DNA of 64,000 nt from Prostheceraeus crozeri (lineage: Eukaryota > Platyhelminthes > Polycladida > Euryleptidae). Shown here in pieces: positions 1 through 64,000 of the stretch. The notes below the pieces were generated by a model that worked only from the letters and a program-made list of their open reading frames with translations, was not told the origin of the DNA and made no database searches. Location of the stretch: contig CAJQUW010000503.1 of assembly GCA_907163375.1 (NCBI GenBank), positions 124,001 through 188,000 on the forward strand. Reading direction: 5' to 3'. A program made the translations under genes and the position numbers. Numbering within the stretch: the first letter of the stretch is position 1; each line of letters begins with the position of its first letter.

Positions 1-1
1 T

Positions 2-464
2 AGGAATTCAGTTTGCTGTCCTAAGTTCATTACATTCATGAATGAAAAACATAAAATTTCAACACGTACCGATAACATTGTTCTCTCGATGAAATTTCAA
101 ATGAAATTACAAATTTCTCCTAATAAGCTTTTCATGGGAATTAATCTGTCAAATAGGACGACAGATTTGATTAGTCGCAGATTTTCTGTAAGCGTTAATA
201 CAGAAGAACTAATCACAGAATTAGATAAAATCAATGAAATGAATTTAACCAAAAAAATTGTAGTTGGTTCTTTAGATGTGAAAGCACTCTACCCTAACTT
301 AGACATTGAATTTTCCATTGAAAAGGTATGCGAGATGTTCCGCAACAGCAAATTAACAATATCAGGGATTGATTTCGAAGAAGTTGGCTTGTACTTAGCT
401 TTGAATGCAAGCAAAGAAGAACTTCAGAAGATAGGGTTATTGAGATTTTATCCAACAAGAAAAT
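2..464 (+). pseudogene. 5' part of an old GIY-YIG reverse-transcriptase element
   Basis: The frame is open from the window edge and carries an RT-like motif LDVKALYPNLDIEF followed by GLYLALNASKEEL and PTRK. In animal retroelements of the Penelope-like type this run is followed by a PPTITG block. That block is not here but at about 2630, so the gene is interrupted after base 464. The right half is annotated at 2598-3926. The N-terminus lies outside the window. Family assignment is from motif memory; the order of motifs and the clean rejoining of the frame across the insertion are seen directly. Confidence 0.6.
453..464. repeat. Target-site duplication, left copy
   Basis: The 12-mer CAACAAGAAAAT occurs here and again at 2598-2609, exactly where the older element is broken and resumed. 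Removing the intervening DNA and one copy restores the reading frame across the break. The length suits Penelope-like insertion, which usually gives duplications of roughly this size. Confidence 0.7.
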
Positions 465-480
465 CGAGGATAAGAGGAAG

Positions 481-2264
481 CTTCCGGCAGAAGAAAGCGA
501 TGATCTTCGAGAAGCAGTAAAACAGGTTTTGTACAACGCAAAGCCTCCACAATCGAATATTACCAAACTTGAAGAGCAATCATTAAAGACACTAAAAAGA
601 AAATCGAAAGATGTCGTTATCCTCCCAGCAGACAAAGGAAATTCAACGGTGTTGCTGAATAGAGTTGATTATGAATCGAAGCTACTCAATGTTGTCTCTT
701 CACCCTGCTTCTCAAAGCTGACGAAGGATCCTACAACGAAGATTCAGAACAAGTTAGTGAAACTATTAAAAAACATTGAATCGAAGCAAGAAATGTCACG
801 GCATGAACGTTTAAGTTGGACCGTAACGGACCCCAATCCTCCTCAATTATATGGACTTCCAAAAGTACATAAATATAGTGTTCCTTTACGTCCAATCGTC
901 ACATTCATTAACTCTCCGACGTATCACGTTTGCTCTATGTTGGCTTCTCTTCTTTCCCCTTATGCAGAAAACTATGATCGACGTCTTAAGAATTCTCAAG
1001 ATTTGTGCTCAATCTTACGTTCAATGACAATTAGTCACGATCAATGTATGGTGAGTTATGATGTTAATAATCTGTTTGGGTCCGTGCCAGCCAACGAAGC
1101 TGTTGTCATTGCCAAACATCATCTTCGAAGTGATACTCGACTGTGTGATCGAACTCATCTATCTCTACAGTCCATTGAACAACTGTTGGATATTTGTACA
1201 GAAATAACTTACTTCATGTGCTTTGACGTATTTTATACTACATGTTCCTGCCCAATGGGTTCACCATTATCTCCGATTCTCTGTGAACTGTTTCTACAGG
1301 ACTTAGAAAGCAAACTTTTCTCGTTGCCTAACTTCGGAACTCTTACATTTCATCGCTACGTTGATGACGCCTTTGTGATTCAACAAGAACGACGAAGAAA
1401 CCTTCTTCAGTAAACTGAACCAAATGCATCATAACATCAGTTTCTCTCGGGAGCTGGAAGCAAACGGACGATTGTCGATGCTGGACGTCGAGATATCGAG
1501 AAACGGATCTAGGTGTGAACTTTCTGTACACCGGAAGCCTACCAACACTAATCATCTACTCCAGTTTTCTTCCAACCATCCTTTTCATGTAAAGACAGGA
1601 ATTATCAAATGCTTCGTTGATCGAGCGATGACAGTTTGTGACTCGAAGTTCGTTGACGAAGAAATCAAGTTCTTGAAGAAAATATTTTCGGCGAACGGTT
1701 ATCCATTGCATGTCTGGAATAGATATGCACATCGACAAATGGTAGCAAGAGAAGTCAATCATCAAGAAGACTGTAAAGGTACGGTCTACATTCCTTATAT
1801 CAAAGGCTTGAGTGAAAAAGTCAGAAGAATTTGTCACCGTCATGATTTAGCTGTCAACTTCAAAAGAAGTAAGAGTCTACGTGAACATTTGATGAAGGTA
1901 AAAAAGCCAAATGACGACCCCAAAGGATGCATTTACCAAGTGAAATGCCAAGACTGTGATCGTTTCTACATAGGGGTAAAGCGGGAGAAGATGTAGTACC
2001 CGAATGAAGGAGCACAGATATGACATCAAAAGTGTAAGTGAACGATCTGCGGTATCCCAGCACACGCATACTCACCTCCACAGACCGAATTTTCCTCCAA
2101 ATATTCTGGCTGTGGACACCAATCTTTATTCAAGGCGGGTCAAAGAAGCGATATTCATACAAATGAATCGAGATTTGGCGTACAATAGAGACGATGGATT
2201 GGAATTGAGTAGTATTTGGATGCCATTACTAAGAAAGAACAGACAACAATTTTATGTTCCGTGA
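481..2264 (+). pseudogene. PLE polyprotein: reverse transcriptase plus GIY-YIG endonuclease (broken)
   Basis: PLE proteins copy RNA into DNA and cut the target with a GIY-YIG nuclease. Motifs appear in order: PADKG, LYGLPKVHK with PLRPIV, motif A SYDVNNLFGSVP, motif B CPMGSPLSPILCELF, motif C HRYVDDAFVI, then LSMLDVEI and the GIY-YIG start GCIYQVKCQDCDRFYIG. The coding run changes frame near 1395 (stop at 1411-1413) and again near 1990 (stop at 1994-1996); the last piece, 2004-2264, carries the nuclease C-terminal half with KEAIFIQMN and the closing SIWMPLL-type motif. At least two frameshifts make it a pseudogene. The region 481-528 is open in the same frame, upstream of the first good start. 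Confidence 0.8.
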
Positions 2265-2471
2265 TTTCGTTTTTGAATCTCTGTAAATTATGCTTTTATC
2301 ATATTTGTACTTATATTATTTAAACAGTAATAGCTTTTTTACCTTATTTTGCCTCGAGGATTTTTGTTTTTAGTGTAAACGACGGATTATTGTTTGATAT
2401 TGATTTCATAGACATTGATTTCTTGAAGGTTAATCTGACTTTCATGTGTACATCGCTTCATTCGTTCACTC

Positions 2472-2501
2472 CTGAAGAAGGTGTGCTGTAAGCCACCGAA
2501 A
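2472..2501 (+). ncRNA. Hammerhead-ribozyme-like core at a PLE 3' end
   Basis: The sequence has CTGAAGA (consensus CUGANGA), a short stem GGTG/CACC and GAAA, the conserved core order of a hammerhead. PLEs are known to carry such motifs. Helices I and III are not obvious here, so activity is doubtful. Confidence 0.35.
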
Positions 2502-2597
2502 GCTCGAGTTAATAGATTTATATTTATCAGACAGACGTTTTCCGGAAATATTCACTTGACATTCTAACAAAAACCTGTCTGCAAGAATGTTCTCTCA

Positions 2598-2609
2598 CAA
2601 CAAGAAAAT
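2598..2609. repeat. Target-site duplication, right copy
   Basis: Second copy of the 12-mer found at 453-464; it marks the 3' boundary of the nested PLE. Confidence 0.7.
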
Positions 2610-3926
2610 TAAATATTGGTCGACCCCCCCCCCCCCAACAATAACTGGAAATGGAATGGAAGGAGCAAGGAAGAAAATGTACAATCATTGGAGTAAATCG
2701 TCAATTATACCAAATAATGAAAAGTCAAAAAGAGATATACTAACGAAAGCTCTCGAAATTGGATTACGTATACTGATGAAAATGTGTACAAATTTGACAA
2801 TGAAAAAACTTTCAGAAGAATGGAGGTGTTATTGGATTACAATGAAGTGGAGTGATTGCTCAAATAAAAAGCTTAAAGACAAACTAAAAGACCACAACAT
2901 TTACTGCTTAGTTATGAAAAGATATGTAGATGACATTACTCTCATACTTTCACATGAGCCAACAATGAAGAGGAATAAAATAAAATAAGATGATCAAATC
3001 ATGGAATTAGTTTTAAAAATGGGAAATGAAATCCACAGAAGTATACAATTAGAAATTGATTTTCCTTCAAAGCACGATGACAACGAGCTACCAATTCTCG
3101 ACTTAAAAGTATGGATGGAATCAATAAGTAGTGATGACCGGGACAACATGTATGTAGTCCATTACACGAGTTTTATGCAAAAGAAGTGTCGTCGAAATGA
3201 TGATACACGCTAAATCAGCAGTCTCATGGAGCATGAAAAGAACAGCAGCTACTCAACAACTTCTACGAGTCATGCTTAATTGCAGTAAACTTTTAACACG
3301 GCAAAATGCAACAAAACATGTAACAGATATGGAGAAACGATTGCAATTCTCTGGACATTATTAGACTTTTCGAGTAGAAGTCACAAAATCTGCTTTACTT
3401 GCTTACAACAACATTTTCGAAGATAACAGGAAGAACGTGCGACCAATGTATCGACCAAAGTCATGGAAATACGCGTTTAATGAGCGGAGAAAAAATAAAC
3501 AAAGAAGGAAGAAAACCTGGTATCAAATGGGGAATTGTAATAGCGTTCTTTTCAAAGCAGAACCACCAAGCAGTTCTCAAAAAAGAATTTGGGAAATACG
3601 AAAGTTGTCTGAGAATGGAAGTCATCGTGAAGACTGGAACAGCGTTGAAATCAAAATTACAAAAATCACATCCATTTCGAAAAACAAAATGCCAATAAGA
3701 ATGCTGATTGTGCAAATCAGGAGGAAAAGGAAATTGTGAATTAACAGGAATAACTTATGAGATAGAATGTGACAATTGTAAAGCAATATATGCTAGTGAA
3801 ACGTCGAGAAATGTGAGGAAAAGATCTAATGATCGCATCAAGCAATCGAAGGAAAAACAAGAATCATCTGTATTATGTACACACTGTGAAAACCAACATG
3901 AACCAACAAGAAAGCAATTTTCATAA
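2598..3926 (+). pseudogene. 3' part of the old GIY-YIG retroelement
   Basis: This continues the gene broken at 464. It shows PPTITGNG, KALEIGLR, motif C RYVDDITLIL (about 2917-2946), ELPILDLKVW (about 3090), RPMYRPKSW (about 3440), VKTGTALKSKLQKSHPF, and a zinc-binding GIY-YIG start with GGKGNCELTGITYEIECDNC then IYASETSRN (about 3720-3810). The expected G of the YIG motif is replaced. The motifs lie in at least four frame segments (2587-2988, 3001-3213, 3399-3698/3437-3739, 3708-3926), so it is dead. A poly-C run at 2624-2636 probably altered the spacing just after the break. Confidence 0.65.
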
Positions 3927-4017
3927 TTCGAATAAGTAATTCCAATTAAGTTAAGTCCTTATTATATCGCATGTACTTGCATTAGTCCCTTTCCTATTGA
4001 AACCTTATACGGATAGG

Positions 4018-4622
4018 CACAAAATTAAATATTTTGTTTATCTGCTTCGGTTTGCTAGAAATGTGATTAATACGAAATCGCGCACATAAAGGAACCTATT
4101 AAGTTGGCAAAAAGGAATTCCTAGTACCTTACAGAGATAGGAAAAAAGTCGTGCGTCGCTTGCGGATTAATGTGAGTTCCAGCAAAGTGCTTTGATTGCC
4201 ACAATTCATTCAGATTCGAAGAATTCAGATCATTGCGCACAAGTGTTCCCCATAATGTTGGCCCTTCCGATCATTATTAAAAAAAGTAGCAGGCGTACGA
4301 AAATTAGTTCACTTGATGTTTTCACATCATCTCCTCGGCATTGTCATTGTATAGTTCACACACTGAATCGAATGTTAGCTAGACGATGTGTGTTTTGGTG
4401 TGTGCGAAGTGATATCACAGCACGCACGCATATCTCTCTGGCTCTGGTGCCCTCTGCTGAAAGCTTATTGTTTGCCATTTCCAATAGCAAGCGATACACG
4501 TGTTATCCATTCAAGAAGGAGCAAGTTGTCTAATTCTGAGAAGTGCCATTTCGATATTAAGGCTACATATAACCCTTCCTTTCTAGAAAACCGAAGCGCG
4601 CGAAGATGAATCTAATTCTGTG
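4018..4622. mobile_element. MITE family 1, copy A (605 bp)
   Basis: It starts CACAAAATTA and ends TAATTCTGTG, an inverted pair with one mismatch. It is flanked by a perfect 9-bp duplication ACGGATAGG (4009-4017 and 4623-4631). Much of it aligns by eye with copy B at 15447-15967, for example around GATTCGAAGAATTCAGATCA and CCGATCATTATTAAAAAA. There is no transposase ORF, so it is non-autonomous. The 8-9 bp duplication suggests the hAT or Mutator superfamily. Confidence 0.7.
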
Positions 4623-4631
4623 ACGGATAGG

Positions 4632-7617
4632 ATTCGGCAGTAGTAGAGTTTCATTACTATGTGCCTAATTAGTTGACATAATAGCATTCATGGATGATAA
4701 CATTTCATTTTGATTTAATTACTGGCATTTATCATTTTCACTTAAGCATATTGCCTTGACCTTATAGATTGACTGTACTAAAATGAAGTAATTGAACAAA
4801 ACTTCAACATGAACGTTACAGGAGTGCATCATAATAACACAATGGAAAGGCAAACCGCAAAAGCCGTACTTATTAGAAATAAAAATGAACAAAACACATG
4901 AAACTGATTAATAACGAAACAGAATGGAGCCATCAAATATACCAGCATTAACAGGAGGATGCATGAAAATGTACTGTGGCCAGTTTACACAGAAATGTGC
5001 TATGTTGACTTCATTGTCTTTGACATCACTATCTTTCTCCATTCACCCATGATATCCTTAATACTATACTTTCCAGATTTGATTTTAAAATCATAGTCCT
5101 TTTTTGATGAGTTCACTTTAAATTAAAAATCTGATTGAGAAGGGCGGTTCGCCGAAACATATTTTAGAAAAACAAAAGAAAATTATTATATGTGCATCGA
5201 AAGATTAATTTAAATTGCTTTAATTAAAATGTTATCGAAACCTTTCTTTACAAATTCAGTTTATATTGCAAGAAATCACTCATACTATATATTGATTAAG
5301 TTATTACACAATTTCCCTATGTATCCTTCTCATTTTGGAATACTCACTTGTCTATGATATATGCGTCTATATGTGCACATAGGTCTACATGAGCAGAAGT
5401 AAGTTTTCAGTCATTGGACTCAAATTGCACTTCTTATGTAGCTTCCTTGATTTTCTTTCATTCCAGAGCCTAATAGAGTCTACTCTCAAGAAAACTTTGG
5501 TATCGATTTACTGCTATCGCATTGCTTCATCGTTGTTCGAAGAGAGTAAATTGATTCTACGCCATCCATGAGATTTCAAGGAGAGCTGCATTTGGTCACA
5601 ATAGTAGTTTGTCAATGAGGCAATAGGAAAAGTGACTGTCTCCAGCCAAAAAAGAAATTGATGAGAAGAAGAAAGTGATAGTTTCATAGCTTAAATGACA
5701 ACATTTAAAAGTAATGGAATGGGAAAATATTCGAAAAGCCATTACTAAAAAGCTTGAAGCATTTCTGAGAACAAGCAACTGCATCATGCTCATAATGCGA
5801 GTAGGATACAGCTTTAATTTTTCATGCATGGAGTGACATGCAATATTTCCTTGTATCATGCATGAAGCCGCAATAAAGTATTTTTGCATAAATCAATATC
5901 TAAATCACTCATTTTTGTAATATAGTTTAGTGTAATTACCGGAACGCAGTAATTGATTGAAATTATTCAATTAAGCCTATAATGATATGTATTAAAATTG
6001 GCTTAATGTGGAACAGTTAGGCAACTAGGGGGTTGCGCGATGATCAGGCTGCGAATGGTGCGAATGACTTATAAGTTATAACCACGACTGTGGACTCGGT
6101 CGGTTTGTAGCCAAAGGGTCTGCCTCAGGTCCGACTTACGACTACAGATTTAAAGCAGAATTTTAGAGTCCCATAGATTATCAGATTCATAAGCACATCT
6201 CTGCAATTCGAGACTCTTGCAGAAGTAAGTCCTGATGTGTCGAAGCAAACCACGAACAGTTTATCTAATCAATAAAAAAGGTATGCTTTATACATTGTAT
6301 GTCAGCATACCACCTATCTCTTGATAGTACTCAGACGCTGACTAATGATGATTCCCTTCAAAAGTTTACGGACACCGAATTCCCTTTTGCACTTAAGTTA
6401 CATGGCTGTTGAACCATGCCGGCGATAGATTTTATTTTAAGGTACAACTGCTCCACAGTGAATTGAACATCATGAGCCAAAAAAAAGAAAGTAACAAGCT
6501 CACCGAATTTCCCTCATCGCTTGAAAAATAAAGTAAATTGCCATTTATAGTGGTGGGATAATTTTGGGACGCTGGTCAGATTTTTTCCTGCTGAGATTTA
6601 GTTCATTATTTAATAAGACGAAGTGTTCCTCTTACGCTGAATTAACTGTCAGCCGGGAAATTAATCGGGCATGTACGTAATGCAAAAGTTACTGAGCTCT
6701 CAGTACAAAACGAAGCTTTAAGTCTTGTAGACTTGCAGTATTATAGCTATTAAATTACATCTCTCATACACCTACTGGATTTCCCTGCTTTGCTGATAGG
6801 CCCCTATCGAAATTCATGCAACGCAAAATTAGTCATGCATTATTGTATTGCTGAAAATGTTTTTACATGTAAGTCCGCAGTAAGTACAAGATAAGGCTCA
6901 AAAGTCCGGAGTCCCTGCTTGTAGTTAAAAGCATGCTGCTAAATATGTCCAAAACTAAAGTGGTTTTTGTCTGTAAAAGCAACTGAGATGCAACGTTTCC
7001 TTTTTATTCGATATTCATGAAAGTTGTATTCTTCTCTTACTTCTCTATAACTGCTGCTCAAACCAGACTACTTACTTTAAGTAGCAAATATAGATCGATG
7101 ATTCTTCATGCAGAATTCATTATGAGAGATGAAAAAAAGTTGTTGATGATGTAAAGATGAGTTAGTCTCAGGAAAACACGTTCTCCATAGACGTAATTGC
7201 TCACCTGAATGAGTTCAAAAGCGCCTTCAGAATACTAAATCAGATGCACTTTCATTCAGTGTGGTATTTTACTTTTTATTAGCTAATTTCTCTCTCCACA
7301 CAGCCAGATGTAACTATCCTGTATGTTTTTGCGATATCTAATCGGAAAAATTATATGTTCCGGTTCCGTTAGCGACGATTTGAATCATATCAGTGTCAGT
7401 GTCACGTTGGGGATTTGATTGGTGGTCACAAGAATAGGGATCCAGAAAGCATGGGAATGATGGCAATGCTGAAATGAGGTTAGTGCATGTATACGATGTG
7501 TTATTCGAGCATTCGACATGAGTACTTTCAAAGCATTAAGAGACATTGAAATCAGCAACTGTGTCGGAATTTAATCAGGCAGTCAATAAGAAAAAGTTTT
7601 GTTTATGACTTACCATG
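4632..7617. other. No gene recognised
   Basis: This is AT-rich unique-looking sequence with only short random ORFs. At 5131-5157 there is GGCG/CGCC followed by GAAA after CTGATTGAGA, which looks like a degenerate hammerhead core and may mark the 3' end of the old retroelement that starts at the window edge. Confidence 0.4.
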
Positions 7618-7619
7618 TA

Positions 7620-8977
7620 AGGTGGGTGAGGTGAATAAGGCCCACCTAACAGACTTAGAGGTCTACAGTCTTCAATTTTTGATTAAATACTACGAATTCA
7701 TATTCAAATTATCTATTTCTGGTGCAGTTGACATGTGTGAGAAGTTCATCTCGATTATTGCGAAACTTCCGGTGTACGAGCAAAAAGATGAAAAATCACC
7801 GAGTGGGCCTTATTACCGACACGTGTAGGTAATAAGGCCCACTTTTGTTTTTATCTAATATATTCAATTTACGTAGCTTATAAGTCATTTCTAACATCTG
7901 GCTATATACAATGGATTGTATTCACCCTCTGGTACGAAAATTGGTATAATGAGATTAGATCTAATATATTCTTGTAATTCAGAGTTAGGACTTAAGTAAG
8001 CCCCTATGTAAAAAAAAGAAAAACGAAAATTGTTCATTCAAAAACATCGACTTTTATTGAAAAACAAAAGATATTTTTAACACGGGGAAAAATAACTATA
8101 TGATGGTGAAACCTTGTATTTGGTATTGCATAATCTCTCTATTATGTTATCAGTCATAAACACAGACTTTAGGCCTACACTGGAACAGTCAGAACAAACA
8201 ATTAGGAGCTAATCTATCGTCACTTCCATGACTTAAACCAACACAATCTAATCAATTGTGTATACCCAATTAGTCATCACATGCCATACACTGTCTCATA
8301 GGTCTACATTATTTAACTTTTCATCTTCCTCACAAATTTTGCAATCCCACGATTCATTGCCAGCTTGCTCATCTTTTCTACAATTAAGCTTGGGCCTACT
8401 GTTTTGCTTCTTGGATAGAACAGGGGCTTGCTTAAAGCGCTTTTTATTAGTAAAAAGTTTTTTTTAAGTAGTTGTGCTTTCTACGTAAGACTGCGCTTAC
8501 GTTTACGTGGATCTGACTTTCGTTGGATTTTCGGAGTACTGATTATACTGTGATAGGCCCGGGCCTTATTACCAGCATTTTGTATGGGCCTTATTGGCTA
8601 CATTGACATCGTTTTATAATCAGTGTTATTTCTTACTTTCCCGAACTCAAAAATCAAACTACTACATAAGGTCATAGAGAGGATGCGCCAGAGATAATTT
8701 TCCATGTTAAGAGCTCATCTACATCAACATTTTGTGTCATGAAATCCTTGAACAAATGAAGAGCAAACATTAGATCAACGAAGAAATTTGAATATACTTT
8801 TTTTTGAGATGCTGTAGAATCTGATCCACTTGACTAAAATCGATAAAACTTCTGACACTTAATTGAAATTAGATATATTTTCAATTCTTTTTTGTTGCGC
8901 TCAAATTCGTTAAGCAGTTTCCGAGATCTAGTAAGTGGGCCTTATTACCAGCTGGACCTTATTCACCTCACCCACCT
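7620..8977. mobile_element. TA-flanked inverted-repeat DNA transposon, non-autonomous (1.36 kb)
   Basis: The left terminus AGGTGGGTGAGGTGAATAAG recurs inverted at the right end, and both ends abut a TA dinucleotide (7618-7619 and 8978-8979). The motif GGGCCTTATTACC or its complement recurs inside at 7802-7817, 7828-7843, 8561-8573 and 8934-8949, with a variant at 8586. The first pair forms a perfect 16-bp palindrome around a 10-bp centre. No transposase is recognisable. A 68-codon ORF (7622-7828) begins in the terminus and ends in the palindrome, so it is probably fortuitous. The superfamily is uncertain; the TA duplication fits Tc1/mariner-like elements. Confidence 0.75.
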
Positions 8978-8979
8978 TA

Positions 8980-11900
8980 TATCTTTACGTAATATTTTTG
9001 CGCTGGAAATCATCAAATGCTTTGGATTTAGATGACCACGGTTAAATCCCAAGAAGTATATTCTGTGATATAATAATATAGAAAATATACTACTTACATG
9101 CTTTTCAGTAGAAAGGCATAGAAGTATCATAATATTATTAGCAGAATTAAATATTAAGTTCAGAACCTTGAACATAGAACAAGAGATATAATGTAAAAGA
9201 TGTCCTATAGTAATATATTCATAGACTGCTGCATCAACATACTCGTATATCTTAGGCATTATTCAGGTATTAAATTCACTGCTAGAAGGAATTGAGATAA
9301 TTAATCTACTTGTCAGATGGAAGTTAAAGTCAGAAATTGCAAACTTCCCAAAAGATTCTGAAAGTAAAGCTTGGTAATTGATATTCACTAACATGAACTG
9401 AACAGCACATGTGAAATTAATTGTTTATGGACAACAAGAGAGTTATCAATTTCTAATGGTGCACATTTGGAAAATAGTTGTTCGAGTATTATGTAAGCTG
9501 TAAGGAAGTGCTAATTATGTATATCTAATTCAAATTTTCGCATAGTTTGTAGATCACTTTAATGTGACGGCTAATGAGTAGAATATCACAGTTTAATACT
9601 ACTGCATACGAAAACATGACATGCGTATGTAATCATCTGTAATAGGTCACTCATCTGTAATGCAAGAGGTCATAATATATAAAAACACTGATTCAGTACG
9701 GTAGAAACAACGATTAATTAGCTTTACCATCGACCGTAAGAAGGCGCTGGATGCCGAAGGCCCGTCTTGTGTAAATTGTTTTCTTTAGCTTAAAACTAAT
9801 GTCGACAAAAACTTTGGGGGTCTGTTTAACAACGATTAAGCTTCTAGGCTCGCTTCCTAGCCAAAAATCATGTCAATACATTTTCCAAGTTCTTTCCCAA
9901 ATTGCTATTGCGCTTGTCGGTAAATTGAGGATCTGAACTATGGCTACTGGTAATTGATTTCAGTTTGTATATAAAGCTGAAATGAATGCGACAATGTTTC
10001 TCGGAAAATTTTTATGTCAAAATCCATTCTATGGCAGCACCATCAAAGCAAAATCTTATTATAGTCGCTTGATTGGCATTTGTGATCGAAAAGTATAGAT
10101 CGAAGCATTGAGTTTTCAGGCAATTCCGATAAACGAAATCATGCAAGATTAATCTTCACAGACCACGATCCGCATAAGAAGAACCGAGTGAAGACCTTTT
10201 TTAAAGTAACCACCCATTAATAATAAAAGTTTGTACAAATAGTAGCAGAACGGAAATTGTTCACTTCTTCCGAGCGGCCAAAATAGGGAATTGTAAAGTT
10301 TTTGGTCGTTATAATTCTCAGAACTTTAGGACGTAGCATCGTTTCGCAGTTTCTGATGATGGAAGTTTTTGGGAGAACAAGTAACAAATATATCAAATGT
10401 GAAAATGTGATATAATAGATCTATCTAATAAATAACTAACAGATCTTTATTAATTACCGCTCACAGATTTTTTATTCTGGATGTGCAATCGACCACAATC
10501 ATGATTCAGGCAAACAATCAGTCAGCCTTTTTAAATGTAAGTTTGCTTCTTCAAAAAGAAAGAGTATTTTCAATCCTGTTAATTGCTAAGGAGTTATTGC
10601 CAGTGTGCGAAGTTGAAAACCTTTTTAGAAAATTTTCCATTTTTCAAATTTTTCAGGAAAATTTTCCGTTCTTTGCAATTAAATATTTTTTAAATGTAAA
10701 TCCACTGATGTGTTTAAAAGTCAATATGATATAATGTAATCTAAGAAGTATTTCAAACGCGCAGAATTCTTAATTATAACAGAAATTAGAGTAATTAATG
10801 TACATATAGGTTCTACGAACCGTGGTTTGCGCATGTTCATAATTTCGTCTTCTAGCTTCTATCAGTGTTCAGCAATTATATTGATGGTTCTCATCGAACC
10901 ATGGACATGATGATATGAACACAAAACATGCCTATTGTGCAAAATCTTCAGTCGACAAAATTCATCCGATTAGGTTTTAATGTAGGATGAGACATTGTTG
11001 GAAATAAAGAAATTCCTTAGGCCCTACTTTGTGGATTTCACCAATGAACTTTCGAATTCTGGGATCAATCGAATAGGCCCGGAGCTTCATAAAAGTAGAT
11101 TCATATTTTTAGAATTTACCTAGACTACATGAAGTTCCATTATCCCATGAAGATATTTCCGGCTTATGCTATAAACATAATTAAAAAATGAGGATATTTT
11201 GGCATCGTGAAAAACTCATGTCAAATTGTGTACTAACTTCAACAAATATAGCGAAATTATTATGTTTGTCCAACGACAAAACTTTTGCCTCTTTGTTAAT
11301 GTTGTGTTAAAGATTATGTAAGAATCATACAACTTCACTTAGAGCACAAGTAAATGGGAATTGGTGATTTAGGCCTAGCTAGGTACCGTACAATTAATTT
11401 TCAAAATTATAGGTGTGTAGACCTGTGAACATAAGAAAATAATGGCACGAGTACATGGTTTCATTAATAAATATCGAGTCGTTCATCATTTCAGGGTTTT
11501 AATTTCCTCCCTTCCTGTCAAATTCTTAGATTATCAGTTTGATTGATCCATTTGCCGGTCAAACAAGATGAATTTGTTCATAAATTGTGAGAAAAATTCT
11601 TTCTACTGCCAATAAATGTATTGTATATTTAGAAAGTATACATAATTAGAGGATGATCAAAGTTCTGTCAACTAAAATCATAATCGAGCTAATAATAAAA
11701 GTCTGTCGATGGTCAAGTGTTATTTATAGACTGTGTGGCAATGGATTATATCCAATAGCCTCACGAGTTTGATTCACTAGTACAGCGATAACTTGTAGGA
11801 CACAATTCAATAAACGTGGAAATCTTTGAAGTTGCAAAAGGATCGACGCACAGTCCGAGTCGGTATTTTCTTGCAAAGAGCCATTTTGGATGATATTGCC

Positions 11901-12419
11901 TCTCATCAACACCTACCGGTATATGGCTGTATTACCTGTGGCTGTTTGTATTAAGATTCATTCAGGTTTCCTAACCCACTTATGCCAAAACTATTTTTAA
12001 AAGTGAATTTTATTTTTTTCTAAAAAAATCAAATGCAATTTTCGGGTGTTCTAGGCATTGTACGAGGTCGGGAATAGTGCCATTAGAACAGCGTTGATCT
12101 CTTCTTTATATTTGGTCACGCTGAGGATATCTGTTTAAAAATGCGGGTCTAAATGTTAGTTTAAACGAACATAAGGCATAAATTGGTCAAAAAAACTCAA
12201 TCTAAGAAAAATATAACCGAACAACTTATGAACAAAGTTGTCAACTTAATTTAACCGCAGTTCTAAAGCTAAGTTTTACCGCTCTGTGCTTATTTTCATA
12301 CCTAGTCTTACTGGAACCGAGTTTCAAGTCATCATATTAACCATGGCCTTTTTACTTCAAGTTCAAAAGTTATTTTGAAATCACTGGAAGAATTCTTATT
12401 ACTAAAATAAAACAATGTA
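8980..12419. other. No gene recognised
   Basis: This is AT-rich sequence with short ORFs only. I saw no terminal repeats, RNA genes or protein motifs. Confidence 0.4.
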
Positions 12420-12631
12420 CATCCGAGATTTACATTATCATACGTTACAGAAGCAACAGAGAATCTAAATACAGAGACAAAAAATTCTACCAAAACTTAA
12501 AAAAATACATGCTCCAATACAAGATGGAAAATGTAATAATGATGGGAGATCCAAATGGGAGAATTGGGTTGGAAAATGACAACAAAAATCTTGGTCTCCT
12601 AAAGAGAAAATCCGAAGATTTAACTGTTAAT

Positions 12632-12741
12632 GTCATAGTGAATCTCACTTCCGTTTGTGTCGTCTCCCCAAGAAAAGAGTCGTCTCGGGGAGTGTGATTC
12701 ACTATGAAATTAAATAACCTCCCGTCAGCTGCCATCAACTG
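12632..12741. mobile_element. Small insertion within the LINE endonuclease
   Basis: The 12-mer TTAACTGTTAAT occurs at 12620-12631 and 12742-12753. Taking out the DNA between them rejoins the endonuclease reading frame. The insert holds an imperfect inverted repeat (ATAGTGAATC / GATTCACTAT with CTCCCC / GGGGAG). It may be a small SINE- or MITE-like element. Confidence 0.45.
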
Positions 12742-15446
12742 TTAACTGTTAATAGTTATGGACAAGAAATACCGTATTAACAATCTGCAATGAAACAAAC
12801 TTAATTCATAACTAATTGAAGATTTGAAAAGGAAGACTGTGTATGAGAATGTACAGATCACTGCCTTCAAAATGGCGAAGTAAAGAAGTCTATGATAGAT
12901 TACTTGATCATATCAGATAATTCAGTACGTAACCTAAGCGAATTTGAAATCGGGAATCCAGTATTGTACACTGACCATTCACCTGTTAAGATAAAATTTG
13001 ATATTTTATTAAAAAATTATAATCAAAGAAAAAAGAGAAAGGCCTCAAGAGAAGATATGGCCTGAGGAATATATAATTGGACTATGGAGGAATTATAAAT
13101 TATTATTGGAGGAATTATAAGTGGACTCAGGAAAATGCTTCAAAATTTGATAAGCATACATTCAACAATGCAGTATCAAACAAATTGACCAATCATTATA
13201 TGAGTGCGACATATACACTGAATTGCTCGAAATAAAGAATAGCTCAACCCATACCAACAATATGCCCTATAAATCGAAATATTCGGAAAATATTGTAAAC
13301 CTGCGAACAATTTATAGAAATGAAGTCGCAAGATTCAAGAAAAATAAATCAAATGAAATCAAATAACTTGAATAGGTTGATACAATCAAGGAAAGAACTA
13401 CAAAAAGAAGCAAGAAAGGAAAACGTAAAATTAAAATCAATGACTTAAAGAGACTAGTTACAGCGAAGCAAAATAGTAACCACAAAGAGTATTGGAATTT
13501 AATCAATAAAACGAAGAGGACTGCTACCACTGCTACTTTAACAATCAATGATTTTAAGACAGAAGTGACAAATTCAGATATATGCAAAAACGTTGGAGAT
13601 TGTGTTATTCCAACAAATAGTTATGATTTAAAAATACAATTCGATGGAAATCTTGATGTAAAAATAACGATCATAATAATCAGTGAACTGAGAGCTAATC
13701 TAAGAAATACAAAAAACTCCAAGTCACGTGGTTCCGATAAATTTGTATCAGAATTATTTAAAATTAGCGATGAAACATTACCTATTTTACAAAATTTGTT
13801 CAATCAACTTTTATGTATGAATGATGACGTAGTTCCGTTTTCTGAAAGTTGGATCGTCCCCGCATATAAGAAAGGCAATAAGAATGAGATAAGCAGTTAT
13901 CGACCGATCAACTTAAACTCAAATTTTAAAAAACTGCCAACAAAAGTATTGAACAATAGATTGAACAAATGGTTGAAACTAGTAGTATTATAAAAACTAA
14001 TACTAATATTATCAATGTCAAACAGGATTTGTAAAAGGAAGCTCAACAATGGACACTATATACATAGCAAGAGAAATAAAGCAAATCCACAAAAACGATA
14101 AACAGCCATTATATTATGCGCTTCATCGATTTGTCAAAGGCTTTTGATACAATATCGAAAAGCTTTATGATCTGCAAGTTAAATAATATGCTTCCTAATG
14201 GTGATTTTCTTCGCCTGTTGAAAAGATTGATAATGAACAAAACTTATAGAATTTTACTTAATGGTTACGAATCTGATCATTTTACTTTAAAAAATGGAAT
14301 ACCCCAAGGCGACAGCTTATTGCCAACACTATTTTCAATATATATAAATGACATAGCACTAGAAATTACCTCAAATTTTAAAGATCTTAATGGAGTGAAG
14401 ATTGGTGAAACAGAACTTTCTTGCTGAATTTCTGCCGATGATATCCTCCAGATGAATACAGATAAGTTTAATTAAACAGATACAGATGGTCCATGATTTC
14501 TGTGAGCGTAGTGGTTTAACGATTAATGTTCATAAAACCAAAATTATGTTTCAAAATAATAAATGCGAGAGTGAATATTTTGAGCTTGATTTGAACAACG
14601 AATCGCAGCGAATTGAAATAGTACGCGAATACAAATATCTCGGATTTCGGATCGCAAATAATACAAAAAACATCTTCTTTCCTTAGCCAAAATTGGCAGG
14701 AAATCATCATATCTAGCAGCGAAGAAAAACTAAAAGAATTGGGGTGCACTAACGGAGCTATTGTGAAAATACTTATGAAATGTTGACATTATCAAAAATT
14801 CAATATGGCGGAGAATTTTGATTTTGCGATAAATTATCTGATTTAAATAAAATACAGTTTCAATTCTACAACCGCCTCTATCATATAATGACTACAACTG
14901 CTAATTACTGTCTGATAGGCGAGTTTGGACTATTCCCTCTCGAATTTCATTTTTATAAAGCTGTTATCAACTTATGGATTAAAATAATTTTCAATGATAA
15001 TAACAGCATCATGAAGATTTGTTGTGATCATATTTTTCAGAACTTAGATAGAAGCATACACAAGATGCGCTTACACGTAGTGCTGGAGAATGCAAAACTA
15101 TTAAAGCAGATTGATTTATCATTTTTGTGGCTAGATCAAAAGAATCTAGAAATAAGAAAAAGAAAGTACAAGATTATCGTCAAAACAAGACTTATGGAGC
15201 ATTTTAGAGCCCTTTAGATAAATGTTACCAAGAAAAGTAGAATAGGTATTGACCATTTAGAATGAGACCGATTCAATTGTAATCTGAAAGGTTATTTGAC
15301 TGTGAATTTGAAACAAAGGATTGCAGCCCCAGTATTAAAATAAGATGCGGAAATCATGATCTTACTGGTAGGTGTGGCAGCTATAGAAATCGATTAAGAT
15401 ACGAAGAAAGACTATGTAGCTTATGCGATGATAGAACAGTAGAAAC

Positions 15447-15967
15447 CACAGAATTATATTGTTTAACCGCATCACTTTGCTAGAAGTGTAGACTGATTCA
15501 AAACAATGGCACATGCAGGAAATTAAGTGGGCAAAAGGAAATTTTTAATTCTTTACAGAGATAGGAAAAATGGTCGTGCGCTGCTTGCTGATTGATGTGA
15601 ATACCTTGAAAATGCTAGCTCCGATCGCCACGATTCCTTCAGATTCGAAGAATTCAGATCATTGCGCAAAAGTTTTCTCAATATTGTTGGGCCCTCCGAT
15701 CATTATTAAAAAAGTTAGGAGGCGCACGAAAAAATGTTCACAAACTTCACTGTAGAACTTGACATCGTCTGTCTCTTTGCTGTGTGATCCTGTTGATAAC
15801 AGTCACTGAAACTTCGCAGAAATTGGCGTGTTTAATGTTGAACTAGCTGTTCATTGTTCGATTGCTATGGTATTATGTCAGCAGATTGTGCCATTTCATT
15901 AACGTTACATGTTCCAATGTTTCCTTTCTAGTCAAACAGGGGAAGAGCAGACCTGTCTAATTCTGTG
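15447..15967. mobile_element. MITE family 1, copy B (521 bp)
   Basis: It starts CACAGAATTA and ends TAATTCTGTG, a perfect 10-bp inverted pair, and lies between copies of GTAGAAAC (15439-15446 and 15968-15975). It interrupts the LINE tail. Its middle matches copy A at 4018-4622, which fixes the family boundaries. It is non-autonomous and has no transposase ORF. Confidence 0.75.
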
Positions 15968-17201
15968 GTAGAAACTGTATACCATTTCATTTGTGAATGC
16001 TCAGTATGCAATGCTATCAGCTTAAACTTCACGCCCTTCTTTATAAACATATCAAAGCAAGATTTCTATGCTATGCTGGAAACCTTAGAGATAGGTAAAG
16101 TTGTGAAATTAACTACATGTAAGTTCATACAGAATGCAAATGACATCAGAGCAGACAAATTGCGCCAAGTACCAATAGCATCATGATAACTAATCAACTA
16201 ATGTACATTAAAAAGTCACACAGCACATTCCAAAATTGCGTCTAGTCCGAGTTGGAAGACAAAGGTCCGAAACATATCTACTAAGCGCGACCACATTCTT
16301 TGATTCATCAATCTCATTACAGGTGAGGTATTCTGAAGCATCATTTGTGCTTTGGCCATGATTTTACATTTGTACTTGTAAGTTGATTATGTAATTAATT
16401 AATTAATTGTACTTATCAGGACATGTAACCACAAATTGTGGTTGACAGCAGCTTTTTGAAGCACATTGCATTGGATATTTGCGTTGAATCATGATTGCAC
16501 CTATATCACGCTAATTAGTGTTCACGGCAATGTATGTGAAGAGATGAAATCATAGATATCACTTTCCTTCGCAAAGTGAGACGATTTGAAAATCAGAACT
16601 TCGATTCTGGACATGTGACCACAAAATGTGGTAGCTGCGTTCGACTCAATTTCTATGTAAGAAATTCATAGTTTCATCTCACATTTCAACCACAAAGTGA
16701 AGCTGTAAGTGATTTGAAGCAGCCAATACAAGCTGCTAATTCTGATCTGTTGATTTTGTTGAGTTATTCATTTGACTTTTATCATCAGAATGTAAATAAA
16801 GTATAGCTAAAATGCATTGATTTATTTCAGAATTGTGCGCTTTGTAGAGCAAATATGGCAATACAAGGTGTTTCAAAAGTAGGCTAACAGTTGATTTTGC
16901 CCTAGGAAATCTATGTTGACCGTTCTATTGGCGATTTACACCTGAATCAGTCGATGGATATCCATGATCAGTCCAACATGAGCCATAGACTTCGAAGTAA
17001 TTGCTACTATCATTTAGAAGTCTATGCAGTAGCATTCCATTGGCAAAGGAATTTTGAAATCTATCATGGACAAGATATAGCACCAATCTGACATTACGTA
17101 CATGGATATGTTCAATTAATTTGATTTGAATCAAACACTGTTAGTTTGACTTGAAGTGAATTAAACAAGCTTGAAGCTTTTTTGAATTTGCTGCTTCTGT
17201 C

Positions 17202-18265
17202 ATGTCAGGTCATCTAAAAGATGATCAGAGAAAATGGATTTTGAAATCCTTTTGGAAAAACAAGAATACTGAAAAGGTGCGAATGGAATGGAGAGATGCC
17301 TTTCACAGCAATCCTCCATCAAGATTTGCTATTTATCGCATTCGAGATAAATTTGAAAAGACCGGTTCGGTAGAGAATACACCGAAGTCAGGACGCCCTC
17401 GATCAGTTTCAATAACATCAAACGAGGAGCTAGTGGCCCAAACATTTGTTCAAAGTCCGAAGAAGTCAACAAGAAGAGCCTCATTGGAGTTGGACATTTC
17501 TCTAAGCTCTACTTGGAGACTGATGAGGAAAGTTGAGTTGAAACCATACCGACCCAGACTGTTGCAGCACCTTCTACCGGATGATGCTGAACGACGCTTG
17601 CAGTTTGCTGTGCTCATGTTGTCGGAAATTCGGGAGAACCCAGATTTGCTTGACAAGATAGTTTGGTCTGACGAAGCCAGTTTCAAACTATCAGGTCACG
17701 TAAATAGACATAACTGTGTCTACTGGTTCCCTGAAAATCCGCACATGGTATCAACAAATGAGCTGAACCAGCCTGGCTTAACCGTCTGGGCCGGTATGTC
17801 AAGCAACGGTGTGATTGGGCCAGTATTTTTTGAAAGAACTGTGACGGCTGAGGTGTACCTTCAAATGCTCCAATCCTTTGCGATTCCTGAGATGCAGTCA
17901 TTGAACAACTTCAATGAGCTGTACTTTCAGCAGGATGGTGCACCAGCGCATTTTGCAGTGAGTGTCAGAAGCTATCTGAATGACACTTTTCCAGGAAAGT
18001 GGATCGGGAGATGTGGTAGCATCCTTTGGCCTCCTCGCTCTCCCGATCTAACTCCGATGGACTTTTCTTTTGGAGCGTTGTAAAGGAGAAAGTGTACGGA
18101 CGAAAACCTCACACACTTTCTCAACTCCGCTCCTACATCACAGATGCCTGTCAAGAGATCAGTGATGACAGGAACTTATGCAGAACTGTGTGCCACAGTG
18201 TGGCCGAAAGACTACAAGAATGTGCCGATGTCCATGGTGGACATTTTGAGCATTTGCGTTCGTGA
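17202..18265 (+). pseudogene. Mariner DD41D transposase (one frameshift)
   Basis: A cut-and-paste transposase of the IS630/Tc1/mariner superfamily. Residues 1-60 form a helix-turn-helix domain, followed by the linker SGRPRS at about 63-68. Catalytic residues are D157 in WSDEASF, D245 in QQDGAPAH and D287 in SPDLTPMDF, with 41 residues between the last two, which places it in the DD41D (rosa/VS-like) group. Just after D287, near 18063-18072, one T seems to be missing from a T run; the frame stops at 18083. The true C-terminal portion continues in the frame of 18026-18265 with VVKEKVYGRKPHTLSQLR and ends HGGHFEHLR. The full protein would be about 354 residues. The start at 17202 matches the family N-terminus. 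Confidence 0.8.
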
Positions 18266-18343
18266 ATTTTTGCAACTTTAAGTTGATTAATTTTTTGATA
18301 TGTTGAATAGGCCTTGGTTATTCATTTGTTCATTTTTTTGTTA

Positions 18344-18636
18344 GGAAACCAAGCAAACAAAATGGTAGTTGTTTTAATGTTAATACCTTTATTAATTTCA
18401 GCCTCCTCTAGGCCATCGTCAGAAGCTTCTGACGATGGTCTAAGAGGAGGCTAGAATTAACAAAGGTGAAGGACATTTGGATGTCAGCTGTTCTTCCTTC
18501 TTCGCCTCCCTGTCTTGTGTTGACGACAGCGTCTTCGTGCACCTGGCTGAGGGGCGCGGAGGACATTCGAATGTCAGCTGTTCTTCCTTCTCCGCAGTAA
18601 CACTGAAACAACTACTATCTTGTTTACATGGTTTCC
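18344..18636. mobile_element. MITE nested in the DD41D mariner
   Basis: The ends GGAAACCAAGCAAACAAAAT and its near-complement (rc of about 18605-18636) are inverted repeats of about 30 bp, flanked by TA (18342-18343 and 18637-18638). The interior has a long hairpin at about 18407-18453 whose arms, centred on AGAAGCTTCT, match over about 24 bp, and a tandem pair of GATGTCAGCTGTTCTTCCTT-like units at 18480 and 18569. Confidence 0.6.
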
Positions 18637-19757
18637 TAATAATTTTTTTTGATAGATGTTGGATAGTTATTCGACTTCTCATGATCGGTATAGATTCAAA
18701 TTGGGTTGTAGTGAAATATGTAGGCATGAAAACACTGGAGATCATGAGATATTTTAATATGATTTACGCGATGTCAAAGAGTATTGAATTTTTGCCCCTT
18801 ACGAATACAAGGCATATTAGCTATCTGTGGCATCGTGAAAAAGATTATTATGACATAGCTTATTAATCTATAGCATTAAGACATAGCTTTTCAAGGCCAA
18901 TTTCTACTGTTAGCCTACTTTTGAAACACCTTGTATGTTATTCAGCCCTTTCCTATAAATAAATATATTGTTTCTGTAGGCCTATATTTGCATTCATGAT
19001 TTAGATTATAAAGACAGTTAATTGCCATCTCAGTGCTATGTTGTCCACACCAGCGATTCTCAGGTGGATGATCTAATTGATAAATTGACATGATTTTGGT
19101 CATTTCATGATGGAACGACCACGCCGAAGAACATTTATGGAAGCGATAAGCGCTTTGGGAATTTCTGATGAAACAAATGCCGATGATGAAATCGATGAAC
19201 CGGCATTAGATGTACATGTAGAAGATATCGACGATGACAATGAGGATGTCGAGCAATTTGATGAACCAACTGTGGGTGATATTGAATTATTTTCCGACAA
19301 TGATGAGGACGATGAGATAGAAGCTGATGATGTTGGTGCAGGAGTTGACGACAATGATCTAAGAAGTTCCAGTGGCATATTATATTCTACGTCACCTATT
19401 CCACCAGCTCTTCGACGAAGAAACATTTTGAGAGATCGACCTCGTGTGAAAACATCCGTGTCATCACAGATCCAATCATCTCGTTTATTCCACACAGAGG
19501 ACATAACGTCAATTGTGATGCGAGAAACAAACCGAAAGGTCCGTCAGTTGAACAACGTCAATTGCAACTTTAAAATTCGGCAATTCTCACGAATTGAAAT
19601 TGAGGCCTCAATAGCAATTCTTCTACGAGCTGGACTAGACAGAGACAATATGACTGACATTGACCGACCATGGAATCCATCGGACAGTCGCCCGTTTTAT
19701 CGAGCTGCCATGGGAATCGGTCGATTCAAGCAATTTTTACGTTGTGCTCGCTTTGAC

Positions 19758-19783
19758 TATATATATATATATATATATATATA
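19758..19783. repeat. (TA)n microsatellite inside the transposase gene
   Basis: 13 TA units translate as alternating Tyr-Ile in two of the frames. Family proteins have only a few residues here, so the tract looks like an expansion that moved the downstream part out of frame. Confidence 0.85.
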
Positions 19784-21231
19784 CAAGAGAGGAACGCAGG
19801 CAGAATGATCGCCTCGCAGCTGTTCGTGATGTGTGGACGTTATTCTTGTCAACCCTCCGCACTCACATCATTCCAAATGAAGACATCACTGTTGATGAGC
19901 AGTTAGTTGGCTACAGAGGAAAGGCTCCTGGAAGGACCTACTTACCCTCAAAGCCAAAGAAATACGGCATTAAGATCTTCTGGGCATGTGAATCAACCAC
20001 GGGCTTCGCTTTGAACGGTCTGATCTACACTGGTAAGCAGCCAGGGGAACCACCAGTGCATGAACTAGGAAAGAAAATTGTGCTTGAACTTCTGGAACCG
20101 TACTTCAACACTGGACGCAATGTGGTGACTGACAATTATTTTACATCGTATAATTTAGCAACCGAGCTAGCTGTCAGGCAATTGACTATTATTGGCACAA
20201 TGAGAAAACACCTTAGGGAGATCCCTGTATATCTAAAGGACATTCGCCAGCTTCCCCAGTTCTCTTCCCGTTTCATCCATCAACATGACGATGCTATCAC
20301 CCTGGTTGTGTATGTTCCTCAGAGACTCCGAAGCGTCATACTTCTCAGCTCAAGTCACACTTTGCCGGATGTCGCTCCAGTGGCGAAAATGAAGCCACAG
20401 ATGATTACTGATTACAATGCTTCCAAGGGTGGAGTGGACACCTTCGATGAAAACGTCGAGGAATATACTTGCAGACGCAAGACAGTTAGATGGCCGTTGC
20501 TGCTTTATTTCAATATTCTTGATGCAGCTGCTTTCAATGGCTTCATTTTTCTCAAGAAAAGCGGATATACGTAAGTTCAATGCCCTTATTATCATTTCAT
20601 GATAACAGTAATATAGAGCAGGCTACGTATAGGCCGATGTGTGTTGGATATATCCTACAACAAGTTTGTATCGAAAAGTTGCTTAGCTGAGTATAGCTTG
20701 GTATGCTTATATGCCATACATAATTCAATTGAAATCAGAGTTCACTTTGATTCTGACAGTGACCACGAAATTTACCAATTTTTTACTGTCCTATAATATA
20801 ATCGACATAAATTTGCATGCATGTTGCACCAATTATTCTCCATGTTTTTCATTCGCATACAAATACATCAACCCTGCTACCACAAGTAGCTACGTGTAGC
20901 CTATATAATATACACAAATTGTTGGCTACAAGAATTCTCATATACTCTTCATATACAGGAGCCTATCATGGGCAGGGTTTAGGCAAACCGCATCCAGGAT
21001 TTTTCTACTTTTAATCAAGCTGATGATAATTCCATGCTTCCCCTTGATCAGGCCTAGTGTGGATCTATAGTCTACTGCACGTGAATTATGTCTTCTTCTT
21101 TTCAGGCAATAGCGAAGCACATTTCTGCGGAATTTGACCATCCAGCTAGCAATTGCTAGCATCTTGGACAGAGCAATTGCACAAAGAACCCCACGAGATT
21201 CGAAGGCGTGCGCAGCTGCTGTCGGTGTATA

Positions 21232-22973
21232 TACGTGGTGTGATCCAAAATGTCCCGGACTAACCTACTTGCAGATAACCTGTGATAACGAATACTACTT
21301 CTGATGTAAATTTAGGTCTTTAAGGCATGAGAAATATGGTCGCCGAAATTTTTCCGGTCAGTTTTCTATTTTTAAAAAATATTTTTACATTTTAACATGA
21401 ATTTCTGTATTTTCTGAATTGATCGAGATCCGATTGGTCTTATTGTTATAGTTAGATTGATTTTGATTTGTACCTTATTTGACGGATATCTTTGCCATGA
21501 ATATTGCACGTCTTTTGTTAATTGCTTCATGTGTTACGATATCAATCAGTGAAGTTCATTCAGCACGCATTCATTAAGAAATCCGTGTCAACGATGGTTC
21601 TTTGTTCTATCAGTTTTCATGATGGATGTGACAAGCGTGTCTTCAGTCGAATATCGCAGTGTGATACGATACCTCCTGATCCGCGGCTTCGCTAATGGTG
21701 ACATTCTAAAGGAATTAAGCCTGGCATATGGAAGCAAAGCTCCATCGAGAACTACTGCTTATTTCTGGATAAGCGAATTTAAACGCGGAAGACAATCTGT
21801 GGAGCAAGATTTTTCAACTGTTGGTCGGCCGCAGGAGATTCCGGAAGAGAAATCGAGTCAGTGCGATGAAGTGATTACAGCACACAGAAGGATAACCATC
21901 CGTGAGTTGTCAAGAGAGTTGCGAATCAGTTATCACTCCTGTCATGACATCATCGAAAGACTTGGATATCGCAAACTGGCATCACGTTTCGTACCGAAGT
22001 TTCTGTCACCTGAAATGAAGGAGAACAGACTTCTGGCGGCACAGTCAAATTTGGATCTCCTCGAAATGCACGGAGATCAGTTTCTGAACTGCATCCTTAC
22101 AGAGGATGAAACACCTTTAAGTTTGTATCTGCCTCAAAGTAAGCGAGAATCTGCAGAGTGGCGAAAATCAGGCGAGTCTGCCCCTTTGAAAATGCGATCC
22201 GGAATATCACATCGCCGGTCGTTGATGCTGACGGTCTTTTGGAACGCTTCGGGAATCCAACTGGTTGACTTTGCGGATAAAGGAGTAAGAATCAATAGCG
22301 AATATTATTCCAATCTGTTATCTGAAGCGAGGAAGAAAATAAGAAAGCCACGAAACATTCCCCTCTACTTGCTTCATGACAATGCTCCGATTCACACCTC
22401 GCAGGAGACAACCAATGCCTTAACGAGAAACGGATTTCAACTATTGAGCCATCCTCCTTATTCACCTGACTTGGCCCCAAGTGACTTCTATCTGTTTAGA
22501 TTCCTCAAAAAGCATCTTCGTGGACACCATTTTGAATCGCCAGTTGAACTGCGGGATGCAGTTACTGAGTTTTTTGATTCTTTGACACCGGAATTTTTTC
22601 ATAAAGCTTTTTGTGAATTGAGACTTCGTTGGCAAAAAGTGACGAATGCTAACGGCTCATACATTGAAAAGTAAACTGTTTTCTGGAACAAAACATTTGT
22701 TTTTCCGTTAATTATTAGTCAGGTTATTAGTGATAGCTTAACTGTCAAGTTAATCTAAATATATTAATTCTAAATCGCTAGAATTTATAGGAAAATCTTG
22801 AAATTCAGACAAAAATGTTTGAAAATTTTGAAAAAATAGAAAACTGACCGGAAAAATTTCGGCGACCATATTTCTCATGCCTTAAAGACCTAAATTTACA
22901 TCTGAAGTAGTATTCGTTATCACAGGTTATCTGCAAGTAGGTTAGTCCGGGACATTTTGGATCACACCACGTA
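21232..22973 (+). mobile_element. Mariner DD34D element, apparently intact
   Basis: Long terminal inverted repeats of about 144 bp (TACGTGGTGTGATCCAAAAT at the tips) differ at one position (TTCTGATG versus TTCAGATG). TA duplications flank both ends (21230-21231 and 22974-22975). One uninterrupted 351-codon transposase gene lies between. It sits in the piggyBac gene. High repeat identity and an open gene indicate recent insertion. Confidence 0.9.
21619..22674 (+). CDS. Mariner DD34D transposase, full length
   Basis: A 351-residue transposase, normal for mariner (about 345). The N-terminal half holds two helix-turn-helix motifs with the linker VGRPQEI at about residue 68. Catalytic residues are D163 in TEDET, D254 in LHDNAPIH and D289 in YSPDLAPSD, with 34 residues between the second and third. 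The usual WVPHEL-type linker is replaced by FVPKFLS (about residue 124), a variant form. The start ATG at 21619 is the first in frame. There are no internal stops. Upstream and downstream lie the 144-bp terminal repeats, whose inner parts would be the transposase binding sites. Confidence 0.92.
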   Translation: MMDVTSVSSVEYRSVIRYLLIRGFANGDILKELSLAYGSKAPSRTTAYFWISEFKRGRQSVEQDFSTVGRPQEIPEEKSSQCDEVITAHRRITIRELSRELRISYHSCHDIIERLGYRKLASRFVPKFLSPEMKENRLLAAQSNLDLLEMHGDQFLNCILTEDETPLSLYLPQSKRESAEWRKSGESAPLKMRSGISHRRSLMLTVFWNASGIQLVDFADKGVRINSEYYSNLLSEARKKIRKPRNIPLYLLHDNAPIHTSQETTNALTRNGFQLLSHPPYSPDLAPSDFYLFRFLKKHLRGHHFESPVELRDAVTEFFDSLTPEFFHKAFCELRLRWQKVTNANGSYIEK

Positions 22974-23566
22974 TATCCCAATCATGGAACACGGCTTTAC
23001 CACTTCTTACGAGTCCAAGCGCTGCAAGAAATGTGGCAAAAGCTCCAGATTAAGATGCGATGACTGTGGAATGAGTTGTTGTCCTGACCATCGCATGATG
23101 AAGAAAGTCACCAAGTGTAGCGACTGTAATTTCTAGATGTTTTCTATATTTGGTCAGTTCAAATACAATGTCATTTGTTTTCACTAATTATAATTTTGCC
23201 TTTTCAATAATTATGCAGGAAGCACACTGCAACATTGATTATGCACACAATTAAAAACGACTTAGCCGAGAGTGCAATCTCGTAGGATTGAAAAAATCTC
23301 GAAAAATTGCGATTATGAATTTCCACTAAAAACTCGAAATTTCAACTCCGGTGTAAGTTTGCAGTTTTGCATGGAACACACTGTAGCATTTGATTTCAAG
23401 TTCTAAACGACTGATAATCCAATGTAGCCTCTTCAATCATTCTACTTCCAGAAAATATTCGATTAGCTTCCTAATTTGATATTATATGCAAGTCTCCGCA
23501 TTGACCACAAAATGTGGTCACATGTCCCTTTGAGGTAAGAAAATCACGTGTTCTGATAAGGGTTAA

Positions 23567-26500
23567 ATCATATTTTTGTCGCTCCGGACCACCTACTAAT
23601 TAGGACTTATTAATTAGACAGGTCCTTAAATCTAAAACAAACTTAATTATTAATGCCGTTAATATCAATACTCGTTTTATCATATGACCTTTTGAATGAT
23701 ATGTGAATGCACTAAAATTTCATATGATTCTATCATAAAAACAAATTTTACAGTTTTTGCATGCCATGAATTCTTTACTTCAATGGATCGCCACTTTGAC
23801 GTATTCGTGCAATGTATATGATGCGTAGAATACATAGCTCTGAAAGCTTGACTATTAAACGGAAAAGTACAGACATCAGGCATTTAAGCTGCATCAATAT
23901 CATACATGTATTTCTTTTTGTTTGTTCCTAATACAATGGGCAGTAGACATTTAGAATTTTGAATTTGAGAGAGAGGGGAGGCTGGAATTCACAATGATGT
24001 ACACTCTGTGCATTTAGCTTTTTGCTGGCAGCTCTTAAAGAACACCCAATTCAAGTAAAGCACCCACTTTATTTTTTCATGAATATTACTTCTTTCCCGT
24101 TCATAGCAATTGCACCTACGATGCTGTAATCAACATGCATGGCCTCTGGCTTTCGGGATCTCATCTGTACCTGTTCCCACAACGAAGAAATTTATTGACA
24201 TCGTTAGGTCCAAGATGATGACGCCTACTGGTGATAAGAGGGAAGGGATGCTGTTGTGACAGAAGCTGAGCTTGTCAACCATGCGCGGCAATGCTCACTA
24301 TGCATTTGCAACACTGAGTTTCACTGTTATTAGAATTTTCAGAATTTTTTATAGATAATTGGCCATCAGATTTTGTACGCAGTGTTTTATGATTCCATCT
24401 AGATATACTTATTTCATTTAAAAAAAACTGATCAAGACATGTGTATTACCGCCATTGACCTCCAAGGACAACACTGTTAGGCTACCAAATCAGCAGGGTA
24501 AGCCATTTTATATAACATTTTCGGCAATTTTTGTCTTTTTAACTTTGCAACTTCGTCTTCTTTGAAAATTTGCATATATGATCAATTTTTCACGCCGAAT
24601 CCGAAAGTCATAGTCCACACCAGATGAGTATTTTTACAAGTTTTGCATATGTACTATATATTACCAGGTGTCTTCTGACCGATAATTTTGTAGTCTCCGT
24701 CAGATGGACATTTTCTGCAGTTTTACGAGATTTTGAAAAGGATGATTTTTGTCTTTTCAAGCAAAACTTCGCATGCATGATTACATTATGCTTCTTGATA
24801 ATTCTGTGAGTTTTCATGAGATCCGGATAAAAAATGCGGTTTCAGCAACAATTTGAATTTTTGAGAAAAATCAAAAAAAGTCTGGTCGAAAGAACACAAT
24901 CCATTTTATAAAATTCACGATTGCTCAATTGTGATGATCCACATTTGATTTTTTGCTTTTGATGCGACAACTAGACTCACAAATGATGTATTTTGTCGTA
25001 TAAGGAAAGTTAAAACATCATTTCCAAGTTGCACTTGTGCACCGGTCAGAAGACAAAAAATGGTATCGGTCAGTAGACAATTTGTGGAGGACAAAGGCTA
25101 ATTGAAAAATTATCCCAAATCGATGTAAATGCAATCAGGAATTATAGTCGGGTTAAAACTGCGGTTCATGCGCTTTCACATGATATGTAACTTTATATGT
25201 ATAATTTAAGTAGATCACAACGAAATTTCTTCCCGAACATACTCGTAGATTATCTATGCTTGGGACACGCATTTTTGGCCCTTTTTCTGCCTTGAGCTAA
25301 ATTTTTCATGAAGAAGACTTTGTTAGATTAATTTGAATTTATCATGATCGAAAAGAAGAGATCCTAAGGATAAAAATGAAAGAAATTTATGAAAATCGGT
25401 CCAGAACTAAAGATTTTACAGACAAAAGACAAGTTTTTCGATAAATGTTTTTATATCATATGGATTTGCTCAGTAATAGTGTCACTCACCCATTGAAATT
25501 TGCATTGTCACTAACAACTCACTACCAAGCACAGTTTCTGTGCGGTCGCCCCAGTTAGGAGTCCAGGATTACCGTATAGCTCACAGACATCGCACAGTGT
25601 TCCATATTTGAAACTTTTTATGCATGAACTGTTACTAGATATTGCTTATTCAAATATAACATGCTTGAAACATGAGAAGCGAAGCGACGAGTTTTTTAAG
25701 CAACAAAGACATTGAGATTAATTACTGGTGGAAGCACGTCTTCCTGTTTTAAATTGAGTTCTTGGCACTTTACTGCGAGGAACTGCAATCGCATTAACAC
25801 AAAGATGTCAATGCAAGAGCCACTTTTTGAATGCACTGATTAAAATTCTGTAAACTGTGAGATCATGGTGGAATTACTCAATGCTATCCCAACCACGTAC
25901 AATGATGGTGTAGCCTGCGCTTGAGTTTGAGTGTGTCAAACTCAAGCACAATTTGAGAACATCAATTTTTTAATTCAACGTAGCAAAGTGCGTCAAGGTA
26001 ACAAAGTTAAAAAAAAACAAGCTGATGACTAGTTAATTTTCAATTGTTACAAAATATGATTTAAAAGAAAATTTTTATATCCTAAAATGTCTAAAAATTT
26101 TAAAAATACTTACTAGAAGGACAAGCAACGCTTCTCCTCTCCTCATGTGCAATGAATTGGCGAGTAAGCCGTTCTGTTCAAAATTATGTTTATCACTTAT
26201 ATATTGAAAAGATCCTATCTAACAGTCTGCCCATTCAGATGATAAGAGGACAGGTCTGTTTCCAATCAAAATACCAGATCTAGCTTACACAGATGGATTA
26301 CGCTATCAAAAAATCTACCAGGTGTGTAAGAGAATTAATATCAGTTTCTTTTAAAGCTAAAACGTGAAATAGAATTCTACAAAATATGCATACAAATTAT
26401 TAGACTATTTTTATTGAGGTCATCAACAGGAACTTGGTCAGGACGATCGCGTTTCGACCGCTTATCCTGGACGCTCAAACCCGACCAAGCGCGGTCCTGT

Positions 26501-28145
26501 GCTTTTGAGATGCACAGCCTCAAAATCAAATTTATAATATAGAAAGAAATATGAAATAGTTCGGTGTTAGATGGTTTAATGTAACTGGCTATGTGAATCA
26601 CAGAACTGAGAAACTCGGGACTCAATTTTGCCGAACAATCCTTGCCCGAACAAGGAAAATTCAGATTCTTTTTGAATACGAGTCTACCAGAAGCAGTTCC
26701 GAGGTGTTCGAATCCGGCTGCAGAACTCCTGCAATTCAATGTACTTGGTTGTAAAGCGCAAAAGTTATTATTCAAATTTTCCTGCATCAATTCTTTCGTG
26801 ATCGGCAGCGCAGTGTTTGTATGCTGACTTATTTAGTGTTCATCAGAAATCAAATCAAGGTGTAGGAGTATACACGCACATTCAGTCTGATTGTGCTTTG
26901 GCAACTGCTTGAGATCAATGCTATTAAAAAAGAGAGAGATATAACATTACTAGGGAAATTTCAAGCTATCAAAAAATTTGATCCTCTCCTCACTTGCAAA
27001 GAAGAGGCAAAGTTTCCCAGGAATGAAATTCTAATTTCCATTGAATTTTGGCATCATTTGCATGATCCCAAGATGTCTATTTCCTGTTTAAGAAAGTTTC
27101 AAAGCAGCGAATGCTAAAAGGACATTCCTCGAACTTTTATGGCACAGAGTTAGTTAGAATAAATAAAATTCTAAAAAAGTACGTGAATGTTCCAATATTT
27201 TTAATATTATTGATTTATTCTGTCAGTTGGCCCAATTTTCCAAATAAATTCATATGCTCGATGCTTTGTCGACTTGATGTCTTCCACATAGAGATCAAAC
27301 GAGGCCAGAGGAAACTTGCCATTTTTTACAACTTTATAATTCATTTCTTGATTCAAGTGTAGGACTCAATATTTTCCTATAGATTCATTCTGAGGATAAT
27401 TACAAATACTTGGGTTGTCCGAAAGTTGCAAACAAGATTTAATGATAAAACTATGGCTTTCAAAATTGAGATACACGCACTTTTTGTGTTATCTCTATTT
27501 AGTCCAAAGAAGGCTAAGTAGATTTGATTTAGCCGAATTACATCACGATCGTTGTGATGAGCCATCTTGTAGTTCAATTTTCATTGTGATCTTTGTCTTT
27601 ATTTCATCTGTCGCACACGTATGTGAATAATACATGTACATCAATTTATAGATTGATGGGAATGATGGGGTCAGGAATCTCTCCCATGCTGCTCTCCGTC
27701 CATAGACTTGTTTGGAAAATTGCAATGCAAGATTCTCTCCGATTAGGGGAACCTAAGCTTTCGAAAGTATACGAGTATACCAGGCAAACTATTTCTCCAA
27801 CAGTAAATCAATAATTTTCTGAAAATCCGAAAGTTCAACCACCCCCAGATTAATCAAAGGGAAAGCCAGGTGCTACTATACATGGCGTAAAAGTTCAATA
27901 CGATCAATAGCACTTTCCCAATAGCCAAGAGAATTGCAATAGAATAGCTCATGCTTGCACGCTAGTTATGAACAGTTACGATGAACAGTTTTCATAACCG
28001 TAAACATAAGAGCATAGAAGCAACACCGTGCACCAAGCAGGATTGGAAACAATGGAAGCGATTTACCGGTCTATTCTCTGAATTAACCAACATTGCTGAG
28101 CAAATCGTCTAAGATCGCTAGATATACGGTATTTAACTTCTTCAA
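23567..28145. other. No gene recognised
   Basis: This is AT-rich sequence with scattered short ORFs. The motif GTCTTCTGACCGATAA at about 24669 recurs inverted and imperfect at 25046-25080, so an old 0.4-kb palindromic element is possible. A slightly GC-richer patch lies at 26430-26520. A 137-codon minus ORF at 26377-26790 has no recognisable motif. Confidence 0.4.
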
Positions 28146-29098
28146 CCCTCGGAGACCTATGGAGGTCAAGTGGACCCCGGAGCCCAGTTTTTCTATTTCA
28201 CATTTTCTGCTGATGAAATATGGACCGCTCATGTCCATGTAAAATCATCATTTTTGACTGTGACTATATTAATAATGAATAATGATTCATCTCAATGGAC
28301 TCAGTAAAAGCATGGTAGATAGGTGGCGCAGAAATTCCTTTCACAAAATTTTTTATTTTCAGAGAGATGATTTTGTGCATGTAGGCCTACATGATGGCTC
28401 ATATTACGCGAAATTCAGTTATTTGTTGCTTGCATCATGCTCTTGTATGGGCGTTGTGTTATAAAATCGAAAAATATGGATATTTTGCATTCGTACTTTA
28501 TCGCGTGTGACAGGTGGGTCTTTATAAATAACTCAGCATAACTCAATATTGAAGATATTGAAGATGAAGGTTGTCATTATATTCATAGTAAGACTAAAAA
28601 CATACTATTGACCAAGTTCTCATAGCAGAAATTGATGAGTCTGAGATCTCCACAGTTGTTTTGAGAGTCTAAAACTAACAAATACGGCTCTGGGCAATCC
28701 TATTTCCAATAAGGATAGACATATTTAAATCAAAGAACAAATACAGGAATCCTTCTACGCGGAATATATCAATTTCAATAAAATTAATTATCTGAGGTCT
28801 TATAGCAGTAAACATCGTGAGGCTGCTTCCCAATGCAGCTGATTTTGTGCTAAAGTGCTAAATGTTGTTGACTTATAAAAACACACCATTTTCGTACATG
28901 TTTACTAGAAAGTCTGAAAGACACTCAAAAGATTTATACATCGTTCAGCGATACCCAAATGTCTCATGGTTTTATTTAAAGTCTACTTCCCCAATGTTTT
29001 GACATCGATTTAAGCAGGTGAACTAAACATTTGTAAAAGAAGTCCACTGGATCCCCCCTCAGGTCTCAGATAGTGTGAAAAAGCTCAGGACTCTGAGG
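28146..29098. mobile_element. MITE family 2 (piggyBac-type), long copy
   Basis: It starts CCCTCGGAGACC, ends in the inverse of CCTCAGAGTCC, and has TTAA at the right flank (29099-29102) and TCAA at the left. Its outer about 170 bp on the left and 56 bp on the right match the short copy at 47147-47341, read inverted. CCC termini with TTAA suggest mobilisation by a piggyBac transposase. No coding capacity. Confidence 0.55.
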
Positions 29099-29910
29099 TT
29101 AATGTAAGAAAGGAATAACCAATCCAATATTCTTGTTGAGCAAACAATCAAACAATATTCTTGTGCTTCAATAAAAAAGAAGTATCATATTCGATTTGCT
29201 TGATTGAGAAATACTGTTATTCGCAATATCTCTCATTGTGGTCAACAATCAGCACACTATCATGCATCAATTACATTTATAAAACAAGCCTTTTGCTATC
29301 ATTCAGACCCTGTTTAGAATCAGCGTAAAGTATTTTAGATCTATATCAATGTTGCTGTGCTGTCATCTCTACAATGTGCTTATTTATAAAATTTATAGTG
29401 TCTACTGCTGATCATTTCAATCATTGTAAGAATTTTCTTAATTACAACTCTCCATTTCGTTTTTAGTTGAGAATCAGACATGGTGATGCATCATATGAGT
29501 TTCGCCTTTCGAAACGTCGCATTTTGCATGCCTAAAAATAATGAGAACTTTTAATTATTGAAATATAATATCTAGAATATCAGTTGATAAATGCATGGCC
29601 CTAATTAATGAAGTTATGGATCAATCAGCCGGGTGGATTAGTAGGCTATAATACTCGCATAAGTGTCTGTGTCGTCATCAGATAGGCGGTTGGCATCGGT
29701 GAAAAGTGAGTGACTGGTAGTCATGATTTATTAATCGAATTCTAGTGCACCATAGTAAAGGACAGGTAGCTAAGGAACTCAAATCATCGTTAATTCTATG
29801 TCTTTTGCTAATGGCGACTACAGAGTCAGTGAGTCAGAACAATGTTATCAGTTATACATACAATATAAAGAGATTAGCAAGACAGTGAGAATCAAAAGCA
29901 GCTAGATAGA
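29099..29910. other. No gene recognised
   Basis: AT-rich sequence with no ORF or repeat that I could assign. It contains GTTTCG/CGAAAC at about 29490-29506, a small hairpin without a clear hammerhead core. Confidence 0.35.
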
Positions 29911-32026
29911 GATAAAATCAGCTTTCTCTTCATTTACATTTGCATTTGCAATAAAAGTCGTCACCAAATCGAATACGTCACTTGTCACATGTCAACCGGT
30001 GTCATAAACACTCTACGTCACAATCTAAGTTATAGTGGAAACGATCCGTTCCGTTCATTCACAAGGCAGTCAGAATCAGAATTGTTAGCTATCAAAATTG
30101 ATTCGAGAATAAACGGAAATTTGTAGTAACCCAAGATAGAAAAGCTATCTTGTTTCGGTGCATGCTCGTGCATCGAAACTTCAGTATGAGTTGGGTAGCC
30201 TCTAAGGTGCTCACTAATGCGAGTGTTAAAGTGCCTAGTGGTGGCACCGATGTACCGCATCGAACAGCGGTCACACGCATAATTGTAGACAATGTTTGAT
30301 TTCAAGTCACTCGAAATCTTATCTTCATTTTGAAAAAAATCTCTGAGCTTGGAAGTTTTATAAGCGGGTTTAATAACAGCTTCAGAGAGACTTTGGTTAA
30401 TTTTGTGGATCCTGCTATTCAATTCTTTAGAGCCTTCTTGAATGAACGGAAGTGACCAGTAAATGATTTTCTTATCATTTTCCGATTTTGATTCAGTTTT
30501 GACCCTTGTCTGCACACAAGATTTCTGCTCAATTTGTTGTTTTATTTTGAATAGTTTATCATCAGGAAAACCGTTATCTTTGAAAATCTCAATAATTTTG
30601 TCAGCAGCAGACTGATAAAGATCCCAATTTGAACAAATCTTGAACGCACGAGACAACAATGATCGAATTGCTGCCATTTTGTACTTCTCGGGAGCATAAG
30701 CGAAATATGGAGTATATACTCCTGTGTTAGTAGATTTCATGTGGAAATCGATATGAAATTCTCCAGACTGAAGAGTGACCTCAGTATCCAGAAATGTGAT
30801 ATTGTTGTTCTTACTCTCCTCAATAGTGAATTGGATGTCATCATCCACATTATTCAAAAAATTCAAAAAGGCGTTAGCTTCGCTTCTGTCTCTGACTATG
30901 ACGAAGCAATCGTCCACATAACGACGATGAAAGAAAGGCAATTTGCCTTCGTACTTATGAAATTTACTTTCTATCATGTCTAGCGCAAAGGCAGCCATGG
31001 TAGGGCCAAGGTTTGAGCCCATGGCCATACCGTCCACCTGATGATAAAGTTTGTTATCAAAACTGAACAAAATGTTCGTGCAGGCCAGGTTCAATAAATG
31101 CTTTAAACCAATTTCGGATAAAGGAAAATCGTCATTAAAATCAATCATTGAGATGATGTGGTCAATAGTCTTTTTCACCGGTATGTTGATGAAAAGATTC
31201 TTCACGTCGAAACTATAAAGTTGAAAATCCTCATCTGGTAAAGAAAGTTTTTTCAAAGAATCCACAAACTGAAAGGTGTCTTTCAAATTGTATTTGGTGG
31301 GCACATTTTTTCAACAGCTCATCCAACCAAAGGGCAAGATTAGAGGTGTACGAGTTCCTCATACTCATTATGGGACGGTATGGTGGATTGACAGCGCATT
31401 TATAAATTTTGGGGAGCCCATATAAGCGAACAGGCTGAGACCCACTCGACCGAACATTTTTGAAGATCTCCTCAGAAATAATCTTTTTTGATTTCAGATC
31501 TTGTAACTTGCGGTTATACCTATCCTCTTCAAGGATGAACGGCTCTTTTTTTAGCGCTTGTCAGGCTTATATATTTTAAATCTGCTCGAATCATTCAGAA
31601 TAGTCTGAATCTTCCCCACGTAGGTACTTCTGTCATTGATTAATATTCCATTGCCTTTATCAAATTTCGATATAACCAAATCTTTCTTTTTGGCCAAATC
31701 CTTGATAGTTTTCAACCTTGATTTCCATACCTTGGAAACCCTGTGTTTATTGAAATAGCTTTTGAAAGCATTTCTGATTTTAATCATTAAATCCTCATTG
31801 ATGGCAGCGCCTTCAGAATGTCTTATTTTGGAAACCAAATATTCGGCTTCGGCTTTCTGTTCATTTAAATTGATTTTTGAGTGGGGAAAGCACATAGAAA
31901 AGCCAAGTGCAAGCACTTCCTTTTCATTCTCAGTTAAAGAAACGGAAGACAGATTAACTACTGAAGAGGGACGAATTTTCTCACGATGCGGAATAGCAGG
32001 TTTTTGAGAAACCTCGAGATTTTTCA
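29911..32026 (-). repeat. Left arm of the 2.1-kb inverted repeat
   Basis: This is the near-identical reverse complement of 32521-34631. Differences are few: a 6-bp TTTGCA expansion at about 29945, a C/T change that makes a stop in the other arm, and two missense changes. Confidence 0.9.
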
Positions 32027-32387
32027 ACATTTTTGAATGAACAGCTTGAATAATGAATTTGGTTTTAGCGACTTTGTGCTCGATGATCGACTTTACGATT
32101 TTTAAAGTTGCACCACTTATAGAAGTGTACAATTTGTCGAGTTCTAGGGATTTTGTCTTTAAATCACGCTTCGTCTCACCGATCTGTTTTCGCAATGCTG
32201 ACTCCTGTGATTTCCTGATACCCTGTTTTGAGGACTTGAGGAAGTTTGGAATCCTCATACTCAGAAACTTCGGTATTAGGTGACGCTCCTTGCATTTCTG
32301 GAGGAATTGTAATCGAAGATCAGCGCGGATGACTTTATCAGCAACCTTCACTCCGTTTTTCACCAACTGCTTTGTGTCTGGGCTCAA
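30030..32387 (-). pseudogene. PLE polyprotein, minus copy (RT plus GIY-YIG)
   Basis: ORF1 (32387-31551, 278 codons from a TTG; no ATG in frame) is the basic N-terminal domain, ending at PADKG-like KFDKGNGILIND. A frame change at an A run (about 31545-31553) leads to a middle part with LYGLPKIYK and YRPIMSMRNS, and a second at the AAAAAA near 31309 leads to ORF2 (31304-30030, 424 codons). ORF2 has motif A SFDVKNLFINIP, motif B GMAMGSNLGPTMAAFALD, motif C RRYVDDCFVIV and the nuclease start IVYNYACDRCSMRYIGATTR. ORF2 is otherwise open. Both frame changes also occur in the plus copy, so they predate the duplication or reflect homopolymer miscalls. Confidence 0.85.
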
Positions 32388-32415
32388 GGCCGGTTGAATT
32401 AAATTACAACAGAGA

Positions 32416-32500
32416 AATCCTCATTGATGGCAGCGCCTTCAGAATGTTTGATTTTGGAAACCAAATATTCGGCTTTCTGTTCATTTAACTTCGGCTTCAT
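32416..32500 (-). repeat. Third, short PLE fragment at the centre of the palindrome
   Basis: About 80 bp match 31788-31872 in the same orientation as the minus copy (around AATCCTCATTGATGGCAGCG and AACCAAATATTCGGC) with small differences. The fragment sits between the two large copies. Confidence 0.7.
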
Positions 32501-32520
32501 TAAAAAAAAGTTCAAAAAAG

Positions 32521-34518
32521 TTGAAAAATCTCGAGGTTTCTCAAAAACCTGCTATTCCGCATCGTGAGAAAATTCGTCCCTCTTCAGTAGTTAATCTGTC
32601 TTCCGTTTCTTTAACTGAGAATGAAAAGGAAGTGCTTGCACTTGGCTTTTCTATGTGCTTTCCCCACTCAAAAATCAATTTAAATGAACAGAAAGCCGAA
32701 GCCGAATATTTGGTTTCCAAAATAAGACATTCTGAAGGCGCTGCCATCAATGAGGATTTAATGATTAAAATCAGAAATGCTTTCAAAAGCTATTTCAATA
32801 AACACAGGGTTTCCAAGGTATGGAAATCAAGGTTGAAAACTATCAAGGATTTGGCCAAAAAGAAAGATTTGGTTATATCGAAATTTGATAAAGGCAATGG
32901 AATATTAATCAATGACAGAAGTACCTACGTGGGGAAGATTCAGACTATTCTGAATGATTCGAGCAGATTTAAAATATATAAGCCTGACAAGCGCTAAAAA
33001 AAGAGCCGTTCATCCTTGAAGAGGATAGGTATAACCGCAAGTTACAAGATCTGAAATCAAAAAAGATTATTTCTGAGGAGATCTTCAAAAATGTTCGGTC
33101 GAGTGGGTCTCAGCCTGTTCGCTTATATGGGCTCCCCAAAATTTATAAATGCGCTGTCAATCCACCATACCGTCCCATAATGAGTATGAGGAACTCGTAC
33201 ACCTCTAATCTTGCCCTTTGGTTGGATGAGCTGTTGAAAAAATGTGCCCACCAAATACAATTTGAAAGACACCTTTCAGTTTGTGGATTCTTTGAAAAAA
33301 CTTTCTTTACCAGATGAGGATTTTCAACTTTATAGTTTCGACGTGAAGAATCTTTTCATCAACATACCGGTGAAAAAGACTATTGACCACATCATCTCAA
33401 TGATTGATTTTAATGACGATTTTCCTTTATCCGAAATTGGTTTAAAGCATTTATTGAACCTGGCCTGCACGAACATTTTGTTCAGTTTTGATAACAAACT
33501 TTATCATCAGGTGGACGGTATGGCCATGGGCTCAAACCTTGGCCCTACCATGGCTGCCTTTGCGCTAGACATGATAGAAAGTAAATTTCATAAGTACGAA
33601 GGCAAATTGCCTTTCTTTCATCGTCGTTATGTGGACGATTGCTTCGTCATAGTCAGAGACAGAAGCGAAGCTAACGCCTTTTTGAATTTTTTGAATAATG
33701 TGGATGATGACATCCAATTCACTATTGAGGAGAGTAAGAACAACAATATCACATTTCTGGATACTGAGGTCACTCTTCAGTCTGGAGAATTTCATATCGA
33801 TTTCCACATGAAATCTACTAACACAGGAGTATATACTCCATATTTCGCTTATGCTCCCGAGAAGTACAAAATGGCAGCAATTCGATCATTGTTGTCTCGT
33901 GCGTTCAAGATTTGTTCAAATTGGGATCTTTATCAGTCTGCTGCTGACAAAATTATTGAGATTTTCAAAGATAACGGTTTTCCTGATGATAAACTATTCA
34001 AAATAAAACAACAAATTGAGCAGAAATCTTATGTGCAGACAAGGGTCAAAACTGAATCAAAATCGGAAAATGATAAGAAAATCATTTACTGGTCACTTCC
34101 GTTCATTTAAGAAGGCTCTAAAGAATTGAATAACAGGATCCACAAAATTAACCAAAGTCTCTCTGAAGCTGTTATTAAACCCGCTTATAAAACTTCCAAG
34201 CTCAGAGATTTTTTTCAAAATGAAGATAAGATTTCGAGTGACTTGAAATCAAACATTGTCTACAATTATGCGTGTGACCGCTGTTCGATGCGGTACATCG
34301 GTGCCACCACTAGGCACTTTAACACTCGCATTAGTGAGCACCTTAGAGGCTACCCAACTCATACTGAAGTTTCGATGCACGAGCATGCACCGAAACAAGA
34401 TAGCTTTTCTATCTTGGGTTACTACAAATTTCCGTTTATTCTCGAATCAATTTTGATAGCTAACAATTCTGATTCTGACTGCCTTGTGAATGAACGGAAC
34501 GGATCGTTTCCACTATAA
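32521..34518 (+). pseudogene. PLE polyprotein, plus copy (5'-truncated, extra stop)
   Basis: It has the same motif series as the minus copy: DKGNGILIND at the end of the first ORF (32521-32997), LYGLPKIYK in the shifted middle, RT motifs A to C in 33244-34110, GIY-YIG in 34126-34518. It shares the two homopolymer frame changes and adds a nonsense change (CAA to TAA, 34108-34110) just after WSLPFI. Missense changes are C to Y and S to N. It continues into a 3' tail absent from the minus copy, with a hammerhead-like core and an AT repeat. Confidence 0.85.
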
Positions 34519-34631
34519 CTTAGATTGTGACGTAGAGTGTTTATGACACCGGTTGACATGTGACAAGTGACGTATTCGATTTGGTGACGACTTTTATTGC
34601 AAATGTAAATGAAGAGAAAGCTGATTTTATC
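32521..34631 (+). repeat. Right arm of the 2.1-kb inverted repeat
   Basis: This mirrors 29911-32026. Its match to the minus copy begins at codon 120 or so of ORF1, so this copy lacks the first 0.36 kb of coding sequence. Confidence 0.9.
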
Positions 34632-34682
34632 CAATGTTTTATCCAATGACTTGTACGCAATTTTGTGACTCTTTTGTAACCG

Positions 34683-34710
34683 CTGAAGATGATGTAAATA
34701 TACATCGAAA
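34683..34710 (+). ncRNA. Hammerhead-ribozyme-like core at the PLE 3' end
   Basis: CTGAAGA is followed by a perfect 6-bp helix II (GATGTA, loop AATA, TACATC) and GAAA. This is the best of the three hammerhead-like cores in the window. CTAGTT follows, as often seen in PLE ends. The outer helices were not resolved. Confidence 0.5.
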
Positions 34711-34780
34711 CTAGTTCGGAACATGCAATTCTTTTTGCTGTACATTGAAAAGATATGAAACGATTGGGCACTCTCTGTTG

Positions 34781-34782
<2 letters not shown>

Positions 34783-34836
<54 letters not shown>
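34783..34836. repeat. (AT)n microsatellite
   Basis: 27 AT units directly after the PLE 3' tail. It may be the target or the 3' microsatellite end of the element. A minus ORF through it (34422-34868) is an artefact of the repeat and the complement of the PLE. Confidence 0.9.
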
Positions 34837-34839
<3 letters not shown>

Positions 34840-36519
34840 TAATCGGTTAACCGGTTATATAATTCCAACCGTTTCCAGCAAAGAATTATACCAACTCGTC
34901 TGATCAGGATTCGAGCACATCAGAGAATGCGGTCGCCGAAACAACCAGTCGCTGAGACAGGTACACGAGTCATGAAAAAGCAATCCTTCTATCAAGAATG
35001 CCAACAGTCACACATTATATTGTTTAATGCTCATGATTAGTTTTCGGAAAATGCAACCATATATCTGGTAGACCTGAAATACCATTTATACATAAGCAAA
35101 CATGAGTTTCCAACTTTTTTTAAGTTTTCATATTTGAGATATTTGAATATTGCTTTGATGGCGAAGGTACAAAGGATAATTCATTTTTTGTTACCATTGT
35201 CAAGGAAGACTTTGAACATCTTCAAAACAAATGAATGCTTTGAATTAATATCAGTGACTGTGAAGGACGTAATTTGTTTCTATCATCAACCTCACAAAAT
35301 CACGTTCATTTATTGTCATAGAAATCTATATATCAAATTGATTGAATTAGCTTTCGAAGCTTCATGACTATTTTGGCCAGGAAGAATTTCGTAATCAAAT
35401 TATCTTGATTGAGATTGTACTTTGATGAATCTTTCTCAGATGAACATTTCAACTGAAAGAAAGATAGCCAGAAAATGTTTAACATCATATTTGAGAAAAA
35501 GACAAGAACCTATTGTTTCTCCGCCATACTTTTATTGGAGGCTCAATTTTGTTTTATAGTTCACCTCGTTTTAGTCATAAGTCTGTGAAAATTAAACTGC
35601 ATAACTTATTCATGTCCAGTTCTAAAGGTTGCCCAAGTAACCAACACTGTTTGTCTTGACCATGAATGTGAATTACTAATGATTTCCAATGTAGTCTTCC
35701 GTTTTTATTCCTTCATGTGCCCGCCGTTAACCTTCTCTGTCTAATTTTAATCGTTGGAGATGTGCAATCAGATCTCAATGAGTCATGCGCAGGCAAAGAA
35801 TGTCTGCCTTCATGTGGACTGAAGAAATGACAGCCTCATTGAGAGTCAGTATAGAGCGCAGAAAACAGTGCATGTGTAGTTTGTATATACAGAACAAAGA
35901 ATGTGCAGCAGTAGGATAAGTGGTCACTATTTATTCCACCCTTCCTACAAACAGTGATCAGTCATCACATTGACTGTAAATACGTGATTGATTACAGGGT
36001 TTAGATATATTCCCGAATGTCAAAGAACCGGTGTCGATAACGATACTTTGACCAAGCGAAATAATTTGTCAGGTTTTGTGGTAAATTGCCATGTGTACCC
36101 TGTCAAGCATGCCGAGTTATCAACAGCGTAGGTGCTGAGATCGTAATCATCATACGAATTTCAACATTAATTACAAAAATTACATTCAATTCCGAAAAAT
36201 ACATAAAATTACTTAATTTGCGAAAGACATACAAAATAAGCAGGAACTTCACAAATTTATAGAAGAGGATTCACAAATTATCGCTTCATGTGGGTGCAAG
36301 TACGCAGTCATCACTCAGATGAAGCTTTGTTTTGAAAATCCATGCGTATTCAACGATTGATCACCTGGTCTTGATCTCAACTTTCAACAAAAATGACCAG
36401 CTGCTTAGATACTCCGTCCACATTCTTCCGAGGTTGGCTTTATATTCAGTAGTGAACTCAGAGGAGATGCTAAATAGAGGTTATGCGAAACAGCAGATGC
36501 TGCACCCAAAAGGACCTGC
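34837..36519. other. No gene recognised
   Basis: AT-rich sequence with short ORFs only. No repeats or motifs were assigned. Confidence 0.4.
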
Positions 36520-39500
36520 GTCATCAACTGAGCGCCATCCGCCACCGAGATTTCGACCCACTCAGCTCAGTATCTCTCAAGATGGTCGGTCCGCAACAGC
36601 TCGTTGCGTCCAGGTCCTTAACACAAAGGCTATATTGTGGATATAGTTTTTTGCTGATGGACACTTTCTTGCTTTCATCCATCTTTCTATGTAATTTGTT
36701 GACTACGTCCGGAGTCTTATCCAAGTATAAATACAAATGCATTCTTACGTCTTTGCACTCAACTTCTTGATGGTGAACTTCACGCTTTCAACACCGACTT
36801 TAACAAGTAATTTTCTCACCGATGGAGAAACGAAATCCTACTTCAAAGGGTATGAACTCACATTTCCACCCTTGCTTCTCAATCCCTTTGACAAGTTCTT
36901 CATATTTATCAGCTTTCCTCGTATAAGCATCCTCAACGTTCTCTTCTCAGGGAACGAACGGCTAGTTTGCCCATAATAATTCTCTTCCCTATCGCGTCGA
37001 TTAACACTAGATCAAGCAGTTGGTTTGATAGGGATACTTCATATGGCAGCTGTCTATCCACTCGAACGTCCCAATTTCGAGGAACAAATCGAGACACGAG
37101 GAGATTTTCGTCTCTTCGTTTGACCACTCAGCACAGAGTCAATTGCGGTTACATACCTGGAGGATAGCAATGCATCGGAAACTGTTTCCGCGCCTGCAAG
37201 ACCAAACCGTGCCGATGCGTGTACCATCCTCTATGCAGTGCCACCTGACAACCAGAGAGGATACGGCGAATATTGGCACACATGCCACACAAGTGACGCG
37301 GAGAAAGCGTCCGGATTTCCCAAAGTGCCAAATTAGCGGGGTTGGAAACACATAATGGGTCCATTGAAGCTTTCGCTTCAACTGCCAATAGCCCATGCTC
37401 CACCAATCGCTCCATGAGATTTTGCGATCTTTAACTTCCAAGTTGAGCCATCTTCCTTGCTCCCCCCTGCACTGCCAAGGCAAGCATCTTTTCTTCTTCC
37501 AAGATTCGCACCTCATTCTCTCGTAACTTTCTTCTATGGTCACCTTCGCTCATTTCTGACCAAAATTCATCTCTCTTTTCCATAACAAAATCTCTCCTGC
37601 CGTTTTGGACAACTACCATCACTTCTCTGTGTTTTGCATATAGTTGATGGAAGACATGACTTCCACCACATCCCACGTCCCACTTTCAACTGAGGTGGAT
37701 CTGAGCAGATAGCCTCATCACGGGAAAGGTCAACATATACTGCAGCCAAATATTGCTGACTTTATATTCCTCCACTATAGATGTCAATGGCAATCGCAAT
37801 CTGTTACTCTTATGCAAAACATAACTGGTAGCATTCGCGGAACACCAAGTAACTTCCTCATCACTTTGCTCACCTTGGCTTCGATTATCTCCATTCTGGA
37901 AAGGGGTATCTGACAAATCGTTTTAGACCACATAATCCTTGGGAACACGCCAAATTGCAAACTTTGAACTGATTGCATCATTCAAACTTTGAACTGACCG
38001 CATCATACAAACTTTGAACTGACCTGATCGAGATGTTCGGTTGATCTTGTGCAAGTACTTCAATACTGACGCTTGTAGTAGTGCACCCTGGTGACGGTCA
38101 GTCAATGGAAGCGTATACCATCTTCCCAAAATCTTCACTCTTGTCTCTCGAACAGTCGAAATGCGCTCGCCTCCCAGATCAAAAGGTACGTATGTCATCT
38201 TGTCTTTCAACAATGACAGTGACCTACTCATCTGTGGCTTAAATTTCATCCTACAACACCCAACATGATCATGCAACCTGTTGAGAATATTTAGACACGC
38301 CTGGAATCATTTTCTATGACCGTCAAATAGTCCATGAAAGTCTTTATTTTGTTGCTGTTGCCGCTACTCCTGATGATCATTTCCATGACCAGGACAAACA
38401 GGATGAGAGAAATAGAATCATACCACATAGAAATTCCTTTTTCTAGCCGACATAACATAGTCACCTCTGTTATTGGTGCTGAAACGGAATGTATCGAAAT
38501 AACTTGACACTTTCGTTTTTCGTTCTCACGTTGTGAAAAAATTCAACAGCGAACTGAATGATTCCATGAAGCACAGATCTATAGGCGTTGACTAAAACCG
38601 GCCGGACGACATGCATATCTTTACCCTCAAGTTGCGCCTGCCTCAACCGATTCCATGTTGTTGAAACGTGTTCCAAACAGCCACGGAAACCTGGGACACC
38701 AGCTTTTTGAGTGCTCGCATCGACAAAACCGTTCGCGAGCAGGAACTTAGTGAAGCGACTCGCCATCACACTATAGAATACTTTTACAGTCAACAACGAA
38801 ATTGGTAGGAATTGACCTAGAGTGGTTGTATAATACAACTTGTATTCTCCTTAGATGTGCATCAACCATGTCACAGTTCAAGATTTGGGCAATTCTCCAG
38901 ACTCCCACATCCTTGGTACTTACTGTTTTCCATAAGCACTTTGTTAATTTCTTGCAGTTTTTGTGGACTGCATACGTAATGCCGTTTGGCCCTTCTGCTC
39001 ATACCTCTCGCTTTGTGAATCATCGGTTCGACTTTCACAAGTTTAATCCTCGATGCATCAAAATTTATAGATGAAATTGATGACCTGTCGAGCTCAATCA
39101 CATCGTGAACATCGGAATTCCTGTTCGTATCAGAAAAGGTGTTCTGCAACACTTCCTCTAATTCTTCCACTTTAATTGTGAGGGTGCCACTCGCCTTCTC
39201 TTGGAGGTTTTTTCTTGTAGGGGTCTTCTATGGATCGCTTCCTTTCTTTCCTTGCTTTGACCCGCTTAGTCAGTTTCCTTTTGGCCTTAGTCAACTTCAA
39301 TGTTTCCGCTTAATTTTCTTGCAAGAGATCATCTATTTCAGCTGCCTTCGCTTCACTGTATGATCTTTTGAGACTTCAAAGTCTCCGAGGTTCTTTCCTG
39401 AACTCGTCAATCCGTCGACGCCGTCTAGTGGGGCTAATTTTTTCTGGTCCTTCCTTACTACCTGATTGACCCTTCTCCTTCTTGCCGAATATCATAATGC

Positions 39501-39700
39501 CATAATCATTTATAATTGCCGCGAATTTCTCTGCTCTCACACATGCATTTCCTCTAAGCGTGTCGAATGCGTGCGACAGGTCTTAGTCTATTGCTTTCTA
39601 TGCAGAGTCCCTTGACTTCGGCGACTTCAGGAGCATGCGTTCAGGTAGAGACTCAACAACGGGCTCTGACAGAACACTGTGTTCTGGGTCCTGAAATACC
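36520..39700 (-). pseudogene. Decayed LINE on the minus strand
   Basis: Reading right to left: a basic N-terminal part (KLTKAKRKLTKRVKARKERKR, about 39230-39300), LEEVLQNTFSD (about 39150), the RT fingers with FLPISLLTVK and ANGFVDASTQKAGVPGF (38600-38820), motif A region VLVNAYRSVLH, a motif C remnant FMDYL in place of YMDD (about 38340), MKFKPQMSRSLSL and VKILGRWY (38130-38250), KVMRKLLGVPR, a Cys-His zinc-finger tail (about 37190-37350) and a C-terminal domain with RNWDVRVDRQL (about 37060-37090). Frames change at least eight times. This motif order fits LINEs common in cnidarians and molluscs. Catalytic residues are lost, so it is dead. Confidence 0.7.
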
Positions 39701-39734
39701 GACAACTGACTATCTGACGCTGAGGTCTGTGTCT

Positions 39735-40447
39735 CACCGCTCTAACTACGTGCTTACAACCACGACTCAAATTGAACACCTGCCTGCAGAATGCAAAGAG
39801 AGCAGCGACGAACAAATGAGTCATAGGACTTCCGACAAACGTCAGGTGTAAAAGTAATCATTTCCTCTCGAATGCAGGCTGTCAGTTCCCTCGCATTTCT
39901 TGGCAGTCGCGCATAAACTCGGTCTATTAACACTCTCCAGAGGAATGGTGCTCACTTCTCCAGTAGTGCAGATTATACTTATTCACAGTCCCGGTCACAT
40001 CGAAGACAGCTTCGTCGGAAAACACTATTCGGAGATGGAATTGAGAATGGTGGTCATGTTAAGAAATCCATTGACAAAATTCGTGACGTCGTTAGTGATC
40101 GTCATCAGAGAGTTCTGGATGAAGGTTGGTTTATAGGGATGATAATGTTTCTTGTGAGGACAATGAACAACGCTACTTTGCGAAACTCCCAGCGTGTTAC
40201 TAATACGACGCGTAGAAACGTTCGGGTCGTCTTCAATCATCGGTTTAATGGAAGAAAACATATAGTCACCTGTAGCCGTCGCCAGACGACCACTTCAATC
40301 TTAACGCTTATTGATATCCCATACGTGAGGAATTTCTTCATCCAGCGATGGACTGTCGGCGGAAGTGGGGCTTCCTCATGAAATTCATCCTTGTAGCTTC
40401 TTGCTTCAGACACTTTGTTGAATGCAACTGCCCATGTAACAAGTTTC
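39735..40447 (-). pseudogene. Mariner-like transposase remnant, main part
   Basis: Minus-strand pieces show an N-terminal DNA-binding part (VHRWMKKFLTYG; then STRRISNTLGVSQSSVV at 40150-40225), HPYKPTFIQ, the first catalytic block VFSDEAVFDVTG with VNKYNLHYW (about 39975-40030), and then directly the family C-terminus (VYARLPRNARELTACIREE, about 39830-39890). The block with the second and third catalytic Asp is deleted. Its likeness to 17202-18265 suggests the DD41D group. The first codons lie across the Ty3/gypsy element at 45529-45547. Confidence 0.65.
40443..40447. repeat. 5-bp target duplication of the Ty3/gypsy element, left
   Basis: GTTTC here and at 45529-45533. A five-base duplication is typical for Ty3/gypsy integrases. 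Confidence 0.8.
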
Positions 40448-40578
40448 TGTTACGATCAGAACAACCGCTTTATTCCAACGAAGTCTTTATTGTAGCAAGC
40501 ATGCCATTTACCGCAGCGCGCGGATAAACACTGATCATGTCACAATGGACAAAGAACAATGGCATGCATGTCACTACA
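40448..40578 (-). repeat. 3' LTR of the Ty3/gypsy element
   Basis: It begins TGTTACGATC and ends CACTACA on the plus strand (TG...CA). It differs from the other LTR mainly at CAGCGCGCGG versus CAGTGCACGG, so the insertion is fairly recent. Confidence 0.9.
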
Positions 40579-40630
40579 TTATCCCCCTCCAAAAAAGATA
40601 AATATACACTTTTTGTATGTCATAAAGATA

Positions 40631-41980
40631 CAGTCCGTTTCATAAAAAGTGGATCATCCTAAAATTTGACTAAATAAAACATAAGTATGATACAGAAAGC
40701 ATTTTTCATGTTATTTCATGTCCCTAATATATTTAAATGTCCTTATATAATCTCATAAGCTATGATACAGTAACGGTTCTTAAGAAGCTAATATTTCGTG
40801 GCCCTACCCTTATTGTCAATGACATTACCAATTCGTCTAGGCATTGATTCGATGATATCGTTGATTTTTGGTTGATCTAACTTTCTCCACTCTCTTTTTA
40901 ACAGTGACGTAAGTTGTGATACGCCATCTGTAGGTAGCAGTGAACGACGAACGTTATGTTTTAGAATAGTCCATACATTTTCTATGGGATTCAGATCAGG
41001 AGAACGAGCTGGCCAAGATAATGTCCTAAGCCCTAATTGAGACTTGCATAAGTTGACTCTACTACTCCTGTGACACGTAGCATTATCATCCATAAATAAC
41101 CAAGTCGATGGATCACCAAGTTGATCTGTCATTTGGCCAATGTTCATTCGTAAAACATTCACATAGCGTTCAGAATTCATGGTTCCTTGCTGTATGTGAA
41201 GTCTTCTACGAATAGTGGACTTAGAAATAGACGAGTATAGTGCAGCCATCTCAGTTAACGAGAGACTTGGATCAACTTTAACAAATCTCAAAATTAGGCG
41301 GTCTATACGTTTGGATGTTTTGCGTGGACGGCTAGAGCCCTCTTTACGACAGAGCCGAAAATCATCATTATGCCATCGATGCACATTTGTGTAAGGGACA
41401 TTTAGTCGCTTGCTTGTAGCTCGCAAAGAAAACCCTAACACTTTGCCTTTTGTGAATGCGATCTCGTTATTGTTCATTTGTGCTTTGTATTGTTTTCAAC
41501 CGGTAAGAGATAGATTTCTAGCTGAAAGCAATCAGGAGTGCTGCCAACACCACCGCAACGAAGTCAGGAAGCTATGGAACATGAAGTCCAGTTAATCACA
41601 TGTAGCAGTTACATTATTGTTGATGAATAATGGTGCTATACTGGCTCTGATTGACCGATTTTCTTTATTTTTGTTTTGCTTGATAGCTTTTGGCTTGTAG
41701 AACAACATATTACATAACAAAGGAAACAAATGCAATTTTATAAGAGTGAGGTATGATTTTGTGTAACATTGCTAAATGAAGATCAAATTATCTACTACTT
41801 TTTTATCTACAACAGGAAAACAACTCAATATTCATGCTTGAAATTTCCAACAATGATATTAGTAAGCACAACTGACATATCTTCCAAATTTCAGAGAAAT
41901 TCGTTCAAGTTTGGCGGAGTTAGACAAAGTTGAAGTTAAGGCGATGTTTAAGGGTGATCCATTTTTTATGAAACAATCTG
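40631..41980 (-). mobile_element. Tc1-like element inside the Ty3/gypsy element
   Basis: Terminal inverted repeats CAGTCCGTTTCATAAAAAGT (left) and a 4-5-mismatch complement at 41945-41980. TA lies at the left flank; the right flank reads ATA. The transposase gene is internally deleted. It inserted after integrase and before the 3' LTR. Confidence 0.8.
40788..41477 (-). pseudogene. Tc1 transposase with internal deletion
   Basis: The 229-codon frame has an N-terminal helix-turn-helix region (residues 1-100) and the C-terminal catalytic part with FMDDNATCH and WPARSPDLNPIENVW. There are 34 residues between this Asp and the Glu, so it is DD34E. The first catalytic Asp block (usually WxxVxFSDES) is missing, and the protein is about 110 residues shorter than Tc1 transposases (about 340). 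The reading frame stays open across the deletion, so a protein could be made, but it would lack catalysis. Confidence 0.85.
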
Positions 41981-42092
41981 ATATTAACACATTTTGTCAA
42001 TACTTAAAATTAGTCAACGATAAAATCTAGTGTGCATGACTGGTAGTGCAATAGTGCAAATTTTGAACATGACAGATAAATATTAATTTTGC

Positions 42093-43091
42093 TCACCACA
42101 TTACTTTACATAAGTTTAAGTTAAGGAACCGTCCATCTGCGGTCTCAACAACCTGTTCCGAAAGACGACGTTTGACAGCAATTGGTTCTGTAAATCGAGG
42201 AGACAAAGGTCTTCTGACAGCAATTTTTAAACACACAAACTTTGGACATTTCGAGGTGAAGTTGGCATGTTTATCTTCATTTGAGCTTGTAAAGTCACAT
42301 TTGAATTTTCGACCAAAAACTAACTCAAAAGGGGTTGATTGTGTTGTTGTGCAATACGCTGCATTGTGAGTGGCTACTACTTTCTGTAAATTTTCCTTCC
42401 AATCTCCACCCATGCATGATATAGTATCCTTGAGTTCTCGGTGGAAACGTTCGATAACAGAGTTGCCTTGTGGATAATATATCGTCGAATGTTTAACGAA
42501 AAAACCATGTTTGTTGGCAAAGTCTCTGAAGATAGTCGATGTGAATTGAGGTCCATTATCGCTTAGCAATGCACGCGGTACTCCAAACTTATATATCCAA
42601 TTGTTCTCTATGGTTCTGCATACATTTTCAGAGCATATGTCAATCATGGCAAAAGCTTGAACATATCTGGAAGCTACATCCATCATGGTAAGCATATATT
42701 TGTAGTTCCCCTTCGATAACTTCAATGGCCCAACAATGTCAGTACAAACAAGATCAAAAGTCTTCAAATTATCTGAAATAATATGTCCTTTCTTTGTGGA
42801 GTAAGTATATGATTTGAATCGCAAACAAGATGAACAGTTACTAATAACTGAGCGAATTTTTTGCCTCATATTTGGGAACCATAGACCAGAGCTAAGAATA
42901 GAATACCTGGTTCTTGTTATTCCACAATGGCCGAAAGCATGATGTTGATGAATGACATCCTCTATTTCTTCATCTGGAACAGTCATTCTAAATGATGTTG
43001 TTGATACTGTTTTTGCAACTGGACATGAACTGCAGTTGTCAGAAACTGATCTTGACATGGTATCGGCGAGGATATTATCGCAACCTTTCAA
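42093..43091 (-). pseudogene. pol: Ty3/gypsy pol: end of RNase H region and integrase
   Basis: Integrase joins the cDNA to the host genome. It shows the zinc-binding HHCC region (HHAFGHCGITRTRYS ... CSSCLRFK), catalytic D in LVCTDIVGP, D in LLSDNGPQFTS and E in GNSVIERFHREL, all in order. The frame is open for 332 codons, but it is cut from the upstream RT-RNase H part by a frameshift near 43145, so it is labelled as a broken gene. Confidence 0.85.
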
Positions 43092-44056
43092 ATATTCGAT
43101 TTCAAAATCATAATCCTCCAGATAATGAATGTATCGTGCATGGCGAGAGCATGCTGGGGTTTCCGCACAAAATGTATTAGCGCTTGGTGGTCGACTCGTA
43201 TCACAAACTTCTGCCCATAAACGTATTGCCTGAATTTCTTCAATGCCCAGACTACCGACAAAAATTCTTTGTCAGTTACAGAATAATTCATCTCTGATTT
43301 CGATAGGCTTCGACTGGTATACATAAGGGGCAGATTATTTTGCATTAAAACTGCGCCTAAAGCTGTAGAACTAGCATCAGATTCAATAACGAATTTTTTA
43401 CTGAAATCAGGGAGCTGGAGCAATGTTTTTTCAGATAATAGAGTTTTGATTTTCGCAAACGAATGTTGTGCTTCATCAGTCCATTTAAATCCGCCAGACT
43501 TAGTCACGTAAATGGGCTTTAATAATTCCGCCAACTTTGGAACAAATCTTGACAGAAAATTCACAAAACCACAATAGCGGTCAACATCTTTTGATGATTT
43601 TGGAACACCAATCATTTGCAATTTTGAAATTTTCTCAGGATCAGGCTCAACACCATGCTCTGAAATAACAAATCCAAGGTAAGTAACCCGATCAAAAGCA
43701 AACGAGCACTTTCCAGGTTTGACCATTAAACCAAATTCACTCAAACGAGATAAAACATTTCTAATCGATTTCAGATGCTCGTCAAAATTTTTATTCGCTA
43801 TAATTATATCATCAATATATGGCAAAATACCGAGGTTCTTTAAAACAACTTGCATCATCCTCTGAAACAATGCTGGAGCGTTCTTTAATCCGTATGGCAT
43901 TCGATTGAATTCGTATAAGCAGTTGTCAACGGCGAAAGCAGTTCTCTGCTTAGAGTCTTCCTTCAGCTCAACTTGATAATAAGCGGATGTAAGGTCAAGA
44001 GTCGTAAAGTACTTGCAGCCACCAAGCTCGGCGATGCACTCGTCAATAACAGGCAT
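43088..44056 (-). pseudogene. pol: Ty3/gypsy pol: reverse transcriptase and RNase H
   Basis: RT motifs TTLDLTSAYYQVELKE, RMPYGLKNAPALFQRMM and LPYIDDIIIAN are intact (I instead of V in the YxDD box). RNase H follows with IESDASSTALGAVLMQ and VIRVDHQALIHF. The upstream edge is one in-frame TGA (44093-44095) that separates it from protease; the downstream edge is a one-base shift. Confidence 0.88.
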
Positions 44057-44092
44057 TGGGAAACAATCATCAGATGATATCTGATTAAGCCG

Positions 44093-44770
44093 TCAGAAAT
44101 CCACAACCAACTGTAGGCGACCATCTTTCTTTTTTATGAAGAAAATGGGATTGCACCAAGATGATGAACTTTCTCTTATGATACCATTACTTAGCATTTG
44201 CTGAACTACTGATTTAGCGTCCTTCTTTAAACCATGAGGTAAAGGATAATCCTTACAACGAAAAGGTGGAGAATTTCCTGTAGCAATTTCATGCTTGAAA
44301 CGGGTATTATACTCGAAATCAAATTGATTTCTTGAAAAAGTTTCAGGAAATTTGCACAAAAGCTCCAATAATTGCTTTCTTTGTTTTTCAGGGAATTTTT
44401 GGTTAATTTTGAATTGACTAATTAAGTCATCATTCGTTTGAATAGAATTCACTGATAGAAGTAAACCATGCCGACGAATTAATGGCCAACCAAACACTAA
44501 TTTGTGTGGACTGTTATCAAAAACAAAAAATAATGTCTGCTCACCAAATATATTTATCATTACGTAACCATCCGACCGGTGATTTCGACCATTAGCCATA
44601 AAAAACATTCTTCGGTAAGGAGTCTCCTTAAGATGCAACATATAAATCATGTCCCGTCGGATGAAATTAATGTCACTACCAGTGTCCAAAATCGCAGTCA
44701 TATTTGTACCATTAATGTGAACATTGCAACAATAATATTCATTCTTGTCCACTACTGCACTACCACACAC
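44093..44770 (-). pseudogene. pol: Ty3/gypsy pol: protease and RT fingers
   Basis: The aspartic protease site AILDTGSDINFI is at about residues 27-38. The RT finger region FFIKKKDGRLQLVVDF ends at an in-frame TGA where family members have Arg, the likely inactivating change (CGA to TGA). The frame overlaps the end of gag, as is usual where pol is made by frameshift or readthrough. Confidence 0.85.
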
Positions 44771-45381
44771 TAGTTTAAATGTTTGTTATGACAAAATCTT
44801 TGTATATGACCAGTTTGTTTGCAGCGAAAGCATTTAAATAATTTCCAGCATTTGCCAGAATGGCGCTTATTGCATTCTTTACAATTAGAAATTACTGCAG
44901 CAGAAGTTTCCGCTTGATACCACTGTACTTTGCGCAAATTCTCTATCAAACCATCCAAATTAGACGTATTGGTAGATAACAACAATTGATTGCGAATAAC
45001 CAAATCTGGTATAGCCTCAATACATGTTGTAATAACTGCTTCAACTGTAAATCCCAACATTAAAAGCTTTCTCATCGTAAGCACCATCCGTTCGACATCA
45101 TCTCTAGTTGTAATTGGATTTTGAATCAAGGTTTGTAAAGAGACGTTCTGCTTTCGTTTCCAAACTTTTTCAATTTCAGACAGCAATGTCTTAGCTGTTG
45201 TCGTTCCAACACCCAGTTTAGAGCATTCCGACAAGATGTCATCTGATACTTTAGAAGGTAACAAATTAAGCAAGTAACTGTCTTTGTCGCTGTCATTTAA
45301 TTTCTTCGTTAAAATCAAATTTGCAATTTCACCATCCAATTTACTTCTCCATATAATGTAGGAGCCATCAACAGTTAGCAT
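44770..45381 (-). CDS. gag: Ty3/gypsy Gag
   Basis: A 203-residue capsid-nucleocapsid precursor. The first 150 residues are the helical capsid region (SKVSDDILSECSKLG, LIQNPITTRDDVERMV). Near the C-terminus is CKECNKRHSGKC followed by a CCHC knuckle CFRCKQTGHIQRFC (C-x2-C-x4-H-x4-C) that binds RNA. The ATG lies 17 bases inside the 5' LTR, within the primer-binding region, so the leader is very short. It ends at a TAG with pol in another frame. Confidence 0.85.
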   Translation of the reverse strand: MLTVDGSYIIWRSKLDGEIANLILTKKLNDSDKDSYLLNLLPSKVSDDILSECSKLGVGTTTAKTLLSEIEKVWKRKQNVSLQTLIQNPITTRDDVERMVLTMRKLLMLGFTVEAVITTCIEAIPDLVIRNQLLLSTNTSNLDGLIENLRKVQWYQAETSAAVISNCKECNKRHSGKCWKLFKCFRCKQTGHIQRFCHNKHLN

Positions 45382-45398
45382 GATTCGCGACGCCAGAT

Positions 45399-45528
45399 GT
45401 TACGATCAGAACAACCGCTTTATTCCAACGAAGTCTTTATTGTAGCAAGCATGCCATTTACCGCAGTGCACGGATAAACACTGATCATGTCACAATGGAC
45501 AAAGAACAATGGCATGCATGTCACTACA
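45399..45528 (-). repeat. 5' LTR of the Ty3/gypsy element
   Basis: TGTTACGATC...CACTACA, nearly identical to 40448-40578. As the element is on the minus strand, this copy carries its promoter. Confidence 0.9.
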
Positions 45529-45547
45529 GTTTCTCCTTCCTTTCCAT
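45529..45547 (-). pseudogene. First codons of the mariner-like transposase
   Basis: GTTTC (45529-45533) is the right target duplication. The minus strand here has an ATG (45545-45547) and an open run that joins in frame to 40447-40400 when the Ty3/gypsy element and one GTTTC are removed. This shows the retrotransposon landed about seven codons into the gene. Confidence 0.65.
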
Positions 45548-47142
45548 AGCTTGGCTTGAATGAAGCACTAAATGACTTCAGCTATTAACATAAACCATTC
45601 GTCCGATGATATGAATTTGAATTTTTTGAGCTTAGAGCATCAGTTTCGTTCATATATATGTTATAAAACAGAAGACAAAAGCATAGAAATTGAATCAGTC
45701 AACTTAAGAAAGAAATCAGAATAACAATTCAAAGTGATTTTTCACAAACTTAAAATAACGTTTCTTTTACTTACCATGTACTCACCATGTATGAGCTTGA
45801 TCCGTGCTTAGATGCCTTATTCTGAACAGGAAAACATCTTGGGTGAATTTTGACATTGAGCATTCAAGTGGCTGCTAACTTATAAAAAAAAGACGGAATG
45901 CGGATTGGGTCCGGACAGAAAATGAAAAACAGCACCGAACTGAAGTAAACCTTGACTCGAGCTGAGTAATCCAGCCACACCCCATTGTGGTGCTCGCACC
46001 TGCAAAAGTTGACAATTTTGAAGATCTATTTCTATTCATTTGATTTGCCATATTGCAGCACATTCATGTTTTGTAAACAAATTGGCTTCACTTAGTTTGT
46101 GAGTATTAATAAACGCTTGCTAAATCACATACCTTGAAATGTCGAAACAAGCAAAAACAGATCTTGTATTCATCTACATGATGATCTTCAATGCTCTCAA
46201 TTCGTGATTCATCTTCAAAGAGCTGCGGATATGAAAATAGCCGTCACATAAAAGGCAGTAGTGATTTCATTGAAACATGTCAACGAACGAAAAGATGAAT
46301 AAAAACAGCAATCTGTTGAGGTTATATCTTTGGCAATTTCCATTAACGTCAATTACAGACAGATGTTTTGATAATTTCGGACACTTTGACATTTGCAGAG
46401 GCACATGATTAAAAGAATTGACCTCTTAAGGACTTATCTTGCCAATTGATTCAATCGGAATTATTATGTGCCATTTTTGGCTTGAATTCATTGTACATAG
46501 TCTGCTGATTGAATAACATAATCCTAAACGATGAGGGTTTGTATACAGTGATGCTAGGCATCGAGACTCATCTGCGATGTCATTACTTTATTTTTTATTT
46601 CTATTGTCTTTCATTTTGTTGCTATCCCTTAGTCAATCATTCTATCGCTCTTTTAATCCAAAAATTCCGCGAATCAAAACATAAAAAGTCTATTGTTTCA
46701 CGTATTCGTAGTGTTCGTTATTTTTGATTCCAGCAATTATACTTTGTTAACTTTTGTCACTCATAAATTCTGCTTCTTTACTCACCGATCTAAATAAATT
46801 TCTTCTAGTAGCTCTAAGTCTGAATAGACTAGCATAGGCAGCAGGGGTGCAGCAGCGGATTTTTCCTATATAGGGGGTTCGAAAAATTGTCTAATGAAGT
46901 ATCGTAAAAAATTAGTCCATTATATATGATGAAATATTGAGTAATTGCTTTCCAGCACTGATTTGCTGAGAAGGCAGAGTCGCTCCTACTTCATTGATAT
47001 CAATGCTCAGTGATTTGCTATTCCCACTTTACGCCATACATGCTATGTAGTAAGAGAAAACATCAATTCCGTCATGAACGCTGTATATTTTTGTAGGTGT
47101 CTTACAGGAGATCTTATGTTCCAAAGATATATGACGTTATCT
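45548..47142. other. No gene recognised
   Basis: AT-rich sequence, short ORFs only. The region next to 45548 should hold the 5' end of the split mariner-like element, but I could not find its terminal repeat. Confidence 0.35.
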
Positions 47143-47146
47143 TTAG

Positions 47147-47341
47147 CCATCAGGGACCTGAGCTTTTTCACACCCTCTGAGGGGGGTCCAGTGTACCCCC
47201 TATCTACCATACTTCCACTGATTCTATTGAAATGAAATAACATAAATAGTTCATTGTCAAAATTGATGATTTTACATGGGCATGAGCGATTGATATGTCC
47301 TCAGCACAAAAAGTAAAATAGAAAAATGTGGCTCCGGAGGG
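47147..47341. mobile_element. MITE family 2, short copy (195 bp)
   Basis: Read on the minus strand it starts CCCTCCGGAGCC beside TTAA (47342-47345) and matches both ends of 28146-29098, but lacks about 0.7 kb of the middle. The far flank is TTAG. It looks like an internal-deletion derivative. Confidence 0.6.
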
Positions 47342-47345
47342 TTAA

Positions 47346-48275
47346 AGATAGGTGATGAGACTGATGACTCTTGTAACGTTGAGGTTGGTGGAATGCGTGA
47401 CTTTGGCTCTGATGTCAGAAGCTTTTTAGGAAAGCTTTGTTCCTTTGTAAAAAAGGAAATAATAGCTGTTAGTCATTTATTTTATGCAAAGAGAAATATC
47501 TAAAGCAACAATAGGTGTTAAATAATCTTAGCTACATGTAAGCTCCGTGACAATTTGATTTATTTGACTAGCTAAGAATTAAATTCGAACTATTGCATTA
47601 GAATGCATCTCTATTATCATATTTACATGCAGAACTTAGAAATCTCATTCCAAAATTATGCATTTTTTAATTTTTTTAAAAGTGACAAAGAATTTTTCTG
47701 CCTTTCGGTGAAGACTTATTCGGATGGAGCTAATGGAATGACAATATGAATAAATACAGCATGTGTTCTATCGTGGTACTGGTATTAATATTCAAACTGC
47801 ATGTATTTTCGCATAAGTCCACTAATTGAAATTTCACAGCAAATTTGCAGTGATTAGCCTGACAATCCCAAAAAGCGAATGGACAATCTGTAGGAATCAT
47901 TAGTTTGCTTCAGAAAAGAACTTGGATTTCTGCGGAATTCCGAGTTGGGTAAAAATGCATATAGGCATTTCCTCTTTAGCATTCTTTAATTAAGGATAAT
48001 CTTGATGCATTAACAAATGAGTGCACCAACTTTCAGTGAAACACGTTATTCGGAAGTCAGGCAAAATTTTACTATCGCCATAGGATTCCTTAAATGATAA
48101 TTGTCAGTAAGAAAGATGTCGAGCAGATTGATATTTTCCTTTAAATTTCTGACAATATGACGCCTTAGATGGTCTGTTGATGCCGATTTGATATCAAATT
48201 TTCAAAAATCTCAGCAGAGACTAATGAACCTTTGTGATTTTAGTAGTCTCTAGTTTTAAGTCTTTTCAATTTTAG
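47346..48275. other. No gene recognised
   Basis: AT-rich sequence without assigned features. Confidence 0.35.
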
Positions 48276-48387
48276 AATCAAACAAAAGAGATAATGCTGA
48301 TGATTTTCGCGACCAATTTGGCATTAAGTCAATAGATAGTCTCATCAACATTCTGCAAAGTAATGAAAGGATTGCGACAATGCGAGA
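48276..48387 (+). other. Possible orphan host exon (112 bp)
   Basis: A pyrimidine-rich acceptor TTTTCAATTTTAG precedes base 48276 and a GTAAGT donor follows base 48387. Between them one frame is fully open, encoding about 36 residues with FRDQFGIKSIDSLINILQSN. I do not recognise the protein, and no partner exon was found. Alternatively it is a chance coincidence. Confidence 0.3.
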
Positions 48388-49884
48388 GTAAGTAACATTG
48401 ATAATGGTTGCATCTGGTATTTATTTAAAACTATTTCTTAACACACTACTGACATCTTACCTAAGTCTACCTGTAGTAATCAGAAAATAATGCTTTTTGA
48501 CAGCAGAATGTAAACAGAATAATTAAATATTGAGTTGTATCCTTAGTTGAAAATGAGAACAGGCTTGAATATACATGTATAATTATGATTCATATTTATC
48601 GGGTTGATGTGCATGGATTTGAACTAGGCCTGCTAATGATTCCTGACATTGGATTTGATGGCAACTGTTCAAGTATGCTACCATATTTCAACTGAGGATG
48701 CAACTATTTACAAGTTATTTTGAAATTACAGAATTTACAGAATTTCAGTATACGTGTAGGGCCTATCAATAAACAACATACAAATGCATTCTTCATTCTC
48801 AATACATACAAACAAGCACCTTATCCTCGCACAATGAGACAAATGCATTACCATTGGCCAGTTCTTTTTCAGCTTCGTCTATCTGTGCTTTCAGTGAGTT
48901 AATATATTGCACAAGCAATGCTATAAAGCTACTCCAAAATATAGTAACTTTCATCAATGGAACCGAAACGATAAATGTCTGACTTTTGCGTGTATCAACA
49001 TTCACATGAATCTCATCATTACGTTCTACATTAAACGATCAACAGATAGTCCAACGTCTTCAAAAATCATAGAAATCACGGAAAAGTCCAGAAAAATCGT
49101 GGAGGTTATCGATAAAAAATTTGCAAAATATTAAAATATTTTGTTCTACTACACGAAATGCTGTATAAGTGCAGTGCTGAGTGTCAGACTGATCACAGAA
49201 TTACTTGCATTCGTATAATGACATTGCTCTAATTATTCGCAATTTAGCACAAAACATAGATAATTTGCGTATTTTGTGTTCCCGGTATCTATATCATGAA
49301 CTAACATGGTAACATGTTTACCGATCACCTCAACTAGCGATAGGTAGGAGATCATTTTGCGAAAAATGAATTACTGCTATATTGTTATTTACAATGCTTC
49401 AATTACATACTATAACCATTTTTAATGGAAAATAAATGTTTAGTTCATGAAATTATTCAAGTAAAACTGCGAAATTTTAGTCACTGAATTTGATCGACTA
49501 ATGTGGCAATTAGACTATCATTTAGGATTATGCTCAGTATGGCGACTGCAAAATTTTTATTTGTTTGTGTATGAACAGTACCCCTGTCGCAACCAATACA
49601 TGCCGGCACCGCAAGGTCATCTCATCGAGTATGATGAAATATGCTGCTTAAATAGAGCGAAACAGTCCATAGCTGGACAACTAATAAATAGCTAGCGTGT
49701 GCTACTGTAAATTAAGGCAATATCATATTACGAGTAACGCTTAATTTATGTTTCAATTCACACGAATATATATACGTCCGTACATGTACTTAAGCCTAAT
49801 AGTCTCATCTGATTTGCATATACACCTATATGATAAGTAGTAAGTAAAACTCCACTTCTGGATAGCGCAAGATGGCCGCCATCG
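48388..49884. other. No gene recognised
   Basis: AT-rich sequence. On the minus strand 48840-48900 encodes a short heptad-like stretch (LKAQIDEAEKELANGN) preceded by GCACAG; it might be a second host exon but the evidence is weak. Confidence 0.3.
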
Positions 49885-50260
49885 CTGACGTCCCCCCCCC
49901 TCTGGAACGGCAGAGTGTCGTGGTCGGCCGCCGTGGTGCTTTGAGTCTGACGTCCTCCCCCCCTTCTGGAACGGCAGAGTGTCGTGGTGTGCCGGCCACG
50001 TGCGTCCGTCAGGTTCGCTGACGTCCCCCCCCTCTGGCCGACCGTCATATAGCGCGCGGTGATGTGGTGTCTAGGTTGGCGTGGTGTGCCGGCCAGGTTG
50101 GGAGGGTGGTCTGTCGTAGCTCACCTGAAAAAATCCTAAGTGTCAGAGTGGCTTTGTATGGGTAAAATTTTGAAAATTTTCCAAAGTGTGGAATTTCGAC
50201 CTGGGACCGTCACCAAAACATTTTTCATCAAATTTCACTGACCTCCCCCCCCCTCTGGAC
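49885..50260. repeat. GC-rich degenerate tandem repeats near the Polinton left end
   Basis: CTGACGTCC plus a C run, CTCTGG and then AACGGCAGAGTGTCGTGGT occurs at 49885 and 49947, shortened at 50018 and 50238. TGTGCCGGCCA also repeats (49988 and about 50084). The patch is far richer in G+C and CpG than its surroundings. It may belong to the terminal inverted repeat of the Polinton, but the other end is outside the window. Confidence 0.6.
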
Positions 50261-50474
50261 AGCTCTCTTCGATCTTGGCTTCTAGTGGACGGATTTTGTC
50301 GTGCAATAGCTCGTTTGAAAGCTAAGAGTGAGACAAATTCACTGAAAGAATCGCCTTGCTCCTATCTGTCTTCGTTTAGATGTGAGACGCCATTTAAGAT
50401 TTTGGGAGATTGACGAAAAACGACAGAGTTAGAATTTCCCAAGAAACAGCTCCAGCGGGCGAATGAAGGCTCGG

Positions 50475-50568
50475 ATTGGTAAACGGAGGTCAGATTTGGA
50501 ATCAGCTTGATGTTATTGTCCAATGAGGATCATCATCCAATGAGAATCAAGCATTTCTATATAAATAG
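50475..50568 (+). promoter_or_regulatory. CCAAT/TATA promoter of the first Polinton gene
   Basis: An inverted CCAAT (ATTGG, 50475-50479) and two direct CCAAT boxes (50520-50524 and 50537-50541) precede a TATATAAATAG box (50558-50568). Transcription would start about 30 bp later, near 50590-50600, upstream of the ATG at 50668. The spacing is that of a standard RNA polymerase II promoter. Confidence 0.6.
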
Positions 50569-50667
50569 CGAGCCTTCCACAGTGAGAATCATTCCATCGT
50601 TGAATTGCACGAGTGACGGACGCACATTTTCTCTCTCTCTAGTTCCCTATTCTATTATCCAACTAAA

Positions 50668-51437
50668 ATGGTAAGTCGCTACTTTCCTCCCTCCCTTGAA
50701 CGTAAACTTAATACAATCTTTTCCATTTTCAGGCATCTACTCCATCTGCTGCACTAGTAGGACAAAATGGTGGTCAAACGTTACATGGTTCGCTACGATC
50801 AGATCATCTACAACTGAGGCCAGTGGAAGAAACAACCAAGGTACATAATCCTACACCGCTACAGCGTAAATTTAAACAAGCCTTGCGTTATGACGATCAT
50901 GGTGTAGTACTCCAAACGGGAATGCTCCCTTCCACGGATGTCAAGCTAATGCACAATCAGTATGGGGACTACATACTGATCCCCGTGAGTCCATACATTC
51001 GCCGCCAACTTGATATTATTGAGGAGTACGTGACATTAAATATGGACATTCCTACTCCTCTTGCTCAAGAGTGGAAGGCGAGAGATGACAAGGATACTCC
51101 CTATAGAAAGATTTGGGATGGTAATCAAATTTGCCTACCGGTATCACATTGGTGCACTTACTATAAGAAGGAGGGAGATCATTCAACACCCATCACATGC
51201 GACGAGCTCGGAGAAGGTACTTGGGATATCCTTTTCGAAGTGAATGGGCTATATTATGGTCGGCACAAGAATAATAAAATAGCCTCTCTCTCCATGCATA
51301 TGGAATCCATCCTATATATTCCAAAACCACCCAACGTGGACGACATAATTGATCAAATCCTTAACAGCAGTGGTACGAAGGGCAAGTCGGAGAAGAATGC
51401 TGCATCAAAAAGCAAATCAAAGAAGGAGAATTACTAG
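50668..51437 (+). CDS. Polinton protein of unknown function, spliced
   Basis: The coding sequence starts with a single ATG codon (50668-50670), directly followed by a GTAAGT donor. The 62-bp intron ends TTTTCAG (50732), and the second exon runs 50733-51437, giving 236 residues. Without the intron there is no suitable ATG for the open frame. The middle shows an IPVSPYIRRQLDII stretch, LPVSHWCTYYKK and WDILFEVNGLYYG; the tail is Lys/Ser rich. The strand-rich centre and basic tail would suit a single-stranded-DNA-binding protein, but this is inference only; I do not recognise the family. It is the leftmost gene and is driven by the CCAAT/TATA promoter, so it is probably early. Confidence 0.7.
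50671..50732 (+). other. 62-bp intron after a one-codon exon
   Basis: Donor ATG|GTAAGT and acceptor TTTTCAG|GCA; phase 0. The spliced frame is open for 236 codons. Confidence 0.75.
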
Positions 51438-51471
51438 TCCTTTCCTAACTCTACCCTATGACAATTCGTTT

Positions 51472-51597
51472 ATGTGCTTTGAGTGTCGTAGACGTGGTCT
51501 TATTAGATACATTTTACTTCTTCGTTGCCATCATATCATTTGTGTATTTTGTTGTGAAAAGCATCGATGTAATTCTTCATTTTGTAATATGTTATAG
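51472..51597 (+). CDS. Small RING-like zinc-finger protein 1
   Basis: A 41-residue frame starting ATGTGC. The Cys/His spacing is C-x2-C, then about 14 residues, C-x-H-x2-C-x2-C and further C and H residues (CFEC ... CHHIICVFC ... C), like a short RING. The frame is open upstream to 51349 inside the previous gene, so a spliced or longer form is possible. RING proteins often act as ubiquitin ligases; here this is inference from spacing only. Confidence 0.45.
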   Translation: MCFECRRRGLIRYILLLRCHHIICVFCCEKHRCNSSFCNML

Positions 51598-51631
51598 AAC
51601 GTTTCCTTAGATGTGTAAATTTCCGTTTTAG

Positions 51632-52180
51632 GCTTCTATCATCATTTTTATGGATTGTGAGGGTGAACCTGTACAGGAGCTCAGTGCTATTGCTACGAAC
51701 AATTGGACATATCAGATTGTCAGTGTCTATCATCAACATGCCAACTGCAATCCCAATGTTGATCAATGGGCGAGAAAACACATTCATGGACTTAATCTGA
51801 AATATTTGCAAGACTATGGCTTTTCTTGTGAGAGTGCTCTTCTTATTGACTTTAAACGATGGTTAGCTGCTTTAAATGTTATACGCATCTTTTGTAATAA
51901 TCCTGGTAAGGAGATGAAAGTATTTCCCAATCTAATCATTGATGATATTTTGCTCCCACCTTGGGATAGTAGAGTGAATCAACACTATCATGAAGTCACG
52001 AAACGTTTTAAGGATTTGTGTGTTCCTATTTTGTCTGTTCGTTGTAGTAGCTACATTCATAACCAATGCTTCTTTCCTCCTTACCTCAGCACTGCCAAAG
52101 TCCTGTATGGTTATCATTGCTCGCTGTATGATAGTTACCAGTTGTATCTATTTTATCTCTTTCAAACCATTGATTCATAA
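51632..52180 (+). CDS. DEDDh-type exonuclease-like protein
   Basis: Motif I is FMDCEGEPVQE (D and E of DxE, at about residue 9 of the exon), and motif III is HCSLYDSYQLYLF (H-x4-D), as in DnaQ/DEDDh 3'-5' exonucleases. Motif II is less clear (FCNNPGKE where an Asp is expected). ARKHIHGLN lies between. An ATG at 51650 could start the protein, but the frame is open back to an acceptor TTTTAG (51631) in phase 0, so splicing from the one-codon ATG exon at 50668 would give Met-Ala-Ser, as in the first gene. It may proofread or process DNA ends during replication. About 176-183 residues. Confidence 0.6.
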   Translation, partial: ASIIIFMDCEGEPVQELSAIATNNWTYQIVSVYHQHANCNPNVDQWARKHIHGLNLKYLQDYGFSCESALLIDFKRWLAALNVIRIFCNNPGKEMKVFPNLIIDDILLPPWDSRVNQHYHEVTKRFKDLCVPILSVRCSSYIHNQCFFPPYLSTAKVLYGYHCSLYDSYQLYLFYLFQTIDS

Positions 52181-52264
52181 TGCATGCTTGTTGCAGTTAT
52201 TCAATAAATGTTACTATGAGAAGAGTTGTTTTCATGCAATGGATGGGTTAGTTAAAGGGCGATC

Positions 52265-52675
52265 ATGTCTTTCTCAAACGACTGCGGAACATTACATTTT
52301 CATAGGCAAAGTTTAAAAGGAGCTGTTCAAGATTATGTGATAAATTTTCATAAAGATGAGACCGACATCGAAGCAGTGGTCGATGATGCTAGCACTCTAT
52401 TTCTAGAGTTAATGAATACATTCTCTGATAGCATTATCATGGCGCGATTAGTTGCGAAAATTAAGTTTAGTCATTTTGGAAAGGAAGAGGTGGAAAGTCG
52501 CTCTTTCCATTTTGCTTCTTATTCAATGGAAGTGGTAGATCATCCCGAAGAATTTTTTAAAAGACATATGATAAAAATTGCTGAACGTCTTAATGCATTT
52601 AACCATCATGGTAGCAGTCTAGTGATTGAAGCGATTTCAGATATTCACATTCAACTTTCCATAAAGAAAAATTGA
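52265..52675 (+). CDS. Polinton protein of unknown function (136 aa)
   Basis: The frame starts at ATG 52265. The sequence has VVDDASTLFLELMNTF, an amphipathic stretch, and FNHHGSSLVIEAISDIHIQL near the end, a hydrophobic-alternating strand pattern I associate with small proteins found next to Maverick polymerases, without a known function. There are no catalytic motifs. It lies 84 bp after the exonuclease-like gene. Confidence 0.5.
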   Translation: MSFSNDCGTLHFHRQSLKGAVQDYVINFHKDETDIEAVVDDASTLFLELMNTFSDSIIMARLVAKIKFSHFGKEEVESRSFHFASYSMEVVDHPEEFFKRHMIKIAERLNAFNHHGSSLVIEAISDIHIQLSIKKN

Positions 52676-52833
52676 AAATACAGTGGTACTTGATTGTAGC
52701 ACAACTGGTTTTCGAGCTATGTCTGCTCACTCTCGAAGTATATTCCTTCTGTACATGCGTCTATTATTTAGAAAAGGCTAGCAAATTCATATCTTCAAAA
52801 AGACTTGCTATAGACATCAGTAACGGTGAAACT

Positions 52834-53001
52834 ATGTGTTGTGATGTATGTAAGCGAAAGGATGGAAATGAAAAGCGCATCTTCAAGAGATGTAAGCACG
52901 CTTTTTGTCAACGCTGTTTCATACGTAATTGCATTCAACTTTGCAAATGTAACCACTGTGACATTGCTCATTTCGAGTGTCACTTATGTCGCAATAGTTA
53001 G
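52834..53001 (+). CDS. Small RING-like zinc-finger protein 2
   Basis: 55 residues from ATG 52834. CCDVCKRKDG, then RCKHAFCQRCFIRNC, then CKCNHCDIAHFECHLC gives C-x2-C, C-x-H-x2-C-x2-C and two more C-x2-C pairs, a convincing cross-brace RING or a related zinc fold. The open frame extends back to 52672 with a hydrophobic segment (YLIVAQLVFELCLLTLEVYSF), so a longer membrane-anchored form made by splicing or a non-ATG start cannot be excluded. Confidence 0.55.
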   Translation: MCCDVCKRKDGNEKRIFKRCKHAFCQRCFIRNCIQLCKCNHCDIAHFECHLCRNS

Positions 53002-53006
53002 TACCT

Positions 53007-53018
53007 ATGCAAATGTGG
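53007..53018 (+). promoter_or_regulatory. Octamer-like motif ATGCAAATGTGG
   Basis: ATGCAAAT matches the POU/octamer consensus. It lies 35 bp before ATG 53053. Similar motifs precede five other element genes. Confidence 0.4.
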
Positions 53019-53052
53019 TAAAGATAGGTTTTAGCAAAGACTAACACGGAAA

Positions 53053-53412
53053 ATGGCGAAACGTAAAATGGCGAAACGTAAAAATTCTTCAAAGTTTTCT
53101 TCAGCCATTCAAGCTCTCCGACGAATGAAAGCAAATCAGCGATACAATGCTATACGACATGCCAACGATAAATTCATTCGTGAAATTATTTCTCATGTCA
53201 GAAAGTTGAGGACGAAGACATTAGCGCCAAAACAACGAAAGTTACTTAAGCGATATGCTACAAAATTGCGTTTCATCTCCAATCCTAAAGTCAACCTTCA
53301 AAGAAAGAGGAAAACTCTAACACAAAAGGGCGGTTTCCTTTCAGCAATACTTCCAATGATAGCTCCTGCCGTGGGCAACCTATTGGGAAATATCTTTGGC
53401 TCTAAGCGTTAA
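53053..53412 (+). CDS. Basic virion core protein with hydrophobic tail
   Basis: 119 residues. The first 90 are strongly basic (MAKRKMAKRKNSSK, RKLRTKTLAPKQRKLLKRY), then TQKGGFLSAILPMIAPAVGN gives a hydrophobic, Gly-rich end, closing with GSKR. Adintovirus/Polinton elements carry such proteins, thought to be DNA-condensing core or membrane-active capsid components related to adenovirus core peptides. The N-terminus repeats MAKRK twice. It overlaps the extended frame of the ATPase gene by 17 bases, but not its likely ATG. Confidence 0.7.
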   Translation: MAKRKMAKRKNSSKFSSAIQALRRMKANQRYNAIRHANDKFIREIISHVRKLRTKTLAPKQRKLLKRYATKLRFISNPKVNLQRKRKTLTQKGGFLSAILPMIAPAVGNLLGNIFGSKR

Positions 53413-53414
53413 TT

Positions 53415-53426
53415 ATGCAAATGTTG
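53415..53426 (+). promoter_or_regulatory. Octamer-like motif ATGCAAATGTTG
   Basis: It lies 18 bp before the ATPase ATG at 53444. Confidence 0.4.
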
Positions 53427-53443
53427 AGTCTCAAAGTAATAAA

Positions 53444-54061
53444 ATGGATTTCAGACTTCAATGTGATAAAGTTCTGACTGTATCAGGTCCATCTCATGCA
53501 GGTAAAACTGTTTTCACGCTGAATTTATTGGATAAAAGAAGGGAGTTGTTTAAGGAACCTATCAATCGAGTGATTTGGTGTTATGGTATTTATCAACCGT
53601 CGTTGTTTCAGGAATTGCAAAGTCGCAACTTTATTCGACATGAAGGAATTATTGCAGTGGATAAACTTCAGTCTAATGATGTTGTTGTATTGTATGATCT
53701 ATTAAAAGAAAGTAAGAATTCAAAAGATGTTACAGATATGTTCACTCGCGCAGCACATCATAAAAGGTGCTTTATCATCTATATCACACAAAATTTGTTT
53801 CCTGATGGAAAAGAAGCTCGTACACGAAACCTGAATACACACTATTATGCTATTTTCAAGAATCCGCGAGATAAAAGTCAATTTGAAATTTTAGCGCGAC
53901 AAGTTGCACCAAGAGGATCAAAAGCCTTAATTGAAATTTTTCAAGCAGCTACTGAAAAACCATACGGTTACTTATTCATTGACTTTACGCAAGAGTGTCC
54001 GGAAGAATTTAGATTTCGAAGTGATATTTTGAAAACTCCCATGATTATCTACAAACTATGA
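53444..54061 (+). CDS. FtsK/HerA-type genome-packaging ATPase
   Basis: 205 residues from ATG 53444 (the frame is open to 53396 without another ATG). Walker A is SGPSHAGKT at about residues 15-23, and a Walker B-like strand DVVVLYDLL lies near residue 85-93; the usual DD is YD here. A sensor-like IIYITQNLF follows, with RNLNTHYYAIFKNPRDKSQFE as in related packaging ATPases. The protein pumps the genome into the preformed capsid. Its stop overlaps the next start (ATGA at 54058-54061). Confidence 0.88.
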   Translation: MDFRLQCDKVLTVSGPSHAGKTVFTLNLLDKRRELFKEPINRVIWCYGIYQPSLFQELQSRNFIRHEGIIAVDKLQSNDVVVLYDLLKESKNSKDVTDMFTRAAHHKRCFIIYITQNLFPDGKEARTRNLNTHYYAIFKNPRDKSQFEILARQVAPRGSKALIEIFQAATEKPYGYLFIDFTQECPEEFRFRSDILKTPMIIYKL

Positions 54062-54750
54062 GTTCTTATTCTCGCATGATTGTTATTCCTCAGGATGAAT
54101 ATGTACAATTGACTGCCATGCAGCAAGTAAAGCAACCTCTTGCAAATCAAATGTATAGGAAAGAAATAGATTATCAGCAAAATGTTCACATCAAAGATCC
54201 ACATCGTGCTGTATTATTACAATCGGAAACTGTTGAGCAATTGAAAAATTTGAAGAATAAGATGCGTGACTCTGTATCGACTGCTACACCTTTAGCATCT
54301 CGCGCACATGCCATATATCTTTTTAACAGTATTGAACCCCATCTCAATGTAAATGATAGAGGAGAAATCATTACAGATGAAAATAAAGTGATTGATGCTT
54401 CACGTTATGAAGACTTGATTCAGTATGCGACACGTAGAAAGCGCCGTCAGGGCTATGTTCCACCCGGTTGGTCATACTTTCTTAAACTATTGAAAAAGCA
54501 TAATGTGCCAAAATTTGCTTTAAATAATGAGACATTGAAAGAACTTGATTCAACAGTGGCTACTGCTCCAATGCTTCAGACGATGAAAATGCCAACAAAT
54601 TGGTTTAAGACGTCACCTGCTACATCCCCTCCCACACTCACTAAGCAAACAAGAGGAAGAACTCGACGTAGATCTACATCGCCACTAAAACTAGTAAAAG
54701 GAAAACGTAAAACAGCTCCTCCCAGGAAATACATGTTCTCAGACTATTAA
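54058..54750 (+). CDS. Conserved Polinton protein (PY-like, 230 aa)
   Basis: The ATG overlaps the ATPase stop by four bases, suggesting co-expression. Helical, Gln-rich N-terminal part with TVEQLKNLKNKM; a basic RRKRRQGYVPPGWSYFLKLL in the middle; a low-complexity basic Ser/Thr-Pro tail (TRGRTRRRSTSPLKLVKG). The position after the ATPase and the general plan resemble the unassigned proteins often called PY in Polintons. A virion or packaging role is inferred only from position. Confidence 0.55.
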   Translation: MSSYSRMIVIPQDEYVQLTAMQQVKQPLANQMYRKEIDYQQNVHIKDPHRAVLLQSETVEQLKNLKNKMRDSVSTATPLASRAHAIYLFNSIEPHLNVNDRGEIITDENKVIDASRYEDLIQYATRRKRRQGYVPPGWSYFLKLLKKHNVPKFALNNETLKELDSTVATAPMLQTMKMPTNWFKTSPATSPPTLTKQTRGRTRRRSTSPLKLVKGKRKTAPPRKYMFSDY

Positions 54751-54751
54751 T

Positions 54752-54967
54752 ATGAAGCAGATGTGTTGCTTGCCATGTAATGAGCCGCCAGAGGTGAATG
54801 TCGTTGTCACTTGCACTTGCTGCGCCAGCTCTCATAATGAAACCCTTAAGCAATGTGAACACGATCGCAAAACCGCTAAAGCTAAATGCTGCAGTTGTTG
54901 TAAATGTAGAAAGGCAAGAAAACAAAAAGATGAGAAGGAGGAAAAAGAGTCAGTCGTCATCGACTGA
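54752..54967 (+). CDS. Small cysteine-rich protein
   Basis: 71 residues from ATG 54752, one base after the preceding stop. Cys pairs: MCCLPC, CTCCASS, CCSCCKCRK, with a charged tail. It overlaps the start of the integrase frame. No family recognised; it may be a zinc-binding peptide, or a fortuitous frame over the integrase leader. Confidence 0.4.
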   Translation: MKQMCCLPCNEPPEVNVVVTCTCCASSHNETLKQCEHDRKTAKAKCCSCCKCRKARKQKDEKEEKESVVID

Positions 54968-56017
54968 ACGTTTGAAGTCAATCTATTATGATGTAAAACA
55001 TCCGGCAGGATTTGCATCTATCAAGAAATTATCAAAAGCGAGTGGTCTTCCACAATCACAAGTGAAACGATGGTTAAAGGGTCAGGCTACCTATACACTC
55101 CACAAACAAGCGAAAAAGAAGTACCGCACCCGCCATTATATTGTTCATGACATCGATGAACCGTGGCAAGCAGATTTGTGCGATGTTGCCTCCATTTCAA
55201 AACATAACTAGGGTAATAATTTTATTTTAACCGTCATTGATATTTTCTCGCGTTATGCGTGGGCTCAACCTTTAAAAACTAAAGAAGGGAAAGGAGTAGC
55301 AAAAGCTTCCAAACAATTTTTCGAGAAGGCCGCATTCCAAAAAGAATTCAGAGTGATCAAGGAAAAGAGTTTGAAAATCAGCATGTGACAAGATTATTTG
55401 AGAGGCATGACATTGAGTTGTTTAGTGTAAAGAGTGCTTTTAAAGCTGCACTCGTTGAACGTTTTAATCGCACATTAAAAAATCGCTTGTGGCGACATTT
55501 TACTGCCAACTTGACACAAAATTGGACAAAGGTTCTACAAGATACACTCCATGCCTACAATCACTCTATCCATCGTTCTATTGGACTCAGACCAGTAGAT
55601 GTAAATGCTGACAATGTAGATAAAGTGCGCGAATCATTCCAACGTAAACGCACTCATGTGAAAAGTGATGTGAAAATTGGTGATAAAGTTCGTATCTCAA
55701 AAGTGAAGAGTGTTTTTGCTAAAGGGTACCTTCCGAATTGGACAGAGGAGGTATTTACAGTATCAAGGATTAATCAAAAAGACTCTCCAACCACCTACAA
55801 GTTGAAAGATTACGATAATGAAGAAATTGAGGGTAGCTTTTACTGCGATGAGATTGAGGTAGTCACTGAAAGTGAAACATATTTGGTAGAGAAAATCATT
55901 CGATGTAAAAAACGGCAAGGTGAAGAATGGTGTCTTGTTAAATGGACTGGTTATCCTTCAAGTATGAACTCTTGGATGCGTCGTGCCGACATCTTTCATC
56001 TAAGTGATCGACAGTGA
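54930..56017 (+). pseudogene. Polinton integrase with chromodomain (stop and frameshift)
   Basis: A retroviral-type integrase that inserts the element. From ATG 54930: basic leader, IYYDVKHPAGF, the AYTLHK-like TYTLHKQAKKKY block, then DIDEPWQADL (first Asp). An in-frame TAG at 55209-55211 is followed in the same frame by LTVIDIFSRYAW, and a one-base loss near 55330-55340 moves the rest to the frame of 55385-56017. There follow QSDQGKEF (second Asp), ALVERFNRTLK (catalytic Glu), YNHSIHRSIG and a C-terminal chromodomain (VEKIIRCKKRQGEEWCLVKW, NSWM). All catalytic residues are present but two lesions disrupt the gene. The chromodomain may direct insertion to modified chromatin. Confidence 0.85.
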
Positions 56018-56020
56018 TTC

Positions 56021-56034
56021 ATGCAAAGTTGTAA
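56021..56034 (+). promoter_or_regulatory. Octamer-like motif ATGCAAAGTTG
   Basis: It lies between the integrase stop and ATG 56059, 28-38 bp before the start. Confidence 0.4.
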
Positions 56035-56058
56035 CTAACAATGTTTAGGATTTGAGCT

Positions 56059-56514
56059 ATGAATCCAACTGCCTCATTTTATTCACGAGCCTCCTATGTA
56101 AGTGGTGGAGGACAAATTTACATCGGTGCTCGCCGCCAACGTGGAGGTAGCATACTTGGTGCACTGAAATATGTTGTAGCACCTCTCATATCCAATGTCG
56201 GTAGATCTTTAAAACGAAATGTTTTAAGTAATGCCGTTGGCTTTGCTGGTGATGTTGCTAGTGATCTTTCCAGAGGTAGAAGTTTTAAGAGCAGTTTGTT
56301 GAATCGTGGGAAGGAACGCGGTTTAAAAACATTGAAGCAGACCTTTGCTGGTGTTACTCAAGGAAAGAAATCACCTAAACGAATGAATAAAGGAAGGAGG
56401 AAACATCGCGGAGCTGGTAAGGTGCGATCTTCAGTCAAAAGGCATTCACACAAACGTCGCAGAGGCTCTAATCATTCATCAGGCGCTAAACGACGACGCT
56501 GCTATAACTTCTAA
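56059..56514 (+). CDS. pVI/PX-like minor capsid or core protein
   Basis: 151 residues. VSGGGQIYIGARRQRGGSIL, an amphipathic Gly/Ala segment (YVVAPLISNVGRSL), then SNAVGFAGDVASDLSRG and a strongly basic, Arg/Lys/His-rich end. The layout matches Polinton/adintovirus minor virion proteins compared with adenovirus pVI or pX: a membrane-active N-terminus and a DNA-binding tail. It directly precedes the major capsid gene (2-bp gap), as is common in these elements. Confidence 0.65.
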   Translation: MNPTASFYSRASYVSGGGQIYIGARRQRGGSILGALKYVVAPLISNVGRSLKRNVLSNAVGFAGDVASDLSRGRSFKSSLLNRGKERGLKTLKQTFAGVTQGKKSPKRMNKGRRKHRGAGKVRSSVKRHSHKRRRGSNHSSGAKRRRCYNF

Positions 56515-56516
56515 TC

Positions 56517-57793
56517 ATGGAGTGTAAAACTTCCGGTTTTTGTTTGTTTGATCAACAAGCCATACAGACAGATATTCTTAGTTCAAGTATTGTAGATTAT
56601 CATCCTCGAACAGCTGAGAATGCTGGCCCCATTGAATTTGTTATTCCTGGTGGTAGTGATGACTACACAGATTTGAGTTATGCGATGGTTGATTTGAGGT
56701 TTAGAATTCAGCAAGCAGATGGAACTGCTATTGACGATACACATAAAGTTGGGATGAACAATTTACCATTGACTACATTACTTCGCGATGTTTCTCTAAC
56801 GATTGGAGAGCAGCAGGTGGAAGGTGGTCAAAGCGATTATCCCTATAAATCATATTTCAATCATGTATCACAGTTTTATCCAGCAGCACAAAAAAGTCAT
56901 ATGGAAGCCATGGGATGGTACAGAGATGAAGCAGGAAAATTTGATGTTGAAACAAACAGTGGCTTTGTAAAGCGATCTGCTATGATTAAAGATAGTAAAG
57001 TATGTCAGCTATATGGTCCGCTGAATTTAGACTTCTTTAGACAGTCAAAATTTTTACTCTGTAATACCAGCATGCGACTCAAGCTGACATTGAATAAGCC
57101 TGAATTTGCGCTGAATGCATTTGCTAAAGTTGACAATTTTAGAATTCATGTGGAAGATATTGCACTTTACATTCGTCGAGTAGTACCGAATCCAAGTGTC
57201 ATTAGGGGACATGCTGAAGGTCTTAACCGCCAAAATGCCATTTACCCCGTTCAGCATACAAAGCTTCTCACCTTTACAATTCCGAAAGATCAAAAGAGTT
57301 TCATGAAAGATGGCCTCTTTCCATCGGAAGCACCGAAGCTCCTCATGGTGGCAATGGTTGAAAATGATGCATTTAATGGTAATATAAAGAAGAATCCTTT
57401 CAATTTAAACACAATCAGGTAAGTGAAATTGCTTTACGTGTAAATGGTGTGAGTCATCCTGGTCCACCCTACGAACCAGATTTTGCTGCGGATCAATTTA
57501 TGCGCAGTTATGTTGATTTTATGGATGTTTTTGGCACTTACAATACGGATGACACCAACGGACTGACTATGAAAGAGTTTAAGAGTGGATATATTATTTA
57601 TGCATTTGATTTGACTGCTGACAGCGATATTAGTGCCCCCTATCGTCAAGCGAACGTGCCTCATAATATTCGTTTGGATTTGACGTTCAAAGGAACACTA
57701 CCTGAGACGATCAATGTATTAATTTATGCAGTCTTCGATTCAAATATTGAAATTACAAAGTATCGTGACGTGATTCTTCAGTATAATCGTTAA
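56517..57793 (+). pseudogene. Major capsid protein, double jelly roll (one frameshift)
   Basis: The Polinton MCP forms hexon-like trimers. The first frame (56517-57422, 301 codons) has PIEFVIPGGSDDYTDLSYAM, the Asn-Leu region before LLRDVSLTIG, YPYKSYFNHVSQFY and long strand-rich sequence. Near 57397 a single base appears to be missing from a T run; the C-terminal jelly-roll end continues in the frame that ends at 57793 (LRVNGVSHPGPPYEPDF, LTFKGTLPETINVLIYAVFD). Together about 425 residues, somewhat short of the usual MCP of 500 or more. The lesion may be real or a homopolymer miscall. The stop overlaps the protease ATG by one base. Confidence 0.8.
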
Positions 57794-58254
57794 TGAGTTG
57801 GTTGACTGCTGACGATATTAAGACTAAAGTGCAGCGTAATGCAGACGAAGCGACGTTGAAAGCTTTCGATAATGTCTATTCACTCGATACCTTACCACCT
57901 GCAGTAAATCACTATCCCATCTTTATTGTGCTAAACACTCATTCGCAGAATTTAGGCGGTGAGCATTGGAAAGCCATCTTTATTGGAGAAGACCGACGTG
58001 GTGAACTATTTGACTCTCTTGCTCAACCTCCAAATATACCAACACAGCAGTGGTTGAGAAAACATACGCGTCAATATCAGCGAAATGAATGCATACTACA
58101 ACATCCACTTTCATCAACGTGTGGTGCTTTTGTACTGTACTTCATCTTAAAACGTTTACATGTATCTCGATTTGTATCTATTATTCAAAACTTTTCATGT
58201 AATCCATCCTCAAATGAAAAAATGATTTGTAAGTTCTATCATGATTTGAAATAA
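57793..58254 (+). CDS. Adenain-like cysteine protease (capsid maturation)
   Basis: 153 residues. The catalytic triad is visible: His in GGEHWKAIFI (about residue 56), acidic partner in GELFDSLA (about 71-76), and Cys in SSTCGAFVLYF (about 109), with a Gln in the preceding QHPLSSTC run. This is the C5/ULP1 fold used by adenoviruses and Polintons to cut virion precursors. The start overlaps the MCP stop. It is the last of the plus-strand structural genes before the minus-strand block. Confidence 0.88.
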   Translation: MSWLTADDIKTKVQRNADEATLKAFDNVYSLDTLPPAVNHYPIFIVLNTHSQNLGGEHWKAIFIGEDRRGELFDSLAQPPNIPTQQWLRKHTRQYQRNECILQHPLSSTCGAFVLYFILKRLHVSRFVSIIQNFSCNPSSNEKMICKFYHDLK

Positions 58255-58280
58255 AAACATCATGTTGGAAAAATTGTTTT

Positions 58281-58826
58281 TTATTTTACAATCCGCTGGG
58301 TACGTACATACTCAATGAGATAGTCTAGGATCACATTTGCTTGTACATGAGATTTTAGTCCAGTAATGATCACTTTACTATTATGAAAGATTGCCACATG
58401 CACAGGTAACCAACAACTAATGAGAGCTGCAGGAAAAAGTTCGGGTTCATAACACCAATTGTAACTGCTGGTACGAATCTTCAAAAATGATACACTTTCA
58501 CTCAATTGAGTAGAGATCACCATATTGTCCACAGTCAGATTCGACATCACACACCTCTCCCTCTTCCATATCCGACGTAGTAGTCTCTGTAGCTCTAAGC
58601 GCATTGACTGCGCCGATGAATGAGAAAGGGCGCCGAGAATCTGTACAGTCCCATTTGGGAAGAGTTGAAGATTCCGTGAATTGTTCATCTTCACCACTAA
58701 CATTTGAGGACGGCCCGGGTAATACTTGCTGTTTGGAAGGTATTGGTGTAATGTTGTGAGATCGATTTTGGTGTAGAGTCTGAAGCGACGGAGAATGTTG
58801 ACGATGGTGTAGCGATGGCGCTTCAT
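58281..58826 (-). CDS. TATA-binding-protein-like transcription factor
   Basis: 181 residues from ATG 58826, the size of a TBP core. Repeat 1: TKIDLTTLHQYLPNSKYYPG, then RNLQLFPNGTVQILGA (residues 19-66). Repeat 2: VDNMVISTQL, CYEPELFPAAL, VAIFHNSKVIITGLKS (99-159). These match the TBP saddle, including the YEPELFP and FxSGKxxxTGxK signatures. Of the four DNA-intercalating Phe, three are kept (F56, F131, F147); the fourth position, in repeat 1, is Pro40. The frame is open to 58970, but that part overlaps the upstream gene, so the ATG at 58826 is preferred. Located on the minus strand among Polinton genes, convergent with the protease (26-bp gap). Role: probably redirects RNA polymerase II initiation to element promoters. 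Divergence from cellular TBP argues against a recent host pseudogene. Confidence 0.85.
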   Translation of the reverse strand: MKRHRYTIVNILRRFRLYTKIDLTTLHQYLPNSKYYPGRPQMLVVKMNNSRNLQLFPNGTVQILGALSHSSAQSMRLELQRLLRRIWKRERCVMSNLTVDNMVISTQLSESVSFLKIRTSSYNWCYEPELFPAALISCWLPVHVAIFHNSKVIITGLKSHVQANVILDYLIEYVRTQRIVK

Positions 58827-58845
58827 GATGAAAGAATGAGTAAAT

Positions 58846-59148
58846 TCAGCGATGTACCTTCCTTTTATACTTTTCCCAACTACCTTGATGAAATGTGAAG
58901 TTAGAATGAAGTTGGGAATGATAGAGTTGAATTCGCCGATTGTTGACGCGCAGCCAGATGCGATTTCCAATACGTGAATGTCTTTTCATATAGAAGTATT
59001 TCAAGTCCTTCATGATATGATGTAGAGATTGAAAATGACGATAAGATAAAGCAAACTCTCTTCTCACATTTCCAGTTGAATCTTTGAAATAGACGTTTCG
59101 ATCATGATCCGTTTCAATACGTTGTAGGGAATCTAATTTCCAACTCAT
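58846..59148 (-). CDS. Small paralogous protein A, weakly PC4-like
   Basis: 100 residues from ATG 59148. Shares with protein B (59171-59527) the pattern W-x-LDSLQ-x-I, D-x-D-x-NV-x-FK, R-x-x-x-L-x-x-R-x-F, IM-x-DL-x-YF, G-x-x-x-WL, IQ and WEKY-x-R-x-x-HR. Each half (strands, then a helix with Phe or Trp) resembles the transcription coactivator PC4/p15, which has alternating strands followed by GISL-x-x-x-xW and a helix. That similarity is weak and inferred. It lies just upstream of TBP-like on the same strand; an octamer-like motif sits 28 bp before its ATG. Confidence 0.55.
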   Translation of the reverse strand: MSWKLDSLQRIETDHDRNVYFKDSTGNVRREFALSYRHFQSLHHIMKDLKYFYMKRHSRIGNRIWLRVNNRRIQLYHSQLHSNFTFHQGSWEKYKRKVHR

Positions 59149-59170
59149 GATGTGTGGTAGTCATGTCTGA

Positions 59171-59527
59171 TTAAGATTTGCATAGTAGGACGATGAACTC
59201 ACGACGAATAAATGTCATGATGGAGCGATGTATGTATCTTCTATACTTCTCCCAATTGTATTTGCGAAATGAGAAACAGTTTGCGGAATGAGAATGGCAG
59301 ATTTGAATTTCATTTCTGTAATGTTGAAGCCAAACTTGATCACCCAAGGAGATGAATCTTAATGTTTCAAAATATTCCAAATCCCTCATGATATCATTGA
59401 GGTTGACAAATTGTCGCCATGCTAATGTAATACCTCTTGATGTATGACCATGAGAATTTTTGAAGTGTACGTTTCCATCACGATCAACTCTGATATATTG
59501 TAGAGAGTCCAAAATCCAAGTCTTCAT
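59171..59527 (-). CDS. Small paralogous protein B, weakly PC4-like
   Basis: 118 residues if started at ATG 59527 (the frame is open to 59539 with another ATG, but MKTWILDSLQ aligns with MSWKLDSLQ of protein A). Contains VDRDGNVHFKNSHGH, RGITLAWRQFVNLNDIM, LGDQVWLQHYRNEIQICHS and NWEKYRRYIHR. The RGITL and helix stretch recalls PC4's GISL-x-x-x-W. It probably arose by tandem duplication with protein A, and within each protein two half-repeats are suggested. Divergent from the gene at 59563, with only 35 bp between start codons. Confidence 0.55.
   Translation of the reverse strand: MKTWILDSLQYIRVDRDGNVHFKNSHGHTSRGITLAWRQFVNLNDIMRDLEYFETLRFISLGDQVWLQHYRNEIQICHSHSANCFSFRKYNWEKYRRYIHRSIMTFIRREFIVLLCKS
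59176..59183 (-). promoter_or_regulatory. Octamer motif ATGCAAAT, minus strand
   Basis: It lies 28 bp before the ATG of protein A (59148), at the end of protein B's frame. Confidence 0.35.
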
Positions 59528-59533
59528 GATGTT

Positions 59534-59544
59534 ATGCAAAGTTG
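59534..59544 (+). promoter_or_regulatory. Octamer-like motif ATGCAAAGTTG in a 35-bp divergent promoter
   Basis: It lies between protein B (minus, ATG 59527) and the gene at 59563, 19 bp before the plus start. A TATAAAA stretch follows immediately before the ATG. Confidence 0.45.
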
Positions 59545-59562
59545 CAGATCAGCAATATAAAA

Positions 59563-60960
59563 ATGTCGTTTTATCATATTTTGCTTAGCAATGCGGCTAC
59601 AAAGAGATTTGCTAGTAATCGAGCCGCACTCTTTTCTACTCCCATTGATCATGCACGACAGCTAAATGGAAATTGGGAAGTGGGTGTCACTCAACTTGTT
59701 TATAGCAACTGTGTCTATACTTTTGATCATGAGGTGATGACTATTAATATGAGACGTACAGCTGCTTATCAATGTGAAAAAGGGTGCCGAGTATACATTC
59801 CACAGTGGCCAAAGAAAGATCTCTTATCATGTAAAAAGTTTATATATGATTTCTTGAATAAAGCGAGTAAACATATTGTCCAATTTACTCCGCACAATGA
59901 TGATTATAATTATGTACATCATGTAGTTGAGAAAGATTGGATTGTTGGTTTAAGTCCAAGTTTAAGAAATGATTTAGGTTACCTCGCTAGCGCCTTAACA
60001 AGCTATGATAATTTTAACGTTAATTACCACATAAGTGGTCATAAACAGTTAATATATCGAGAGGAAGCTTATTATGTAGATCTTATTCCAAGAAATGAGA
60101 AGACGTTGGTGAAGAAGATTGTGATTAAGCCAAGAAAGACAAACATGACTCCTGAAACATTATTGAAGAAATTTAATTATCTCCTTCGAGTTGATGGTAA
60201 ACAAGCGGCAACATTGACTTATATCAAATCATCTAATCATATTGCAATAAGCCAATTAAATGATGATGATCTAGTATTAGTTTGTTCAAAAGATTTTCAT
60301 CAGTTCTTACGACATCGTTCTGCAGCTGTTCATGGAAAATCTGATATGCAACATTTACCATGTGAAAGGTCAAATCAATTTGATACAGAATGGACCGTAT
60401 CTTTATACAGAAAGTGTGTACAGCCTTTAGGTGGTATCTTACATGAAACAAGAGTGTTGATGCCTAGCATTATTACTTCGGTTAAATTGGTTGTAGATTA
60501 TTTAAATGAAGTGATTAATGAGCAACATATTTCATTTTCTGAAAAAGAAGGTACTTTGTCTCTCACTATAAGTGGAAAAGGTATTGAACTAATTATGGAT
60601 AAAACTCTAATGGACATTTTGGGTTTTGATCAAAATATCTTTAAAAGTGGTACTGTAACCAAAGCTAGCGCAGACATGTCGCTATCGCGTCGTATTAACT
60701 ATTTTCAGATATATTCCAATATTGGTGAAGATGTACGTGTGGGAGATGTTGAAGCTCCATTGCTAGCAATGATACCATACCAGCCAAAAAGCTGCAGTAT
60801 TTTATCTGAGCATACTTTCAAGAAAGTGCATTATACAAAGCTGAAATCAAACTACATCCCACAAATTGATATTGCCATTTATGACGATGCTGGTGCGTTG
60901 ATTCCTTTTCATAAAGATGCTGTGACAAGTATCACACTCCATTTCCGAATGAAGAGTTAA
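59563..60960 (+). CDS. Polinton structural protein, paralogue 1
   Basis: 465 residues from ATG 59563 (the frame is open to 59542 by a TTG). The N-terminus has FYHILLSNAATKRFASNRAALF, then LNGNWEVGVTQLVYSN, a signature shared with other Polinton and hydra-type virion-like proteins. The middle is strand-rich, and the C-terminus has IDIAIYDDAGALIPF and TSITLHFRMKS, also conserved. The role is unknown; a minor capsid, penton or spike component is likely given its size and place. No transmembrane segment or signal peptide is obvious. The paralogue follows at 61000. Confidence 0.7.
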   Translation: MSFYHILLSNAATKRFASNRAALFSTPIDHARQLNGNWEVGVTQLVYSNCVYTFDHEVMTINMRRTAAYQCEKGCRVYIPQWPKKDLLSCKKFIYDFLNKASKHIVQFTPHNDDYNYVHHVVEKDWIVGLSPSLRNDLGYLASALTSYDNFNVNYHISGHKQLIYREEAYYVDLIPRNEKTLVKKIVIKPRKTNMTPETLLKKFNYLLRVDGKQAATLTYIKSSNHIAISQLNDDDLVLVCSKDFHQFLRHRSAAVHGKSDMQHLPCERSNQFDTEWTVSLYRKCVQPLGGILHETRVLMPSIITSVKLVVDYLNEVINEQHISFSEKEGTLSLTISGKGIELIMDKTLMDILGFDQNIFKSGTVTKASADMSLSRRINYFQIYSNIGEDVRVGDVEAPLLAMIPYQPKSCSILSEHTFKKVHYTKLKSNYIPQIDIAIYDDAGALIPFHKDAVTSITLHFRMKS

Positions 60961-60968
60961 TGCAAAAG
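60960..60968 (+). promoter_or_regulatory. Octamer-like motif ATGCAAAAG
   Basis: It overlaps the preceding stop codon and lies 32 bp before ATG 61000. Confidence 0.35.
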
Positions 60969-60999
60969 TATGCTAATATATTTTTCCAATGTGAATAAT

Positions 61000-62443
61000 A
61001 TGGAAAGTGAAAATAAGGACTCGCTTCTAATCTACTTGCCCAGTAATGCTTCTATGAATAAATTTCCCAAAAATAAACCATCAGACTATCGAGTAGAATT
61101 AAATCGGCCACTGCATTTAGAAGGTGAATGGGAGGTTGGCGTTTCTAGTATTTGCTAGAATCTAGTATTTTCCCATACAATTTAACATCAGATCGAAAGT
61201 AGAACTATGAATGGATTCAGATAAAATCAGATTCTTATGAACCATTTGGGAATGAGAAAATTATTAAGGCATTCAACAGTGGTAATACTTCCGTCATGAA
61301 GAATAAAAATCAGAAAGCTTATGAGTTTACTATCTATCATTGGAGTGGGAGACAGTTCCTCCGCTTTCATTCTTTTACTAAAGGTCTTACGCTGAGGTTG
61401 GATAATGAATTCTATCCGCATCTTGGTTTTTGGTCATGGACTACATCTAACATCAATTGCTACTGCAAAATGTTAAAAAAGTTTATTCAAATCGAATCAA
61501 CAAATTTCATTATAGATTTAAAATATTTGATGAAGATGTTGTAGAATGCGAAGAACGCATCATTTTGAAAAAGCGTGGTGTTCAACCTTTATCACTTATT
61601 GAGTTAGTAAAACGATGGAATGAGACTGTGGGTAAGAAGTATGGAGAGAAAATTATGGCGGACAAAAATAAGTTGGTTATTCAGAAATATAATGACAAAC
61701 TTACAGTTTATTTCTCTCCAACCTTGCGTCATTTTGTAAGACATTATACACCTATTATTGGAAGCGGTGTGGTGTATGCTTCTCATGAATATCACACTAA
61801 AGCTGATTCAGTTAATGATGAATGGTGGGTGGACATCTATGGTGATCGCATCAAGAAAATTTACCAGTCTTATGAAGAATCTAAAGTTGCTATCAATATA
61901 ATGCCGCGTCTATATCATACAGTTGAAAGCTTCATTCATGTAGTAAATCCTTATATACAACAGAAGTTGAAACATGTGATGAAAAGTAAATATGATGTAA
62001 AGACACACCACATTTCGTTTTCAATTGAAAATCAACGCGTTGTTCTGAAACTGGGTGATGACATTCAATGTCAATTGAGTAAAAACTTGAAAAAACTCTT
62101 TGGTTTTTCAATGCTAAAAACAGTGTTTACTGCTGCGCATACGATTGGTATAGAAACACCAATGACACTTGATAAACATGAACAACACCTTTACATTCAA
62201 AGTGATTTGATTTTACCTATTTCTGTTGGTGAGAAAAAAGAATACATTTTACGTGATTTCATTCATGATAAAGACGCTTCATATGGAATAGTCGAGAAGA
62301 TGTTTGAATCTATTTTCTATCATCCCGTCGTCAAACAAACTATACCCTCTATTGCTATCAAAATTACCAATGGTTTACAAGAGTGCATCCAGGTGAAAGA
62401 TACTAAATCCCTCGTAACTTTAGTGTTTCGGAAAACAAAGTGA
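61000..62443 (+). pseudogene. Polinton structural protein, paralogue 2 (frame breaks)
   Basis: The N-terminus (LLIYLPSNASMNKFPKNKPS; GEWEVGVSSI) matches paralogue 1, then a TAG stops it at 61156-61158, beside a short duplicated word TCTAGTATTT (61142 and 61159). The frame is resumed as 61296-61544 and 61457-62443. The long last frame has GVQPLSLIELVKRWNE, HFVRHYTPIIG and, near the end, IAIKITNGLQECIQVKDTKS then LVFR, the paralogue's closing pattern. At least two breaks; otherwise well preserved. The start could also be 60970. Probably a capsid-associated protein made redundant by paralogue 1. Confidence 0.7.
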
Positions 62444-62622
62444 AGTCATTGTGATATGTTTATTGAAATAAAAATATGTATATGATAAAGTCTTTTCACA
62501 GATATAGGGGGAATGGGCTGACTGTAGGCATATATTCACAAGAAAGAAACGATCTCATGCGATACATAAAACAACCATGTATATCTACAAAAAGCAACAT
62601 CAAAATACTGAGTTAAAGTTGA
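62444..62622. other. Convergent gap between paralogue 2 and DNA polymerase
   Basis: Short AT-rich spacer with AATAAA-like signals on the plus strand (GAAATAAAAATA at about 62465), suiting transcript ends from both sides. Confidence 0.4.
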
Positions 62623-64000
62623 TTATGTAAATACATCTCCTGAACGTGGTAGCGTGAGTTTTATTCTTTTGGGTGGAGGTATGTTTGTGTCAGGATGTCC
62701 ATGTGGAAGAGATGTGTTATGTCCTATCCAACACCTCTTATCCTCCCATGCTGAAAGTGCTCGTTTCTTGAACGTGTACGTTTTCACAGTATGAACTTGA
62801 GATTTTAAGATTGTCATATTGACAAACGTTATAGTTTTATTTTTATAGGCCTTCTTATAGGACCGATGTTTCATTTTATGAACAATGGATTTTGATATAC
62901 CTTTAGCACGCTTAATACTATCTGCACATTCTTTTAATTTCATGGAATACATTTTAGGACGGAGGAGAATCATTTCATCTATTTCCTTTCCTGCTGTTTC
63001 ATCGCTAAAACAACCAAGTTTGGCTTTATTCTGTATGGAATAGAGTGGATGAGTGGGATTGTAGTTAGATGTGTCGAAATATTTTTCTAATGACTTGCCT
63101 ACTTCATTAAAATTTAAATCTTTTTGAGTGGTAATTCCTAAAAAGAAACTATCTGTATCACCACCCAGCAAGCGAACCTCTTTTACGAGAGGGCATGGTT
63201 TTAATATTTTGTAGAAGAGTTGATACATTTCCAGCTTGGAATAATCTAAAACGGCTTGCCCAATATAGATGGGTTTGCACAACTCAACTTCTGATTTAAT
63301 CATTTTAACACCTACAAGATCGTCATCGATGATGTCTCTATCAATGAAAAGAGGTGATGAGGTCAATTTGTGATATTTTTGTTCATCAACGACTAGTTTG
63401 TAATTCATACGTTTTCTAACATCCTCTATGGTCTTTCCGAATAGACTGTTATTCTTATATTTATAAAAATCCTTTTCAAAATTATTTTGGGCGAGTGCAC
63501 GTTTTTGACTGTTACTATCTATGTAGGGTTTGAGGAAGGCTTTCTGTCTAAATTTGATAATGCGGTGAACTGACTTTAGAAGCATGCCCATTTCTAAATA
63601 GAATTTTAATATGCAGAAGTGTACGAGATAATTTTTCTTATCATATTGGGTGAGTAAAAGTTTGCGGCATGGTTTGTACCTTGGCTGTCCACACTCTATT
63701 AAGTTATTATGAAATTGTGACATGAATGGTGAAAACATATCTTCAGTCACTTCACCAGATTCAGGTGCGAGTGGGAAATCAGCAGTTTTATTTCTAATGC
63801 TATTTGGATAAATCAAATCCACTTCAAAATAATATCCCCAATCACCTTCATCTGGAATCTTCAGTATGTTTGAAGGGTTGGAGTAATACTCAAGCTCATC
63901 TTGATTTAACCAACTAAACTCGGAATGAGGTAGTGGTTTAGACAGTGAACTGCCATATAAATTATTTTGGTCATAGTACTTTAGGTGGATATGATCAACA
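62623..64000 (-). CDS. Protein-primed family B DNA polymerase, C-terminal part
   Basis: The frame is open from the window end (the 63822 start seen in an ORF search is a GTG inside the gene). Polymerase motif A is YYDQNNLYG (63953-63978), motif B is YKNNSLFGKTIEDV (about 63430-63470), and motif C is LGGDTDSFFLGI (about 63140-63170), the Asp pair binding the metal ions. KMYSMKL follows. Polinton polymerases replicate the element from a terminal protein; the exonuclease domain and N-terminus are outside the window. No internal stop is seen. Opposite strand to the structural genes, as usual for Polintons. Confidence 0.9.
   Translation of the reverse strand, partial: VDHIHLKYYDQNNLYGSSLSKPLPHSEFSWLNQDELEYYSNPSNILKIPDEGDWGYYFEVDLIYPNSIRNKTADFPLAPESGEVTEDMFSPFMSQFHNNLIECGQPRYKPCRKLLLTQYDKKNYLVHFCILKFYLEMGMLLKSVHRIIKFRQKAFLKPYIDSNSQKRALAQNNFEKDFYKYKNNSLFGKTIEDVRKRMNYKLVVDEQKYHKLTSSPLFIDRDIIDDDLVGVKMIKSEVELCKPIYIGQAVLDYSKLEMYQLFYKILKPCPLVKEVRLLGGDTDSFFLGITTQKDLNFNEVGKSLEKYFDTSNYNPTHPLYSIQNKAKLGCFSDETAGKEIDEMILLRPKMYSMKLKECADSIKRAKGISKSIVHKMKHRSYKKAYKNKTITFVNMTILKSQVHTVKTYTFKKRALSAWEDKRCWIGHNTSLPHGHPDTNIPPPKRIKLTLPRSGDVFT

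Follow-up and report, generated by a model that had tools for sequence, protein, structure and literature searches.

Results and Discussion

A TATA-binding protein gene within a Polinton

The window, by which we mean the whole stretch of 64,000 nucleotides analysed, carries near its end a run of genes of a Polinton (Maverick), one of the large virus-like transposons, and this run includes a gene for a TATA-binding protein (TBP). The features considered below are as follows.

53396–54061, plus strand: packaging ATPase gene
54798–56017, plus strand: integrase gene with chromodomain, split into ORFs 54798–55211 and 55385–56017
56517–57793, plus strand: major capsid protein gene, split into ORFs 56517–57422 and 57449–57793
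57793–58254, plus strand: adenain-like protease gene
58281–58826, minus strand: TBP gene, 181 amino acids, two TBP repeats (Pfam)
58846–59148, minus strand: small ORF, 100 amino acids
58863–58869, minus strand: TATAAAA, 43 nucleotides upstream of the TBP start codon and within the coding end of the adjoining ORF
59171–59539, minus strand: small ORF with a predicted PUR/Whirly-like fold (structure model), first ATG at 59527
59542–60960, plus strand: ORF of 472 amino acids
62623–63822, minus strand: C-terminal part of a probable protein-primed DNA polymerase B

A preliminary description had placed the TBP gene inside a Polinton, and the gene content bears this out: ATPase, integrase, capsid, protease and part of a polymerase lie in one run. 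The chromodomain is recognised directly (Chromo, 2.7e-7, above the cut-off), and the rest is identified through two contigs, L001 and L002, that were found by a capsid-alignment scan of genome contigs. The second integrase ORF is 31% identical to the integrase of L001 (1e-31), which has an rve match (4.2e-10), and the retroviral-type integrase that marks Polinton/Maverick elements is thereby present. Capsid, protease and packaging ATPase have counterparts in L001 and L002 that are flanked by the same genes; for none of the three did a profile match pass its cut-off. The ATPase is 33% identical to the product of L002 ORF 1979–2650 (1e-43) and has only weak AAA matches in Pfam, while the protease is 30% identical to an L001 product (4e-10; Peptidase_C48, 0.0048, below the cut-off). 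Neither capsid ORF has a Pfam match; the first is 98% identical to P0065 (425 amino acids) and 32% identical to L001 3485–4771 (2e-42), the capsid proteins of the two elements being 32–33% identical. The names capsid, protease, packaging ATPase and polymerase are presumptive assignments, made with the help of these similarities.

The polymerase part has no Pfam match and no useful PDB match, but is 38% identical over 82 amino acids to L002 3063–3518 and contains GGDTDS and NSLFGKT, which we take to be polymerase motifs. It does not clearly resemble the L001 polymerase ORF compared with it (E 0.077), and the polymerases of the two elements may be of different lineages. In L001 itself the polymerase is seemingly spread over three ORFs (5557–8849, minus strand). 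The 472-amino-acid ORF is related to 61457–62443 (5e-13) and weakly to L001 2877–3278 (0.002). An inverted-repeat search of 46–64 kb yielded a single 30-nucleotide pair (77%), and the element appears to continue beyond the end of the window.

The position given earlier for the TBP gene, between the protease and structural genes, holds loosely. The protease does adjoin it on one side, but the capsid gene lies beyond the protease, and the other flank consists of two small minus-strand ORFs followed by the 472-amino-acid ORF.

Several other observations concern the surrounding DNA. A small basic protein encoded at 53053–53412 (plus strand) matches adenovirus core protein X below the threshold (Adeno_PX, 0.0026), and an ORF at L002 1665–1976 resembles it by eye. 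Products of 52672–53001 and 51349–51597 (plus strand) have C-termini rich in Cys and His, which by eye resemble RING domains; for the former, Pfam gives no RING match. By eye, positions 1–46000 are crowded with other mobile elements: Penelope-like reverse transcriptases at about 0–2 kb and 30–34.5 kb (the latter as two copies in opposed orientations), mariner-like and piggyBac-like transposases, and a gypsy-like element at 42–45.4 kb. An Rfam scan of the window at gathering thresholds returned nothing.

The product is a TBP-family protein with an altered N-terminal repeat

The TBP ORF is complete, running on the minus strand from an ATG at 58826 to a stop at 58281, while the plus strand in the same frame is riddled with stops. 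Its start coincides with that of the nearest relative, P0002, and an alternative reading of 229 amino acids from a TTG is therefore unnecessary, although another relative, P0003, has a longer N-terminus. The ORF is unbroken, as had been claimed, whereas in the same copy the integrase and capsid genes are each broken into two ORFs.

By profile, predicted fold and key residues the product is a TBP-family protein. Pfam PF00352 matches it in two stretches with 71.5 bits against a curated cut-off of 22.9, in agreement with the two repeats read initially from the sequence, and the predicted fold has the two direct repeats that form the TBP saddle. The YEPELFP signature is present. The TG-x-K signature occurs once, in the C-terminal repeat (TGLK), whereas the N-terminal repeat has LGAL instead. 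Three of the four intercalating Phe residues are kept, as first described: F56, F131 and F147, which we take to be yeast F116, F190 and F207, with Pro at what is presumably yeast F99. Because only three of the four are retained, we class the protein as a member of the TBP family and not as a canonical TATA-bending TBP. With cellular TBP (the TFIID subunit; PF00352) it shares the two-repeat saddle, the E-x-E-L stirrup, these three Phe residues and the C-terminal TG-x-K. It differs in being the product of a mobile-element gene, in its low identity (18–26% in structural alignments) and in changes of sequence: F99 to Pro, T124 to Leu and, in the N-terminal stirrup, a G-R-P motif.

Residues were counted over 61 rows aligned with human and archaeal TBP (yeast numbering). 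In the C-terminal half, N159, V161 and F207 are present in every row, and F190 and T215 in 60 of 61. The residues that we take to be the TFIIB-contact stirrup are similarly retained (E186 in 60, E188 in 61 and L189 in 54 of 61). Judged from the alignment, this half keeps what a TBP requires. In the N-terminal half F116 is invariant (61/61), the F99 position is occupied by Pro in 57 of the 58 rows that have a residue there, and the T124 position is Leu in 55 of 61. Given the substitutions at F99 and T124, ordinary TATA binding may be lost. Such near-fixed changes are unlike random decay and argue for altered specificity, and they suggest that the half-site read by the N-terminal repeat would differ from a standard TATA box.

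A family of related TBPs

A search of 5.8 billion proteins (E ≤ 0.001) gave 60 relatives among 87 candidates, every one with a TBP domain. Identity to the window TBP ranges from 34 to 81% (BLASTP), or from 31 to 78% over the alignment; P0002 (81%), P0003 and P0004 are closest. After removal of four database rows shorter than 155 amino acids, a tree of 66 rows was built from 57 family members, three eukaryotic, three archaeal and two viral-contig TBPs, and the L001 TBP.

In this phylogeny the family forms a single clade with 100/99 support, bootstrap values that the tree tool itself labels rough, apart from the six cellular TBPs, the two viral-contig TBPs (L003 and L004) and L001. Within it, 12 of the tree rows make up a second group beside the main one. 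The L001 TBP joins the family with 98/98 support, both being long branches flagged by the tool, and an AU test did not reject its placement with the cellular and viral-contig TBPs (p 0.145). Likewise, grouping the family with eukaryotes or archaea was not rejected (p 0.097 and 0.14). The L001 gene and the family may accordingly go back to one old acquisition or to two.

TBP genes in other Polintons

The search of other Polintons proposed in the preliminary description finds the TBP gene recurring in them, both on capsid-linked contigs and on L001. Linkage was assessed by exact size match between the longest contigs of TBP clusters and those of capsid clusters, equal size being evidence but not proof that two genes share a contig. 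Four TBP clusters match capsid clusters exactly, at 20463 (four contigs each), 15429, 7106 and 5702 nucleotides, and all four fall among the 14 TBP contigs of at least 5 kb. When the sizes of these 14 were shifted by 1 to 300 either way, matches averaged 0.09 with a maximum of 2. Over all 60 TBP rows the corresponding null has a mean of 0.56 and a maximum of 4, so that four matches counted over all rows would prove less. The other ten long TBP contigs have no capsid partner among the matches listed, which comprise 120 of 176 capsid relatives, and linkage matches may thus have been missed. P0002 and P0063, the latter 78% identical to the neighbour ORF, are both on 1771-nucleotide contigs. The nearest capsid-bearing contig, of 12876 nucleotides, encodes neighbour and capsid proteins 97–98% identical to those of the window (P0062 and P0065), and contributed no TBP row to the search for TBP relatives.

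L001 provides a second case in which the gene is seen in place. This 8.9-kb contig was binned as a Bacteroidia MAG but carries a histone 3' UTR stem-loop, and is for that reason most likely stray animal DNA. Its TBP (1159–1695; Pfam 1.5e-27, PDB 4e-20) is encoded on the integrase strand, 52 nucleotides ahead of that gene; the gene order thus differs from that of the window, in which the TBP gene follows the protease on the other strand. The two proteins are 27% identical, and both have ELF-x-AA-x-I in place of the E-(L/Q)-FPG of the cellular TBPs used. In the L001 protein N159 is replaced by Thr and V161 by Ser. No TBP was found in L002, which is only 3.6 kb long. Polinton fragments (P0067, P0155, L001 and L002) occur in published bacterial MAGs assigned to Pseudomonadota, Cyanobacteria, Bacteroidia and Ignavibacteria, and are most likely stray eukaryotic contigs.

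In a viral-contig collection no relatives were found with the window TBP, with the ATPase, with the first capsid ORF or with the alignments of TBP and of capsid, and a phage collection scanned with the TBP gave none either. Scanning the viral contigs with cellular TBPs gave two loci, L003 and L004, whose proteins are those that fall outside the family in the tree.

Neighbouring ORFs and upstream sequences

For the ORF at 59171–59539 the structure model matches PUR and Whirly proteins in fold at 11% identity or less. The 100-amino-acid product of 58846–59148 is 44% identical to this paralogue, from whose model its own fold is inferred. Neither has a Pfam match to PUR or Whirly, and 59171–59539 has no PDB match to such proteins at the sequence level; consequently we describe both as resembling these proteins in fold, and not as members. 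They differ from PUR-alpha and Whirly nucleic-acid-binding proteins in this low identity, and their function is putative. Database relatives of 59171–59539 number three.

TATA boxes are not enriched upstream of the element genes, with TATAWA found twice in 16 stretches of 120 nucleotides against 1.9 expected. A different sequence, ATGCAAA, lies at 53007, 53415, 56021, 59177 and 59534, in each case 29–46 nucleotides upstream of a gene and in four of the five as TATGCAAA. It occurs in 5 of 15 upstream stretches of 70 nucleotides, and the commonest 7-mer reaches five in 3 of 500 random sets, although the motif was picked by eye from the upstream stretches first and counted afterwards. The gene list for this count had 15 entries instead of 16, the RING-like ORF being omitted and one start shifted. 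Across 50–64 kb there are 7 copies of ATGCAAA against 5.2 expected and 4 of TATGCAAA against 1.0 (order-2 model). With 23 of its 30 copies in the window lying outside 50–64 kb, ATGCAAA is not confined to the element, and none was found in eight L001 upstream stretches. The sequence resembles what we take to be the octamer site of POU factors. As a lead only, ATGCAAA or TATGCAAA could possibly be a core promoter element or a POU-type site.

Possible roles of the Polinton TBP

We consider it probable that the element uses its own TBP for transcription. The protein would bind and bend a TATA-like core promoter element in Polinton DNA and then recruit host TFIIB, or a TFIIB-like factor, through which host RNA polymerase II would be brought to element promoters. 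Polinton genes could in this way be transcribed with less dependence on host TBP and TFIID. The two adjacent PUR/Whirly-like proteins may assist the TBP at promoters or on single-stranded DNA. A Pfam scan of 19 element ORFs recognised neither a TFIIB nor an RNA polymerase gene, one RPAB4 zinc-ribbon row (E 0.53) being at chance level, and the partners must therefore be supplied by the host. The predicted fold with its two repeats, the intact ORF, the conserved family with its linkage to Polinton genes and the retained Phe and stirrup residues are observed, while DNA binding, TFIIB recruitment and a preference for element promoters are what we infer; the retained TFIIB contacts are consistent with the earlier suggestion that the element might build its own pre-initiation complex.

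Retained TFIIB contacts beside a DNA-binding surface altered over half its extent might instead indicate a decoy, which would bind TATA boxes or host TFIIB without productive outcome and damp host transcription. This seems unlikely: conservation of N159, V161, F116, F190, F207 and T215 argues that DNA is still bound, and a genome-resident element would have no obvious gain. It is rather improbable, too, that the TBP serves, by bending DNA, the element's replication, packaging or integration and not its transcription, as might be read from its gene lying between the protease and polymerase genes and adjoining two proteins of predicted nucleic-acid-binding fold. The E-x-E-L stirrup contacts TFIIB, a known role in transcription, and nearly all 61 rows keep it. 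The altered N-terminal repeat, the loss of F99 and the lack of TATA-box enrichment recall a TBP-related factor of the TRF2/TLF type that uses TATA-less promoters; however, TRF2 has lost the intercalating Phe residues, of which three of four are kept here, and we regard this reading as very unlikely. That a host TBP was captured or retrotransposed and lies in the element by chance is barely credible, even though TBPs are host genes and the window is rich in other mobile elements by eye, since the protein is only 23% identical to human TBP, its 57-row clade stands apart from the six cellular TBPs, and on other contigs the gene is linked to capsid genes of Polintons; on the first two grounds a host retrocopy is very unlikely.

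Transcription from the element's own promoters thus remains our preferred role for the TBP, and a broader version of it can be put forward speculatively. A Polinton lineage might possess a self-contained promoter-recognition module, in which a TBP with a reshaped N-terminal half would read a core promoter peculiar to the element (perhaps the motif resembling TATGCAAA that lies 29–46 nucleotides before several genes) and, helped by the two PUR/Whirly-like proteins, would divert host TFIIB and RNA polymerase II. The TBP gene may even go back to an ancestor shared by much of Polinton diversity, overlooked until now through divergence.

Relation to viral TBPs and significance

Virus-encoded TBPs are also found in giant viruses (Nucleocytoviricota) and mirusviruses, whose genomes are far larger. 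Structural matches to the window TBP include the named TBP of Heterosigma akashiwo virus 01 (E 1.8e-10), and the best among viral proteins is BFVD A0A5P9U4S6 (E 1.1e-10, 189 amino acids, 21% identity). According to excerpts of the respective papers, TBP is a core gene of mirusviruses, present in 59% of genomes (PMC10132985), is accompanied in Megavirus chilensis by viral RNA polymerase subunits and TFIIB (PMC11464507), is encoded together with TFIIB by Yellowstone Lake phycodnaviruses (PMC4602308), and is mentioned for mirus-like integrated elements (PMC10675990); the mention in an excerpt of PMC7786948 is unrelated to this topic.

Like known Polintons/Mavericks, the window element has an integrase with chromodomain, together with genes presumptively assigned to protease, ATPase, capsid and polymerase. 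Among the papers listed by full-text searches of literature outside subscription, none reports a TBP gene in a Polinton, Maverick or adintovirus. TATA and TBP have no relevant occurrence in PMC11071308, PMC11071296, PMC10120064, PMC8097293, PMC10328495, PMC9952930, PMC12721341 and PMC12220804. The TBP is a genuine Polinton gene, undescribed so far as can be checked, with a clear predicted activity.

Known viral TBPs come from genomes that are much larger, in some cases with an RNA polymerase of their own, whereas here the gene is kept in small mobile elements. With no TFIIB or RNA polymerase gene among the scanned ORFs, the finding points to use of host RNA polymerase II at the core-promoter step. 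The Polinton TBP and its promoters would be a natural TBP/promoter pair separate from that of the host, and would help to explain how Polinton genes are controlled within host chromatin. The finding is also relevant to the proposal that the large DNA viruses of eukaryotes had Polinton-like ancestors.
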